From positions 1 to 46,152 of IMG/VR virus record IMGVR_UViG_3300030104_005779: a stretch of DNA of 46,152 bases; one strand, written 5' to 3'. Within the stretch, counting starts at the first letter, position 1, and the number at the start of each line of letters is the position of its first letter. Source of the stretch: a virus. The translations under genes and the position numbers were made by a program. This document shows positions 1 to 46,152 of the stretch, in pieces. A model generated the notes under the pieces. That model did no database searches and was not told the DNA's origin. It saw nothing but the letters and a program-made list of their open reading frames with translations.

Positions 1-101
1 CTTTACCAGAAATACTGCCGGTTTAAGTATGAGGAGAAAATAATGTCAAAAATATTTGAATATACAAATGATGTATCATTAAATAGATCAGCAAGAATTA
101 G
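1..101. repeat. Left copy of terminal redundancy
   Basis: Bases 4-101 are identical to 46055-46152. Extended to 1-101 versus 46052-46152 there is one mismatch (T at 3, A at 46054). The contig therefore closes on itself: either a circular or circularly permuted genome cut by the assembler, or short physical direct terminal repeats. The repeat covers the end of the tape measure gene and the start of the next gene, so it is not a separate non-coding end. Confidence 0.9.
2..43 (+). CDS. C-terminal end of tape measure protein (duplicate piece)
   Basis: This is the last 13 codons plus stop of the tape measure gene that is complete at 43971-46094, present again because of the terminal redundancy. 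The single mismatch changes a Tyr codon (TAT) to Phe (TTT) in the first codon. The stop overlaps the next ATG as TAATG. It is not a separate gene. Confidence 0.85.
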   Translation, partial: FTRNTAGLSMRRK

Positions 102-657
102 AAGATCAATATCTAATTCAGGTTATGCTAGACAGGAAAGAGGCAGTCCAACATTTTATTCTATGCAATTAAATTTACCTTTATTAACTAAAGCAAAATA
201 TGATGAAGTTGAAGCTGAATTATTAGGTTTAGAAGATGGTATTGATTTTAAAACAACAAGTATACCATCAATTATTAATTTAACTTTTGCTAATGGAAGT
301 ATAACTGCACAAACTGGTTTAACAATTACAGTTGTTAATGCTAATACAAGTGGAGTTAATGTTCAATTAGCTAATGTAGATAATTCAAGTAATGTTAAAG
401 CTGGTGATTTTATACAATTTAGTTCAAGTACAAAAGTTTATCAAATTAAAGAAGATGCAAATGCAAGTTCTAATATAATAACTTTTAAATTAATGACTGG
501 TGCAATTAATCCTATTGTAGCTGGTAATACTTTTACACTTGGTAGTGGTGTACAATTTAAAATGTTGTTAAATGGAAGACCCCCTGTAACTATTGTACCT
601 GGTCCAGGATTTAATTATTATCAATATGGAACTTTTAATTTTCAGGAGATATTATAA
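43..657 (+). CDS. Minor tail / distal tail protein
   Basis: This 204-residue protein directly follows the tape measure gene (TAATG overlap, leader GAGGAGAAAATA) and overlaps the next gene by one base. In siphophages and gene transfer agents this position holds the distal tail or DUF2460-type minor tail protein that joins the tube to the baseplate hub. The N-terminus (residues 1-75) is polar and may pack on the tube. The middle (about 80-170) is beta-rich with many Asn, Thr and Val, typical of a structural tail domain. I recognise no catalytic motif. Role is assigned mainly from gene order and composition. Confidence 0.6.
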   Translation: MSKIFEYTNDVSLNRSARIRRSISNSGYARQERGSPTFYSMQLNLPLLTKAKYDEVEAELLGLEDGIDFKTTSIPSIINLTFANGSITAQTGLTITVVNANTSGVNVQLANVDNSSNVKAGDFIQFSSSTKVYQIKEDANASSNIITFKLMTGAINPIVAGNTFTLGSGVQFKMLLNGRPPVTIVPGPGFNYYQYGTFNFQEIL

Positions 658-1244
658 TGGCTAGAACAATAGACGCAGTAACTTTAGCTGAAGCTCAAAG
701 TACTAAAACATATCCAATTCAATTAATTAAATTTCAAGTAACTAATAATAATGCTGATAGTTTATTTTTAAATACAGGTTATACAAATATTACATATAGT
801 GGTGATACATATTTACCTGGATCCAATATAATTGGTTTATCTGCTGTTGAAGAAACAAAAGATGTAAAAACAAATTCAGTTACTATACAATTAAACGGTA
901 TACCAAATACAATTATAGCTGCTTTAGAAAATGTAAATGCTATTGGTGGTATAGTTACAATATATCAAGCATTTTGGAATGAAGAAACTGGAGCAATTCA
1001 AGGTCAAGTATATCAAAAATGGCAAGGTATAATTAATTCACATGCCGTTGATGAAGAAAATGCTAAAAGTGGAGATGTTAATATAAGTGTTGAATGTAAA
1101 AATATAGTTGGTGCTATATTAAATACTAAATCAGGTAGATTTACATCTGATAGTTCATTTAAGGAACATAATAGTAATGATGCATCTATGGAATTTGTTG
1201 CCTCAATGGTTGACTTTAATCCAAGATTTGGTGCTGAACAATAA
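657..1244 (+). CDS. Tail hub-like protein (DUF2163-like N-terminal region)
   Basis: This 195-residue protein is the second gene after the tape measure, where RcGTA-type tails carry the DUF2163 hub protein. The sequence fits: an N-terminal segment on being applied to a substrate (TYPIQLIKFQV), then YSGDTYLPGSNIIGLS and a beta-rich stretch ending in a conserved-looking NPRFGAEQ. DUF2163 proteins are usually longer and carry a second domain, so this would be a short version or a relative. It starts at the ATG overlapping the previous stop and is followed within 14 bp by a GNAT-like gene. Function inferred from order. Confidence 0.6.
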   Translation: MARTIDAVTLAEAQSTKTYPIQLIKFQVTNNNADSLFLNTGYTNITYSGDTYLPGSNIIGLSAVEETKDVKTNSVTIQLNGIPNTIIAALENVNAIGGIVTIYQAFWNEETGAIQGQVYQKWQGIINSHAVDEENAKSGDVNISVECKNIVGAILNTKSGRFTSDSSFKEHNSNDASMEFVASMVDFNPRFGAEQ

Positions 1245-1258
1245 TAGGATAAAATATA

Positions 1259-1696
1259 ATGATAAGAATAGGAGAAAATAAAGACGTTGAACAAGGTGTA
1301 AAATTGCTTGAACAACATAGAAAAGAATTTGATTTTGGTAAATTTAAAGAAGATAATACAGAATATTATACAGGTTTATTTAAAGCAATAGCTAAAGATA
1401 GAACTTCTATAATATCACAAGATAATAATGAATATAATGGAATGATAATGGGTCTTAAATTCCCAAATTTACTAAATCCACATTTAATACAATTACATGT
1501 TTTAATAACATGGGTACATCCTGATAAGAGAGGATCTTCTATTTTTTATAGAATGCATAAAGCATTTGAAAAAATGGTAAAAGAAAATCATAAAGAGGTA
1601 AAAGAAATAATTTATTATTCAATACCAACAACAAATATTAATTTTAATAAATTGAACTATAAAGAATTTCAATCAATGTATAAAAAGGAAATTTAA
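1259..1696 (+). CDS. GNAT-like acetyltransferase in tail module
   Basis: This 145-residue protein looks like a small GNAT fold enzyme. Residues about 60-75 form the beta strands and 80-100 (LHVLITWVHPDKRGSS) resemble motif A, with a P-loop-like DKRGSS followed by a long helix (FYRMHKAFEKMV) that would bind acetyl-CoA. The expected strand-helix C-terminus follows. It sits between the tail hub gene and the long tail-tip protein, the slot usually filled by an NlpC/P60 cell-wall peptidase in GTA-like tails. It may modify a tail protein or assist assembly; the substrate is unknown. The GNAT call rests on motif A and length only. Confidence 0.55.
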   Translation: MIRIGENKDVEQGVKLLEQHRKEFDFGKFKEDNTEYYTGLFKAIAKDRTSIISQDNNEYNGMIMGLKFPNLLNPHLIQLHVLITWVHPDKRGSSIFYRMHKAFEKMVKENHKEVKEIIYYSIPTTNINFNKLNYKEFQSMYKKEI

Positions 1697-1698
1697 TT

Positions 1699-4275
1699 AT
1701 GGCAGCTGCTGCTCCTGTTATTACAATTTTAACGTCAAGTACGGTTACTGGAATGATAGCTAGATTTGCGTTATCAGTTGCAGTTTCATTTATTGCAAAT
1801 AAATTATTTGCTCCAGATATTCCTTCAGGCCCAGGACAAATGGAACAATCTCCGGATCAAGGAGTTAGACAAAGAATTGCTTCAAATCCTGGTAATAAAT
1901 TACCTATTTTATATGGAGATACAAGAGTATTTGGTTCAATTACATTTGCTGATATAACATCTGATAATCAAACAATGGCATTTATAATTTCATTATGTGA
2001 AGGACCAATTGAACAAATTGGACAAATATGGTGGGATGATTTTAGATTAACTTTAGATAGTGATGGTAATGTAACAAATGCAACAGATTCACAAGGTGGA
2101 ACTGATGATTTTTTAAATGGAAATTTAACAGTTAAAAAATTTAAATCAGGTGGAAGATGTTCTCCTATGGAAACATTTTCAACTAAATGGAATACTAATG
2201 CTGCAAATAGAACAATGCCTAATGTTGCATATTTATATGTAGAATTAAAATATAATAGAGATGAATCTGTAACTGGTTTAACAAATAAATTAGGTGCAGA
2301 AGTAAAAGGTAAATTAATTAGAACATTTGATTCATCTGGTAATTTATCAACTGGTACATCATATTCAAATAATCCGTCTGAATGTTTATTAGATTATTTA
2401 ACTAATAATATTTATGGTTGTGGTGATGTAATGGCTGATACTGATATTGATTTACCTACATTTTATGCTCATAAACAATTTTGTGATACACAAATTACAC
2501 ATACAGATAAAAATGGTAGTTCTACAACAGCTAAAAGATATACAACTAATGGTGCAATTAATACTTTTGATGAAAGAGATTTAAATGTTTCTGATTTAGT
2601 TATTTGTTCTCAAGCTATATTTTCTTATCATTTAGGTAAATTTCAAGTTATTTCTGATACTACAGGATCATCTATAATGTCATTTAATGATAATAATATA
2701 TACGGTGATGTTACAATAGTTAATGACGGTTTTAATAGTGCATTAAATAAAATGAATATTTCATTTAGCTCTTATGATCAAAAATATCAAGATGATCAAG
2801 TATTTTTAAATTTAGCTAATAATCAAAAATCATTTAATGAACCTGAATTAGTTCAAGATACAAGATTTAAATTTATAAATAATAATATTATGGCTGAAAG
2901 AATTGGTCATATTATTGTTAAAAAATCTAGAGATAATTTAATTTGTTCATTTAAAACAGATACAAGAGCATTAGCATTACAAGTTACAGATATAATATCA
3001 GTTACAAATAGTACTTATGGTTTTACTAATAAATTATTTAAAATTAATTCTATAACTGAAGCTGATATGAATGAAGATGGTGTTTCAGGATATCTTATTA
3101 CTGCTCAAGAATATAATGCAGATGCATATACTGAAGAAGCATTAACAGAATTTCAAACAGCACCTAATACAAATTTAGCTAATCCAAGAAATTTTGGAGC
3201 AATTACAGATTTAACATCAATTAGTAATGATACAGATTCTACTACTCCATTTGTTCAATTAAGATGGACTGTACCAACTGGATTAACAGAAACATTTGAA
3301 ATATATATTGGAGATAGTGTTAATAATGCTATTGCTGATAGAGAATTTAATATTTCATTTAGAACATCAACAGGTCCATTTACTGAGGGTGCAACAGTAA
3401 TACATAAAGTATTTGATATAGATTTTACAGATACATTAGTATTTTGGGTAAGGCCAATTAATCAGTTTGCAAGAGGAGCATTTTCTAATGCTTACGATTT
3501 TGGTAAATTTAGACCAGGATCTGGTGGTATTACTTCAGGTGTTTCTGGAGTTATTGTAGATCCAAATGATACAAAAAATCCTTATGGTGTTGTAAATAGA
3601 TATACTCAAATTAGATATGGGGATAGTAATACAGGATCTAATATGAGAGATGGTTTTACAGATATTAATGCTGTTCAACAAATAGGTTATGCAGGATCAA
3701 CAATTAATACAATTACTAGAACCGGTGGATCTGATGGTTCAGGATCTATTACATTTCCTACAAATTTTAATTCTGGTACAGCAACAACAGAAGAACAACA
3801 ATTAAGTTTTACAGGAACAAGAGGTAATGTAACACAAAAAGAATTATTACATATTAATTTAGCTGATGATATACAAAATACTACAGTTAGAAAAGCAATC
3901 AATAATGCTTCAGATTGGAATGCAACAGGTTTTTTAGTTGCTGATAGTTCAAATAATAGTGTTAAAGTTAATGGAACTTTAGAATTAGCTTCATTAGTAG
4001 CAGGAGGTGTTTCAAATGGTTTTGGAAGATCCGTATGTATAGGAACTTCAACTATTTATGTAATGTCTAATACTGAATTATTTTCATTTAGATTAACTAC
4101 AAATACTTGGTCACATTATGCTACAACAAATTCAGGTGGAGTTCAAAACTTTAATGTTTCTGCTATGGGAGATGATGTTTTACTTTATAATAGCTCAACT
4201 ACTGAAGGTCAAATATGGAGTTATTTCTTAATTCCTCCTACAACAGGAGCACAAGGGGGCGCACAGTTTAACTAA
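1699..4275 (+). CDS. Tail tip / host-specificity protein (lambda J-like)
   Basis: At 858 residues this is the largest tail gene and sits in the J position after the hub genes. The N-terminus has a hydrophobic stretch (residues about 12-38) and then a conserved early block (NPGNKLPILYGDTRVFGS, then CEGPIEQIGQIWWDD) typical of tail-tip attachment proteins. Residues about 510-610 look like a fibronectin III-type domain (WTVPTGLTETFEIYIGD). The C-terminal third is a variable region that may contact the host. The last residues are GAQGGAQFN, a motif shared with two downstream fibre genes. The stop overlaps the ATG of the next gene. Confidence 0.8.
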   Translation: MAAAAPVITILTSSTVTGMIARFALSVAVSFIANKLFAPDIPSGPGQMEQSPDQGVRQRIASNPGNKLPILYGDTRVFGSITFADITSDNQTMAFIISLCEGPIEQIGQIWWDDFRLTLDSDGNVTNATDSQGGTDDFLNGNLTVKKFKSGGRCSPMETFSTKWNTNAANRTMPNVAYLYVELKYNRDESVTGLTNKLGAEVKGKLIRTFDSSGNLSTGTSYSNNPSECLLDYLTNNIYGCGDVMADTDIDLPTFYAHKQFCDTQITHTDKNGSSTTAKRYTTNGAINTFDERDLNVSDLVICSQAIFSYHLGKFQVISDTTGSSIMSFNDNNIYGDVTIVNDGFNSALNKMNISFSSYDQKYQDDQVFLNLANNQKSFNEPELVQDTRFKFINNNIMAERIGHIIVKKSRDNLICSFKTDTRALALQVTDIISVTNSTYGFTNKLFKINSITEADMNEDGVSGYLITAQEYNADAYTEEALTEFQTAPNTNLANPRNFGAITDLTSISNDTDSTTPFVQLRWTVPTGLTETFEIYIGDSVNNAIADREFNISFRTSTGPFTEGATVIHKVFDIDFTDTLVFWVRPINQFARGAFSNAYDFGKFRPGSGGITSGVSGVIVDPNDTKNPYGVVNRYTQIRYGDSNTGSNMRDGFTDINAVQQIGYAGSTINTITRTGGSDGSGSITFPTNFNSGTATTEEQQLSFTGTRGNVTQKELLHINLADDIQNTTVRKAINNASDWNATGFLVADSSNNSVKVNGTLELASLVAGGVSNGFGRSVCIGTSTIYVMSNTELFSFRLTTNTWSHYATTNSGGVQNFNVSAMGDDVLLYNSSTTEGQIWSYFLIPPTTGAQGGAQFN

Positions 4276-4799
4276 TGGCAATATTAACAACATTATCAAA
4301 TTTTGATATTAGCAACAATATAGTAGATTCAAATGAAAATATTATTGTCTGGTATAATGGAACTAAAATAAAATATTATCACAGATATGAACAAGTAACT
4401 ACTGAAGTAGAAACTATTAATGGTGTTATATCAATTAAAATTTTAAGTGATACTAATATAAAAATAACTACAGCTTCAAAAGTTAGAGAATTAATTTTAA
4501 CAAGACCCGGTACAACAAATACATATACACTTACATTAGATAATAATTATTCTACTGCTAATAATGGTTTAACTTGGTCTTTAACTTTAACAGATTATGG
4601 ACTTTTAACAGGAAATATAGGTTCATCTGTTAATAATACGGCTACGGCTGTAGCTTCAGCAATTAATAATTTAACTAATTTTACTGCTAGTGCTAACAAT
4701 AATGTAATTACTTATACTAATTCAGCTTCACAAATTGTTGCTACAAGTTCAATAAACTTTACTTTATCAACTGCACAAGGTGGCGGACAATTTAACTAA
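4275..4799 (+). CDS. Small tail fibre-associated protein
   Basis: A 174-residue protein starting in the stop codon of the tail-tip gene (TAATG), so probably translationally coupled. The first half is polar. Residues about 85-165 form a beta-rich unit (TYTLTLDNNY..., then TAVASAINNLTNFTASANNN) like the repeating units of the 713-residue fibre that follows. It ends AQGGGQFN, nearly the same C-terminus as the tail-tip and collagen-like fibre proteins. Likely a virion fibre or tip accessory; the exact role is unknown. Confidence 0.6.
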   Translation: MAILTTLSNFDISNNIVDSNENIIVWYNGTKIKYYHRYEQVTTEVETINGVISIKILSDTNIKITTASKVRELILTRPGTTNTYTLTLDNNYSTANNGLTWSLTLTDYGLLTGNIGSSVNNTATAVASAINNLTNFTASANNNVITYTNSASQIVATSSINFTLSTAQGGGQFN

Positions 4800-4814
4800 T
4801 AAAAGGAATTAAAA

Positions 4815-6956
4815 ATGGCAGCAACTAGTTCTGTTTATGCAAATGCAGGAACTTGGGCAGGATCTGATATTATTACAGCTACTATGAGAAATAGTTTAAA
4901 TAATATTCATCCTATAAGTACTACTTCTGTTATTGCAGTAAATACTACAAATACACAAGTATATACTGATAATGGATCCGGTACATATGTTTCTCAACAA
5001 ACTTATTCAGATACAGGTGATATTTTTGGTTTTGGAAAAGAATTTATTTTAAATAATAATTTATATATTTATAACAGCCCTGAGCCAAATGCAAACACAA
5101 GATGGAGTACAGGTACAAATACTAAATATTCAATAAGCTTAGGATCATTAGGTTATATAACTAATAATACATTTTCAAATAATATTGGTGTTATTGATGC
5201 ATTAAATGAAATTAGAACAGCAGTATTAGGTTTAAATATAAGTGGATTATCAGTTTCATTACCTAATTATGTATTAGATATAAATCCTGATAGTGGACTT
5301 GTTGATTTTTCAGGTTATGGTATAGTAATTAATACAGGTACTACTACAAATGAAACTACATCTTTTACAATTAATGATGTAGCTGGTGATGGTTCAAATA
5401 TTATTTATAATTATGAATATGAAACAGATGGTGGTGGTGCTGGAGCAGCAACAACTATATCTTTAACTGAACCTGATGGTACAGGAACTTATACATTAAA
5501 TGTTGCTGCTGATCTTGAAACAGACGATCAATCAGCTACTATTGGAGCAGATTTAATTGCATTAGTAAATAATAATACAGAATCTCCTAATAATTATACT
5601 GCTACATATGATAATACTGCTAAAAAAATTACATTTACATCAACAACTACATTTGATTCAGTTCCTAGTCAATTATGGACTGCTACAGTAAATAATAATA
5701 ATGTTAGTGGTACTAATGCAGGAAATATAGTTTTTGGAACATCTACAATATCAAGATCGGGTACATTAGGATCAACATATAATATTACTGCTCCTGATTT
5801 ATTTACTAAAACTATTAATGGTACTCCACTATTTAGTGAAATTACATTTACTGGTGGAACACAACAATCATTTTCAAATAATTTAAATGCTACTGCTGCT
5901 GCTCTTGAATTTAAAAATGCATTAAATGCTTCTTTAAATGGTTTTATGACTGCAACAATAGATTCAGGTGATTCAAAAATAGTAAATTATACTACAACAA
6001 TTCAAGATGATATTGGATTAGATTTTACTTTTTCTAATTCAAATATTACAAAAAGTATTACACAAGGAAGTTTAGGAACTACTCAAACAAATATTAATAA
6101 TGCTGGTAAAACTAATGTTCAAGTAACTAAACCAGGAAGTACTTCAGCTGATTATAATAAAAATTTTGTTGGTTTTGTTCCAACATTACCTGGTGCTGTA
6201 AATACAATAGCTGATGTAGTAGAAAATATTAATACAAATATAACTGATTGGACTATTGAAAAAGATCAACCAGTTGCTAATCAAATTAGGTTTACTTCAG
6301 TTGGTGCTGGTTATTATGGAGATTTATATAAATTAAATGTAACTAATAATACCGCTACTGGAACAACATTAGGTAATTTTTCAACAGGTGTTGGTAATGC
6401 TACAATTACTGAAGCAGGTTCAGCTGTTCCAAATTATTATGGTTTAAGATCTGTAACTTTAGCTAATAAAGATGTATTTTCAAATACTGCCACAGATTAT
6501 TCTTGGTTTGAAACTACTAAAAATAGTTTAAATACTATATTACCAAGTTATAAAGTAGCTACTATAAAAACTCCAGAATTTAAATTTGATGGATTTTCAA
6601 ATAGTGCTGCTGCAATAGCTACTGGATATTTTGCTATAACAGCTAATTCTAATGGTCAATATGTTATTGATACTGATACACTTACTTCAAGTGAAATATC
6701 TAATATACCAGTTGATCAATCTAATAATACAATAAATGGATCTGAAATGGTTTATTTTTCTACAAAATTATATTTAGCATATCGAGTAAATAATAACAGT
6801 GAAATTACTGGTTTGTCACTAGGAGCTTCAAATTCTGGTGCTACAATTTATACTAATCCGGGAACTACTTATACTATAACAGATAGTAATGGTGATGCTT
6901 TAGTTGCATCTTATATTTACAAATGGAATGGTTCAGCTTGGGTTAAAGAAACTTAA
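4815..6956 (+). CDS. Tail fibre protein with beta-rich repeats
   Basis: A 713-residue Asn/Thr/Ser-rich protein with ribosome-binding site AAAGGAATTAAAA ahead of the ATG. Three loosely similar beta/alpha units follow one another: about 200-295 (TYTLNVAADLETDD...ADLIALVNNN), about 335-405 and about 455-510 (NTIADVVENINTNITDW). This unit shape (strand, helix with Ala/Asn, strand) is common in phage fibres and sheath-like proteins. No enzyme motif is seen. Position among fibre genes supports a long host-contacting fibre. It lacks the GGxQFN tail found in its neighbours. Confidence 0.65.
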   Translation: MAATSSVYANAGTWAGSDIITATMRNSLNNIHPISTTSVIAVNTTNTQVYTDNGSGTYVSQQTYSDTGDIFGFGKEFILNNNLYIYNSPEPNANTRWSTGTNTKYSISLGSLGYITNNTFSNNIGVIDALNEIRTAVLGLNISGLSVSLPNYVLDINPDSGLVDFSGYGIVINTGTTTNETTSFTINDVAGDGSNIIYNYEYETDGGGAGAATTISLTEPDGTGTYTLNVAADLETDDQSATIGADLIALVNNNTESPNNYTATYDNTAKKITFTSTTTFDSVPSQLWTATVNNNNVSGTNAGNIVFGTSTISRSGTLGSTYNITAPDLFTKTINGTPLFSEITFTGGTQQSFSNNLNATAAALEFKNALNASLNGFMTATIDSGDSKIVNYTTTIQDDIGLDFTFSNSNITKSITQGSLGTTQTNINNAGKTNVQVTKPGSTSADYNKNFVGFVPTLPGAVNTIADVVENINTNITDWTIEKDQPVANQIRFTSVGAGYYGDLYKLNVTNNTATGTTLGNFSTGVGNATITEAGSAVPNYYGLRSVTLANKDVFSNTATDYSWFETTKNSLNTILPSYKVATIKTPEFKFDGFSNSAAAIATGYFAITANSNGQYVIDTDTLTSSEISNIPVDQSNNTINGSEMVYFSTKLYLAYRVNNNSEITGLSLGASNSGATIYTNPGTTYTITDSNGDALVASYIYKWNGSAWVKET

Positions 6957-7016
6957 AAAATATAAATATATGTCCACAGATATATATTTACTCATAACTA
7001 ACCTACAGGAGATAAT

Positions 7017-7466
7017 ATGAGAATATCAAATATACAAAATTACTTAGGAGGAGCAGATAATATTATTGCTCGAGAAGTAGCTGAAGGTAATTCATTTTTA
7101 ATGTCAATAGAAGATGGAACTATAGATTTTAGTTCTGCATCTACTACTTTTGATATAAAAGCTGATTTATTTGAAGCAACCGTAACAAGGAAAAGAGGAT
7201 CTATTGTAATTGATTCATTAACACCAGTTTCGGGTTCAAATCAACATACATATACAAAAACTGAATTGGTTCATAATACTGGTACTGCTGGTAAATTTGA
7301 ATTATTGGTTCCAAGTACATTATTATCAGATCAAGGAAGCTATACTTCTACGCCTGATGATGCAACACCATATATTGTTGTTATGAAAGTACAATGGGCA
7401 CAAGGTACACCTACAGTTAAAAATTCTATAAGGTTTGTATTTGTAATAAGATATCAACCTCAATAA
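7017..7466 (+). CDS. Putative tail fibre assembly or baseplate wedge protein
   Basis: A 149-residue protein between two fibre genes, preceded by a strong site (ACAGGAGATAAT). It has a beta-sandwich look: [23 protein letters not shown], then a hairpin-rich half ending in the strands [13 protein letters not shown]. Similar small proteins in marine phages sit beside fibres. No catalytic motif is present. Structural role is inferred from location. Confidence 0.5.
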
Positions 7467-7479
7467 AGGAACAAATAAT

Positions 7480-9687
7480 ATGACAATTAAAATAGATGGA
7501 ACAACTTCAACTATAACTGTTTCAAAACAAACAGGTCCAACTGGCCCACAAGGTCCGCAAGGCCCAACAGGTCCACAAGGTCCACAGGGTGATAAAGGCG
7601 ATACTGGTTTAACAGGTCAAACAGGACCAACTGGTAATCAAGGTTCACAGGGTACACAAGGTATTCAAGGTATTGTTGGACCAACAGGCCCACAAGGTGC
7701 TACAGGTCCACAGGGGCCTGCAGGTACAGTAAATACTAGTACAGTAAATGGACTTATTGATACACGTGTAAATAAATCATTTGTTGATGCTTTAAATGTT
7801 GATGCAGATACTTTAGATGGTATTAATAGTACAGCATTTGAACAAACTTCTAATAAAAATCAAAATAATGGATATGCTGGTTTAGATAGTGCTGGTAAAG
7901 TTGCAACTGCACAATTACCTAGTTATGTAGATGATGTAGAGGAATATGCTAATTTTGCTGCATTTCCAGGTACAGGTGAAACAGGAAAAATATATATTGC
8001 TATTGATACAGGAGATGTTTATAGATGGTCAGGAAGTGCATATGTACAAATAAATGATGCTGTAACTTCTGCTGATCAAGCAACAAAATTAGCGACTGCT
8101 AGAAATATTACTTTAACAGGACCAGTAACTGGAACTGCAAGTTTTGATGGTACTGCTAATGCTGGTATTTCAACTTCATTAGATTTATCTTCTAAATCAA
8201 CTTCTGATTTATCTGAAGGATCAAATAAATATTATACTGATGCTAGAGTTCAAACAAAAATTGATGCCAATTCAGCTGGTTTTATAACAGCAAGTTCATC
8301 AAGTGCACTTACAAATAAAACTGGTGCTATATCACAATGGACAAATGATAGTGCATATTTAACTTCAGTACCAGCTCAAACTTTTACTTCATTAACAGGT
8401 AAACCAACAACAATTGCAGGTTATGGAATAACTGATGCTGTAACAGCAACTAGTTCAACAGCATTTACAAATAAAACAGGTGCTATTAGTCAATGGACTA
8501 ATGATGCTGGTTATATAACAAGTGAAACTGATAGTCAAACATTAACTTTTAGTGATCCAAATTTATCAATATCAGGTGGTAATTCTGTAGATTTAAGTGC
8601 ATTAACACCAACATCTTTGGCATTTAGTGCAATTACTTCAAAACCAACAACAATAGCTGGTTATGGAATTACAGATGCTTTAGCTATAGGTACAAGTGCT
8701 ACAACTGCAATGGCAGGTAACACAACATTTGCTTTTGCAGATATTACAAGTAAACCTACTACATTAGCTGGATATGGTATTACAGATGGATATACTAATG
8801 CTAATGCTATAGCCGCTGTTACTGGATCTAATTTAGATATGGGCAGTAATAATGTTACTACAACAGGTAAAGTATTATTTGCAAATATGTATTCTGCTGA
8901 AGTAGACTTACCAAATGCTACAACTTATCACGGTATGTTTGCTCATGTTCATGGAACAGGTAAAGGTTATTTTGCACATGGTGGTAATTGGATTAAATTA
9001 ATAGATGAAACAAGTTCAGATACTGATGATTTAACAGAAGGAACAACTAATAAATATTATACTGATGCAAGGGTTGATGCTAGAATAGCTGCTGGAGGTT
9101 CTAATCCAACAATTAGTAATATTTCTCCAACAACAATTAGTAATTCTGCATCTACAATTACAGTTACAGGAGCTAATTTTGATGTTGGTTCACAAGTAGA
9201 ATTTATAAATACTTCTACTGGTATTTGGTATCCTGCTACAACTGTTACATATAATAATAGCACATCATTAACTGTTACAATTACTTTATCTGTTGATGCT
9301 CAATATAGAATGAGGGTTGAAAACGGAACTGGTAAAGCAGTTATATCAAGTGCTAATATTTTAACTGTATCTGATGCACCTACATGGTCAACAAGTGCAG
9401 GTAGTTTAGGTTCTTTTGCTGGAGGTTTTTCTGGTACAATTGCAACTCTTTCTGCTTCTTCAGATAGTGCTGTAACATTTAGTGAAGTTGGATCTAATTT
9501 ATCCGGTGCTAATGTTACTTTATCTTCTGCTGGTGTTTTAGCTACTACAGACTTTGATAATTCAAATACAAGTGCAACAACACATAATTTTACAGTTAGA
9601 GCAACCGATGCTGAAAACCAAACAGCTGATAGATCATTTAGTTTTGCTTCAACATTTGGTTCTACAGGGGGCGGACAGTTCAATTAA
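7480..9687 (+). CDS. Collagen-like tail fibre with IPT/TIG-like domain
   Basis: A 735-residue fibre with clear domains. Residues 19-81 are 21 uninterrupted Gly-X-Y triplets (collagen-like rod). Residues about 150-200 form a small domain ([22 protein letters not shown]). Three copies of the fibre unit with KPTT(I/L)AGYGITD lie at about 300, 385 and 430. Two copies of the NKYYTDARV spacer lie at about 247 and 523. Residues about 545-630 look like an IPT/TIG immunoglobulin-like domain ([24 protein letters not shown]) and about 635-725 like a cadherin-type domain. It ends STGGGQFN. Probably a trimeric side or tip fibre that binds the host surface. Confidence 0.8.
7534..7722 (+). repeat. Collagen-like Gly-X-Y coding repeat
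   Basis: The bases encode 21 consecutive Gly-X-Y triplets, mostly GPT, GPQ and G-Q types. The codons vary (GGT, GGC, GGA), so the repeat is kept by selection on the protein rather than by recent DNA duplication. Phage fibres use such segments as triple-helical rods. Confidence 0.85.
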
Positions 9688-9767
9688 TGAATAAAATTAA
9701 AAAAGGAATAAAAAATATAATGAAAAAAATAATAAAAATATTAAATCAAGTAATGGGGGTTAACTAA
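9687..9767 (+). CDS. Tiny cationic peptide or coupling ORF between fibre genes
   Basis: A 26-residue reading frame that begins in the stop of the collagen-like fibre (TAATG) and ends in the start of the next gene (TAATG). The peptide (starting [14 protein letters not shown]) is amphipathic and strongly basic. It may be a real peptide, or simply keep ribosomes moving across the gap so that the lectin-like gene is translated by coupling. Low complexity AT-rich sequence could produce such a frame by chance; the double TAATG is the only support. Confidence 0.35.
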   Translation: MNKIKKGIKNIMKKIIKILNQVMGVN

Positions 9768-11101
9768 TGGCTAGTACATATATATCAAGAACACCATCAT
9801 CAGCAAGTAATAGAAGAACTTGGACTTGGAGTGCATGGGTAAAAAGAGGAAAAATAGGTAATGGTTCTGGTGGAAATCAAATTTTATTTGAAGCTATGCA
9901 ATCAGGTGGGTTTGTAGAAAAATTACAATTTACACAAGATGACTATTTAGAATATGACCATGATATAGCAGGAACAGATTATACTGTTTATACAAGTAGA
10001 TTATTTCGTGACACCAACGCCTGGTATCATATCATGTGGGTTAAAGATACAACGCAAGCAACAGAAACAGATAGAATTAAACTGTATGTTAATGGAGAAC
10101 AGCAAACATTAGCAGAACATCAATTAGGTTATCCTGGACAAAATTATGAGGGTGCTATTAATAACACTTATGCTCATCACATTGGTGCAAATGATGGTTC
10201 TAGTAGTGAAGTTTTTGATGGTTTAATGAGTCATGTTCATTTTTGTGATGGTACAGCTTTAGCACCAACAGTATTTGGCGAAACAGATAGTACAACTGGA
10301 GAATGGAAAATTAAAACATCTCCTAGTTTTACTCCAGGTACTAATGGTTTTACAATTTTAAAAGATGGAAACACAATTACAGACCAATCAGCTAACAGTA
10401 ATGATTTTAGTTTAAGTAGTGGTACACTTACAAAAACAGAGGATAATCCAAGCAATGTTTTTTGTACTTTAAATCCTTTATCGCAAGATATATCTGGGTA
10501 TGCAAGTGGCAATGCAGGAGTAATAGATACTCAAAATGGAAATACTTTTGGTAATAAAGTTACTCATGGAGCTTATCTTGGCACAATAGGTGTTTCATCT
10601 GGAAAATATTACTGGGAGGTAAAAGTTGGAGATACAAACCAATTAATAGGAATAGTGGCTATGAGACCAACTGGTGGAGTAACATATTTATATGATGATG
10701 CTACTGCAAATGGTTATTATCCTTATGGGAATGATGTATATACCAATGGCAGTTCTGCTAGTGGTGGTCCTTACGATAACACTTCTAACAAAATTTATTC
10801 TTTTGCTTTAGATGCAGGTAATAATAAGTTGTGGGTAGGCAGAGATGGGTCTTTTACAGGCGACCCAGCAAATGGTACAGGTGCAACTTGGGCTAGTTTA
10901 CCTACAGGACATGATTGGACACCTTTAATGCACTCAATGGCAACATCACAAAATAATTATGCTTACTTTAACTTTGGCAATGGTTACTTCGGAACAACTG
11001 CAGTATCTAGTGCAGGAACTAACGCAAGTGGTAACGGTATTTTTGAATACGACGTGCCCACAGGCTATACGGCCTTATCTACGAAAGGATTAAATTTATA
11101 A
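9767..11101 (+). CDS. LamG-like / SPRY-like adhesin
   Basis: This 444-residue protein has two carbohydrate- or protein-binding folds. Residues about 1-180 look like a concanavalin A/LamG domain: TWTWSAWVKRG, AWYHIMWVKDTTQ, IKLYVNGEQQ, then FDGLMSHVHFCDGTAL. Residues about 265-440 look like a SPRY domain (GKYYWEVKVGD, then YSFALDAGNNKLWVGRDG). The pair is common in fibre loci of marine phages. Ribosome binding is likely by GGGGG seven bases before ATG plus coupling. The stop overlaps the next ATG. Probably a receptor-binding or capsid/tail decoration protein. Confidence 0.75.
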   Translation: MASTYISRTPSSASNRRTWTWSAWVKRGKIGNGSGGNQILFEAMQSGGFVEKLQFTQDDYLEYDHDIAGTDYTVYTSRLFRDTNAWYHIMWVKDTTQATETDRIKLYVNGEQQTLAEHQLGYPGQNYEGAINNTYAHHIGANDGSSSEVFDGLMSHVHFCDGTALAPTVFGETDSTTGEWKIKTSPSFTPGTNGFTILKDGNTITDQSANSNDFSLSSGTLTKTEDNPSNVFCTLNPLSQDISGYASGNAGVIDTQNGNTFGNKVTHGAYLGTIGVSSGKYYWEVKVGDTNQLIGIVAMRPTGGVTYLYDDATANGYYPYGNDVYTNGSSASGGPYDNTSNKIYSFALDAGNNKLWVGRDGSFTGDPANGTGATWASLPTGHDWTPLMHSMATSQNNYAYFNFGNGYFGTTAVSSAGTNASGNGIFEYDVPTGYTALSTKGLNL

Positions 11102-12138
11102 TGGCATACACAACAATTAATAAATCTACAGCACACTTTAATACTAAACTTTATGCAGGAAATGGTTCAACACAATCAATAACAGGTGTTGGATTTCAAC
11201 CTGATTTTATATGGCAAAAAGAAAGAGATGGTGGTAGTTATCATGTTGTAACCGATTCTGTTAGGGGTGTTACTAAACAATTGTTTCCAAACGATTCTTA
11301 TCAAGATGTTACTGATTCTAATTATATAACCTCTTTTGATAGTGATGGATTTGGTCAAGGTCAAAATAATGACACAAATGAAAGTGGTAAAAATTATGTA
11401 TCATGGAATTGGAAAGCAGGTAACTCAGCAGGTTCAGCTAATTCAGATGGTAGTATATCAACTACTGTTTCTGTAAATACGACAGCAGGTTTTTCAATAG
11501 TTAAATGGACAGGTACAGGTTCAGCAGGAACTTTAGGACATGGATTGGGAGCTGTTCCTAAAACAATTTGGGTTAAAAAATCAAGTCAAAGTGACGATTG
11601 GTTTATTTGGCATGAAGCTTTGGGAGCACAAGGAAAAATGAATTTTAACAATAATTCTGCTGTTCAAAATGATACAGGATATTGGAATAACACATTACCA
11701 ACAAATCAGGTTTTTTATGTAACAAGTAATGGTGCCAATAATGCCAGTGGACAAACTTACATAGCTTATTGTTTTACTAATATTACTGGTTATAGCAAGT
11801 TTGGTTCTTATGTTGGTAATAGCTCAGCAGATGGAACATTTATTTATACAGGATTTAAACCTGCTTTTATACTTTTAAAACATACTACAAGTTCAGAAAG
11901 TTGGCATTTATTTGATGCAAAAAGAGCAAACTCATTTAATCCTGTAAATGGAAGATTACAAGTTGATGCTACTGGAACAGAATATACAGGAAAAAATGTT
12001 TTTGATTTTGTATCTAATGGTTGTAAATTAAAAGATAATAATAGTGCTTATAATAATTCTGGTTCAACATACATCTACATGGCTTTTGCAGAAGCACCAT
12101 TAGTAGGTTCAAACAACATACCATGTACAGCAAGATAA
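11101..12138 (+). CDS. DUF7483-type adhesin
   Basis: A 345-residue protein resembling the DUF7483 domain common in marine phage fibre loci: GFQPDFIWQKERDGG near the start, later GHGLGAVPKTIWVKKSS, then YCFTNITGYSKFGSYVGN and GFKPAFILLKHTTSSESW. The same pattern (x-PDFIW / PKTIWVK / PAFILLK) appears three times, so the protein has internal repeats. It overlaps the preceding adhesin gene by one base, so the two probably act together. No enzyme function is seen; likely host recognition. Confidence 0.7.
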   Translation: MAYTTINKSTAHFNTKLYAGNGSTQSITGVGFQPDFIWQKERDGGSYHVVTDSVRGVTKQLFPNDSYQDVTDSNYITSFDSDGFGQGQNNDTNESGKNYVSWNWKAGNSAGSANSDGSISTTVSVNTTAGFSIVKWTGTGSAGTLGHGLGAVPKTIWVKKSSQSDDWFIWHEALGAQGKMNFNNNSAVQNDTGYWNNTLPTNQVFYVTSNGANNASGQTYIAYCFTNITGYSKFGSYVGNSSADGTFIYTGFKPAFILLKHTTSSESWHLFDAKRANSFNPVNGRLQVDATGTEYTGKNVFDFVSNGCKLKDNNSAYNNSGSTYIYMAFAEAPLVGSNNIPCTAR

Positions 12139-12141
12139 TTT

Positions 12142-12525
12142 ATGTGGTTTAGTGCTTTAAAATTAGGTTTAAATGCCGCCTCTCACATTTATAAGAAGCG
12201 GCAAGAAACCAAAATGGCTATGGCAGATGCACAACATATGCATGCTTCTAAAATGGCTAAGGGTGAAAGTGAATATCAGGGGAAATTATTAGAGGCCAGA
12301 CAATCGGATTGGAAAGACGAATTTGTTTTAATTATACTTTCGGCTCCAATTTTAATTTTGGCTTGGGCAGTGGTATCGGATGATCCAACTGCTATGGATA
12401 AGATAAAATTATTCTTTGATTATTTTAGTCAATTACCTAGTTGGTTTACTAATTTGTGGATCCTTGTAGTTGCCAGTATATATGGTATAAAAGGTACACA
12501 AATATTTAGAGGTGGTAAAAAATAA
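12142..12525 (+). CDS. Holin of the GTA 3TM type
   Basis: A 127-residue membrane protein. Residues about 52-62 (ARQSDWKDEFV) followed by two hydrophobic helices (about 60-78 and 104-120, WILVVASIYGIKG) match the layout of the GTA_holin_3TM family (DEF-x-LI...LP-W...GIxG). A short amphipathic N-terminus comes first. It would form holes that release the endolysin encoded at 28980. It is the last gene of the rightward arm and is followed directly by the bidirectional terminator. Confidence 0.65.
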   Translation: MWFSALKLGLNAASHIYKKRQETKMAMADAQHMHASKMAKGESEYQGKLLEARQSDWKDEFVLIILSAPILILAWAVVSDDPTAMDKIKLFFDYFSQLPSWFTNLWILVVASIYGIKGTQIFRGGKK

Positions 12526-12531
12526 AATTTT

Positions 12532-12555
12532 AAGGGCGGGTTAAATTCCGCCCTT
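12532..12555. terminator. Bidirectional terminator between converging arms
   Basis: An 8-bp perfect stem (AAGGGCGG / CCGCCCTT) with an 8-base loop is followed by a T run on the plus strand and has an A-run/TTTT block on the other side (T run on minus). It sits exactly where the rightward arm (ending 12525) meets the leftward arm (ending 12541), so it can stop both. The end of the DUF7220 gene lies inside the stem. Confidence 0.8.
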
Positions 12556-12741
12556 TTTAAAATACCATCTCCATATTGCTGATCTAGTTATTGAAACAAT
12601 TGTAAAGATTAACGCAATACCTATACTATCTAATATAGTAGGATGTAATCCAAACAAAGGGAATATTAATAATTGAATTAATATAGCAAGAATAAAACCG
12701 CTACCTACATCAATTATACTTTCAGTTATATGTTTTTTCAT
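12541..12741 (-). CDS. DUF7220-like membrane protein
   Basis: A 66-residue protein with two hydrophobic helices (about 8-28 and 38-54) joined by LFGLHPTILDSIG, and a basic end (RSAIWRWYFKKGG). This matches the DUF7220 pattern widespread in phages (E-S-x-x-D-V-x-x-G, QLLIFPLFG, TIVSITRSxxWRW). It is the last gene of the leftward arm and starts in the stop of the gene before it. Function unknown; an inner-membrane location is expected. Confidence 0.75.
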   Translation of the reverse strand: MKKHITESIIDVGSGFILAILIQLLIFPLFGLHPTILDSIGIALIFTIVSITRSAIWRWYFKKGGI

Positions 12742-12941
12742 TATTCAAAATATTTCTTAATCATTTCTAGTTGATCATCATATTTAGATATTATTTCTAA
12801 TTCTTTTTCTATAGTTTCTACAATATCAGGATGCTCTGCTATTCCTGTAGATTTTTGTAATAATAAAATTACATTTGTTTTATGTTTTTCTATATGGCCT
12901 TTAGCATGTGTTTTTAATGCCATTATTAATTGTTCCATCAT
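12741..12941 (-). CDS. Small helical hypothetical protein
   Basis: A 66-residue charged protein predicted to be two helices (about 1-28 and 38-66). No known domain is recognised. It starts a few bases after the SET gene stop, with ATGATG choices for the start (12941 or 12938), and its own stop overlaps the next ATG. Probably translated by coupling in the leftward operon. Confidence 0.7.
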   Translation of the reverse strand: MMEQLIMALKTHAKGHIEKHKTNVILLLQKSTGIAEHPDIVETIEKELEIISKYDDQLEMIKKYFE

Positions 12942-12943
12942 AT

Positions 12944-13252
12944 TTATACTTTATACATTGTATATTTAACAGTTAATTCCTCACCTTTTTTAATTAGTCT
13001 ATTCGTGACTAAATAAACTTCTTCATGATATATACAATCTTCCCTTTCTTTTATACAGTTTGGTTTATTACTATGATTAATAAATCCACCTAACGGTGTT
13101 CTAATAGTTTTATTAAAATCAGTTACATGATGCATCATACCTAAATTAGTATTTTTCTTTATATCTTTAGTAGCAAATAATCCTAATCCTTCAATAGTTG
13201 ATGCTTTTATTGTTAATGAATTTGGTAGTGGTTTATACTTTCTTGTTTTCAT
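12944..13252 (-). CDS. SET-domain lysine methyltransferase-like protein
   Basis: A compact 102-residue SET domain. Residues 22-27 (GLGLFA) give the SAM-binding strand, 57-66 give the hallmark FINHSNKPNC block (N59, H60, S61, C66), and the end holds KKGEELTVKY with Tyr97 in the place of the catalytic tyrosine. No pre- or post-SET zinc cluster is seen. Such small SET proteins methylate lysines of partner proteins; the target here is unknown. Start ATG has AAAGGATAT upstream. It lies just downstream of a structured GC-rich segment on the same strand. Confidence 0.75.
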   Translation of the reverse strand: MKTRKYKPLPNSLTIKASTIEGLGLFATKDIKKNTNLGMMHHVTDFNKTIRTPLGGFINHSNKPNCIKEREDCIYHEEVYLVTNRLIKKGEELTVKYTMYKV

Positions 13253-13297
13253 ATATCCTTTATTCCGTTGGGCAGTTTTTACAGGTTACCCAGCTGC

Positions 13298-13415
13298 TTC
13301 GGTTTACTGGTAGTGATGTAGGCCGAGAGAGGAAAAAGCCTATGCTCATCCACCTACCATTGTCTGTTAGCCATTGCCTAATAGGTCTTACTTGTGGATC
13401 TAACTTCTAACCGAA
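13298..13415 (-). ncRNA. Structured GC-rich intergenic element (candidate ncRNA)
   Basis: The gap between the primase-helicase and SET genes is about 44% G+C in a much AT-richer region. Complementary blocks make a three-way junction: outer helix 13298-13304/13409-13415 (7 bp); long hairpin 13308-13313/13354-13359, 13315-13318/13347-13350 and 13319-13323/13338-13342; and hairpin 13366-13370/13400-13404. Next to it (13269-13297) GGGCAG/CTGC-type pairs could form a pseudoknot. Strand is taken from the flanking leftward genes. It could be a stand-alone RNA, a processed leader of the SET mRNA, or a protein-binding site. I do not recognise it as a known RNA family. Confidence 0.5.
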
Positions 13416-13420
13416 TTTTG

Positions 13421-15055
13421 TTATAATACCTCTTTGAAAGCAATATTACTTACATGTAAATTTAATCTTCCAGTTTCAGCATTATATATAGCTTGACCAC
13501 AATGACCAGTATCTCCAGTAAATCTACTTTTTAAAACAGCAAATTTAACTGCATTACGTTCTTGCTTTTCAGCTGCCATCATGTTTCTACTAAAGGCTAC
13601 AATATCAAAACTAATTTGTTTAATACTTCCAGATCCCTTTATATCATCTAATGATGCCATACGGCCTTCCTCAAATGATTTATTATCCCCATGACTTTTT
13701 CTTAAATGGGATATTAAAGTTAAATGTATATTATATCTTTTAACAATTTTTAATAATGAACTCATAACCTTATCAATTGCTTCATTACCTGATAAACCTT
13801 CTGAGCCTTCAGATACTGCAATTGTTATGTGATCTAAAATTAAATATTGACAGCCTAATGCAGCCAAATATTCAATCCTAGACAATAAAGAACTATCTTG
13901 AACAGATCCTTGATGATCTAATAATATTAATCTTTCATCACCAAATACTTTTTCAAAACCTTTCCTAGCTTCTTCTTCAGTACAATCTTCTGGTGTTCTA
14001 ATATTTTTATTTATAGACATACCAATTAATCTAGTAGCAGTGTCACCAATAGATTCTTCTAATGATATTAAACCTATTTTAGCATCAGATTGTTCTAATA
14101 AATTTAATATTGTTTCTTTAACAACAGTTGATTTACCTGAACCTGTACCAGATGTAAATAAAGTAATTTCACCTAATCTCATACCTAATAATTTATCATT
14201 TAAACCTTTTAAACAATCAGGATATGGAACAGATTTAGTATTAGATCTTTCTTTAAATGCTTGCCATATTTTTTCACCGGACACAAAATTATCTGGCTTA
14301 TATGATTTAGCCGACCAAACATCTTGTAAATATTGATCAATTAAACCTTTCTCTAGAGCCTCATTAGCATCTTTATAAACGCTATTTACAATATGTGCTT
14401 TCCCGGGCTTAATAATATGTGCAACATCTTTTGCCGCTTCAATACCATATTCATCATTATCAAATGCTAAAAATACTTTTTCGTATTTATTTACAAATTC
14501 TAAATTAGATGCAATATTTCTTCTAGCACTTTGGGCACCATTAACAATTGATACCACATCAAATTGTGCTTTAGCTTTTGTAAGCATTTCTAATAATGAT
14601 AAACAATCTATTTCACCTTCAGTAATAACTAAATTTTTTCTTTTACCACTATTACATTGGTTAAATAATTCAGGCACTTCAGCTTTACCAATAACTCTAA
14701 AATCTTTGGTAACAACTATTCTTTTCTTATATGCTTTAATTTTTTTATTTACTGTTATTGGATAATAATGACTTATAATATTTCTTTTATCATCATATTC
14801 AATTTTAACTCCAGCATTATATAAAACCTTTTTAGATATACCTCTAAATGTATCTATTGGTAATTGACTTATTTCATCTAAAGTTAATTGTGATTGTACA
14901 ATTTTAAATTCAATATCTACATCTTCTATACCAGATGCAGTACTTTTCTTACAACTGAAACAATATGTGGATCCATCAGAATAAACAGCATTTGCGTCTG
15001 ATGACCCACAAGATTCACAGCTTGTGTGTTTTATAAACGTTGTATTCTTTCCCAT
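13421..15055 (-). CDS. T7 gp4-like primase-helicase
   Basis: A 544-residue bifunctional replication protein. Residues 13-35 hold a zinc-binding set (C13, C16, C32, C35) for template recognition. A TOPRIM primase core follows (TEGEIDCLSL, later FDNDEYG). The C-terminal half is a RecA/DnaB-type helicase with Walker A TSGTGSGKST, a Walker B-like LILDH and a downstream SHLRK/GSGSIKQ block. It makes primers and unwinds DNA ahead of the polymerase. Start ATG has a good GAGAGG site. It overlaps the HNH-like gene upstream by 41 bp. The length matches T7 gp4. Confidence 0.92.
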   Translation of the reverse strand: MGKNTTFIKHTSCESCGSSDANAVYSDGSTYCFSCKKSTASGIEDVDIEFKIVQSQLTLDEISQLPIDTFRGISKKVLYNAGVKIEYDDKRNIISHYYPITVNKKIKAYKKRIVVTKDFRVIGKAEVPELFNQCNSGKRKNLVITEGEIDCLSLLEMLTKAKAQFDVVSIVNGAQSARRNIASNLEFVNKYEKVFLAFDNDEYGIEAAKDVAHIIKPGKAHIVNSVYKDANEALEKGLIDQYLQDVWSAKSYKPDNFVSGEKIWQAFKERSNTKSVPYPDCLKGLNDKLLGMRLGEITLFTSGTGSGKSTVVKETILNLLEQSDAKIGLISLEESIGDTATRLIGMSINKNIRTPEDCTEEEARKGFEKVFGDERLILLDHQGSVQDSSLLSRIEYLAALGCQYLILDHITIAVSEGSEGLSGNEAIDKVMSSLLKIVKRYNIHLTLISHLRKSHGDNKSFEEGRMASLDDIKGSGSIKQISFDIVAFSRNMMAAEKQERNAVKFAVLKSRFTGDTGHCGQAIYNAETGRLNLHVSNIAFKEVL

Positions 15056-15425
15056 ATATTTCCTCTCTTGTTATTTTATATCTTTTTGTAGCCCATTTAA
15101 CAAACCTTTTAATATCTCTACCAGTTGCAGAGGTCATCATAAGGTTTGCTATATTGGTTACAAATTCTACATTACCTTTTACATATCCTAACCTAGGATC
15201 TATTCTATCTAATGTTGGACTTAATTTACCTAAATTAATATTTGAAACTTTCATTGTGTACCCAAGAATTGGACATACTGAATTTTTAGGATAAATAGAT
15301 TCCAAATAATTAGATGTTAAATTAAAAGGTAAATTTTTTATTTTTGATCGTCTTTTAGAGGCTTTACAAGCAGTAACAGCAATACCCCTAATAGATTGAT
15401 TATACTTTTTTTGATTGAACGCCAT
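15015..15425 (-). CDS. HNH-like endonuclease
   Basis: A 136-residue basic protein. The N-terminal 30 residues are rich in Lys/Arg (DNA contact). The key segment is CPILGYTMKV, then SPTLDRIDPRLGYVKGNVEFVT and ANLMM, which follows the phage HNH pattern (D-R-I-D/N-x-x-x-G-Y-x-x-x-N-V). The second metal-binding Cys pair is missing. It may cut branched DNA (a role like T7 gp3) or be a homing-type nuclease. It overlaps both neighbours in a T7-like cluster, which favours a core role over a free-standing homing gene. Confidence 0.65.
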   Translation of the reverse strand: MAFNQKKYNQSIRGIAVTACKASKRRSKIKNLPFNLTSNYLESIYPKNSVCPILGYTMKVSNINLGKLSPTLDRIDPRLGYVKGNVEFVTNIANLMMTSATGRDIKRFVKWATKRYKITREEIYGKEYNVYKTHKL

Positions 15426-16146
15426 TTAAATAATTTCTCCAGTATTCTATTGACCATTTTGAATGATCTTCAAAGTCTTTAATAAGATATAACATTGTGC
15501 CCATTACATTTAATCTTGATAAAAAATCTTCTGGATAATGTTTTTTATAAGCTTTAATAACAGCTTCAAACTGTTCATTTAAAGTTTTATTTTTTAATAT
15601 CTTATTTGCTTTAACCGGACCAACACCTTCAATACCTGGAATATTATCTACAGCATCACCTGTTAATAATTGTTGATGGAAAAATTCTATGCCTTCAATT
15701 TTAGATACAGCTGATAAATTATTATATAATAAATTATAAAATAAACCACCAATAGTTTTCCAATCTTTATCTAAAGTTATAAGCATATATAATTGTCCAT
15801 TTTTAATATGCCTAAATGCTTCAACAGAGGCTGTATCATCAGCTTCATATTTAGGAACCATAGTAGGTTTATATTTTTTAATTATATATTCACGGCATTC
15901 TAAATAATTTTCTGGTTTTTCTCTTCTTTTACCTTTATATTTTAAAAAATCTTGTTTTATTTCTTTTCTAAAATTACCACCGCCTGAAATATGTAAACTA
16001 TATTCATCACAAGCAGTATTTTCTTTTACTTCATTATATATTTCATCAAATGTCTTTTTTACATCTAAATTTTCCTTTATGGATTTATTACAGGCTCTAT
16101 ATATTAATACATCACCATCAACAATACCAATTATTTTATTACTCAT
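15400..16146 (-). CDS. 5'-3' exonuclease (T7 gp6-like, FEN family)
   Basis: A 248-residue FEN-type nuclease. Asp residues in the pattern are visible: VDGDVL near the N-terminus, YEADDT, TLDKDWK, then GDAVDNIPGIEGVGPVKANKIL, which joins the last metal ligands to the helix-hairpin-helix DNA-binding motif. It would remove RNA primers and degrade host DNA, as T7 gp6 does. AAAGG lies before ATG. It overlaps the HNH-like gene downstream and follows the cupin gene. Confidence 0.9.
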   Translation of the reverse strand: MSNKIIGIVDGDVLIYRACNKSIKENLDVKKTFDEIYNEVKENTACDEYSLHISGGGNFRKEIKQDFLKYKGKRREKPENYLECREYIIKKYKPTMVPKYEADDTASVEAFRHIKNGQLYMLITLDKDWKTIGGLFYNLLYNNLSAVSKIEGIEFFHQQLLTGDAVDNIPGIEGVGPVKANKILKNKTLNEQFEAVIKAYKKHYPEDFLSRLNVMGTMLYLIKDFEDHSKWSIEYWRNYLNGVQSKKV

Positions 16147-16147
16147 T

Positions 16148-16633
16148 TTAATACCTTTTCAATTGCTCTTTGTGTTTATTACCTAATATATCTCCTGTCC
16201 AATCTTCTGAAACATGAGATGGTTTTATATTATTTAACCATTTTTGAATTGATATAAATGCACCACCTTTATTTGATGATTGACCACCGTGTAATTCATT
16301 TTGTTTAATTCTTAATGTCCAATTTGAGCATCTTGGCATATTATTTCTTTCTAATAATGCCATTTGTTTATTTATTATTGTTTTACCTTTATGAGTAAAT
16401 TCCATACCCCATAAAAACATTTCATAACTGTCTATATTTGGATGTGAATGTTCCTTAATTATAACATTTGGTTCACAAATAAATAATTGAACTTGAAACT
16501 GATCTTTTCTATAAATAGTTATTCCTGATATACCATCAATAAACATTATAGGATTATTATAAGGTACATTAATTAAATTATTTTTTAAATACCAATTTTT
16601 AAATTCCTTTAAATCATCATTAATGGGTTTCAT
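16148..16633 (-). CDS. Cupin-like protein in replication cluster
   Basis: I chose the ATG at 16633 (161 residues) because GAAGG lies 11 bases upstream; an in-frame GTG at 16660 has no clear site. The central part has a cupin look: IIKEHSHPNIDSYEMFLWG gives the His-rich first motif and NELHGGQSSNKGGAFISIQKW the second His strand. Cupins bind a metal and act on small molecules or nucleotides. It overlaps the end of the DNA polymerase and precedes the exonuclease, so nucleotide or DNA-related function is a guess. No known enzyme subfamily recognised. Confidence 0.6.
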   Translation of the reverse strand: MKPINDDLKEFKNWYLKNNLINVPYNNPIMFIDGISGITIYRKDQFQVQLFICEPNVIIKEHSHPNIDSYEMFLWGMEFTHKGKTIINKQMALLERNNMPRCSNWTLRIKQNELHGGQSSNKGGAFISIQKWLNNIKPSHVSEDWTGDILGNKHKEQLKRY

Positions 16634-18440
16634 ACCAGTTTTTTCCTTCTTTAGCATCACCTGCCATTTGAATATTTAGATCTAATTCTTTAGTAATAAA
16701 ATCACCAAATGAATAAGATAATATTTCTTTTACTCTTTTAATATTTTCTGGTTTAGTTTGAACTTGAACTTCATCATGAATTAACCCAAGCATATCAACG
16801 TCTAATTTTTCTTCCTTAAACATTTTAAAAGCATTAACAACAGCTGATTTAACTGTAATTGCTTCATATGCTTGTAATAAATAATTTAACAATTTAAATG
16901 ATGACTCAGCATATATTTTTCTTCCGTCTAATGCTGGAATAAAACCCATACCATTTTTATTTTGTGTTGTATAAAAAAATTTATTTAATCTATTATTTAG
17001 TTCTTTTAATCCAGGAAAGGCTACATATAATTTATTTTTAACTTCTTTACCTTTTTCTAGATCCTCAATTCCATTTACCATTTTACCTAATTTAGCAAAA
17101 CCTGCACCAAAAATTGTAGCATATAATAGGCTCTTAGCTAATTGTCTACTAACACCTACAATGTCTGCTGTTCTTTGGTGTATATCACCATTTAAAACAT
17201 GCTCATTTATATCTTTATTATTTAAATAATGACATAAGGCTCTAATTTGATTACCTGCACTATCACAACCAATCATAATTTTACCATCATCAGCTGTAAA
17301 TAATTCTCTCATTTCTTTTCCAAAAAATGAATTAACATTAGGTACATTTACTATTTTAGAATGTCTTTGTCTAAATGTTGGTGTACCTACATTAAATGCT
17401 TCAACATAAACACGTCCATTATTTTCTTCAGCAAGTTCAATCCAACCTTTTAAAACTGAATGTCTTGATCTTAAACTATAATAATGTAATATTTCTTTTC
17501 CTAAATCACCTTGAATTGTATTTATACTATCCTCAGTTATTTTAGGTTCACCTTTTGGTGTAAATTGAGTGGGTTTCCAACCGCTGTCTAATAACATTCC
17601 TCTTACTTGTTCCATATTGCCAAGATCAGCTGGTATCATTTCATATCTTTGAAATGTATCATTACTGTTCCATTTATGGGTATCATTAGGTTTAATTTCT
17701 TCACCTAAAAATTGTGATAACATTCTACATGTTACTGCACTAAAATTTCCATTTCGAAGATATTTAGCTGTTTTAGGATCCTTATCAATCATAACTTTTC
17801 TTGGTTTTAAAGTTGGATTAATTTTATCTTCAATTTTTTTCATTTCAGTAGTTAAATATTCATAATGCTTTTTAGCTAATAATAAATTAAACTTCCATTT
17901 ATTTTTAACTTGATCAGAACATAATTCAGCAATAGCATGTTCTGTTTGTAATGCTTTTTTATAATTAGGTCTATTTGCTATTAATTCATGTGCTTCTTTA
18001 ACTACATAATTATAAACTTTGTGGTTTAAATTAACATCTTGAATAGCATAAACTTTCATTTCTTGTGAATATTTATCAAATTCTTTAAAATCACCTTTAG
18101 CATCACCAAGTATTTTACCAAAATTACCTAATGAATGCTTTCCGTCTCTTCTATAATTATTCATTTGAGATAGTAACATTGTATCTATAAATTTAATATT
18201 ATCAGGTTTCCAACCTAATAATTTATTTAATACAACATTATCATATGCAATTATATTATGTCCAATAATAACTTCACATTTATTTAAATATGGTATCAAT
18301 TCATTTAACGGTTTACTATCTGGATCATAATCACTAAATGTTACTATTTCATTTGTATCAATATTTTTAGTAACGGCTATCCAAATATTAGTAACTGTAT
18401 CTATTAAACCGTTTGTTTCGATATCATATATTATTTTCAT
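16620..18440 (-). CDS. Family A DNA polymerase (T7 gp5-like)
   Basis: A 606-residue replicative polymerase. Residues 1-190 are a 3'-5' proofreading exonuclease with Asp6/Glu8 (YDIETNG), HNIIAYDN and YAIQDV. The C-terminal half is a Pol I polymerase: TPTFRQRHSKIVNVPN, motif A IGCDSAGNQIRALCHYL, motif B RQLAKSLLYATIFGAG and motif C GLIHDEVQVQ. The length is a little below T7 (704). No thioredoxin-binding loop is obvious. It follows the dNMP kinase with a 17-bp overlap. Confidence 0.95.
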   Translation of the reverse strand: MKIIYDIETNGLIDTVTNIWIAVTKNIDTNEIVTFSDYDPDSKPLNELIPYLNKCEVIIGHNIIAYDNVVLNKLLGWKPDNIKFIDTMLLSQMNNYRRDGKHSLGNFGKILGDAKGDFKEFDKYSQEMKVYAIQDVNLNHKVYNYVVKEAHELIANRPNYKKALQTEHAIAELCSDQVKNKWKFNLLLAKKHYEYLTTEMKKIEDKINPTLKPRKVMIDKDPKTAKYLRNGNFSAVTCRMLSQFLGEEIKPNDTHKWNSNDTFQRYEMIPADLGNMEQVRGMLLDSGWKPTQFTPKGEPKITEDSINTIQGDLGKEILHYYSLRSRHSVLKGWIELAEENNGRVYVEAFNVGTPTFRQRHSKIVNVPNVNSFFGKEMRELFTADDGKIMIGCDSAGNQIRALCHYLNNKDINEHVLNGDIHQRTADIVGVSRQLAKSLLYATIFGAGFAKLGKMVNGIEDLEKGKEVKNKLYVAFPGLKELNNRLNKFFYTTQNKNGMGFIPALDGRKIYAESSFKLLNYLLQAYEAITVKSAVVNAFKMFKEEKLDVDMLGLIHDEVQVQTKPENIKRVKEILSYSFGDFITKELDLNIQMAGDAKEGKNWYETH

Positions 18441-18972
18441 ATTTTAATTTATCCTTAAAGTAATTATATGCTTGTGCATAAAGCATTTCTTGTGAATTAT
18501 TATTATTAAAAACTTTTTGAAATTCAATATCATCTAAACCGTGTTCAGATCTATGATCATCTCCATTATATCCTGGTCTATGAACACCAACACAAAAACC
18601 ATATTTATTAATCATTTCTAATTCATTTTTAAATCTAACATCAGGAATAACAATATTCTTTTTTGTATCTTTAATATCTCGTTCCAATACTTTTACCCAT
18701 ATATCTTTATGTAATTCATCTCTAAAAGCCATACCTATTTTTTGCATCATATCTCTTGGAGATAAATAAAACCAATCAGGCATAGGTTCCTCTCTAAATA
18801 TTCTTTCACCATTATCACCAGATAATATAGCTTTATCTATACCAAATGTATAATGTATTAGATCTTTAATTGGTTGTGCAAATGACATTTTTTCAAATCC
18901 AAAACTGGTTTGTAATACATTTGCTATTGTATCTTTTCCTGAGCCTTTATATCCTGCAACTCCAATAATCAT
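18424..18972 (-). CDS. Deoxynucleoside monophosphate kinase
   Basis: A 182-residue P-loop enzyme similar to T4 gp1-type dNMP kinases. Walker A is GYKGSGKDT at 7-15. FREEPMPDWF and SPRDMMQKIG are typical substrate-lid segments, and IVIPDVRFKNELEMI is the Walker B-like strand. It would phosphorylate dNMPs recovered from the host, supplying substrates together with the ribonucleotide reductase of the right arm. AGGAG lies 8 bases before ATG. It overlaps the polymerase start. Confidence 0.88.
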   Translation of the reverse strand: MIIGVAGYKGSGKDTIANVLQTSFGFEKMSFAQPIKDLIHYTFGIDKAILSGDNGERIFREEPMPDWFYLSPRDMMQKIGMAFRDELHKDIWVKVLERDIKDTKKNIVIPDVRFKNELEMINKYGFCVGVHRPGYNGDDHRSEHGLDDIEFQKVFNNNNSQEMLYAQAYNYFKDKLKYENNI

Positions 18973-18975
18973 ATT

Positions 18976-19224
18976 TTATTCTCCTGAGTTATAAAAAAAG
19001 TAAGTTTGTTTATCTGTTTCCATACAAGTATGAGCAAATACTGGTCTATTTTTATATGTATAATATCCCCATATTTCTCCATTACCAGCTTCATAATTTG
19101 GATTATCTTTCCAAATAACAACTTTCATATATGCATCTTCACAAAATTCACCTGGTGCTACTTTTATTGGTATTTCAACTTTTTGAAGACCAGTTAAAAA
19201 TAATATTAAAATAATTGTTTTCAT
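18976..19224 (-). CDS. Small exported protein of unknown function
   Basis: An 82-residue protein with an N-terminal hydrophobic stretch (IILILFLTGL, about residues 4-13) like a signal peptide, followed by a Trp/Tyr-rich part with two cysteines. No lipobox. I do not recognise a family. It starts in the stop codon of the ASCH gene, so the pair is translationally coupled. Confidence 0.6.
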   Translation of the reverse strand: MKTIILILFLTGLQKVEIPIKVAPGEFCEDAYMKVVIWKDNPNYEAGNGEIWGYYTYKNRPVFAHTCMETDKQTYFFYNSGE

Positions 19225-19538
19225 TAATGTACTGTTTCAACCTTTTTAATTGTATATAAATAATTACAAGGATAATATTTTTTAAATTCATTATCAATTT
19301 TAGCTTCTTCAAATATAAGATCTAAATCATCTTGTTCTAAAACTGTTAAATCTAAAATTACACCTATTGTAATAATTAATTCTATTTTATCTGTATTATT
19401 ATTTATTAAACCAACTTTTTTACCTTCTAATGGTAAATAATATCTTCTAATTTCAGATTTCTTTTCACCAGATTTAATTAGATCTAACCATTTTTTATCT
19501 ATATTAAATGTGTGCATTTTAAATAATTCGTCCATCAT
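19224..19538 (-). CDS. ASCH-domain protein
   Basis: A 104-residue PUA-like ASCH protein: HTFNIDKKWLDLIKSGEKK, SEIRRYYLPL gives the classic H-x(10)-SGxKxxEIR core (residues 9-33), and the second half forms the small beta barrel (KVGLINNN, then YLYTIKKVETV). ASCH domains bind RNA or modified nucleotides; the role is unknown. A promoter-like motif starts only about 10 bases upstream, so its message may have a very short leader (start 19538 or 19535). Confidence 0.75.
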   Translation of the reverse strand: MMDELFKMHTFNIDKKWLDLIKSGEKKSEIRRYYLPLEGKKVGLINNNTDKIELIITIGVILDLTVLEQDDLDLIFEEAKIDNEFKKYYPCNYLYTIKKVETVH

Positions 19539-19540
19539 AA

Positions 19541-19563
19541 TTTTCTCTGTAAGATATAGATTT
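19541..19563 (-). promoter_or_regulatory. Predicted phage RNA polymerase promoter, leftward (copy 1)
   Basis: Core TCTATATCTTACAGA at 19546-19560 on the minus strand, one of six copies. It lies between the SSB terminator hairpin and the ASCH gene, pointing at that gene, so it would restart transcription after the terminator. Confidence 0.7.
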
Positions 19564-19564
19564 A

Positions 19565-19584
19565 GCTGGGCAATTAAGCCCAGC
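19565..19584 (-). terminator. Stem-loop after SSB gene
   Basis: Seven-bp perfect stem GCTGGGC/GCCCAGC with loop TTAATT, 12 bp after the SSB stop. The same 20-base sequence occurs in the plus orientation after the major tail protein (42499-42518). A short T/A run follows. A terminator or mRNA 3' protector for a very abundant message. Confidence 0.75.
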
Positions 19585-19596
19585 CAAAATATATTA

Positions 19597-20064
19597 TTAA
19601 ATTACATCTTTGTCCGTATCAATTGCGGCAAATTCTAATTTATCACCACTTTGATATTCTACAAGATCAGTAATTTGTAAGGCTAACAATTGAGTTGATA
19701 TACCTTTTTTACCCATATATTCATATGGTTTAAATTTAACTTGCACATTTCCTTTGGAACCATTTCCAATAGAATTTGTATCAAGTATCGGCTGTAGAGA
19801 TTTATCAACTACAGGCGGTGGAGCCGTGTTATATTTACCATCAGCATCCGCATAAATTTTTTTTTTTAATGCGGCCGTGTAAACAACACCACCATTTTCC
19901 TCGGCTGGTTTTACATTTATTCCAGCTTTCTTCCAAACCTCAGCATTAGCTTTATCTGCAGTTTTTACAGTACATGAAAACTGAGGGGACTTTTTATCAA
20001 AACCCATATCTGGATTTTTGGGATCTAGTTTAACCCAACTTAGTTCTACGTTATTTAATAACAT
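19597..20064 (-). CDS. Single-stranded DNA-binding protein (T7 gp2.5-like)
   Basis: A 155-residue OB-fold protein. The middle holds FSCTVKTADKANAEVWKKAG and YTAALKKKIYADADGK, then VQVKFKPYEYMGKKGISTQLLALQITDLVEY, the signature seen in phage gp2.5-like proteins. The C-terminus (AAIDTDKDVI) is acidic, as needed for protein partners. It coats single-stranded DNA at the fork. ATTTTCTCC (minus: GGAGAAAAT) is upstream of ATG. Followed by a terminator hairpin and preceded by a basic small gene, so it is probably made in large amounts. Confidence 0.85.
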   Translation of the reverse strand: MLLNNVELSWVKLDPKNPDMGFDKKSPQFSCTVKTADKANAEVWKKAGINVKPAEENGGVVYTAALKKKIYADADGKYNTAPPPVVDKSLQPILDTNSIGNGSKGNVQVKFKPYEYMGKKGISTQLLALQITDLVEYQSGDKLEFAAIDTDKDVI

Positions 20065-20084
20065 ATTATTTTCTCCTTATTATA

Positions 20085-20222
20085 TTATTTTGCTCTTCGA
20101 CCCTGTCTATTATATTTTTTGAACATTCTTTTTTCATCTTTATTTTTAGACTTTTTATGTATCCTAATTCTTTTCTTAGGTTTTGGTCTCGGTTCGAATG
20201 TCGCAAATTTCCTTTTCGCCAT
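20085..20222 (-). CDS. Small strongly basic protein
   Basis: A 45-residue Lys/Arg-rich protein (MAKRKFATFEPRPKPKKR..., ending KKYNRQGRRAK), 21 bp before the SSB gene. The same type of short protein is common beside SSB genes of T7-like marine phages, where its function is unknown; DNA or RNA binding is likely. It overlaps the zinc-ribbon gene by 47 bp in another frame. I read it directly from the minus strand. Confidence 0.75.
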   Translation of the reverse strand: MAKRKFATFEPRPKPKKRIRIHKKSKNKDEKRMFKKYNRQGRRAK

Positions 20223-20334
20223 ATTCACATCCGTTCTCGTCACAAGGCCCACAATTTATACACAAACAATTGCATGCAAATTCGTCTGGCCTGGTTGTGT
20301 TTTTACATTCTTCACAACGCATATCTTCACGCAT
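20176..20334 (-). CDS. Small Cys-rich zinc-ribbon-like protein
   Basis: A 52-residue protein (MREDMRCEECKNTT...) with four CxxC or CxC groups: CEEC at 7-10, CNC at 21-23, CLC/CINC to 28, and further C31, C36 and C44. The spacing suits a small zinc-binding module. It is the first gene of the leftward arm with an ideal AGGAGG site six bases before ATG. It may regulate transcription or bind nucleic acid; family not recognised. Confidence 0.7.
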   Translation of the reverse strand: MREDMRCEECKNTTRPDEFACNCLCINCGPCDENGCEYGEKEICDIRTETKT

Positions 20335-20358
20335 ATTATCCTCCTTTAAATAATTAAT

Positions 20359-20415
20359 CTATTTATAAAGCCAATATATTAGGAGGATATAAAAACATAT
20401 TGGCTATAAAAATAG
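20359..20415. repeat. Long imperfect inverted repeat in divergent control region
   Basis: Arms 20369-20377 (AGCCAATAT) and 20397-20405 (ATATTGGCT) are perfect; with mismatches the symmetry extends from about 20359-20377 to 20397-20415 and fades into AT-rich flanks. It lies between the leftward promoters and the first leftward gene. It could be an operator, an RNA hairpin in the leader or part of an origin. Confidence 0.65.
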
Positions 20416-20443
20416 ACTAATTAAATAATTGATTAGTTATTTA

Positions 20444-20466
20444 GCTTCTCTGTAAGGTATAGAAAT
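20444..20466 (-). promoter_or_regulatory. Predicted phage RNA polymerase promoter, leftward (copy 2)
   Basis: Core TCTATACCTTACAGA at 20449-20463 read on the minus strand. Points to the zinc-ribbon/SSB operon about 110 bp away. Same core as copies 4 and 6. Confidence 0.72.
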
Positions 20467-20517
20467 AGGAATATCTTCATATAAATATATAAGCTTATAG
20501 ATAAGTTTTATTTTTAG

Positions 20518-20540
20518 TTTTTTCTGTAAGACATAGAAAT
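20518..20540 (-). promoter_or_regulatory. Predicted phage RNA polymerase promoter, leftward (copy 3)
   Basis: Core TCTATGTCTTACAGA at 20523-20537 on the minus strand. It stands back to back with the rightward copy 4, only 15 bp apart, so the pair forms an imperfect inverted repeat. Confidence 0.72.
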
Positions 20541-20549
20541 AGGTTTTCA

Positions 20550-20572
20550 AATTCTATACCTTACAGAAGTTT
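20550..20572 (+). promoter_or_regulatory. Predicted phage RNA polymerase promoter, rightward (copy 4)
   Basis: Core TCTATACCTTACAGA at 20553-20567, followed by AGTTT. Points at the rightward early genes from 21081. Divergent to copy 3. Confidence 0.72.
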
Positions 20573-20802
20573 CAAATCAGTTGCAGAAAATGCCTAAAAT
20601 AACCATTTTCGTAGTGTTTATTTATCTACAAAAAATGTATACAATTATCGGCCTACGTATATAAGGAAACTAATTGCTATTATTATAAAATAAAGCTTTC
20701 TTATTTACTATGGTTTTGTATAAATAAGGATAGTTAATTAATTTTTATTTTTTAATTATTTTATTAGTTAAGTTTCTAATAAATAAAACACATAAAAAAA
20801 CA

Positions 20803-20939
20803 GCGGGTATATTAAAATACCAGTAAAATGGGGCTACACCGCAACTTTAAGGGTTACAGGGATCTAAAAATTCCTATTGGAATATCAACCGAGTAGAAAT
20901 TCCTGGCCGAGGGTTAGTTTATCTTTATCGGCTAAGTTG
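20803..20939 (+). other. Folded leader segment of the rightward transcript
   Basis: A GC-richer island in AT-rich surroundings. Visible helices: GGTAT/ATACC (20806-20810/20817-20821) inside GCGG/CCGC (20803/20839), ATTCC/GGAAT (20870-20874/20879-20883), and GCCGA/TCGGC (20906-20910/20928-20932) closed by CAAC/GTTG (20886/20936). This could be a structured 5' untranslated region, an RNA with its own function, or a protein-binding site. No known riboswitch recognised. Confidence 0.4.
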
Positions 20940-20987
20940 GTATCAAAACCATCCAATAGTTCTAAATAGATCACAATTTAATTTTTT

Positions 20988-21052
20988 AACCAATTATAAA
21001 TATTCATATTTGAGGTTTATTACCGATCTTTTGAAGACGGTTATAATTGGTT
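20988..21052 (+). repeat. 12-bp inverted repeat with inner hairpin before first early gene
   Basis: AACCAATTATAA (20988-20999) and TTATAATTGGTT (21041-21052) are perfect complements. Inside, ACCG-A-TCTT-TTG-AAGA-CGGT (21022-21041) forms a second hairpin with one bulged base. It ends 29 bp before the ATG at 21081. It may control translation or stability of the early message, or pause transcription. Confidence 0.65.
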
Positions 21053-21080
21053 TAATAATTAAATTAACAAAGAGGATATT

Positions 21081-21353
21081 ATGAAAATACAAATACAAAA
21101 TATTCAAAAGATAAAAGATACTGTTTTAAGCAGTTCATTTTATCCAATGGATGAAAAATTTGACATAATTAGGCACAAATTTACTAATTATGATCAGTTA
21201 GCTTCTAAATTAGAAGTTAAATTTAAAAATAACAGATTGGAAAGAACAAAGCATTACAGAAAATTAGTTACTGATACTGCTTTGGAAATTGCAAAAGTTT
21301 TTCCATCTTTATTTGAAGCAAGCAAAAGATGGTACAATAAAAAAGTAAATTAA
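21081..21353 (+). CDS. Early protein of unknown function
   Basis: First gene of the rightward arm, 90 residues, with AGAGGATATT before ATG. It is helical and basic (about pI > 9 by composition), with an ending KRWYNKKVN. No family recognised. Early T7-like genes often inhibit host systems; nothing in this sequence shows which. Confidence 0.7.
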   Translation: MKIQIQNIQKIKDTVLSSSFYPMDEKFDIIRHKFTNYDQLASKLEVKFKNNRLERTKHYRKLVTDTALEIAKVFPSLFEASKRWYNKKVN

Positions 21354-21375
21354 CATTATAACGGAGGATAACAAC

Positions 21376-21669
21376 ATGGCTACTAAAAAAGCACAAAGCG
21401 GAAAACATTTGGAATATATTATCATAAGACCAACTTTTGGTTTTAATGTTGATACATTAGCAAATGCTATTTTATGGTATCACCAAGACGTGGAGAAATT
21501 TAAATCTACACATAAAACTTGGAACAAGATTATGGAGGCCGCTAAATCAGGTATTTTAGAAGAAGGTCTTCAAAAATTGGAATATGTTTTTGAATCAATT
21601 GATGATTATGATGCTAAACATAAAAGTTTAGTTGAATATATGAAGTCAATTAATCCACAAATTGATTAA
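21376..21669 (+). CDS. Early protein of unknown function
   Basis: A 97-residue mostly helical protein with site GGAGGATAACAAC. It begins MATKKAQSGKHLEYIIIRP and contains ILWYHQDVEKF. No known family seen. The gene is followed by the first copy of a 45-bp repeat hairpin that leads into the next gene. Confidence 0.7.
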   Translation: MATKKAQSGKHLEYIIIRPTFGFNVDTLANAILWYHQDVEKFKSTHKTWNKIMEAAKSGILEEGLQKLEYVFESIDDYDAKHKSLVEYMKSINPQID

Positions 21670-21676
21670 ATTTTAT

Positions 21677-21721
21677 TTTAACCCTCATGGCCTAAAAAAC
21701 CATTGAGGGTTAAGATGTGAA
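21677..21721 (+). repeat. Leader hairpin repeat, copy 1
   Basis: 45 bp identical to 22132-22176. It folds as AACCCTCATGG/CCATTGAGGGTT (one mismatch) around CCTAAAAAA and ends 22 bp before the ATG of the next gene. There is no T run, so it is more likely an RNA-processing, stability or translation element than a terminator. Confidence 0.85.
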
Positions 21722-21743
21722 ATAAACATACAGGAGGATAAAA

Positions 21744-22124
21744 ATGAAAAAACCAACACAAGGCTTTGATGTAAATGTAGATGATTTTATTGAAGCTAAT
21801 ACTAAAAAATATCCAAATTTTGAATCTGTAAATGCTGGATATTGGTTATATGGCCAACCAAAAAAGTTATTAAAAGATGTATTGGAAGATAGAAAAACTA
21901 ATTTATTTTATATTTTCAATATAATGAACTCTATTTCAACATTAGAGACATTAACTAATCTTAATAATGACTTAGCAAAAGATGGAGTTGAACCTAAAGA
22001 TGCAAAATTTAGAAATGCTTCATATGATGTTGCTTTAAATCAATTAAGAGTTGATATTAAAGAATACAAAAATAATTATGCTAAAACTTTTGTATTTGAA
22101 CAATTACTTAAAACTAAAATATAA
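21744..22124 (+). CDS. Early protein of unknown function
   Basis: A 126-residue protein with site AGGAGGATAAAA. N-terminal QGFDVNVDDFIEANTKKYPNF, then helical with YWLYGQPKKLLKDVLEDRK. I recognise no domain. It lies between the two 45-bp hairpin repeats, the second of which belongs to the next gene's leader. Confidence 0.7.
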   Translation: MKKPTQGFDVNVDDFIEANTKKYPNFESVNAGYWLYGQPKKLLKDVLEDRKTNLFYIFNIMNSISTLETLTNLNNDLAKDGVEPKDAKFRNASYDVALNQLRVDIKEYKNNYAKTFVFEQLLKTKI

Positions 22125-22131
22125 GTTAAAG

Positions 22132-22176
22132 TTTAACCCTCATGGCCTAAAAAACCATTGAGGGTTAAGATGTGAA
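22132..22176 (+). repeat. Leader hairpin repeat, copy 2
   Basis: Identical 45 bp to 21677-21721. It ends 14 bp before the ATG at 22191, again directly upstream of a strong AGGAGG site. The identical sequence with no drift implies recent duplication or strong selection on the RNA fold. Confidence 0.85.
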
Positions 22177-22190
22177 CAATAGGAGGAAAA

Positions 22191-22526
22191 ATGATAATTG
22201 AATCTAAATTGTCAAACACAGGTAAATATTTTAATTTAGTAAAATTAAGATATGAAACTTATATGAAAACAGCTTTTCCAAGTTTAAATATTGGTAAAGT
22301 TGAAATGGTTAAAGGCAGAAAATATACCAAAATTATTATTGAAAATGCTGTACATTCATTTATTGATAATACAAATGGTAATATTTTAAAACCCAACAGT
22401 TATAGAGCACCTCATAAAACACCAAGGGGTAATATTATGACTGAAGAACAACAACTTGAATCTTTTGGTTCTAATAATCCTAAAAGCAACGGTTATTATT
22501 GGATCAAATATTTACATAGAGGATAA
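22191..22526 (+). CDS. Widespread phage protein with RGNI signature
   Basis: An 111-residue protein. Residues about 40-85 (KGRKYTKIIIENAVHSF, IDNTNGNILKPNSYRAP, then TPRGNI) match a small phage protein family seen in cyanophages and marine phages that usually has a K-S/N-W-x-x-P-x-x-x-x-RGNI ending. The function is unknown. Ribosome site GGAGGAAAA. It is followed closely by a 59-residue gene. Confidence 0.65.
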   Translation: MIIESKLSNTGKYFNLVKLRYETYMKTAFPSLNIGKVEMVKGRKYTKIIIENAVHSFIDNTNGNILKPNSYRAPHKTPRGNIMTEEQQLESFGSNNPKSNGYYWIKYLHRG

Positions 22527-22529
22527 ATA

Positions 22530-22709
22530 ATGTCTAAAAAAACAAATAAAAGAATAAATTACGTACAAACTGCTTTAAAACAGGATGTAAAAAATCAACC
22601 AAATAGATCATTAAAAGATTTTAGTGAATTAGTTACTTTAATTGGTGATCAATTTGATGATAATACTTATACAATCAAACAGGAGAAAATATGCTTAAGC
22701 CAAATATAA
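22530..22709 (+). CDS. Small hypothetical protein
   Basis: A 59-residue protein (MSKKTNKRINYVQTALKQDV...) three bases after the previous stop, with AGAGG seven bases before ATG. It is charged with no membrane part and no known family. It overlaps the following gene by 19 bp in a different frame, which supports real translation and coupling. Confidence 0.65.
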   Translation: MSKKTNKRINYVQTALKQDVKNQPNRSLKDFSELVTLIGDQFDDNTYTIKQEKICLSQI

Positions 22710-23035
22710 AAAGAATGATTGATAAGAAAAATGAGTTACCACCACCGCCACCTATCTTTGATAAAGATAAATTGCTCCTTGATGTTAATAATAAACTGGC
22801 GGAGGAATTAACTGGCTCCAAGTCTGTTAAATTAGTGGATCTAAAAAACCCTAGACGGACTTGGATCAGTTATGAATATCATTTGGATATTATTTATACA
22901 ATAGGTAATGAACCAAAACAACTTACGTTGTTACCTAATAATTTTTATGATATTCATGCATATGAATTAACCTTTGAAAAACAATTATTTGAAAGGTTAT
23001 TAAGAAAACAAAACAACCTTAATAGGGAGGAATAA
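22691..23035 (+). CDS. Small hypothetical protein
   Basis: A 114-residue protein with a proline run (PPPPP at 18-22), which may be a flexible link, then a charged helical end. Site CAGGAGAAAAT. Stop overlaps the next ATG (TAATG). No family recognised. Confidence 0.65.
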   Translation: MLKPNIKRMIDKKNELPPPPPIFDKDKLLLDVNNKLAEELTGSKSVKLVDLKNPRRTWISYEYHLDIIYTIGNEPKQLTLLPNNFYDIHAYELTFEKQLFERLLRKQNNLNREE

Positions 23036-23118
23036 TGTCAGAAAATATGAAACTAACTATATTTGCTATAGTTGTTGTAATATTAGGAAATGGATTGGCT
23101 AATTATGTTTATTGGTAG
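23035..23118 (+). CDS. Tiny membrane peptide
   Basis: 27 residues with one hydrophobic helix (LTIFAIVVVILGNGLA, about 7-22). AGGGAGG precedes ATG, and the start overlaps the previous stop. One of many such peptides in this genome; function unknown. Confidence 0.55.
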   Translation: MSENMKLTIFAIVVVILGNGLANYVYW

Positions 23119-23233
23119 AATAATAATAATATTTTTATTAGTAGCCTCATGTAGTGCTATTAATAAATTTGATGTAAATCCGTGGACAACAATTGTAAAA
23201 TACATAGTAAAAGAGGAAAATAAAAATGAATAA
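23105..23233 (+). CDS. Small lipoprotein
   Basis: 42 residues with a hydrophobic start (IIIIFLLVAS) and Cys16 in a lipobox-like LVASC, followed by a short tail with an NPW motif. It overlaps the gene before (13 bp) and the next lipoprotein start (7 bp). Like Rz1-type or entry-related lipoproteins of phages; role unknown. Confidence 0.55.
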   Translation: MFIGRIIIIFLLVASCSAINKFDVNPWTTIVKYIVKEENKNE

Positions 23234-23501
23234 AATAATGTTAATAACAGTATTTATTTTATTATTACAAGGTTGTGCTAAATATGAACCAGTTATTGAT
23301 ACAAAAGGTAAATCAAAATTTGAAAATTCTAACGCAGAAGAAATTTCAGATGATCTTTTACATTGTAAACATTTAGCTGAAGAAAATAGTACAATGGGTG
23401 GTAATATTGTTTATTGGCTTTTAAGCCCAATGGCTCAAAATCAATATGCTGTTATATATAAAAAATGTATGGAAGGTCGAAACCATCAAGTGTTAAATTA
23501 A
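23226..23501 (+). CDS. Predicted lipoprotein
   Basis: 91 residues. A signal peptide (about 1-16) ends in LLLQGC with Cys17 as the lipid site. The mature part has two more cysteines (C46, C81 roughly) that could pair in the periplasm. Together with the previous small lipoprotein it may block superinfection or help lysis. No recognised family. Confidence 0.65.
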   Translation: MNKIMLITVFILLLQGCAKYEPVIDTKGKSKFENSNAEEISDDLLHCKHLAEENSTMGGNIVYWLLSPMAQNQYAVIYKKCMEGRNHQVLN

Positions 23502-23516
23502 TAATAGGAGAATAAA

Positions 23517-24776
23517 ATGACAATACTAAAAAGTAAAGTTCAAAGAGATGCTATTACTGACAGAATTAGTTCTGCTAGTGATTTTGCTTGGACAGGAGAA
23601 AATAGTTTTACTGTTCCAAGTTTTGATATGCCAAAAGACTTTGGTATAGGATTAATAGTTGGACCAAGCGGTTCAGGTAAAAGTTCTATATTAAAAACGC
23701 TAGGATTACATGAAGAGGAATATATATGGGATCCCAATAAAGCGGTTGCATCACATTTTTCATCTTATGATGAAGCAAGTGAAAAGTTATCAGCAGTTGC
23801 TTTAAATAGCATACCTGATCAACTTAAGCCATATCAAACATTATCAACCGGTCAAAAATTTAGAGCACAAATGGCTATGGCTCTTAAATCTGGAGCAGTG
23901 GTAGATGAATTTACTTCTGTTATAGATAGAAATGTGGCTAAGGCATTATCTAATAGCATAAGAAAATATGTTGATAGAAAAGGCTTAAAAAATATCGTAT
24001 TGGTTGGATGCCATTATGACGTTATTGAGTGGTTAAGACCGGATTGGATATTTGATACCAAAACTGGAGTCTTAAGCACGGAAAGGTTAGCCAGGCGACC
24101 AAGCATCACTTTGGAAATTAGAAAAGCCGACAAAAGTGCTTGGAGCGTATTTAAACAGCATCACTATTTAACTGCTGAACTTCCTAGTAATACTCCACAT
24201 TGTTATTTATATTACTGGAATAATGCATTAGTAGGTTATGGCTCTTTAAATGCTTTTCCTCATCCAAAGTTAAAAGCTTGTTATAATATTGGAAGGGTGG
24301 TTGTGCTACCTGACTTTCAAGGATTAGGTATAGGTTATCCTATATTTAAAAACTTGGCTCAGATTGCAACACATAATTTCAATCATACAACAGGTTATTA
24401 TGGAAGATGTAAAGTTGTAACGGCTATTCCAGCATTACAAAATAAAATGAACAATGATAGGGATTGGCAATTTATAAAAGGATCTGATGTAAGAAAACCT
24501 CAGAAACCTAATGACAATCCTAGAAAATTTGGTGGATATGATGAAACATATTTCAAAAAACATGAAAATCGTATTACCAAAGCATTTCATTATGTTGGAG
24601 TTAAAGGCTTTGATTTAGAGGATCCTAATTTAGTTATTGATAATATATTAGAAACTAAAAGCTGGGTTGATGATAAAAACAGAGCACAAAATAAACTAAC
24701 AGGCAATATAATAAAAGATTTCAGACCAACCATAGCAGGTGAAACTGATTATCAATTTATTATGGAAAGAAACTAA
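23517..24776 (+). CDS. ABC-type ATPase fused to GNAT acetyltransferase (Mom-like candidate)
   Basis: A 419-residue two-domain protein (COG2401-like). The N-terminal half is an ABC ATPase: Walker A GPSGSGKSS at 49-57, signature LSTGQ at 109-113, Walker B with D130-E131 and a switch His (H166 in VGCHYDV). It has no membrane part. The C-terminal half (about 195-340) is GNAT-like: FKQHHYLTAELP, LVGYGSLNAF, NIGRVVVLPDFQGLGIGYPIFK and RCKVVTAIPALQ, which has the shape of phage Mu Mom-type enzymes. Mom modifies adenine in DNA to evade restriction, so a DNA or RNA modification role is possible. Strong AGGAG site. Confidence 0.7.
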   Translation: MTILKSKVQRDAITDRISSASDFAWTGENSFTVPSFDMPKDFGIGLIVGPSGSGKSSILKTLGLHEEEYIWDPNKAVASHFSSYDEASEKLSAVALNSIPDQLKPYQTLSTGQKFRAQMAMALKSGAVVDEFTSVIDRNVAKALSNSIRKYVDRKGLKNIVLVGCHYDVIEWLRPDWIFDTKTGVLSTERLARRPSITLEIRKADKSAWSVFKQHHYLTAELPSNTPHCYLYYWNNALVGYGSLNAFPHPKLKACYNIGRVVVLPDFQGLGIGYPIFKNLAQIATHNFNHTTGYYGRCKVVTAIPALQNKMNNDRDWQFIKGSDVRKPQKPNDNPRKFGGYDETYFKKHENRITKAFHYVGVKGFDLEDPNLVIDNILETKSWVDDKNRAQNKLTGNIIKDFRPTIAGETDYQFIMERN

Positions 24777-25015
24777 TGATAGAAATACCAACTTGGTTAT
24801 TATTTGTTTTAGTTTTTTCAATTATAGTTCTATTTGTCTTTATTCAAGATTTAAATATAAAGGCAAATAGGCTAAAATTTGATCAAATACAAATAGGAAT
24901 TATTCTTAACAAAAGTTTTGAAGATATAACTAATGATGTGAATAATTTAAATAAAGGTATTGATCAGATGGACCAAAAATATGAAAAAATCATGTCTAAA
25001 ATTAATAGTAGATAA
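24776..25015 (+). CDS. Membrane-anchored coiled-coil protein
   Basis: 79 residues: a hydrophobic helix at about 7-25 (WLLFVLVFSIIVLFVFI), then a long charged helix (30-79) suited to a coiled coil. This layout resembles Rz-like inner-membrane spanins, but it lacks a lysis neighbourhood. It starts in the stop of the ABC-GNAT gene. Function unknown. Confidence 0.65.
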   Translation: MIEIPTWLLFVLVFSIIVLFVFIQDLNIKANRLKFDQIQIGIILNKSFEDITNDVNNLNKGIDQMDQKYEKIMSKINSR

Positions 25016-25031
25016 TACAGGAGAAAGTAAA

Positions 25032-25268
25032 TTGCGGTCTTTGTTGACAAAGCAAAAAAAATTGATCAAAAGTAAAATACAAATCCAAGATCAAATTAAA
25101 GCTATGCAAGCATTGACCGTTATTTATGGCGACGAAATTATTAAAATAGAAAATGAATTGTTAAAAATAAACAGGAGGAAGACAAATGTTAAAAGAGCAA
25201 TTGAACAATTTAGAAACACTCGGTCCAGTCGGAATAAAGATAAGAACTCAAATGGAGATGTTGTTTGA
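25032..25268 (+). CDS. Small coiled-coil protein with TTG start
   Basis: I chose TTG at 25032 because AGGAG ends eight bases before it; an earlier in-frame ATG (24960) would lie deep in the preceding gene and has no site. The 78-residue product is charged and helical (SLLTKQKKLIKSKIQIQDQI) with a basic tail. It overlaps the RNA polymerase gene by 83 bp. The frame fills the otherwise empty gap. No family recognised. Confidence 0.5.
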   Translation: MRSLLTKQKKLIKSKIQIQDQIKAMQALTVIYGDEIIKIENELLKINRRKTNVKRAIEQFRNTRSSRNKDKNSNGDVV

Positions 25269-27474
25269 TAAATTATCTAATAAAACTAATAGTAATAGAA
25301 AACCAGACGTTATTACTTTAATTAATAATCATAAAATTGATTTTAATATAGCAATACAACTATCACATTCAATGATAGCAACTGGTGTATCTGAAGGACA
25401 AAACCTAACACAATTAGCAATTGCTATTGGTGATAGAATATTAGCTTTTTATAAAATAAATAAAAAAGCATCAATCTCGTTAAAATTAGGAATATTTATA
25501 ATTAATTCATATAGCACATTATTTATGGTTGTTGTAAAATTAATTAGAGAATATTACCAACATAATAAAGTTAAAACTGTTTATAAAGTTTATGCAGGTA
25601 AAAATAGAAATGATCTTAGAAAATTAGTTAAAGAATTTTCTGAAGTTTCAGATCCTTATAAACCTTTATTATCCCGGGCTCCTGAATGGAAGTTTGGAAC
25701 AGTTAAAATAAACAATGGTGAAGAAATTAAATTAATTAAAAATGTTAATCAAGATGTATTAGCAAATATTAATGAATATAATACACCTATTGTATTAAAT
25801 GCAGTAAATAAAAAGCAAGCAGTTGCTTATTATGTAAAACCTGAAGTATTTAATGTTTACCAATGGGCATTAAAAACTAACCAGGATTGTTTTGAACATA
25901 ATTCAGTTAAAACAATATCAAAAGAAAGAGCATTGGCTAAGAAAAGAGAAGCCGAACAGGTATTAAATGCGGCTAAACCATTTGTTGGTAAAGTATTTTA
26001 TCAGCAATATCAAGCAGATAACCGTGGCAGATTATATCCGCTATCGGCTTATTTAAATGAACTTAATTCAGATAATGCTAAAGGTATGCTTTCATTTGCT
26101 GAAGGAAAACCACTAGGCTCCACTGGATTAAATCAATTTTATCATCATATTGCTAATATGTATGGTGAAGATAAATTGACACATAAAGACAAAGTTAAAT
26201 TTGTTGAAAAAGAATATTATAACTTTGTAAAAATGGGCAAGGATCCCTATACTGCAAAAGGTTGGATGGAAGCAGAAGAACCATTTCAATTTTTATCAGC
26301 AGTTATGGAACTAGCTAAATTGGATGAACATTTTGTAGCAATGGGTAAAACTGAAGATTTTATATCTCATACCATTTGTTATAGAGATGGATCTAACAAT
26401 GGCTTACAATGGCTGTTTAGTTTAGCTAAAGATGATAATCATGCACATTTAGTTAATGTAAAACCTACAACAGATAATAAACCAGGTGATATGTATTCAC
26501 ATGTAGCAGTTTCTGTTGTGGATAAAATGCATAAAGAAGCACTAAAGGCAGATGATATAGCGTTAGATTATTATAATTTATATTTTAAAGGTATAGAAAA
26601 ACTTAGAAATAGGTTTAGAAATGCTGAGTTAAATAATAATAAAAAATCTGAGTTATATAAAAAACTAATTAAATGGTATCAGAGAAGATATAAAAAAGAA
26701 CTTAAATTAACTGACATCATTTATTGGGATAAGTCTAAATTTACCGTTAAAGAATGGCGTAAAATTGTTAAACGGAATGTTATGACTTATGGTTATAGTG
26801 CAACCAAGCAAGGTATGGGTGAACAAATAATACAAGATACAAGAGATATAGATAATGTGTATTTAAGTAATAAACAACACTCAGCGGCTAGGGCTTTAGG
26901 TGCTCTTGTTTATTTAACAATTGAACAAGAATTTCCTATGGTTTCTGAAGCAATGAGATTGTTTAAAGATAATTGCGAGATGTATATGAAAAGTACTGGT
27001 AAACAGTATTCTCATAAAACATTAATTAGCAATTTTCCATTTACACAAAAATATGTCAAATATAAACGTGGTATTGTATTTGTTCATGACGGTTTATATG
27101 TACAAAATCAGGATAAATCGTATAAATGGGATTATCAATTAGAGTTAATTATTAAAACAGAATTAGCAATACAAAATATTAGTAAGGCTAAGGCTGGAAT
27201 AAGTCCTAATACAATTCATAATTTGGACTCATTACATTTAATGCTTGTAATTGATAAATGTAACTTTGATATTGTATCAGCACATGATAGTTATGGTTCA
27301 CATGCTTGTAATGTAGTTGATATGCAAAAATGTATCAGAGAACAATTTAAATATATTATAGACCAAGATCCTCTTCAGCATATATTAAATGAAACAGGAA
27401 ACTTGGTACCTATGATTCAACGTGGCAATTTAGATAGCAGTGAAATATTGAAATCTGAATTTGCCTTTGCTTAA
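25186..27474 (+). CDS. Single-subunit (T7-like) RNA polymerase
   Basis: A 762-residue phage RNA polymerase (T7 has 883, so the N-terminal domain is short). Landmarks: QADNRGRLYPL, motif A YRDGSNNGLQW with Asp401 (T7 D537), the K529-R530...Y537 helix KRNVMTYGY (spacing as T7 K631-Y639), and motif C AHDSYGSHACNV with H700, D701, S702 (T7 H811, D812). It starts with ATG after AGGAGGAAG. It would read the six TCTAT-RY-CTTACAGA motifs and drive the later genes. Early host transcription must produce it first. Confidence 0.95.
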   Translation: MLKEQLNNLETLGPVGIKIRTQMEMLFDKLSNKTNSNRKPDVITLINNHKIDFNIAIQLSHSMIATGVSEGQNLTQLAIAIGDRILAFYKINKKASISLKLGIFIINSYSTLFMVVVKLIREYYQHNKVKTVYKVYAGKNRNDLRKLVKEFSEVSDPYKPLLSRAPEWKFGTVKINNGEEIKLIKNVNQDVLANINEYNTPIVLNAVNKKQAVAYYVKPEVFNVYQWALKTNQDCFEHNSVKTISKERALAKKREAEQVLNAAKPFVGKVFYQQYQADNRGRLYPLSAYLNELNSDNAKGMLSFAEGKPLGSTGLNQFYHHIANMYGEDKLTHKDKVKFVEKEYYNFVKMGKDPYTAKGWMEAEEPFQFLSAVMELAKLDEHFVAMGKTEDFISHTICYRDGSNNGLQWLFSLAKDDNHAHLVNVKPTTDNKPGDMYSHVAVSVVDKMHKEALKADDIALDYYNLYFKGIEKLRNRFRNAELNNNKKSELYKKLIKWYQRRYKKELKLTDIIYWDKSKFTVKEWRKIVKRNVMTYGYSATKQGMGEQIIQDTRDIDNVYLSNKQHSAARALGALVYLTIEQEFPMVSEAMRLFKDNCEMYMKSTGKQYSHKTLISNFPFTQKYVKYKRGIVFVHDGLYVQNQDKSYKWDYQLELIIKTELAIQNISKAKAGISPNTIHNLDSLHLMLVIDKCNFDIVSAHDSYGSHACNVVDMQKCIREQFKYIIDQDPLQHILNETGNLVPMIQRGNLDSSEILKSEFAFA

Positions 27475-27485
27475 AAAGGAGGAAA

Positions 27486-27569
27486 ATGATATTATCAATA
27501 ATATTTATTTTGTTGATATATTTGTTTGTAATAGGAATGTTAATAATGTGGAATAAGGAGAAAAAATAA
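27486..27569 (+). CDS. Tiny membrane peptide
   Basis: 27 residues, one hydrophobic helix (IFILLIYLFVIGMLIM) and a basic end. AAGGAGG precedes ATG, 11 bp after the RNA polymerase stop. Function unknown. Confidence 0.55.
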   Translation: MILSIIFILLIYLFVIGMLIMWNKEKK

Positions 27570-27570
27570 T

Positions 27571-27714
27571 ATGGATAAATACATATATAAAGCACTTGAA
27601 ATAATTGGTAACTATTTAGAAAAGCTAGCTACTTGGTCATTACTAAATAGATCTGAAATTGTATGGTTCAGTTTTGGTGTATTATCAATTTTAATATTAC
27701 AATTAATATTTTAG
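27571..27714 (+). CDS. Small membrane protein
   Basis: 47 residues: polar N-terminal helix, then a C-terminal hydrophobic helix (VWFSFGVLSILILQLIF). AAGGAG lies ten bases upstream. It is right after the 27-residue peptide and just before the bS21 gene. Unknown function. Confidence 0.55.
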   Translation: MDKYIYKALEIIGNYLEKLATWSLLNRSEIVWFSFGVLSILILQLIF

Positions 27715-27724
27715 AGAGGGGGTA

Positions 27725-27964
27725 ATTGTTATAATAAGAAGTAATAAACCACAAAAACGAGGCAATTTCTTTGTTATTGTAAAAGATAATAATATTGAAA
27801 AAGCTATTCGTAAGATGAAAAACAAATCTAGCAAATTAGGTATATTAAAAACATACCGTGAAAGGCAAAGATATGAAAAACCATCTGATAAAAAAGTAAG
27901 AAAAGCCAAAGAAGGTAGAATAAGCCTTTTAAAAGCTAAAATAAAAAGGGAAAAGAACTTATAA
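27725..27964 (+). CDS. rpsU: Ribosomal protein bS21 homologue with non-canonical start
   Basis: The frame encodes ...FFVIVKDNNIEKAIRKMKN, then LKTYRERQRYEKPSDKKV and a basic helix, matching bacterial bS21 (core VxENEPFDVALRRFKR, then EFYEKPTTERKR). It would enter host ribosomes near the anti-Shine-Dalgarno region and may bias them to phage messages. No ATG, GTG or TTG is in frame between the stop at 27704-27706 and the protein core. GAGG lies five bases before ATT (27725), and ATA at 27731 is another choice. AUU starts are known for infC, where they allow self-regulation. Start is uncertain; the coding region is not. Confidence 0.8.
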   Translation: MVIIRSNKPQKRGNFFVIVKDNNIEKAIRKMKNKSSKLGILKTYRERQRYEKPSDKKVRKAKEGRISLLKAKIKREKNL

Positions 27965-27981
27965 TTTATAAGGCTATTCCT

Positions 27982-28004
27982 AATTCTATGTCTTACAGAA
28001 AAAC
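27982..28004 (+). promoter_or_regulatory. Predicted phage RNA polymerase promoter, rightward (copy 5)
   Basis: Core TCTATGTCTTACAGA at 27985-27999, then AAAAC. It leads directly into the palindrome/repeat block, as T7-type origins lie just downstream of phage promoters. Confidence 0.72.
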
Positions 28005-28013
28005 GTAAAGCTA

Positions 28014-28041
28014 AAGGCTTATATAAGCTTATATAAGCCTT
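28014..28041. repeat. 28-bp perfect palindrome
   Basis: AAGGCTTATATAAGCTTATATAAGCCTT reads the same on both strands with AAGCTT at its centre: positions 28014-28024 pair with 28031-28041. A second, shorter palindrome AGCCTA-AC-TAGGCT follows at 28043-28056. Possible cruciform, protein dimer site or origin element. Confidence 0.9.
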
Positions 28042-28105
28042 AAGCCTAACTAGGCTATAATAGATATATAAATAAGTTATATAAGCCTATATAAGCCTTA
28101 AGCCT
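28021..28105. repeat. Direct repeats of a TATATAAGCCT-type unit
   Basis: The 27 bp 28021-28047 and 28079-28105 differ at one position (28029 T versus 28087 C), 58 bp apart. The shorter unit TATATAAGC(C/T)T occurs at least four times here. The spacing and AT-rich setting suggest iterons, but no copy number test was made. Confidence 0.75.
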
Positions 28106-28149
28106 TAGCATGTTCTTTGCCAAAGGCGTTAAAAACTTCCCAAACTTTA

Positions 28150-28172
28150 AATTCTATACCTTACAGACAACA
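28150..28172 (+). promoter_or_regulatory. Predicted phage RNA polymerase promoter, rightward (copy 6)
   Basis: Core TCTATACCTTACAGA at 28153-28167, about 107 bp before TerS, facing the terminase and late genes. The leader holds a GC-rich hairpin (GTAG-AAAG-CTAC near 28189-28200). Confidence 0.72.
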
Positions 28173-28274
28173 GAGCGTGGTGGTATGTGGTAGAAAGCTA
28201 CGTGCTCCATAATGCTCATTAACTAATTTATTAAACTGATAGAAAATAATTTTAACTTGATAGGCGGTATATTT

Positions 28275-28655
28275 ATGGCTGGAAAAGGCGGAGCTAGGCC
28301 AGGGGCTGGAAGGCCTCCAAAAAGTACAGTAGAGAAAAGTACCATAGATAAATCAAGTATAGATAAATTAAAGAAATTAGGTATAGATCCTATTAATATA
28401 TTAGTTAAAGAATTATCTAAGCTTAAAGGCAAAGATGATTTTAGATCACAAAATTTACGAGTTCGAATAGCTGAAAAGTTATTAGAATATGGGTATCAAA
28501 AGCAACCAGTTGGTCAGGCTTCATTGCAACAGGCAAACGTGCCAGTTTTAACTATAGTGCAAAAAACTGAACCAACGCTTAAACCCGTAGATATATTAGA
28601 GAATAGTGAACCCGTTATTAACCATGCGCCAAATACAGATGACGAAACTAACTGA
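28275..28655 (+). CDS. Terminase small subunit (TerS)
   Basis: The ATG at 28275 was chosen for AGGCGG seven bases upstream; an upstream TTG (28257) is unlikely. The 126-residue product opens MAGKGGARPGAGRPPK, a motif at the start of many phage TerS proteins, and then has a helix-rich DNA-binding core (LGIDPINILVKEL, then NLRVRIAEKLLEYGYQKQP). It would mark the phage DNA and bring it to TerL at 29477. Acidic unstructured end. It overlaps the next gene by 17 bp. Confidence 0.75.
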   Translation: MAGKGGARPGAGRPPKSTVEKSTIDKSSIDKLKKLGIDPINILVKELSKLKGKDDFRSQNLRVRIAEKLLEYGYQKQPVGQASLQQANVPVLTIVQKTEPTLKPVDILENSEPVINHAPNTDDETN

Positions 28656-28983
28656 GAAAGTTTATAAGGTATACATCACATACTATACCGACGGATCTTA
28701 TTATATTGGTTTTACCGCTAAATACGGAACGGCATTAGCTACTTATTTCGGCTCAAATACGATCCGAGATAAATTGGTAAGTCATAAAGACGTTATTTTT
28801 ACTTCTAAAAGTAAAGCAACGGCTAAACTTTTTGAGCTTCTTTTACAATTATCCAGGTTGGATTCCTCTTGGTGTGTGAACAGCATGTTAAACGTAAGAG
28901 TTAGAAAAGAGCACATGAAGGACTTACCGAAGTTTAAATTAACTTTTGAAAACGACAAATACAACAATAAAGATAAACAATGA
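28639..28983 (+). CDS. GIY-YIG-like protein beside terminase
   Basis: I use ATG 28639 (114 residues); ATG 28624 is also possible. The N-terminus (YKVYITYYTDGSYYIGFTA) follows the GIY-x(10-11)-YIG pattern as VYI...YIG. The rest is basic and helical, with NTIRDKL as a possible arginine helix; the usual catalytic Glu is not certain. GIY-YIG proteins cut DNA. Between TerS and the endolysin it may nick DNA during packaging, or be an inserted homing-type gene. Its stop overlaps the next ATG. Confidence 0.5.
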   Translation: MTKLTEKVYKVYITYYTDGSYYIGFTAKYGTALATYFGSNTIRDKLVSHKDVIFTSKSKATAKLFELLLQLSRLDSSWCVNSMLNVRVRKEHMKDLPKFKLTFENDKYNNKDKQ

Positions 28984-29426
28984 ATATAGATAAACTAAGA
29001 GAACAATTAAAAATTGATGAAGGTGTTAAATACGAAATATATAACGACCATTTAGGATATCCAACATTTGGCATTGGTCATTTAATAACTGAAAAGGATC
29101 CTGAACACGGTAAACCTGTTGGAACAAAAGTTTCTGCAGATAGGGTTAATGAAGTATTTAATGCTGATGTACAATTATATATAAATGAAACTAAAAAAGT
29201 ATTTTCAGATTTAGAATCTAAACCTGAAACAATACAATTAGTGCTTGTTAATATGTGTTTTAATTTAGGTGCTCCAAGATTAAGTAATTTTAAAAAATTT
29301 ATTGCTGCAATTAATGATGAACAATGGTCGGAAGCGGCTGTTGAAATGATGGATAGCAGATGGGCTAAACAAGTTGGTCCAAGAGCAGAAAGATTAAGAG
29401 ATATAGTTTTAGAACAAGCTAACTGA
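28980..29426 (+). CDS. Endolysin, T4 lysozyme-like (GH24)
   Basis: A 148-residue muramidase. Glu14, Asp23 and Thr29 (LKIDEGVKYEIYNDHLGYPT then FGIGH) have the same spacing as T4 E11, D20, T26. The C-terminus (SRWAKQVGPRAERLRDIVL) matches T4-type lysozymes. It cuts peptidoglycan at lysis; no signal peptide, so it needs the holin at 12142. It is in the terminase operon, away from the holin. Confidence 0.88.
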   Translation: MNIDKLREQLKIDEGVKYEIYNDHLGYPTFGIGHLITEKDPEHGKPVGTKVSADRVNEVFNADVQLYINETKKVFSDLESKPETIQLVLVNMCFNLGAPRLSNFKKFIAAINDEQWSEAAVEMMDSRWAKQVGPRAERLRDIVLEQAN

Positions 29427-29476
29427 GAGCATCATAATAAATCTTTGGATATATATTCAAAATATAGTAAATAAAT

Positions 29477-30760
29477 ATGAATCATAAAATAGAACTTTTC
29501 GACTTTCAACAGGAAGTTTTAACTGATCCTGCTAGGTTTAAAATAATGGCATCAGGAAGAAGAGTTGGAAAATCATATTTAGCAGCCGTTGCTGCATATA
29601 ATCATTGTTTAGAGGAACCAAACAGAAGAGCCTTAATAATAGGTCCAACTGTTTCAATGATAAGAGAATCTATTTGGACAACATTAAAAAGTTTGGTGCA
29701 TCCAGATCATATAAATGGCTATCCAAGAGAAATAGATTTAGAAATAAGATTTATTAATGGATCTAAAATTACCTTAAAAGGTTTTGATAGACCAGACAGT
29801 TTAAGAGGTATATCACCATCACCTACATTTATTGTATTAGATGAGTTTGCCTTTATTAAACAAAATGCATTTACTGAGGTTATATTACCTATGACTTCAG
29901 ATCCACAAAGAAGAGCAAGTGTATTTGTAATAAGTACACCAAAAGGTATAACCAATGATTTTTATAAGTTATGGGTTAAAGGTCAGGAAGATAAAACAGG
30001 CTTATGGAAGTCTTGGCAGTTTACTGCTGAACATGTTAGGCCTGATATGAAAGATGAAATAGAACTTGCTCGGGTTACAATGGATGAGAAAAGTTTTAAC
30101 CAAGAATATTGTGCCACTTTTAATAACACTGGTGATGCTGTATTTTATAATTTTAATAGAAATATACATGTAACAAACAATTTATTACCAATTGAAGAAG
30201 GTGAACCAGTACATATAAGCATTGACTTTAATGTTAAAATAATGGCTTCAACTGTATGGTGCCACCGTGGTAACCAATTACATGCAATGGATGAGTTTTA
30301 CGGTAATGCTGATACTCATCAATTAATTAGATCTATAAAAGGTAGATATAAAAATAGAGATATAATATGTTATCCTGATGCATCTGGTAGAGCAATGAAA
30401 ACCAGTGCTGCTACAGGTACAACAGATTTTAGTATATTAAGGAATGCAGGTTTTAAAGTATTAGCAAGATCTAAACAACCACCATTGGTTGATAGTGTTA
30501 ATGCTGTTAATGCATTATTAAAGGATGCTAAAGGTAATACAAGATTATATTTTAATAAAGAAAAGACTCCAAGAACAATTGCCTCGGTTGAGACAACAAC
30601 TTGGAAAGAAGGTTTTACTACAGGTATGGATAATGCTATTATCGACAAATCAAAAGGTGTTGAACACTTTTCAGATGGTGTAAGATATATATGTGAGTTC
30701 TTATATCCTATAGGTAAACACAAACCACAAATTATCCGTGATAGGACGTGGTCATTTTAA
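29477..30760 (+). CDS. Terminase large subunit (TerL)
   Basis: A 427-residue packaging motor. The ATPase half has Walker A SGRRVGKS at 26-33 and Walker B FIVLDEF, followed by a coupling motif ISTPKG. The nuclease half has acidic residues in HISIDFNVKI, YPDASG and HFSDGVRYI of the RNase H-like fold. It pumps DNA into the head and cuts it. The upstream site is weak. A 432-bp gene-free block follows before the portal. Confidence 0.95.
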   Translation: MNHKIELFDFQQEVLTDPARFKIMASGRRVGKSYLAAVAAYNHCLEEPNRRALIIGPTVSMIRESIWTTLKSLVHPDHINGYPREIDLEIRFINGSKITLKGFDRPDSLRGISPSPTFIVLDEFAFIKQNAFTEVILPMTSDPQRRASVFVISTPKGITNDFYKLWVKGQEDKTGLWKSWQFTAEHVRPDMKDEIELARVTMDEKSFNQEYCATFNNTGDAVFYNFNRNIHVTNNLLPIEEGEPVHISIDFNVKIMASTVWCHRGNQLHAMDEFYGNADTHQLIRSIKGRYKNRDIICYPDASGRAMKTSAATGTTDFSILRNAGFKVLARSKQPPLVDSVNAVNALLKDAKGNTRLYFNKEKTPRTIASVETTTWKEGFTTGMDNAIIDKSKGVEHFSDGVRYICEFLYPIGKHKPQIIRDRTWSF

Positions 30761-31192
30761 GCCGTGCTTAATTAATCAATATTATATTATAAAGTTAATC
30801 AATGGTAGCTATTAATCAAATGGCACTAAACCATTGGTGTTTAAAGCTTATTTAAATTTTTGTGGTCCGAAAGCCAATCATTCGGTCCGAGCTTTTTCAA
30901 TTATACCGCCTAGAGCCCAGCAAAAACTATGTTTAGCTTGGTTAAGGTGGCTGTACGATAGGGGCGCTTTCAATTCAAATAGAACTGACTGACCGCCTAG
31001 TAGGCTCGGGGCGTTATGGGCTGTCTGGGCGTGGAGGGGGACTAGAGATCCCTTCGGCGTCAGGCTAGGGTGGCCAATCGCACTTTGACGAACACCAATT
31101 TCTTTTGATATTGGATCGGCCAAATCAAAAATTATTTTAATTAATCCGAGCCAAACGTTTTGGTTCATTCTAAAGTTTAGGAAACACACAAT
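30761..31192. other. GC-rich gene-free block between TerL and portal (432 bp)
   Basis: No supported gene. Bases 30901-31080 are about 54% G+C, far above the genome. A 103-codon minus frame and short plus frames have no ribosome site or recognisable product. See the candidate RNA at 30837-31155. The outer flanks (30761-30800 and after 31120) return to AT-rich sequence. Confidence 0.75.
30801..31155 (+). ncRNA. Candidate structured RNA between TerL and portal
   Basis: Complementary blocks: CAATGGT/ACCATTG (30800-30806/30830-30836), GGAGGG/CCCTTC with one G-U (31033-31038/31050-31055), GCCT-AGT-AGGC (30995-31005), and a long-range pair GGCTCGG/CCGAGCC (31003-31009/31146-31152). The blocks GGTCCGA and ACCGCCTAG each occur twice. 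The pattern suggests a folded RNA of about 300 nt or a packaging signal. Plus strand is assumed from flanking genes. I do not recognise a known RNA family. Confidence 0.4.
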
Positions 31193-32791
31193 ATGGCAAT
31201 TAGATATAAAAACAGTTCAATCGTTAAATCGAGTTCAACTGTCAAAGGCCCAGGATATCCAAATGATGAATATTTGAGCCAAGTAAATGAATGGAAACGA
31301 AACAGAGCAATTATTCAAGGTCCAAGTTATACCAAAGATTATGATTCTGTGCCCTCAAGTGACAATTTATTACTTCCGTTTAACCCTACAATGACACAAG
31401 AGCAATATGATTTTTATAAAGCTGAGGCTGAGGTACCAGGAGTATCTAGTGAATTTTGTAAAATGATTATAGGTGGTTTATTAAGAAAACAACCAATGCT
31501 AGAAATTACTGGGGCTCCAAGCGAAGCAAAGCAATGGATATTAGATGATATTGGATCTGATAAATCAAATTTAATATCATTTTTAAGCACTGCTTTATGG
31601 GAAGAATTACAAACATCAAGAGCTTTTATACAAATAGACTTTCCTGTTGTAGATTTAGAAAATTTAACACCAGCTGAAAGAAAAGAAGTTAAACCGTATC
31701 CGGTATTACATCATGCTGAGAATATTGTTAACTGGTCTGAAACTACTGATGCAAAAGGTCAAGTTAAATTAAATCAATTAATTACTAGATATTTTGTACT
31801 TCAACATGATCCAAATAGTCCATTTCATCCAAAATATATTGATACTGTACAAGTTCATAAATTAAATGAAGAGGGTTTATATCTAATTGATACATATATT
31901 AGACATACATCTGATACACCAACATTTATTGATGGTGGAGTTGATTATAATTTTGATCAATTAACAGATGATTGGGTTTTAAAAGGAACTAATTCAAATT
32001 TATTCCAAAATGGCAAAAGAATGGATTATATTCCATTTTATCCGTTAAATGGATCTGTTGAATGTGTAGATCCTTTAATGACCGCTATTGTAAATAGAGA
32101 AATTGCTTTATATAATAAAATTTCAAGAAGAAACCATTTATTATATTTAAGTGCAACTTATACACCAGTTGTTAAATCTGATTCATTAACAGAAACTGAA
32201 AAAGATAGTCTTGTTAAACAAGGTCTTGGAACTTGGTTATTTGTTAATAAAGATGATAGTGTTGAAACATTACAAACGCCAACAAATGCTTTAAAAGATA
32301 TGGAAGAAGCTATTAAAGGTGGTTATGATGAATTAACTAGAATTGGTGTTAAAATGTTAAGTTTAGAGCCTAATAATTCGGATCAATCCGGTGTTGCTTT
32401 AAGCTTAAGAAATGCTGCACAAAATGCTGCTTTAGCAAGTTTAAATGCTAAAATATCAGAAAGCATGAAAAAAATTATTAAACATATGATTAATTGGAGA
32501 TATGATTTAAATATTTCTGAACAAAATATAAGATTTAATTTATCTTCTGACTTCAATGCTTCTCCAAGAGGAAGTGATTGGATGAGATTAATTACTGAAT
32601 GGTATCAAAATGGATTAATTCCTAGATCTACATTCTTAGAAGTTGCTAAAAATAATGATGCAATTCCTACAGATTATGATGATACTAAAGGCAATGATGA
32701 AATATCTCAAGACAATCGTATTATTTCTCCAAGAGAACAATATGAACAAGAAATAAACGTTATTCAAGGTACTAATACTACGGAGAATTAA
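31193..32791 (+). CDS. Portal protein (DUF4055-like)
   Basis: A 532-residue portal. The N-terminal block EYLSQVNEWKRNRAIIQGP, LLLPFNPTMTQEQYDFYKAEAEVPG and KMIIGGLLRKQP is typical of DUF4055 portals. The middle (SRRNHLLYLSATYTPV) and a C-terminal helical part (AALASLNAKISESM) follow. It forms the dodecameric ring at one capsid vertex. It follows TerL after the GC-rich block; the minor head and scaffold genes come after the RNR block. Confidence 0.85.
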   Translation: MAIRYKNSSIVKSSSTVKGPGYPNDEYLSQVNEWKRNRAIIQGPSYTKDYDSVPSSDNLLLPFNPTMTQEQYDFYKAEAEVPGVSSEFCKMIIGGLLRKQPMLEITGAPSEAKQWILDDIGSDKSNLISFLSTALWEELQTSRAFIQIDFPVVDLENLTPAERKEVKPYPVLHHAENIVNWSETTDAKGQVKLNQLITRYFVLQHDPNSPFHPKYIDTVQVHKLNEEGLYLIDTYIRHTSDTPTFIDGGVDYNFDQLTDDWVLKGTNSNLFQNGKRMDYIPFYPLNGSVECVDPLMTAIVNREIALYNKISRRNHLLYLSATYTPVVKSDSLTETEKDSLVKQGLGTWLFVNKDDSVETLQTPTNALKDMEEAIKGGYDELTRIGVKMLSLEPNNSDQSGVALSLRNAAQNAALASLNAKISESMKKIIKHMINWRYDLNISEQNIRFNLSSDFNASPRGSDWMRLITEWYQNGLIPRSTFLEVAKNNDAIPTDYDDTKGNDEISQDNRIISPREQYEQEINVIQGTNTTEN

Positions 32792-32806
32792 ACGGAGGAG
32801 GTCATC

Positions 32807-32926
32807 ATGAAATGGTGGCAATTTAATTCTATAATTTTAATTCTAATGTTCCTCCTTGCTTTATGGCAGGGAGGTCATTTTAATAAAGAATTATTTTATA
32901 TTATAAAGGAATTTATGCAAAAATGA
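32807..32926 (+). CDS. Tiny membrane protein
   Basis: 39 residues, one helix (SIILILMFLLALWQGG) after MKWWQFN. GGAGGAGG precedes ATG. It overlaps the next start (ATGA). Role unknown; a cluster of small membrane genes begins here. Confidence 0.6.
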   Translation: MKWWQFNSIILILMFLLALWQGGHFNKELFYIIKEFMQK

Positions 32927-33144
32927 TCAATAATGAAACTGTAGTGACTGCTGGTTTATTTGGTATAACCGCAGGCATAACTACACAGTCTATGATTGCT
33001 ATAATAGTTGGGGCAATAGCCGTTGGGGTTATTCAACCATTTTTTAGAGTACTTTGGACAAATAAATTAAACCAAGAAATTAAAAAGAATAAAAAATTAA
33101 AATATATATGTTTAACTTGTAAAAGAAAGAAAAGACGAAAATGA
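32923..33144 (+). CDS. Small membrane protein with basic tail
   Basis: 73 residues: two possible helices (VTAGLFGITAGI; SMIAIIVGAIAVGVIQPFF) and a Lys/Arg-rich end with two Cys (CLTCKRKKRRK). It could be an additional holin or antiholin. Overlaps the next gene by 4 bp. Confidence 0.65.
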   Translation: MINNETVVTAGLFGITAGITTQSMIAIIVGAIAVGVIQPFFRVLWTNKLNQEIKKNKKLKYICLTCKRKKRRK

Positions 33145-33500
33145 AAATAAATGAAAATACAAGCATTGCTATGCCAATTAGAAATATGCTAGCAATCGTC
33201 GCAGCAGTTGCAATGGGAGTATTTGCATATACAGAAGTTACAGCAAGATTAACAAGTTTAGAAACAAGTAGAGAATTATTTCAGGCTGATTTATTAAAAA
33301 AGTCTGAACAAAAACCAACAGATCAAGAACAATTTATGTTAATAGAAAGTTTATTTGGTGATGTTGAAAAATTAATTGAAAATCAAGAACAAAATATGAC
33401 CAATAAGGTTAATATTGAGTTTTTAAAAACACAACTAGAAAAAGCCTTGGATGATATTGAAGTATTAAAAGAAAAGGTCAGAAAAAACGGAACACATTAA
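33141..33500 (+). CDS. Membrane-anchored coiled-coil protein
   Basis: 119 residues: a hydrophobic helix at about 15-32 (MLAIVAAVAMGVFAYTEV) and a long coiled coil with SEQKPTDQEQFMLIE and NKVNIEFLKTQLEKALDDIEVLKEKV. This protein type recurs in uncultured marine phages. A spanin- or holin-like lysis role is possible but unproven. Confidence 0.7.
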   Translation: MKINENTSIAMPIRNMLAIVAAVAMGVFAYTEVTARLTSLETSRELFQADLLKKSEQKPTDQEQFMLIESLFGDVEKLIENQEQNMTNKVNIEFLKTQLEKALDDIEVLKEKVRKNGTH

Positions 33501-33501
33501 A

Positions 33502-33717
33502 ATGATTGAAACTGTCATAGCGCTTTTGATGATAGTTAATAATGAAATAGTAGAGCATAGAATTCAACCCTCAATGAGTGTTTGTTTAAAGGGTAAAAGA
33601 TACGCGGAACGTTCGGAAACTGGTGATAATTTAAAACATCAGTGTATAAAATCAAAAGCTGAAATCGAAAAAAATATCGACGGTTCGTACACAATAAAAA
33701 AACTAATATTAGAATAA
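33502..33717 (+). CDS. Small hypothetical protein of marine phage type
   Basis: 71 residues: an N-terminal hydrophobic part (VIALLMIVNN) and a Cys-containing body (SVCLKGKRYAERSE, HQCIKSKAEIEKNIDG). The Cys pair and IDGSxTIKK ending are seen in small marine phage proteins next to the coiled-coil gene. Function unknown. Confidence 0.6.
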   Translation: MIETVIALLMIVNNEIVEHRIQPSMSVCLKGKRYAERSETGDNLKHQCIKSKAEIEKNIDGSYTIKKLILE

Positions 33718-33742
33718 TTACAAAGGAAAAGTATTTAAGGAA

Positions 33743-33826
33743 ATGAAATATATATTGTATTTAGGTTTAACAATATATTTAATGTCAATTACTGTACTTG
33801 CAATGGAAGCATATACAGTTTTATAA
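33743..33826 (+). CDS. Tiny membrane peptide
   Basis: 27 residues, one hydrophobic helix (ILYLGLTIYLMSITVLA). AAGG before ATG. It precedes NrdA. Unknown function. Confidence 0.5.
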   Translation: MKYILYLGLTIYLMSITVLAMEAYTVL

Positions 33827-33842
33827 AAGGAAAAATGAATAT

Positions 33843-35600
33843 ATGATAGTAGAAGATAGAGATGATTTACTCACAGATTTTGGAAAAACAACATTAAAAG
33901 ACAGGTATTTATTACCTGATGAAAATAGCCCACAAGAGGCTTTTTACAGAGCGGCAAAAGCGTATTCGGATAATGATGAGATGGCTGAGAGGATTTATAA
34001 TTATGCATCTAAATTATGGTTTATGTATTCAACCCCGATATTAAGTAATGGCGGAACAGAACGAGGTATGCCAATTTCATGTTTTTTAAATTATGTAGCT
34101 GATAGTAGAGAAGGATTAACCGGTCATTATACTGAAAATGCTTGGTTAACATCTATTGGTGGTGGTATTGGAGGATTTTGGGGTCATATTAGATCAGATG
34201 GAACTAAAACATCTGGAGGATCTCAATCATCAGGTTCTATTCCTTTTTTAAAAGTTGTAGATTCAGAAATTATGGCATTTAGTCAAGGTAAAACTAGAAG
34301 AGGTAGTTATGCCGCATATATGGATATATCACATCCAGAAATACTTGAATTTTTAGATATAAGAAAACCGTCAGGTGGAGATATACATAGAAAATGTTTA
34401 AATTTACATCACGGTATAAATATATCTAATGATTTTATGGAATTAATTGAAAAATGTATTCAAGAACCAACTTATGATGATACTTGGAATTTAATTGATC
34501 CACATACAAAAGAAATAGTTAAAAAGGTCTCAGCTAGAGACTTGTGGCAAAAAATATTAGAAAATAGAGTTGCTACTGGTGAGCCATATATTTGCTATAT
34601 TGATCATATCAATGATGCATTGCCTGAACAACAAAAGAAATTAGGATTGTCAGTTAAACATTCAAATTTATGTACTGAAATTACATTAGCTACTGATGAA
34701 GATAGAACGGCTGTTTGTTGTTTGTCATCAGTTAATTTAGAAAAATTTGACGAATGGAAAGATGATAAATTATTTATTTCTGATCTTGTTAGATTTTTAG
34801 ATAATGTATTACAATATTTTATAGATAATGCACCTGATAGTGTATTTAGAGCCAAAAATAGCGCAACACAAGAAAGATCTATTGGTCTTGGTGCTATGGG
34901 TTTTCATGCTTATTTACAAAAAAATAATATTGCATTTGAATCTGTTATGGCTAAATCTAAAAATAAATTAATGTTTAAACATATTAAAGAAGAAGCAGTA
35001 AAAGAATCAAAAAGACTTGCTATAAAAAGAGGTGAAGCACCTGATATGGAAGGAACAGGAATGAGAAATGCTCATTTACTTGCTGTTGCTCCTAATGCTT
35101 CAAGTTCAATTATTTGTGGAACAACTTCTCCAAGTATTGAACCATTTAGAGCTAATGCATATGTTCAAAAAACTATGTCTGGTTCTTTTCTTGTTAAAAA
35201 CAAATATTTAGAAAAATTATTAGAACAAAAAGGTATAAATAATGATAAAACGTGGACTTCTATTCTTGGTAACCGTGGTTCAATCTTGCATCTTAAAGAT
35301 CTGTCAGATTATGAAAAAGATGTATTTAAAACTTCGATCGAAATTAACCAACAATGGGTAATTGAGCATGCAGCTGATAGACAAGAACATATTTGTCAAG
35401 GTCAGTCATTAAATGTATTTGTTCCTGCTGATGTAAATATAAAAGAATTACATGATATGCATATGTTAGCGTGGAAAAAGAAATTAAAAACATTATATTA
35501 TTGTAGATCTGAAGCAATTAAACGTGCTGAATTAGTAAGTTTAAAAGTTGAAAGAACTATAATACCTGAAGCAGACGCTTGTTTAGCATGTGAGGGTTAG
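33843..35600 (+). CDS. nrdA: Ribonucleotide reductase large subunit (NrdA-like)
   Basis: I start at ATG 33843; a longer frame from 33798 runs through the peptide gene before it. The 585-residue enzyme makes dNDPs for DNA synthesis. Landmarks: YSTPILSNGG and GMPISCFLN (active-site Cys region), KHSNLCTEIT, CCLSSVNLEKF, AVAPNASSSIICGTT and a C-terminal CLACEG (redox Cys pair). It lacks the N-terminal ATP-cone, so overall activity control may be absent. It works with NrdB at 35733, and with the dNMP kinase of the left arm. Confidence 0.92.
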   Translation: MIVEDRDDLLTDFGKTTLKDRYLLPDENSPQEAFYRAAKAYSDNDEMAERIYNYASKLWFMYSTPILSNGGTERGMPISCFLNYVADSREGLTGHYTENAWLTSIGGGIGGFWGHIRSDGTKTSGGSQSSGSIPFLKVVDSEIMAFSQGKTRRGSYAAYMDISHPEILEFLDIRKPSGGDIHRKCLNLHHGINISNDFMELIEKCIQEPTYDDTWNLIDPHTKEIVKKVSARDLWQKILENRVATGEPYICYIDHINDALPEQQKKLGLSVKHSNLCTEITLATDEDRTAVCCLSSVNLEKFDEWKDDKLFISDLVRFLDNVLQYFIDNAPDSVFRAKNSATQERSIGLGAMGFHAYLQKNNIAFESVMAKSKNKLMFKHIKEEAVKESKRLAIKRGEAPDMEGTGMRNAHLLAVAPNASSSIICGTTSPSIEPFRANAYVQKTMSGSFLVKNKYLEKLLEQKGINNDKTWTSILGNRGSILHLKDLSDYEKDVFKTSIEINQQWVIEHAADRQEHICQGQSLNVFVPADVNIKELHDMHMLAWKKKLKTLYYCRSEAIKRAELVSLKVERTIIPEADACLACEG

Positions 35601-35601
35601 T

Positions 35602-35724
35602 ATGAAAAAGAAAAAACATACTTCTACAAAAAAATTATCTGTATTATGGACAATATATCACACAATTTTAGCTGTGGAATTGTTTATAATAATTATTATT
35701 GAAACAATAGAATTACTACAATAA
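35602..35724 (+). CDS. Small membrane protein between nrdA and nrdB
   Basis: 40 residues: Lys-rich start (MKKKKHTSTKKL), then a hydrophobic helix (HTILAVELFIIIIIETIEL). GAGGG lies a few bases before ATG. Small proteins of this kind lie inside the nrd genes of other marine phages. Function unknown. Confidence 0.6.
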   Translation: MKKKKHTSTKKLSVLWTIYHTILAVELFIIIIIETIELLQ

Positions 35725-35732
35725 GGAAATAA

Positions 35733-36686
35733 ATGAGTTTATTTGATACTAGAAATTATTATAAGCCTTTCGAATATGAATGGGCATTTGAAGCATATGA
35801 CACAATGCAGAAGATGCATTGGCTTCCTAGTGAAGTTCCTTTACATGAAGATGTAAGAGATTGGAATGAAAGATTAACACAAGAAGAAAAAAATTTAATA
35901 TCTCAAATATTAAAATTTTTTACTCAAGGTGATGTAGATATAGCACAAGCTTATTTAGATAGATATATACCAAAATTTAAACCACCTGAAATTAGAATGA
36001 TGTTAAGTTCATTTGTTTCATCTGAAGCTAATCATGCACATAGTTATTCATTATTAAATGATACTATTGGTGAAACAGCATTAACTAATTTTAAAGCATT
36101 TCAAGAATATGAAGAAATGTCTAATAAACATGCTTATTTATTTAAATCAAAAGGCAAAGGTGTTGAAGGTTTAATAAAAGATATTGCTTGTTTTTCTGCA
36201 TTTGGAGAAGGTTTACAATTATTTGCATCATTTGTTATGCTTTTAAATTTTCAAAGATTTGGAAGAATGAAGGGAATGTGCCAAATAGTTACTTGGTCAA
36301 TTAGAGATGAAACACATCATGTTGAATCTATGATTAAATTATTTCATGCATTAGTAAAAGAAAATCCACAAGTATGGACTGAACAATTTAAAGCTGATAT
36401 TTATCAAACTGCCCGGGATATGGTAGAATTAGAAGATAAATTTATAGATCTAGCTTTTGAAATGGGTGGTATTCGTGGATTAAAAGCTGATGAAGTAAAA
36501 AAATATATTAGATATATTGCCGATAGAAGATTATTACAATTATCATTAAAACCAAATTATAAAGTAAAAGATAATCCATTAAGTTGGCTTGATTGGGTAT
36601 TAAATGGTGTTGAACATACAAATTTCTTTGAAAATAGAGCAACTGAATATAATAAAGGTTCTATGACCGGAAATTTATGGGGTTAA
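35733..36686 (+). CDS. nrdB: Ribonucleotide reductase small subunit (NrdB-like, class I)
   Basis: A 317-residue di-iron ferritin-like subunit. Metal ligands show as FTQGDVDIAQAY, SSEANHAHSY, GEGLQLFASF and RDETHHVE. The radical tyrosine is kept in the order E-x2-H-x3-Y (SSEANHAHSY). It ends NRATEYNKG with the usual C-terminus for binding NrdA (GNLWG). It generates the radical for nucleotide reduction. AAGGAAATAA precedes ATG. Confidence 0.93.
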   Translation: MSLFDTRNYYKPFEYEWAFEAYDTMQKMHWLPSEVPLHEDVRDWNERLTQEEKNLISQILKFFTQGDVDIAQAYLDRYIPKFKPPEIRMMLSSFVSSEANHAHSYSLLNDTIGETALTNFKAFQEYEEMSNKHAYLFKSKGKGVEGLIKDIACFSAFGEGLQLFASFVMLLNFQRFGRMKGMCQIVTWSIRDETHHVESMIKLFHALVKENPQVWTEQFKADIYQTARDMVELEDKFIDLAFEMGGIRGLKADEVKKYIRYIADRRLLQLSLKPNYKVKDNPLSWLDWVLNGVEHTNFFENRATEYNKGSMTGNLWG

Positions 36687-36687
36687 T

Positions 36688-36915
36688 ATGAAATATATAT
36701 TAACTATGGTAATGTGTTCTGTTGTAAATGGACAAACAGTTTGTTTACCACCTTTTACATTTGAAGATAAATATAATGATGCGTTTGATTGTATGGTAGA
36801 TGGATATAATAAAGCAAATGATAAAACGATTGAATTAGGTAGAGATGATGTCAATAAATATAAAATTTTTATTAAATTTAGTTGCACTGAAGACAAAATA
36901 GGTAAAGGAGTTTAA
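36688..36915 (+). CDS. Small exported Cys-containing protein
   Basis: 75 residues: N-terminal hydrophobic MKYILTMVMCSVVNG, then CLPPFTFEDKYNDAFDCM and FSCTE. The four cysteines could form disulphides outside the cytoplasm. Similar small proteins follow nrdB in marine phages. Function unknown. Confidence 0.6.
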   Translation: MKYILTMVMCSVVNGQTVCLPPFTFEDKYNDAFDCMVDGYNKANDKTIELGRDDVNKYKIFIKFSCTEDKIGKGV

Positions 36916-36916
36916 T

Positions 36917-37186
36917 ATGGCAGAATATCAAGGTCGAAAAGTAACTTTGAACAAACCTATGCGTGGAGATGTAAAAAAATTTAAAGTTTATGTCAAAAAT
37001 GAAAAAGGCAACGTTGTAAAAGTTAATTTTGGTCATGGTGGTACATCAGCTAAAAAAGCTGGTCAAAAAACTATGAGAATAAGAAAAAATAACCCTGGAG
37101 CTAGAGCTAGTTTTAGAGCAAGACATAATTGTGATAGTCCTGGTCCAAAAACAAAAGCAAGATATTGGTCTTGCAAGAAATGGTAA
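36917..37186 (+). CDS. DUF5872-like basic protein
   Basis: 89 residues, positively charged. KKFKVYVKNEKGNVVKVNFGHGG, then ARASFRARHNCDSPGPKTKARYWSCKKW, which is the signature of a short family next to structural or metabolic genes of many T7- and cyanophage-like phages (RARHNCxxPGPKTKARYWSCxxW). The two Cys and the His may bind metal. Function unknown. First of a run of small basic proteins. Confidence 0.75.
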   Translation: MAEYQGRKVTLNKPMRGDVKKFKVYVKNEKGNVVKVNFGHGGTSAKKAGQKTMRIRKNNPGARASFRARHNCDSPGPKTKARYWSCKKW

Positions 37187-37191
37187 ATAAA

Positions 37192-37317
37192 ATGGCTTAT
37201 AAAAGAAAAAGTTCAATGAAAAAGAAATCAGGTAAGGTTAAACTTACTGCAAAACAAATGAAGCTTCCAAAAGCTTTAAGAGATAAAATATTGGAAGCTA
37301 AAAAACGAGGTAAGTAA
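37192..37317 (+). CDS. Small basic protein
   Basis: 41 residues, mostly Lys (MAYKRKSSMKKKSGKVKLTAKQ...). A start at 37180 (four residues longer) is also possible. Its stop overlaps the next ATG. Nucleic acid binding or head packing is a guess. Confidence 0.6.
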   Translation: MAYKRKSSMKKKSGKVKLTAKQMKLPKALRDKILEAKKRGK

Positions 37318-37421
37318 TGGCTTACAAAAAGAAAAAAGGTAGTGCTGGAAAAGCATGTTGGAAGGGTTACCGAAGAGGTAAAGGTAATTCTTGTATAAAA
37401 ATGAAAAAGAGGAGAAAATAA
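37317..37421 (+). CDS. Tiny basic Cys-containing peptide
   Basis: 34 residues (MAYKKKKGSAGKACWKGYRRGKGNSCIKMKKRRK) with two Cys. Coupled to the gene before by TAATG. Confidence 0.6.
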   Translation: MAYKKKKGSAGKACWKGYRRGKGNSCIKMKKRRK

Positions 37422-37422
37422 A

Positions 37423-37497
37423 ATGTCTAGATGTTGTTGCCAAGTAAGAGCTGCAAGAAAAAGAAAAATGACAATAAGAAGGAAAAGAAGAAAATAA
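37423..37497 (+). CDS. Tiny Cys-Arg-rich basic peptide
   Basis: 24 residues: three consecutive Cys near the start and more than one third Lys/Arg (MSRCCCQVRAARKRKMTIRRK). GAGGAGAAAATAA precedes ATG. Protamine-like in composition. Confidence 0.5.
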   Translation: MSRCCCQVRAARKRKMTIRRKRRK

Positions 37498-37498
37498 T

Positions 37499-37771
37499 AT
37501 GATATTAAATAATAAAAAAGAAGAAAATAGAACAATAGTTATTAATGGTAAAAATTACTACGAAAACGAATTAAACCAAACAATGAGAAATAGTTTAATT
37601 GCGTTATCAACACAAAAAACTAATAGAGCAAGATTAGAAATTGATCTTAATAATTGTGAAATTTTAATTCAACATCACAGTAAAATAGTTGATGATGAGC
37701 TTGCTAAAATAAAACCAATTTCAGAAAACATTATTGCAGAAGATAAAACTTATGAAAATGGTAAAAGTTAA
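37499..37771 (+). CDS. DUF6447-like helical protein
   Basis: 90 residues: a short strand motif NRTIVINGKNYYENEL, then a long charged helix (QTMRNSLIALSTQKTNRARLEIDLNNCEILIQ). This matches the small DUF6447-type proteins of phage head regions (INGKxYxxxxLxxxxxxxLxxLQxxxxxxxxLxxxLxxL). Function unknown, perhaps a head accessory. Confidence 0.55.
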   Translation: MILNNKKEENRTIVINGKNYYENELNQTMRNSLIALSTQKTNRARLEIDLNNCEILIQHHSKIVDDELAKIKPISENIIAEDKTYENGKS

Positions 37772-37779
37772 GGATTAAA

Positions 37780-38802
37780 ATGTCTATTAATGATGATGTA
37801 TATTCAAGAATGCTGAAACACCGTGCATTGTTGACTCTTTACGAAAAGAGATTGGATACTGAAATTGATAAAATTTTGGCATCACACAAAATAAGATTAC
37901 AACGAATTGTAGCATTTTCTGGTACAGCAAATACAAATGCTTTAATTAGAAAATTAAATATTGAAATTCGTTTAACTTATAAAAAAATATATAAAGAAGG
38001 AATTGGTGAATTAAATAAATTACTTGGTGTAAGTGCTAGGTTTTATAAAAGTTTATTTGCCAGAGCCTTGACTAATATTTATAAAGCTAAAGGTGTAAAA
38101 GATACTTTAAAAGTTAATAATTTAATTATTAAATCAAATGGTACTTTTAGCCAACAATTAGCATCTATAAGTATTTTACAACAAAGAAGAATAAAAGGTA
38201 TAGTCAAATTAGGAATGACTGAAAATAAAGCTATGATTAATATAGCTAAGGATTTAGGAAGAAGCGGATTATTAGCTTCAACCGTACAATTAAAAACATT
38301 AACAAGAACTGCAATAACTGAAACATCCAATTTTGTATCAAATCAAACATACAAATTAAATGATGATGTTGTTCAAGGTTATCAATATGTTGCTACTTTA
38401 GATAGTAGAACTAGTTTAATTTGTGGAAGATTAGATGGAAAAGTATTTGCATTAACTAATAAAAATGCACCACAACCACCACAACATTTTAATTGTAGAT
38501 CAACAACTATACCTGTTATAAAAAGTGCTAATCAATTATTAAATACAAAAAATAATAGATTACAAAAACGAAAAATTGCTGGATTATCTGATAGTCGTCG
38601 TGCCTCTATCAATGGTCAAGTACCAGGTAAAACAACTTATCCGGAATGGCTAGCAAGTCAACCGAATGAAGTTAAACTGGCTGTATTAGGAAACCAAAAA
38701 AGAGTTACTTTATTTAACTCGGGAAAAGTTAAATTTTCTCAATTTTCTAATAAAGATGGTAAATTAATTTCGTTAAAACAATTAGAAGAATTATCAAATT
38801 AA
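37780..38802 (+). CDS. Minor head protein, Mu gpF-like
   Basis: 340 residues. The C-terminal part has the Phage_Mu_F (PF04233) pattern: TLTRTAITETSNFVSNQ, then YQYVATLDSRTSLICGRLDG and PPQHFNCRSTTIPV. The N-terminus is helical. In Mu and SPP1 this protein helps head assembly near the portal. AAGGATTAAA precedes ATG. It lies before the scaffold and major capsid genes. Confidence 0.85.
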   Translation: MSINDDVYSRMLKHRALLTLYEKRLDTEIDKILASHKIRLQRIVAFSGTANTNALIRKLNIEIRLTYKKIYKEGIGELNKLLGVSARFYKSLFARALTNIYKAKGVKDTLKVNNLIIKSNGTFSQQLASISILQQRRIKGIVKLGMTENKAMINIAKDLGRSGLLASTVQLKTLTRTAITETSNFVSNQTYKLNDDVVQGYQYVATLDSRTSLICGRLDGKVFALTNKNAPQPPQHFNCRSTTIPVIKSANQLLNTKNNRLQKRKIAGLSDSRRASINGQVPGKTTYPEWLASQPNEVKLAVLGNQKRVTLFNSGKVKFSQFSNKDGKLISLKQLEELSN

Positions 38803-38851
38803 TCTTTTGTTTTAAATTAAATATAACTAAGGCCGTGTCCAAAGGAAAAAA

Positions 38852-39505
38852 ATGTCAGAAAACATTGAAAATACACAAGTTCAAGAAACTAAAGTTGAAG
38901 AAACTAAAAAACCAGATATAAAACAAATGGTTGATGATGAAGTTTCTAAAGCAATAGCAAATATTAAAGTAAATTTAGATAATGCATATAAGCAAAGAGA
39001 TGAAGCTTTGTCTGAAGTAAATAAAATTAAAGAAGAGAAAAGACAATCTGAAATTTCAGGCCTTGAACAACAAGGTAAACATGCTGAAGCAATGCAAATG
39101 AAATTAAATGAAGTTAATAAAAGACTTGAACAATATGAACAAAAGAACACAGAATTGAGCAGAGATAATGCCGTGCGTACTCAGCTTAATGCTTTAAACT
39201 TTAAATCAGAAAAAGCCGCTAATATGGCTTATTCAGATATTGTAAATAGTTTAAAGAAAGACGCTACAGGAAATTGGGTTCATGAAACTGGATCCAGTAT
39301 TAGTGAGACTGTGTCAAACTATGCTAAAGATGAAAATAATGCATTTTTATTTTCTGTTAAAGCGAATATGGGCTCTGGAATATCTCCAGCTAAGCCAAGT
39401 ACAGGAACCAATCCTGTCGGATCTATAAAAGATATGTCAACTGATGAGGTGCTTAATGCCGTTGCAAAAGGGCAAATTAAAGTTGACGGTGATTGGTCTG
39501 AATAA
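38852..39505 (+). CDS. Scaffolding protein
   Basis: 217 residues directly before the major capsid gene. A long coiled coil (about 20-105) with a highly charged N-terminus fits an internal scaffold. The C-terminus (DMSTDEVLNAVAKGQIKVDGDW) could bind the capsid. No protease domain was found nearby, so it may leave intact. Site AAAGGAAAAAA. Confidence 0.8.
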   Translation: MSENIENTQVQETKVEETKKPDIKQMVDDEVSKAIANIKVNLDNAYKQRDEALSEVNKIKEEKRQSEISGLEQQGKHAEAMQMKLNEVNKRLEQYEQKNTELSRDNAVRTQLNALNFKSEKAANMAYSDIVNSLKKDATGNWVHETGSSISETVSNYAKDENNAFLFSVKANMGSGISPAKPSTGTNPVGSIKDMSTDEVLNAVAKGQIKVDGDWSE

Positions 39506-39528
39506 GACTATCTTTTATAATAATAACC

Positions 39529-39540
39529 GCACATATGTGC
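39529..39540. repeat. 12-bp palindrome before capsid gene
   Basis: GCACATATGTGC is a perfect palindrome, 28 bp upstream of the major capsid ATG, with AT-rich flanks that can extend it imperfectly. It may form an mRNA hairpin at the scaffold/capsid boundary. Confidence 0.6.
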
Positions 39541-39567
39541 ATTAAATAATAAAAGGAAATATAAAAA

Positions 39568-40632
39568 ATGGCTGTAACAAGTTCAAATTTTAATAACATT
39601 GCAAGAGCAATTTCTGCTTACGAACAAGCAGGAAGAGCTGATGCTGCGTTATTGACTTCAACTGCTATGGTTGGTTCTGACGCTAGAATCAACGATTCAG
39701 GTGAAAATTACACTGGTACGCTAAGATGGTTAGATTTTTCTGACCCTACTACGTTCCACAAGCAAGATGAAACTGCTGGAAATACAAATATAAATGAAAT
39801 GGCAGTATCAAACAAGTCTGCAGTATATATCAAAAATATTGATCATATCGCTGCACAAGAAATGTCAGTTCAAAAATTAATCTCAAAAGTTGACGGTTTA
39901 GCATATTTAGGATCTCAATTTGCTTCAGTTAGAGCAAGAAGAGAAGATCTACAATTAAGATCTATCCTAAATGGTGTTGCTGATAAAATTTGGGGTGCAA
40001 CTTCAATTGGCGCTTCTGACGCTGCTGCAAAAGTAGGAACATTCGGTTTTTACACTGGTTCAGATTCTGGATCAAATCCAAATCCGTTATTTGCTAATTC
40101 TACTGGTGCTAGTCAATCAAGAAGTACTTTCTTTGATACTCTATTAGATGCTATTACAGAAGTTAAAGGTGAATTCGAAGAGCCTTTCTATTACTTAGTA
40201 GTAGATACTGCAACTTACAACATTATGAGAAAAGAAAACGTTCTTGATGTTGCTCCAGTTGTAGACGGTAACTTCAATTTCTCTACTATTCTTGGTGGAA
40301 AAATTAGACTTATTATTAACAACCAATCATTAACTGCAAACTTACCATCAGGTTTAAAAGTTTCTTACATGTGTAAAGCAGGATCTGTACATTACAGTGA
40401 TATTGCACAAACAAATCCAACTGCGATTGAAAGAAACGAACTAGCTGGTAATGGTGGCGGTCTTGTTACTGTTTTATCTAGATGGGGTAATATAATGCAC
40501 CCGAAAGGTTTATCATGGGCTGGAAGTGCAACTGCATATCCTGCAAATGCTGATCTTGCTCTAGGTACAAACTGGACAGTACATGCTACTAACGTTAACC
40601 AAATTGGTTTATTCCCAATTTATCACGGTTAA
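39568..40632 (+). CDS. Major capsid protein
   Basis: 354 residues following the scaffold. The order scaffold, capsid, head-tail adaptor is decisive. Sequence features: DHIAAQEMSVQKLISKVDGLAYLGS and RARREDLQLRSILNGVADKIW in the N-terminal half, then YYLVVDTATYNIMRKEN and a C-terminal beta-rich half (GSVHYSDIAQTNPTAIERNE). HK97-type fold is expected but not seen directly. The gene uses more C-ending codons (TTC, AAC, GAC) than its neighbours, as in highly expressed genes. Site AAAGGAAATAT. Confidence 0.88.
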   Translation: MAVTSSNFNNIARAISAYEQAGRADAALLTSTAMVGSDARINDSGENYTGTLRWLDFSDPTTFHKQDETAGNTNINEMAVSNKSAVYIKNIDHIAAQEMSVQKLISKVDGLAYLGSQFASVRARREDLQLRSILNGVADKIWGATSIGASDAAAKVGTFGFYTGSDSGSNPNPLFANSTGASQSRSTFFDTLLDAITEVKGEFEEPFYYLVVDTATYNIMRKENVLDVAPVVDGNFNFSTILGGKIRLIINNQSLTANLPSGLKVSYMCKAGSVHYSDIAQTNPTAIERNELAGNGGGLVTVLSRWGNIMHPKGLSWAGSATAYPANADLALGTNWTVHATNVNQIGLFPIYHG

Positions 40633-40662
40633 TATTATAACTATTAGATACGGAGAAAAATA

Positions 40663-41208
40663 ATGGCTTTACAAAAAGGAATCAACTCATTTGTTACTGT
40701 TACAGAAGCAGAAGAATATTTCTATGACAGACTAAACCAAAGTTCTTGGGATAGTGCTACAGATGAAACTGTTGAACGAGCTTTAGTAACGGCCACAGGA
40801 ATTCTCAACGACTTGGATTGGGGTGGTACGGCTTTACCGACTACCTCATATCCTCTATCATGGCCAAGAGACATTACTTACTGGGATAGTAAATCCGGTG
40901 ATAATGAAACTTTAACCGATGATAGAACAACAACAAGTTTTGGAACAATTCCTGAAGATATCAAAAAAGCGACCTATGAACTCGCATTACATCTGATCAA
41001 AAATATGAGCACAATAGAAGATCAATCATCTGGTTCACCTAGATTGAAAGATCTAACTGTTGGTTCTGTTTCTTTAACTTTTGATTTAGGATCTGGATTA
41101 AGTAATTTTAAACAATTACCTGATCAAATCCAAAGATTAATTGCTAAATATGAAGATCCAGCTGCTATGAGTATAAATAGGGGAGTTAAAGTTAGTGGAG
41201 GTGCCTAA
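40663..41208 (+). CDS. Head-tail adaptor (DnaT-like domain)
   Basis: 181 residues. The N-terminal helix pair (FVTVTEAEEYFYDRLNQSSWDSA, ALVTATGILNDLDWGG) and SYPLSWPRD resemble connector proteins annotated as DnaT-like in phages. It likely sits under the portal. Site CGGAGAAAAA. The stop overlaps the next start. Confidence 0.75.
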   Translation: MALQKGINSFVTVTEAEEYFYDRLNQSSWDSATDETVERALVTATGILNDLDWGGTALPTTSYPLSWPRDITYWDSKSGDNETLTDDRTTTSFGTIPEDIKKATYELALHLIKNMSTIEDQSSGSPRLKDLTVGSVSLTFDLGSGLSNFKQLPDQIQRLIAKYEDPAAMSINRGVKVSGGA

Positions 41209-41564
41209 TGGGTTACCATAAACTAATTCAAGATAATGTAAAAAACGCATTTAATGTTATAGGTGATATAGCTGAAGATATAACTTTTACAAATAAAAAT
41301 GTAACTTCTTATAACTTTACTACACAATCTGTTGTTAGTACAACTGATGTATCATTTACGGTTAAAGCTGTAATTGAAAGTCAATATAGAACTAATGATG
41401 ATACACCTAGATTAGAATGCAAAATAATGATCGACTCAGCTAATTTAGATTCTAAACTTATTGATAATTATGACAATGTTGTAATTAGGGGTAAAACTTG
41501 GAAAATAAATAGCTTTGAAGATAATAATTATGTTATCAATTTAATTGTTGGAAGGGAATCATAA
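41208..41564 (+). CDS. Head closure protein
   Basis: 118 residues of beta-rich connector type (FTVKAVIESQYRTNDDTPRLEC, NYDNVVIRGKTWKINSFED). It follows the adaptor and precedes the tail terminator, the usual place for the stopper. Overlaps both neighbours by one base. Confidence 0.7.
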   Translation: MGYHKLIQDNVKNAFNVIGDIAEDITFTNKNVTSYNFTTQSVVSTTDVSFTVKAVIESQYRTNDDTPRLECKIMIDSANLDSKLIDNYDNVVIRGKTWKINSFEDNNYVINLIVGRES

Positions 41565-41956
41565 TGGCTACAATATCTCAATTATTAACAGCTGTTGAAG
41601 GTTTATTCGCTTCCACCGCTTGGACGACTAATAATATAAAAGCATTTCCTGCGAATTATCAAGGGGAAATAGATGCTGATGAGTGGGTACGGGTTTCTGT
41701 ATTACCATTTTCATCAGAACTAGCTTTTAAAGATGTAATAGCAAATGGTCAAATTGTATGTCAAATATTTGTTCCTGCCGGAGCAGGTATGAAACGTGCA
41801 TATGAAATTGCTGATATGTTAAAAGTATTATTAGATCAAGAAGTAATCTCTGGATATCTACAGACAACTAATAGCTTTATAACTAACATTGGAATTGACA
41901 CAAAAGATTCAGGTTTATTTAACGTGAATTATACTGTTAATTTCAGATCAATTTAA
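41564..41956 (+). CDS. Tail terminator-like protein
   Basis: 130 residues: an alpha/beta protein (MATISQLLTAVEGLFASTAW, then VSVLPFSSELAFKDVIANGQIVCQIFVPAG, MLKVLLDQEVISGYL). Lies between the head closure and major tail protein. Would cap the tail tube. Confidence 0.7.
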   Translation: MATISQLLTAVEGLFASTAWTTNNIKAFPANYQGEIDADEWVRVSVLPFSSELAFKDVIANGQIVCQIFVPAGAGMKRAYEIADMLKVLLDQEVISGYLQTTNSFITNIGIDTKDSGLFNVNYTVNFRSI

Positions 41957-41985
41957 CCAAAAATAATATAAAGGAATAACAAAAA

Positions 41986-42483
41986 ATGGCTCTAATTTCA
42001 AATATAGGTGCTGGTATTTTCACAAAACTAAAATACAAAGCTGACAGTAATTACACATTACCTACAAATGACACAACTCACCAAGCTTTTATAGCTTCTG
42101 GTGGTGACTATGCAAGTGCTGTGGAAGTTACTCACATCAGAGAATTTCCTTCATTTGGTAAACCCGCTAACATTGTTAACGTACCAAATTACGGACAATC
42201 TGTAAGTTCACAGATCCAAGGACAATCTGATGCTCCAACTTTAGAATTTACTCTTAATTATGTACCAAGTGCACATAATACACTACAAGGGTTAGTTCAA
42301 GATGGTGTAACATATGTATTTCAGCTAGATGTTAAAAATGCATCTACTGGTGATAATGCTGCATTTTACGTAAAAGGACAAGTGGCTTCTTTTGAAGTGG
42401 CTCCAAATTTGACTGATTCAAATCAGGCAACTTTGACTTTGAGTACTTCAACTGACTATACTGGTCCATTTGCTGACGCATAA
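41986..42483 (+). CDS. Major tail protein
   Basis: 165 residues with strands and Gly/Asn/Thr loops (HIREFPSFGKPANIVNVPNYG, EFTLNYVPSAHNTLQGLV). The position before the chaperones and tape measure is typical for the tube subunit. Codon choice again favours C endings in places. Followed by the same stem-loop as the SSB gene. Confidence 0.82.
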   Translation: MALISNIGAGIFTKLKYKADSNYTLPTNDTTHQAFIASGGDYASAVEVTHIREFPSFGKPANIVNVPNYGQSVSSQIQGQSDAPTLEFTLNYVPSAHNTLQGLVQDGVTYVFQLDVKNASTGDNAAFYVKGQVASFEVAPNLTDSNQATLTLSTSTDYTGPFADA

Positions 42484-42498
42484 TAAAAAAATTTTTAG

Positions 42499-42518
42499 GC
42501 TGGGCTTAATTGCCCAGC
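42499..42518 (+). terminator. Stem-loop after major tail protein
   Basis: GCTGGGC-TTAATT-GCCCAGC, identical to the hairpin after SSB (19565-19584, minus). The run after it is TTAATTAAATT, not a clean T run. Could partly stop transcription and cap the abundant head-tail message. Confidence 0.7.
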
Positions 42519-42544
42519 TTAATTAAATTGTATAGGATAAAATA

Positions 42545-42853
42545 ATGATAAAACCATTTAATAAATATTATGTATTAAGAATCACTTCTTTACACATAAA
42601 AAAATCTATAGATACATCCATAAGAAAAACTTATGATAGATTGAAAGATGTAGAAGATAAACAAGAAGTCTTTGAAACACTAGATGTGTTACATAAAATT
42701 AGAAAAATAATGGAAGACTTTGAATCGAATAATAAACATTTATATCAAAAACCTTTAGAGGAAATAAAAAATGAAACATATAAAGATAATAGAAGTAACG
42801 AAGAAAGTACCATTTCTGAAACAGGAAGTGGAGATCAAACAACTGACAGTTAA
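42545..42853 (+). CDS. Hypothetical protein, tail chaperone region
   Basis: 102 residues, mostly charged helices (DTSIRKTYDRLKDVEDKQEVFE). The end overlaps the chaperone start by 83 bp in another frame. AGGATAAAATA precedes ATG. Probably real since its helical part is coherent before the overlap; function unknown. Confidence 0.6.
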   Translation: MIKPFNKYYVLRITSLHIKKSIDTSIRKTYDRLKDVEDKQEVFETLDVLHKIRKIMEDFESNNKHLYQKPLEEIKNETYKDNRSNEESTISETGSGDQTTDS

Positions 42854-43088
42854 AGGCATTAAAGACTTACAAAAAGTTTTAGATGTAAATAAAAACGATG
42901 ATGTTGCTGGTTTAAAAACTTTAAGTGCTATCTTTAGACAAACAATTGTTGGTGCTGAAAATATGAAAGATTCAGAATTTGAAAACTTTCCAATTAAAGC
43001 ATTAACTGAATTATCGCAAGAAATTCTTGCATATAATGGTTTAGCAGCTAAAGATGACAAAGGTGGTGAATTGGGGAAGAAGAGCTAG
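42771..43088 (+). CDS. Tail assembly chaperone (gpG-like)
   Basis: 105 residues. N-terminal sandwich-like KVPFLKQEVEIKQLTVKGIKDLQKVL, then helices. Location between the major tail protein and tape measure is diagnostic. GAGGAAATAAAAA precedes ATG. Near its end a GGGGAAG run (43073-43079) allows a -1 shift into the next frame, joining it to the 43142 ORF without a gap; see that entry. Confidence 0.75.
   Translation: MKHIKIIEVTKKVPFLKQEVEIKQLTVKGIKDLQKVLDVNKNDDVAGLKTLSAIFRQTIVGAENMKDSEFENFPIKALTELSQEILAYNGLAAKDDKGGELGKKS
43073..43079 (+). promoter_or_regulatory. Candidate -1 frameshift site in tail chaperone
   Basis: Sequence GGGGAAG spans the codons GGG AAG in frame 0. The P-site GGG re-pairs perfectly on GGG; the A-site pairing is weaker (AAG to GAA). 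It lies just inside the 43070-43088 overlap of the two frames, the only place where a shift can link them. Confidence 0.6.
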
Positions 43089-43141
43089 CAGAATATGAAA
43101 TAGCTCATCAATTAGGTGTTACATTAGATACTATTTATAAT

Positions 43142-43378
43142 ATGTCAACCAAAGAATATATGGGTTGGATACAGTATTTTAATCAAAGACCATACGGTTG
43201 GCGAGATGATCATAGGGCTGCTATATTAGCTCAAACAACTTACCAAGGTACTAAACCTCTTAGAGTAAATGAATTATTTCCTTCGTTAAAATCAATGAAA
43301 GATAATAATACACAAAAGGATCTAAAATTAGAAGCTGGCTTTAATAAATTAAAAAGTATAGCTAAAAGATCTGATTAA
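43142..43378 (+). CDS. Tail assembly chaperone extension (GT-like), probably made by -1 frameshift
   Basis: The frame is open from 43070 but the first ATG is at 43142. A -1 shift at the GGGG run near 43073 would give GGELG-EEELAEYEIAHQ joined straight into the frame here, ending in STKEYMGWIQYFNQRPYGW (typical of the T part of G-T proteins). Thus the real product is likely a 42771-43378 fusion made at low level, as in lambda and RcGTA. Internal initiation at 43142 is possible but has no clear site. Confidence 0.7.
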   Translation: MSTKEYMGWIQYFNQRPYGWRDDHRAAILAQTTYQGTKPLRVNELFPSLKSMKDNNTQKDLKLEAGFNKLKSIAKRSD

Positions 43379-43380
43379 TA

Positions 43381-43403
43381 GTGGGGCGGTGTAAACTGCC
43401 CAC
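43381..43403 (+). promoter_or_regulatory. GC-rich hairpin between chaperone and next gene
   Basis: GTGGG-G-CGGT-GTAA-ACTG-CCCAC makes nine base pairs (one G-U) with one bulged G, two bases after the chaperone stop and 13 bp before the start at 43417. It may regulate the next gene or protect the 3' end; there is no T run. Confidence 0.65.
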
Positions 43404-43416
43404 TTGGAAGGCAATT

Positions 43417-43578
43417 ATGAGAGATATTAAAAAATTAACTGAATATAGTAATATTGCCAAAAAAAATTTAAAACAAAAAGAATTATCTAGAAACCTTAAA
43501 AAAGAAGTAAATATTGGTGCCAACGGTACACAAAGATACATTATTAAAAAAGGTATAAACAAAGGTAAATTAATATAA
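43417..43578 (+). CDS. Small basic hypothetical protein
   Basis: I chose ATG 43417 because GGAAGG lies five bases upstream; a longer frame from GTG 43381 would pass through a hairpin. The 53 residues are Lys-rich and helical (MRDIKKLTEYSNIAKKNLKQ). Its stop overlaps the next ATG. No family recognised. Confidence 0.6.
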   Translation: MRDIKKLTEYSNIAKKNLKQKELSRNLKKEVNIGANGTQRYIIKKGINKGKLI

Positions 43579-43964
43579 TGGCAATAACTACGATTGGTCT
43601 AACAACTGCTTCTAAAGATCTTCAAAAAGATATTAATAAAGCAATTGAACAGGAACTTAGATCAAGAGCATTAAAAGCTTTTGCTGAAGTAAAATTAACA
43701 ACTCCAGTTGATACTGGACAAGCTAGAAATAGCTGGTATATTGGATACACTGAAACATATAATAATCAAAAAACTGCACCTGCAACATCTAATGTAAATT
43801 TATTGGTTCCAAAAGATAAACCAAATAAAATTATTGTTACAAATGGTACAACATACATAGAATTCCTTAACAATGGACATTCACAACAAGCACCTACTAA
43901 ATTTATAGAGGCTGCTTTTAGAAGATACTTTGATGACGTTACTGTGGAAATAACTAACGGATAA
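43578..43964 (+). CDS. HK97 gp10-like neck/tail protein
   Basis: 128 residues. TPVDTGQARNSW and YIEFLNNGHSQQAPTKFIEAAFRRYF are the hallmark of HK97-gp10-like proteins, which cap or join tail structures. Usual place is between head closure and tail terminator; here it is between the chaperones and tape measure. The function may be the same. Confidence 0.75.
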   Translation: MAITTIGLTTASKDLQKDINKAIEQELRSRALKAFAEVKLTTPVDTGQARNSWYIGYTETYNNQKTAPATSNVNLLVPKDKPNKIIVTNGTTYIEFLNNGHSQQAPTKFIEAAFRRYFDDVTVEITNG

Positions 43965-43970
43965 GGGAAA

Positions 43971-46094
43971 ATGGCTGTAAAATTAGATATAATTACTAAT
44001 GTTAAGGGACAGAACGGAGTAAACCAATTACAATCCGGATTAGATAAATTAGGAAGAAATGCTCAAATAGCTTCAACAAGATTAAAACAATTACAAGGTG
44101 CAGCTGCTAAATCAAGAGCAACTTTTGCAGCATTAGGAACAACTTTAAAAGTTGGTGTTGCTGCATCATTAGCTGCTGTTAGTTTTGGTATTGGTAAATT
44201 TATAAGAGATACATTTTCTGCAGGACAACTTACTGAATCATTACAAGTAAGATTTAAACTATTATTTAATTCTGCTACAGAGGGTGCAAAAGCATTTAAA
44301 GTATTAAATACATTTGCTGGTAAAGTTCCTTTCTCACTAGAAGCTATTGCTGCTGGTTCTGGTAACCTAGCTGTTATTGCTAAAGATGCTAATGAATTAG
44401 CTAAAATATTAGAAATAACAGGTAATGTTGCTGCAGCTACAGGTCTTGATTTTAGACAAACTGCTGAACAAATTCAAAGAGCATTTGCTGGTGGTATAGC
44501 CGCTGCTGACGTCTTTAGGGAAAGAGGTGTTAGAGCAATGTTAGGTTTTGAAGCTGGTGCTAAAGTATCAATTGAAGATACTAGAAAAAGGTTTTTTGAA
44601 GTATTTGGTAGTGGTGGACAATTTTCTACTGCAACAAAAGAATTTGAAAAAACTTTAGAAGCACAGGTTTCATTTGTACAAGATGCTTATTTTAGATTTA
44701 GACAAGCCGCTGCTCAACCTTTATTTGAAGGTGTTAAACAACAATTAGTTGCTTTAGTTGGTAATTTTAAAAGAAATGATACTCAATTAAAAGAATTAGC
44801 AAAAACTGTTGGTACTAATTTAGCACAAGCATTTAAAAATATTGAAGGTGCAATTAGGTTTGTATCTAGAAATATAGATCTTTTAGTTACTGGATTTAAA
44901 GTATTTATTGGATTAAAAGTAGCTACAGTGGTAGCAGGTATTGCTGCACAATTTATATTAATGGCACAAGCTATAAAAACTGCAGGAATTAGTTTAGCTG
45001 CTTTAAATGTAGCATTAAGAGCTAATATAGTTGGTATTGTTATAACTACAATACAAGTAGGTGTTGTAGCATTTATTGCATTTAATGATGCTATAATGAA
45101 AGTTGTAAATACAATTAAAGATTTTTTTATACAAAAAATGAAAGAAGCTCAATTAGCTGTTCTTAATTTTGTTTCTAAATTAAAAATATTTCCAAAAACT
45201 TCAGCAGAAGCAGAAGAAGCTGCTAAAAAATTAAGTGCAGAACTTAATACAATAAAAATGGAAGCTAATGAAGTTATTGCTTCTTACACAACATTAAATA
45301 AAAAACAAAAAGAATTATTTTCAGGAACAAGAACTACACCAAGAGCTGAAAGGGATCCTAGATCAAGACCTAATTTTGGTGCTGCTAGTGATCCTGATTT
45401 TTTAAAAAAACAATCAGATATAGCTGCATTAAATGAGCGAATATTTACAATGAATAGAGATTTTATTCGTGATCAAGCTAAAATTAATGCTAATCAAACA
45501 ACATATAAAGATTTATTACATGCATCTGGTATTGAAGCTAAATTAATTTCAGATACAATTAGTACAGGATTTTTAGATGGATTAAGACAAGGTAATTCAT
45601 TATTAGAGATTAGTAAAAATTTATTTAAAAGTGTTGCACAAACAATAGCTGAAACAATTATAAAAAAGACTATTGAATTACAAATAGAAAAATTATTTGA
45701 ATTTCTTGGTACTAAAAAACTTACAATTGAAAAACAAATTACTGCAGAAAAAGCTCAACAATTAGCTTTTGCTACTGCAACCGCTGCTGTTAGTGGTGGA
45801 TCAAGTAGTAGTTTATTATCATTTTTCAAATTTAACAAAGGTGGAGTTGTACCAGGTGGTGCACCTTATAATGATAGAATACCTGCATTATTAACACCAG
45901 GAGAAACTGTTATACCTAGAGGTGAATCAGCTGGCTCAATAATAAATAATAATACAATTAATGTAAGTGGTAATGTTGATCAAAGAGCAATAGATCAAAT
46001 TAGAGCTGTTATAACATCAAGTCCTTCACATGTTGGTGGAGCTAATAAAACCTATACCAGAAATACTGCCGGTTTAAGTATGAGGAGAAAATAA
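43971..46094 (+). CDS. Tape measure protein
   Basis: 707 residues, the longest tail-module protein of this arm. N-terminal coiled-coil (SGLDKLGRNAQIASTRLKQLQGA), hydrophobic helices in the middle (about 310-380), a fibrous helical part (about 400-590), and a C-terminal Gly-rich motif with FNKGGVVPGGAPYNDRIPALLTPGE, typical for phage tape measure ends. With ~0.15 nm per residue it implies a tail of roughly 100 nm. Its last 41 bases recur at the left end of the window. Short leader GGGAAA precedes ATG. Confidence 0.88.
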   Translation: MAVKLDIITNVKGQNGVNQLQSGLDKLGRNAQIASTRLKQLQGAAAKSRATFAALGTTLKVGVAASLAAVSFGIGKFIRDTFSAGQLTESLQVRFKLLFNSATEGAKAFKVLNTFAGKVPFSLEAIAAGSGNLAVIAKDANELAKILEITGNVAAATGLDFRQTAEQIQRAFAGGIAAADVFRERGVRAMLGFEAGAKVSIEDTRKRFFEVFGSGGQFSTATKEFEKTLEAQVSFVQDAYFRFRQAAAQPLFEGVKQQLVALVGNFKRNDTQLKELAKTVGTNLAQAFKNIEGAIRFVSRNIDLLVTGFKVFIGLKVATVVAGIAAQFILMAQAIKTAGISLAALNVALRANIVGIVITTIQVGVVAFIAFNDAIMKVVNTIKDFFIQKMKEAQLAVLNFVSKLKIFPKTSAEAEEAAKKLSAELNTIKMEANEVIASYTTLNKKQKELFSGTRTTPRAERDPRSRPNFGAASDPDFLKKQSDIAALNERIFTMNRDFIRDQAKINANQTTYKDLLHASGIEAKLISDTISTGFLDGLRQGNSLLEISKNLFKSVAQTIAETIIKKTIELQIEKLFEFLGTKKLTIEKQITAEKAQQLAFATATAAVSGGSSSSLLSFFKFNKGGVVPGGAPYNDRIPALLTPGETVIPRGESAGSIINNNTINVSGNVDQRAIDQIRAVITSSPSHVGGANKTYTRNTAGLSMRRK

Positions 46095-46152
46095 TGTCAA
46101 AAATATTTGAATATACAAATGATGTATCATTAAATAGATCAGCAAGAATTAG
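46052..46152. repeat. Right copy of terminal redundancy
   Basis: Matches 1-101 with a single mismatch (A at 46054 versus T at 3). Contains the end of the tape measure gene and the start of the 204-residue tail gene. Confidence 0.9.
46094..46152 (+). CDS. Start of the distal tail gene, truncated by the window end
   Basis: The ATG overlaps the tape measure stop (TAATG). These 19 codons are identical to 43-99 of the complete gene at 43-657 and run off the right edge. The piece is a duplicate caused by terminal redundancy. Confidence 0.85.
   Translation, partial: MSKIFEYTNDVSLNRSARI

Follow-up and report, generated by a model that had tools for sequence, protein, structure and literature searches.

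In Vibrio cholerae, OppZ and CarZ are autoregulatory sRNAs derived from 3'UTRs that act in trans, with a demonstrated dependence on RNase E and Hfq (PMC7398697). The icaR 3'UTR of Staphylococcus aureus carries a pyrimidine motif, UCCCC, which pairs with the Shine–Dalgarno (SD) sequence of its own mRNA and hampers translation initiation (PMC3868564). The C4 antisense RNA of phages P1 and P7 is structured, bears in a loop the complement of a ribosome-binding region and controls the translation of a phage gene (PMC12197685). In alphaproteobacteria, the structured sRNAs of the alpha-r14 family (NfeR1) hold ultraconserved pyrimidine anti-SD motifs unpaired (PMC10746234).

The RNA described here comes from an IMG/VR phage record of 46,152 bases; this whole stretch of DNA, as analysed, is referred to below as the window. 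The RNA is about 147 nt in length (Table 1). OppZ and CarZ, too, come from the end of an operon transcript and pair with the initiation region of one of that operon's genes, giving post-transcriptional negative feedback; for the phage RNA the pairing and the feedback are predictions. The phage RNA lies in the 3' part of the target transcript, directly after the helicase stop codon (an ORF intervenes only in L097 and L098), and its complementarity is selective for the initiation region of the helicase. Unlike OppZ and CarZ, it is a large conserved three-way junction with a pseudoknot, described here from sequence comparison, and it may sit inside the operon, with SET and other genes able to come after it. 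Like the icaR motif, its loop is a 3' sequence able to pair with the SD of its own mRNA, here through a 10 bp complementarity of which both sides are predicted to be open; icaR, however, is a cellular and not a phage regulator, with RNase III in its pathway, and the available part of its description reports no comparable junction or pseudoknot scaffold (PMC3868564). C4 is likewise a structured phage RNA with a loop complementary to a ribosome-binding region, but its target is an antirepressor (immunity) and not a replication gene, and no Rfam match connects the two, the window RNA being unmatched by the C4 model at the gathering score or at E ≤ 10. Whereas alpha-r14 RNAs carry CCUCCUCCC in a three-hairpin fold and act on several targets in the host, the phage RNA has the loop CCUCUCU and one gene is singled out. 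The architecture is more complex than those of the autoregulatory 3'UTRs compared here, and we know of no precedent with this fold; a search of the literature found no description of the RNA. Its best reading is a 3'-UTR or processed RNA of a new family, which adds to the SAR11 viruses an RNA family new to Rfam with a probable target named.

Table 1. Coordinates in the window of the RNA, its parts, its predicted target and neighbouring or related features
Feature	Coordinates	Strand	Details
Whole conserved RNA	about 13269–13415	−	Three-way junction P1/P2/P3 with 3' H-type pseudoknot; covariance-model match, covariation
P1, 5' strand	13409–13415	−	UUCGGUU; begins 5 nt past the helicase stop codon; 99.7% paired
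P1, 3' strand	13298–13304	−	AACCGAA; pairs with UUCGGUU (7 bp)
P2 arm	13366–13404	−	GUUAG/CUAAC, CCA/UGG; conserved internal loop GUAAGA/GGCAA around short CCU/AGG cap
P2–P3 junction	13359–13365	−	AGACAAU, conserved
P3 arm	13309–13358	−	GGUAG/CUACC, GAUG/CAUC, UAGGC/GCCUA; four pairs individually significant against the phylogenetic null
P3 apical loop	13326–13335	−	UUUCCUCUCU, core UCCUCUCU nearly invariant; complementary to the helicase SD
H-type pseudoknot	13269–13297	−	GCAG (13294–13297)/CUGU (13281–13284); GGGU (13288–13291)/GCCC (13270–13273); A-rich loop between stems
Primase–helicase SD (predicted target)	15059–15068	−	AGAGAGGAAA; ATG at 15053–15055
Primase–helicase gene	13421–15055	−	Toprim + DnaB_C (Pfam); predicted regulated gene, constant 5' neighbour of the RNA
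SET-domain gene	12944–13252	−	PF00856 (Pfam); 3' neighbour of the RNA in the window phage, neighbourhood not conserved
Terminator-like hairpin	12532–12555	−	Convergent end of the transcription unit of the RNA
Phage single-subunit RNA polymerase	25186–27474		PF00940

Conserved fold on the mRNA strand

The covariance model matches the window RNA over 13268–13417 (155.9 bits, E = 2.5e-28). An earlier note on this DNA had placed an outer 7 bp helix at borders 13298 and 13415, which is exactly where the two strands of P1 lie. It had also counted three nested helices of about 27 bp in total; the conserved pairing inside P1 comes close, with 5 + 3 bp plus a 3 bp cap in P2 and three stacked helices (5 + 4 + 5 bp) with a pyrimidine apical loop in P3. 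The pseudoknot suspected just beyond the outer helix is located directly 3' of P1; its stems are 100% paired, with compensatory changes in both. The gap was correctly described as GC-rich (0.475 at 13260–13379, compared with about 0.22–0.36 around it). The conserved structure has a folding energy of −34.1 kcal/mol and the optimum −34.2 kcal/mol; it is therefore, being within 0.1 of the optimum, compatible with the optimal fold. In the predicted folds the P3 loop is unpaired and the helicase SD is open.

Compared with dinucleotide shuffles, the folding energy of the minus strand is ordinary (z = −0.67, 44 of 200 shuffles being equally good), and the value for 13253–13420 is z = +0.38. The suggestion that pairing in the single sequence exceeds ordinary expectation was thus not borne out; because the single-sequence energy is ordinary it is no proof on its own, and we rejected it as evidence for an RNA. 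A plus-strand fold was also considered and was no better than chance, the asymmetry between G–U and A–C cells favouring the minus strand. The support that the predicted structure exceeds chance is comparative.

This comparison used 45 distinct RNA sequences. In the alignment fitted with the covariance model, which is biased towards the model and in which pseudoknot stem 2 lies outside the model, 97.1% of cells are paired over 40 predicted pairs, and changes on both sides occur in 26 of these pairs, compared with 8.0 ± 1.7 when shuffled and 2–6 when slid. A plain MAFFT alignment gives 94.8% of cells paired and 18 pairs changed on both sides (6.1 ± 1.5 shuffled, 2–5 slid). Under a purpose-written tree-based null, in the spirit of R-scape and with a threshold of E < 0.05, five pairs are significant, of which P3 contributes four and pseudoknot stem 2 one, with none among pairs outside the structure. 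The check for compensatory change in relatives that the earlier note had proposed is thus answered in favour of the fold. Paired columns contain 95 G–U cells compared with 15 A–C cells, and it is therefore the minus strand that folds, as RNA. We regard it as virtually certain that 13269–13415 is a real structured RNA.

The RNA is usually better conserved than the four-fold sites of the adjacent gene, as in the comparison of the window with Pelagibacter phage Kolga (identity 0.79 for the RNA and 0.52 for the four-fold sites). The reverse holds for one pair, the window and L042, in which the helicase four-fold sites are 84% identical and the RNA only 79%; the L042 RNA is nearer to that of Kolga (86%). 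To judge from these identities, the RNA–SET block may have been exchanged through recombination.

Distribution and gene neighbourhood

The SET and helicase proteins, DNA patterns and the covariance model served as queries in a search of viral contigs for homologues, and copies of the RNA were found on several dozen contigs. Loose pattern scanning gave mostly chance matches, which the covariance model discarded. SAR11 bacteria are among the most abundant of the sea. One isolate carrying the RNA was found, Pelagibacter phage Kolga EXVC016S (81% over 273 bases), which is reported to be the first SAR11-infecting siphovirus (PMC8163748). The window primase–helicase is 79.8% identical to its Kolga homologue. 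In a divergent clade (L117/L122) P1 to P3 and the pseudoknot persist, but most of the sequence in P2 and P3 differs. No copy was found in L131, whose helicase is 76% identical, or in more distant phages with helicases of about 50% identity (L147–L150, L305–L319). Among 147 Pelagibacter-family genomes, no host copy was found other than on one phage-like contig binned in a Pelagibacter MAG.

The Rfam search suggested in the earlier note matched the window RNA to no family at the gathering score, and a search at E ≤ 10 gave nothing credible. The Kolga copy gave only chance-level matches to other families, among them the SAM-II riboswitch (SAM_alpha, RF00521; 9.8 bits where 36 are needed, E = 6.9). 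Neither ARAGORN nor Rfam detected a tRNA or tmRNA identity.

In the window, a minus-strand operon identified through Pfam encodes a ssDNA-binding protein (SSB), a dNMP kinase, DNA polymerase A, a 5'–3' exonuclease and the primase–helicase, and continues through the RNA gap to the SET-domain gene, two small ORFs and the terminator-like hairpin. Wherever the upstream side of a copy was read, the 5' neighbour is the primase–helicase, P1 beginning a few nucleotides past its stop codon in the window and its relatives; in the exception, L097/L098, a GIY-YIG/NUMOD3 ORF stands between helicase and RNA and its end overlaps P1. The 3' neighbour varies, and may be SET, an ORF of 66–85 amino acids, a DUF6552 ORF, an HNH ORF, tRNA-Asn or a GC hairpin terminator. 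L126, L101 and L088 retain the RNA but have other ORFs in the place of SET, and tRNA-Asn starts about 5 nt after it in L117, L144 and L295. In L112, L116, L120, L146 and L345 a GC-rich terminator-like hairpin and convergent genes lie 3' of the RNA, with no same-strand ORF; such a hairpin is found about 9–12 nt past the RNA in several phages and directly after it in L112 and L146. The RNA is thus kept independently of the downstream gene, and it closes the transcript in several phages.

We note that three different homing-endonuclease-type ORFs have inserted immediately next to the RNA or its tRNA, each in one contig: GIY-YIG/NUMOD3 in L097 (4601–5155), HNH in L088 (4799–5131) and HNH in L144 (1367–1648). 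These genes raised the question of an intron, which was rejected because neither a group I match in Rfam nor a split gene was found.

Loop complementarity to the helicase Shine–Dalgarno and proposed function

A search of the window for the complement of the loop core led to the SD of the upstream primase–helicase, a point absent from the earlier note. The loop and the SD can form ten contiguous Watson–Crick pairs (−15.0 kcal/mol), and by duplex energy with the loop the helicase ranks first of the 61 initiation regions in the window. With each contig's own loop, the helicase is first among all initiation regions in 20 of 22 usable contigs, some of which are near-identical and so do not amount to 22 independent tests; L269 was set aside, its helicase start being off the contig. 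The exceptions are Kolga, where it is fourth of 56, and L283, where it is fifth of 21. AGAGAGG precedes the homologous helicase start in Kolga. The GenBank start of the Kolga primase–helicase (gp28; L361, MT375529) is too far downstream: homology reaches 25283, with the AGAGAGG SD before it.

The complementarity is family-wide. GAGAGG is present in 26 and AGAGG in 35 of 39 distinct helicase initiation regions, whereas seven other operon genes, with 75 initiation regions in all, show a GAGAGG-type SD once, and the mean loop duplex is −12.2 kcal/mol for the helicase and −2.8 to −6.5 kcal/mol for these seven. The helicase does not stand out in its pairing to the 16S anti-SD (−7.5, compared with −8.3 for SSB). 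Cognate loop–SD pairs are better than permuted ones (−12.18 versus −11.57, with none of 5000 permutations as good), in a test that leaves shared ancestry in place. Both partners are altered in the divergent L117 clade, whose SD now reads AAAAGGAGAAA and whose rebuilt P3 carries UUUCUCUCU as a new hairpin loop. The helicase still ranks first of 12 there; the best single-loop duplex in L117 is −8.9 compared with −7.7 for the window's loop, a modest compensation. L091 is a clear exception, in which the RNA is retained but the helicase SD no longer pairs (−2.2 kcal/mol). The idea that the loop mimics an anti-SD towards host or phage mRNAs at large was rejected, shuffled loops being equally good over the initiation regions of Kolga (26 of 40) and of the host (28 of 40).

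In our view, the function of the RNA is probably to pair with the helicase SD and repress translation as a negative feedback, whether in cis or in trans. The RNA would be produced within the replication-operon transcript, immediately after the primase–helicase cistron, and would be stable. Its three-way junction would display the pyrimidine loop, which would pair with the SD of the primase–helicase mRNA and block ribosome binding. As the replication transcript accumulates, this duplex would form in the cell and initiation of the helicase would be blocked, giving negative feedback on the replicative helicase. The pairing could bridge the 5' and 3' parts of one mRNA over about 1.6 kb, or an RNA cut from the transcript could act in trans; both routes fit. 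A discrete RNA is plausible from the tRNA and terminator contexts, and in L117 RNase P could form its 3' end, given the nearby tRNA-Asn. If this is true, the phage replication module has RNA-based feedback on its helicase. The range of options offered by the earlier note, a trans-acting RNA, a processed RNA or a control element, was well chosen for a conserved, covarying and pseudoknot-containing RNA of the mRNA strand.

The loop–SD match could in principle be one ancestral coincidence retained for other reasons, and alone it leaves the conserved P2 internal loop, junction and pseudoknot unexplained; the conserved nucleotides outside the loop point to a possible binding partner. The element might also be a stable RNA acting in trans with its main partner elsewhere, in host or phage mRNAs or in a protein, the helicase match being secondary or an inherited coincidence. 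Its unpaired conserved nucleotides (GUAAGA/GGCAA, AGACAAU) would suit such an RNA, as would its retention whatever comes next, tRNA and terminator included, and the three other Kolga genes, among them the phage RNA polymerase, that pair with the loop equally well or better. The performance of shuffled loops over Kolga and host initiation regions argues against it, as does the prominence of the helicase across the family, and we consider it unlikely. The scaffold (three-way junction, GUAAGA/GGCAA loop and pseudoknot) might sense a ligand, the helicase or another replication protein and gate the anti-SD loop, a speculative role that we think rather unlikely; if it were true, the RNA would be a 3'-end riboregulator timing the passage from phage DNA replication into the stages that follow.

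In favour of a cis-acting leader or riboswitch for the SET gene is the position of the pseudoknot, which in the window and Kolga ends near the SET ribosome-binding site, about 16 nt before the start codon; an H-type pseudoknot close to such a site is reminiscent of SAM-II-type switches. The same RNA, however, is found without SET, and the variable 3' neighbours therefore argue that it is not a SET leader; with no Rfam riboswitch match and poor pairing of the SET initiation region with the loop (−4.7), such a role is highly improbable. The earlier note was right to see a structured RNA 3' of the replication genes on the mRNA strand, and its tie to the SET gene falls away. An element serving stability, processing or termination at the 3' end of the replication mRNA, with no antisense role, would account for the proximity to the helicase stop codon and to the terminator-like hairpins, but gives no reason to expect an unpaired loop that is invariant and matches the helicase SD, or to expect such SDs to be rare among the other genes of the operon, and seems very unlikely. 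Adjacency to a primase–helicase gene would also fit a DNA element, either an origin or a single-stranded DNA structure; to this we give next to no credence, the excess of G–U over A–C cells indicating a minus strand folding as RNA and the loop matching minus-strand mRNA. Feedback through the helicase SD remains the reading that we prefer.

Other features of the phage genome

A direct terminal repeat of 101 nt at the two ends of the window (1–101 and 46052–46152, 99% identity) makes it probable that the record represents a complete, terminally redundant genome. Ribosomal protein bS21 is located by the anti-SD. The window phage encodes a bS21 at 27773–27913 on the plus strand (PF01165, 55 bits); one was also found in Kolga and G003 and not in G002. 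SD sequences in Kolga are strong, with AGGA in 52% of its initiation regions compared with 11% in a crude host set.

A 24-nt motif, on the minus strand approximately CCTATTTCTATACCTTACAGAGAA, occurs three times (19543–19566, 20446–20469 and 20520–20543), with one copy immediately before the gene at 19224–19538, and is a candidate promoter of the phage single-subunit RNA polymerase. A pair of 55-nt repeats (21667–21721 and 22122–22176, 93% identity), with a hairpin (AACCCTCATGG...CCATTGAGGGTT), precedes short ORFs. Finally, the region 20358–21080, about 720 bases in which no ORF of at least 60 amino acids is listed, has divergent operons on either side and is likely to be a promoter or origin region.

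What the first reader, a model, noticed from the sequence alone, without database searches (positions are those of the whole stretch)
23517..24776. ABC ATPase-GNAT fusion resembling Mom-type DNA modification
Intact ABC ATPase motifs (Walker A, LSTGQ, Walker B with DE, switch His) are fused to an acetyltransferase fold of the COG2401 kind with a HHYL block and RVVVLPDFQGLGIG. Mu Mom is a GNAT-like enzyme that modifies adenine in phage DNA. A single-chain, ATP-driven version in the early-middle genes would be a candidate anti-restriction system, or could modify RNA or protein.
Basis: partly seen in the sequence, partly recalled or inferred. Interest (0 to 1): 0.75.

Follow-up and report, generated by a model that had tools for sequence, protein, structure and literature searches.

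The report
Phage ATPase–acyltransferase, predicted DNA modifier
A phage related to marine Pelagibacter phages carries one protein made of an ATP-driven domain joined to an acyl-transferring domain; its relatives sit where other phages keep known DNA-modifying enzymes, so it most likely decorates the phage's DNA, a role that was already predicted for this family but that no study I found has tested.

Summary
ORF 23517-24776 (419 aa) joins an intact ABC ATPase domain to a GNAT acyltransferase domain; both folds are predicted with fair confidence, and the gene is under purifying selection. It belongs to a large, well-defined family (PHROG 11143) in phages and prophages. It is not a Mom family member (no match to the Pfam Mom model). 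New evidence here supports a Mom-like role. In near-identical Porphyromonas phages Mom and ABC-GNAT swap in one slot, and in Enterococcus phages they occupy the same position. The Mom regulator Com precedes ABC-GNAT in two loci. Most ABC-GNAT genes overlap a ParB-domain gene whose family otherwise pairs with N6/N4 and C5 methylases, Mom and a DNA glycosyltransferase. A 40-residue tag marks the ABC-GNAT partners. The window protein belongs to a clade that lacks ParB and tag, and was inserted cleanly upstream of the phage RNA polymerase. Against a restriction role: SAR11 hosts are reported to lack restriction-modification systems. Substrate and chemistry are untested.

The parts
23517..24776 (+). 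ABC ATPase-GNAT fusion gene, 419 aa (PHROG 11143)
   Evidence: ORF; PHROG 11143 E=3e-95; purifying selection
23517..24086 (+). ABC ATPase domain (aa 1-190)
   Evidence: AlphaFold2 model, pLDDT mostly 80-95 in this part; VIA-align Z 13.7, rmsd 3.6, 170 aligned to MJ0796 (1l2t)
23661..23684 (+). Walker A GPSGSGKS
   Evidence: sequence; G49, G54 and K55 invariant in 116 rows
23841..23855 (+). ABC signature LSTGQ
   Evidence: sequence; S110 and G112 invariant
23895..23930 (+). Walker B with catalytic Glu (AVVDE) and D-loop (SVIDR)
   Evidence: D130, E131, S134, D137, R138 invariant
24009..24047 (+). switch (H-loop) block CHYDVIEWLRPDW
   Evidence: H166 and D168 invariant; W172, P175 and W177 nearly so
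24090..24605 (+). GNAT acyltransferase domain (aa 192-363)
   Evidence: PF00583 E=4e-8; domain model pLDDT 84.6; VIA-align Z 12.3, rmsd 3.7, 136 aligned to Naa50 (6yzz)
24159..24170 (+). HHYL block; the second His and the Tyr align with the HY of Mom
   Evidence: Y217 invariant, H216 in 110 of 116, L218 in 114 of 116; hhalign with Mom
24294..24335 (+). GNAT motif A RVVVLPDFQGLGIG (acyl-CoA pyrophosphate loop, with invariant R260)
   Evidence: R260, P265 and G269 invariant
24606..24773 (+). C-terminal tail (aa 364-419), low model confidence, not family-wide
   Evidence: pLDDT about 30; mostly gaps in the family alignment
23226..23501 (+). landmark: lipoprotein-like ORF on the left of the insertion point
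   Evidence: in sister phages it ends about 20 bases from the next landmark, with no ABC-GNAT between
24776..25015 (+). landmark: small ORF with a hydrophobic N-terminus on the right of the insertion point, followed by the RNA polymerase gene
   Evidence: start overlaps the ABC-GNAT stop

Best explanation
The gene encodes a soluble ABC ATPase-GNAT enzyme that modifies the phage's own DNA. Proposed steps: two ABC domains close on ATP as a dimer on DNA (inferred from intact Walker A, signature, D-loop and H-loop). The ATPase cycle places or releases the enzyme on duplex DNA (inferred). The GNAT domain then transfers an acyl group from acyl-CoA (motif A shown, cofactor inferred) to a base amino group, with the invariant Tyr of the HY block and Arg260 near the catalytic site (inferred). 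In most of the family a ParB-domain protein with a 40-residue C-terminal tag is encoded in an overlapping gene just upstream (shown) and is probably a partner (inferred); the window protein belongs to a clade without it. The modification would protect phage DNA from nucleases: host defences, or the phage's own host-degrading nucleases (inferred).
For: Slot swap: Porphyromonas phages 006a/007a against 015a share about 89-90% identical left flanks (3.1 kb for 007a) and an 84% identical right end, but one holds Mom and the others tag ORF + ABC-GNAT + formyltransferase. Enterococcus PMBT2 has polymerase-Mom-glutaredoxin where 9184 has polymerase-ABC-GNAT-glutaredoxin homologue. A Com-like zinc ribbon precedes ABC-GNAT in Pseudomonas phage Komp_PAO1_1 and in a Rhizobium locus. 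ParB-type gene directly upstream in 99 of 141 loci, mostly overlapping by 19-22 nt, and fused in one more. Of 80 loci found by that ParB, 53 carry N6_N4_Mtase (52 fused, 1 adjacent), 8 Mom, 4 ABC-GNAT, 2 C5 methylase, 2 TAGT. In the window's clade an N6/N4 methylase gene overlaps the ABC-GNAT gene (L034). Prior prediction: PMC7824862.
Against: No chemistry, substrate or modified base is shown. The window's own clade (12 rows, 98% support) has no ParB, and ParB and tag are absent from the window, so for this gene the partner argument holds only by homology. The GNAT fold is closest to N-terminal, polyamine and small-molecule acetyltransferases, and Pfam Mom does not match. SAR11 hosts are reported to lack restriction-modification, and the related pelagiphage Kolga, isolated on Pelagibacter, has no detectable homologue. 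Aeromonas phage PX29 carries both Mom and ABC-GNAT, so they are not simple equivalents.
Confidence: 0.62

Rival explanations
1. Host-takeover protein acetyltransferase: the GNAT domain acetylates a host protein such as RNA polymerase (as reported for phiKMV Rac), and the ABC domain controls its activity. The position just upstream of the phage's own RNA polymerase would fit a switch from host to phage transcription.
For: The gene sits between early-type small ORFs and the single-subunit RNA polymerase. The nearest GNAT folds include N-terminal protein acetyltransferases such as Naa50 and RimI. Rac is a precedent (PMC7824862).
Against: Relatives occur in many phages at other places (before terminase, at the Mom slot, after DNA polymerase) and keep company with DNA modifiers, not RNA polymerases.
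Confidence: 0.12
2. ParB/ABC DNA-scanning or packaging accessory: the ATPase moves on or marks phage DNA next to terminase, and the GNAT domain acetylates a DNA-bound protein, for example a terminase subunit.
For: ABC-GNAT lies just before terminase genes in many (pro)phages; ParB-fold and ABC proteins handle DNA.
Against: Not next to terminase in Mu-like, Enterococcus and T4-like carriers. ParB-methylase fusions share the same ParB family, which points to base modification.
Confidence: 0.1
3. RNA modifier, for example acylation of a tRNA or mRNA base, with the ABC domain as an RNA remodeller.
For: GNAT enzymes acetylate RNA bases in other systems (own knowledge); EttA (ABC-F) is among the best sequence matches of the ATPase part, though weakly.
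Against: No RNA-related neighbours were found, whereas several kinds of DNA-base modifiers share the ParB partner.
Confidence: 0.07
4. Small-molecule or antibiotic acetyltransferase carried as a cargo gene.
For: The fold is close to SpeG and PA4794; the gene is a clean accessory insertion.
Against: A conserved fusion to a full ABC ATPase, the overlapping ParB gene, and the Mom and Com context have no reason in this model.
Confidence: 0.05

Closest known systems
ABC ATPase-GNAT predicted DNA modification system (Iyer et al. 2013, restated in PMC7824862 for Tenacibaculum phage pT24)
   Same: Same two-domain architecture; the pT24 protein is homologous (36% identity over 85% of the window protein).
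   Different: A published prediction with no test found here. The window gene is a new copy in a phage related to pelagiphages, in a clade without the ParB partner.
Phage Mu Mom (PF25680; PDB 8bv8, 'methylcarbamoylase mom')
   Same: GNAT superfamily; HY block after helix 1 and an Arg on a later strand align; interchangeable genomic slot and shared ParB and Com neighbours.
   Different: No Pfam Mom match; keeps a canonical GNAT motif A (QGLGIG) where Mu Mom has PRNSES at the aligned position; fused to an ABC ATPase.
ParB-N6_N4 DNA methylases of phages (ParB-methylase fusions, PMC12704722)
   Same: The ParB family that partners ABC-GNAT is fused to these methylases in 52 of 80 loci.
   Different: The catalytic module is a GNAT with ABC ATPase instead of a methylase; the ABC-GNAT partners carry an extra 40-residue tag.
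phiKMV Rac acetyltransferase
   Same: Phage GNAT.
   Different: Acts on RNA polymerase alpha according to PMC7824862; described there as a GNAT, with no ABC domain mentioned.

Membership tests
ABC-GNAT family (PHROG 11143) | Full-length profile match covering both domains | tested here: met
   E=3e-95, residues 4-363, profile 5-352 of 357
ABC-GNAT family (PHROG 11143) | Complete ABC motif set and GNAT motif A | tested here: met
   Invariant columns over 116 rows
ABC-GNAT family (PHROG 11143) | Upstream ParB-domain partner with C-terminal tag (typical, not universal, so not defining) | tested here: not met
   No ParB or tag ORF anywhere in the window; the sister members of its clade lack ParB too
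Mom (PF25680) | Match to the Mom profile | tested here: not met
   No hit at E<=1, while Mu Mom hits at 2e-75
Mom (PF25680) | HY block and ELNR-type Arg | tested here: inconclusive
   Aligned by hhalign with the 49-row set (Prob 58); with the broader 116-row set only the HY block region aligns (Prob 10), column-shuffled Mom at most 0.4
Mom (PF25680) | Fold similarity to the solved Mom structure 8bv8 | tested here: inconclusive
   8bv8 exists; it is not among the 50 listed matches of the GNAT model, which excludes nothing
Mom (PF25680) | Modified adenine in DNA | not testable with these tools
   needs LC-MS or nanopore data
COG2401 | Membership in the COG | not tested
GNAT superfamily | Profile and fold match | tested here: met
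   PF00583 above cut-off; Z about 12, rmsd 3.5-3.7, 128-139 residues aligned
ABC ATPase superfamily | Nucleotide-binding-domain fold and motifs | tested here: met
   Z 13.7, rmsd 3.6, 170 aligned to MJ0796; PF00005 slightly under its cut-off

The most novel reading that the evidence does not exclude
ABC-GNAT enzymes are a separate, ATP-gated class of DNA base acylators that replaces Mom. ParB proteins act as exchangeable DNA adaptors for many base-modifying modules and dock to ABC-GNAT through the 40-residue tag, and in one clade a formyltransferase further elaborates the adduct. The window's clade is an adaptor-free version that modifies DNA without ParB, in phages whose hosts lack known restriction systems, so its target defence would be of an unknown kind.
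Probability: 0.3. Interest if true: 0.8.

Novelty: new member of a known kind. Interest (0 to 1): 0.52.

Why it matters
The library searched here held a prediction but no test of the ABC-GNAT family. The swap with Mom in near-identical phages, the Com and ParB links and several cultured carriers turn that prediction into a direct experiment. If true, phage DNA carries an acyl modification made by an ATP-dependent enzyme, and ParB proteins are general partners of DNA modifiers.

Tried and rejected
Mom family membership: no Pfam Mom hit. Defence-system reading: only weak Walker-A-type PADLOC hits (mad3 6e-10, best stretch 26-62). Transporter reading (many annotations say 'ABC transporter'): no membrane-domain partner seen beside the gene, and it is fused to GNAT. 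A ParB gene in the window: none. GANTC and 4-base palindrome counts as a trace of restriction pressure: mild GANTC deficit (51 against about 93 by a crude expectation), not interpretable. Promoter scan: no excess over shuffles. A swap in relatives of Pseudomonas Komp_PAO1_1: no other relative in the collection. A broad ParB alignment was too divergent to scan with; a closer subset worked. Foldseek and VIA listings of the GNAT model do not show Mom, which excludes nothing. The 2013 source paper is not held, so how far it already described ParB, Com or formyltransferase links is unknown.

Full report
Observation. Pfam finds GNAT (PF00583, E=4e-8) and weaker ABC/AAA matches at the N-terminus; PHROG 11143, function unknown, matches almost the whole protein (E=3e-95). 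An AlphaFold2 model from 49 relatives gives a well-predicted ABC domain (aa 1-190) and GNAT domain (192-363), and a low-confidence tail (364-419). The ABC part aligns to MJ0796 (Z 13.7, rmsd 3.6, 170 residues); the GNAT part, folded alone (pLDDT 84.6), aligns to Naa50, a Bacillus IAA acetyltransferase and RimI (Z about 12, rmsd 3.5-3.7). The gene is under purifying selection (dN/dS 0.08-0.18 for close relatives).

The phage. The window is a 46,152-base virus record. It has a T7-like primase-helicase, DNA polymerase, single-subunit RNA polymerase, terminase and ribonucleotide reductase. Its RNA polymerase is 70% identical to that of Pelagibacter phages Kolga and Aegir. A 97% match to the ABC-GNAT protein lies in a contig binned into a Pelagibacter MAG. 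Host assignment is therefore inferred, not shown.

A clean insertion. In related contigs with RNA polymerase at least 83% identical and the upstream region covered, ABC-GNAT sits between a lipoprotein-like ORF (where that is detectable) and a small ORF before the RNA polymerase. In sister phages (RNA polymerase 67-73%) the small ORF is kept, the lipoprotein-like ORF, where found, ends about 20 bases before it, and ABC-GNAT is absent. One contig (L216) has a 64% allele next to a 90% RNA polymerase. So it is an accessory gene, gained or lost as a unit.

The family. Relatives appear in 77 phage records of 50,697 (the weakest match the ATPase part only), in at least 97 IMG/VR stretches and 415 stretches of bacterial and archaeal genome contigs, where a terminase often lies just downstream, so many are prophages. 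In Firmicutes phages and phage-plasmids the ATPase and the GNAT (or another small protein) are separate adjacent genes. Invariant residues over 116 divergent rows include the ABC motifs, Y217 of the HYL block, R260, the GNAT loop and W317.

Link 1, same slot as Mom. Porphyromonas phages 006a and 007a (ABC-GNAT) and 015a (Mom) are about 89-90% identical up to the end of the last tail gene for 007a (006a diverges to 73% in its last part) and 84% identical in the last 94 bases; between these, Mom alternates with a small ORF, ABC-GNAT and a formyltransferase. Enterococcus PMBT2 has polymerase-Mom-glutaredoxin; 9184 has polymerase-ABC-GNAT-glutaredoxin homologue, with 52-57% identical flanking proteins.

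Link 2, Com. A gene related to Com, which the Mu record annotates as the translational regulator of Mom, lies upstream of ABC-GNAT in the Mu-like Pseudomonas phage Komp_PAO1_1 (one PF10122 hit at 9e-21 in the neighbour set, most likely this one; Mu Com phmmer 2e-5) and in a Rhizobium locus.

Link 3, ParB. In 99 of 141 loci a ParB-type gene lies directly upstream, most often overlapping by 19 or 22 nt; in one Gemmataceae locus it is fused. At least one of the 99 (L007) is only the free-standing tag described below, not a whole ParB. I then searched viral contigs with this ParB family without reference to its neighbours. Of the best 80 loci, 53 carry an N6_N4 methylase module (52 fused, 1 adjacent), 8 have Mom next door, 4 ABC-GNAT, 2 a C5 cytosine methylase and 2 a TET-associated glycosyltransferase. 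The same ParB family precedes Mom in Microbacterium phage Pickles13 (E=3e-20). So 65 of 80 partners are other DNA-base modifiers, which is the company ABC-GNAT keeps. The seeds came from ABC-GNAT loci, so the ABC-GNAT share is not an unbiased frequency. About 30% of phage proteins with this fold were reported as multidomain fusions, frequently with DNA methyltransferase domains (PMC12704722).

A tag. The last 40 residues of ParB are conserved in ABC-GNAT loci, found in the 4 ABC-GNAT loci of the ParB scan and in none of the other 76, and occur as a free 42-62 residue ORF in the formyltransferase clade, one of them annotated 'acr candidate'. I infer a docking element for ABC-GNAT.

What the window lacks. 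The window protein falls in a 12-row clade (98% support) in which no member has ParB; neither ParB nor tag occurs in the window. For this gene the DNA-modification reading therefore rests on homology, and on the N6/N4 methylase gene that overlaps the ABC-GNAT gene in L034, a near relative of clade member L033, and a probable N6 methylase near the Aeromonas copy.

Mom or not. The GNAT domain is not Mom by profile. Profile-profile comparison aligns helix 1, the HY block and, with the narrower alignment, the Arg strand with Mom (Prob 58; 10 with the broader set; at most 0.4 for column-shuffled Mom; 0.2 for the ABC domain). From memory, the corresponding His and Arg of Mu Mom are reported as important; I could not verify this here. 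The prediction that ABC-GNAT acylates a DNA base was published before (PMC7824862); I found no experimental test in the held papers.

Tension. SAR11 genomes are reported to have no restriction-modification systems (PMC9516812), so protection against a classical restriction enzyme may not be what selects for this gene in a pelagiphage. Other possible reasons are other host defences or the phage's own nucleases (an endonuclease VII/HNH-like protein and an exonuclease are encoded at 15015-16146); both are guesses.

Verdict. Observation confirmed; interpretation partly supported and already published as a prediction; a new member of a known kind, with added contextual evidence and a cheap decisive experiment.

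Noticed in passing
L250 4498-5355 (Enterococcus phage 9184): The ABC-GNAT genes sit inside the DNA polymerase gene: the polymerase ORF stops early (matches residues 1-671 of the PMBT2 polymerase) and the last 80 residues (684-763) are fused behind the GNAT ORF.
   Followed up: partly
L007, L060, L062, L064, L079-L081, L083, L084, L086, L123, L124, L185, L186: A formyltransferase-family gene follows ABC-GNAT directly in one clade (9 tree rows, a single change on the tree, full support); it may further modify the adduct.
   Followed up: partly
L123 3780-3908, L124 3747-3875, L007 5774-5923, L186 4681-4869: Free-standing 42-62 residue ORFs equal to the C-terminal tag of the ParB partner; the one in L123 is annotated 'acr candidate protein' in its record.
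   Followed up: partly
L242 and hit H3 (Aeromonas phage PX29, GU396103.1 36066-36950 and 53050-54273): PX29 carries both a Mom homologue and an ABC-GNAT gene, about 16 kb apart.
   Followed up: no
window 27815-27964: 49-residue ORF behind the RNA polymerase that by eye resembles ribosomal protein S21, which is annotated at the equivalent place in pelagiphage Kolga.
   Followed up: no
L252, L330, L325 (viral contigs): The ParB family also precedes a histidine phosphatase-cytidylyltransferase fusion, a small P-loop protein and a protein without a Pfam match: possible further DNA hypermodification genes.
   Followed up: no
L128 (NZIO01000026.1): A 42-kb contig very close to this phage is binned into a 'Candidatus Pelagibacter' MAG.
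   Followed up: no
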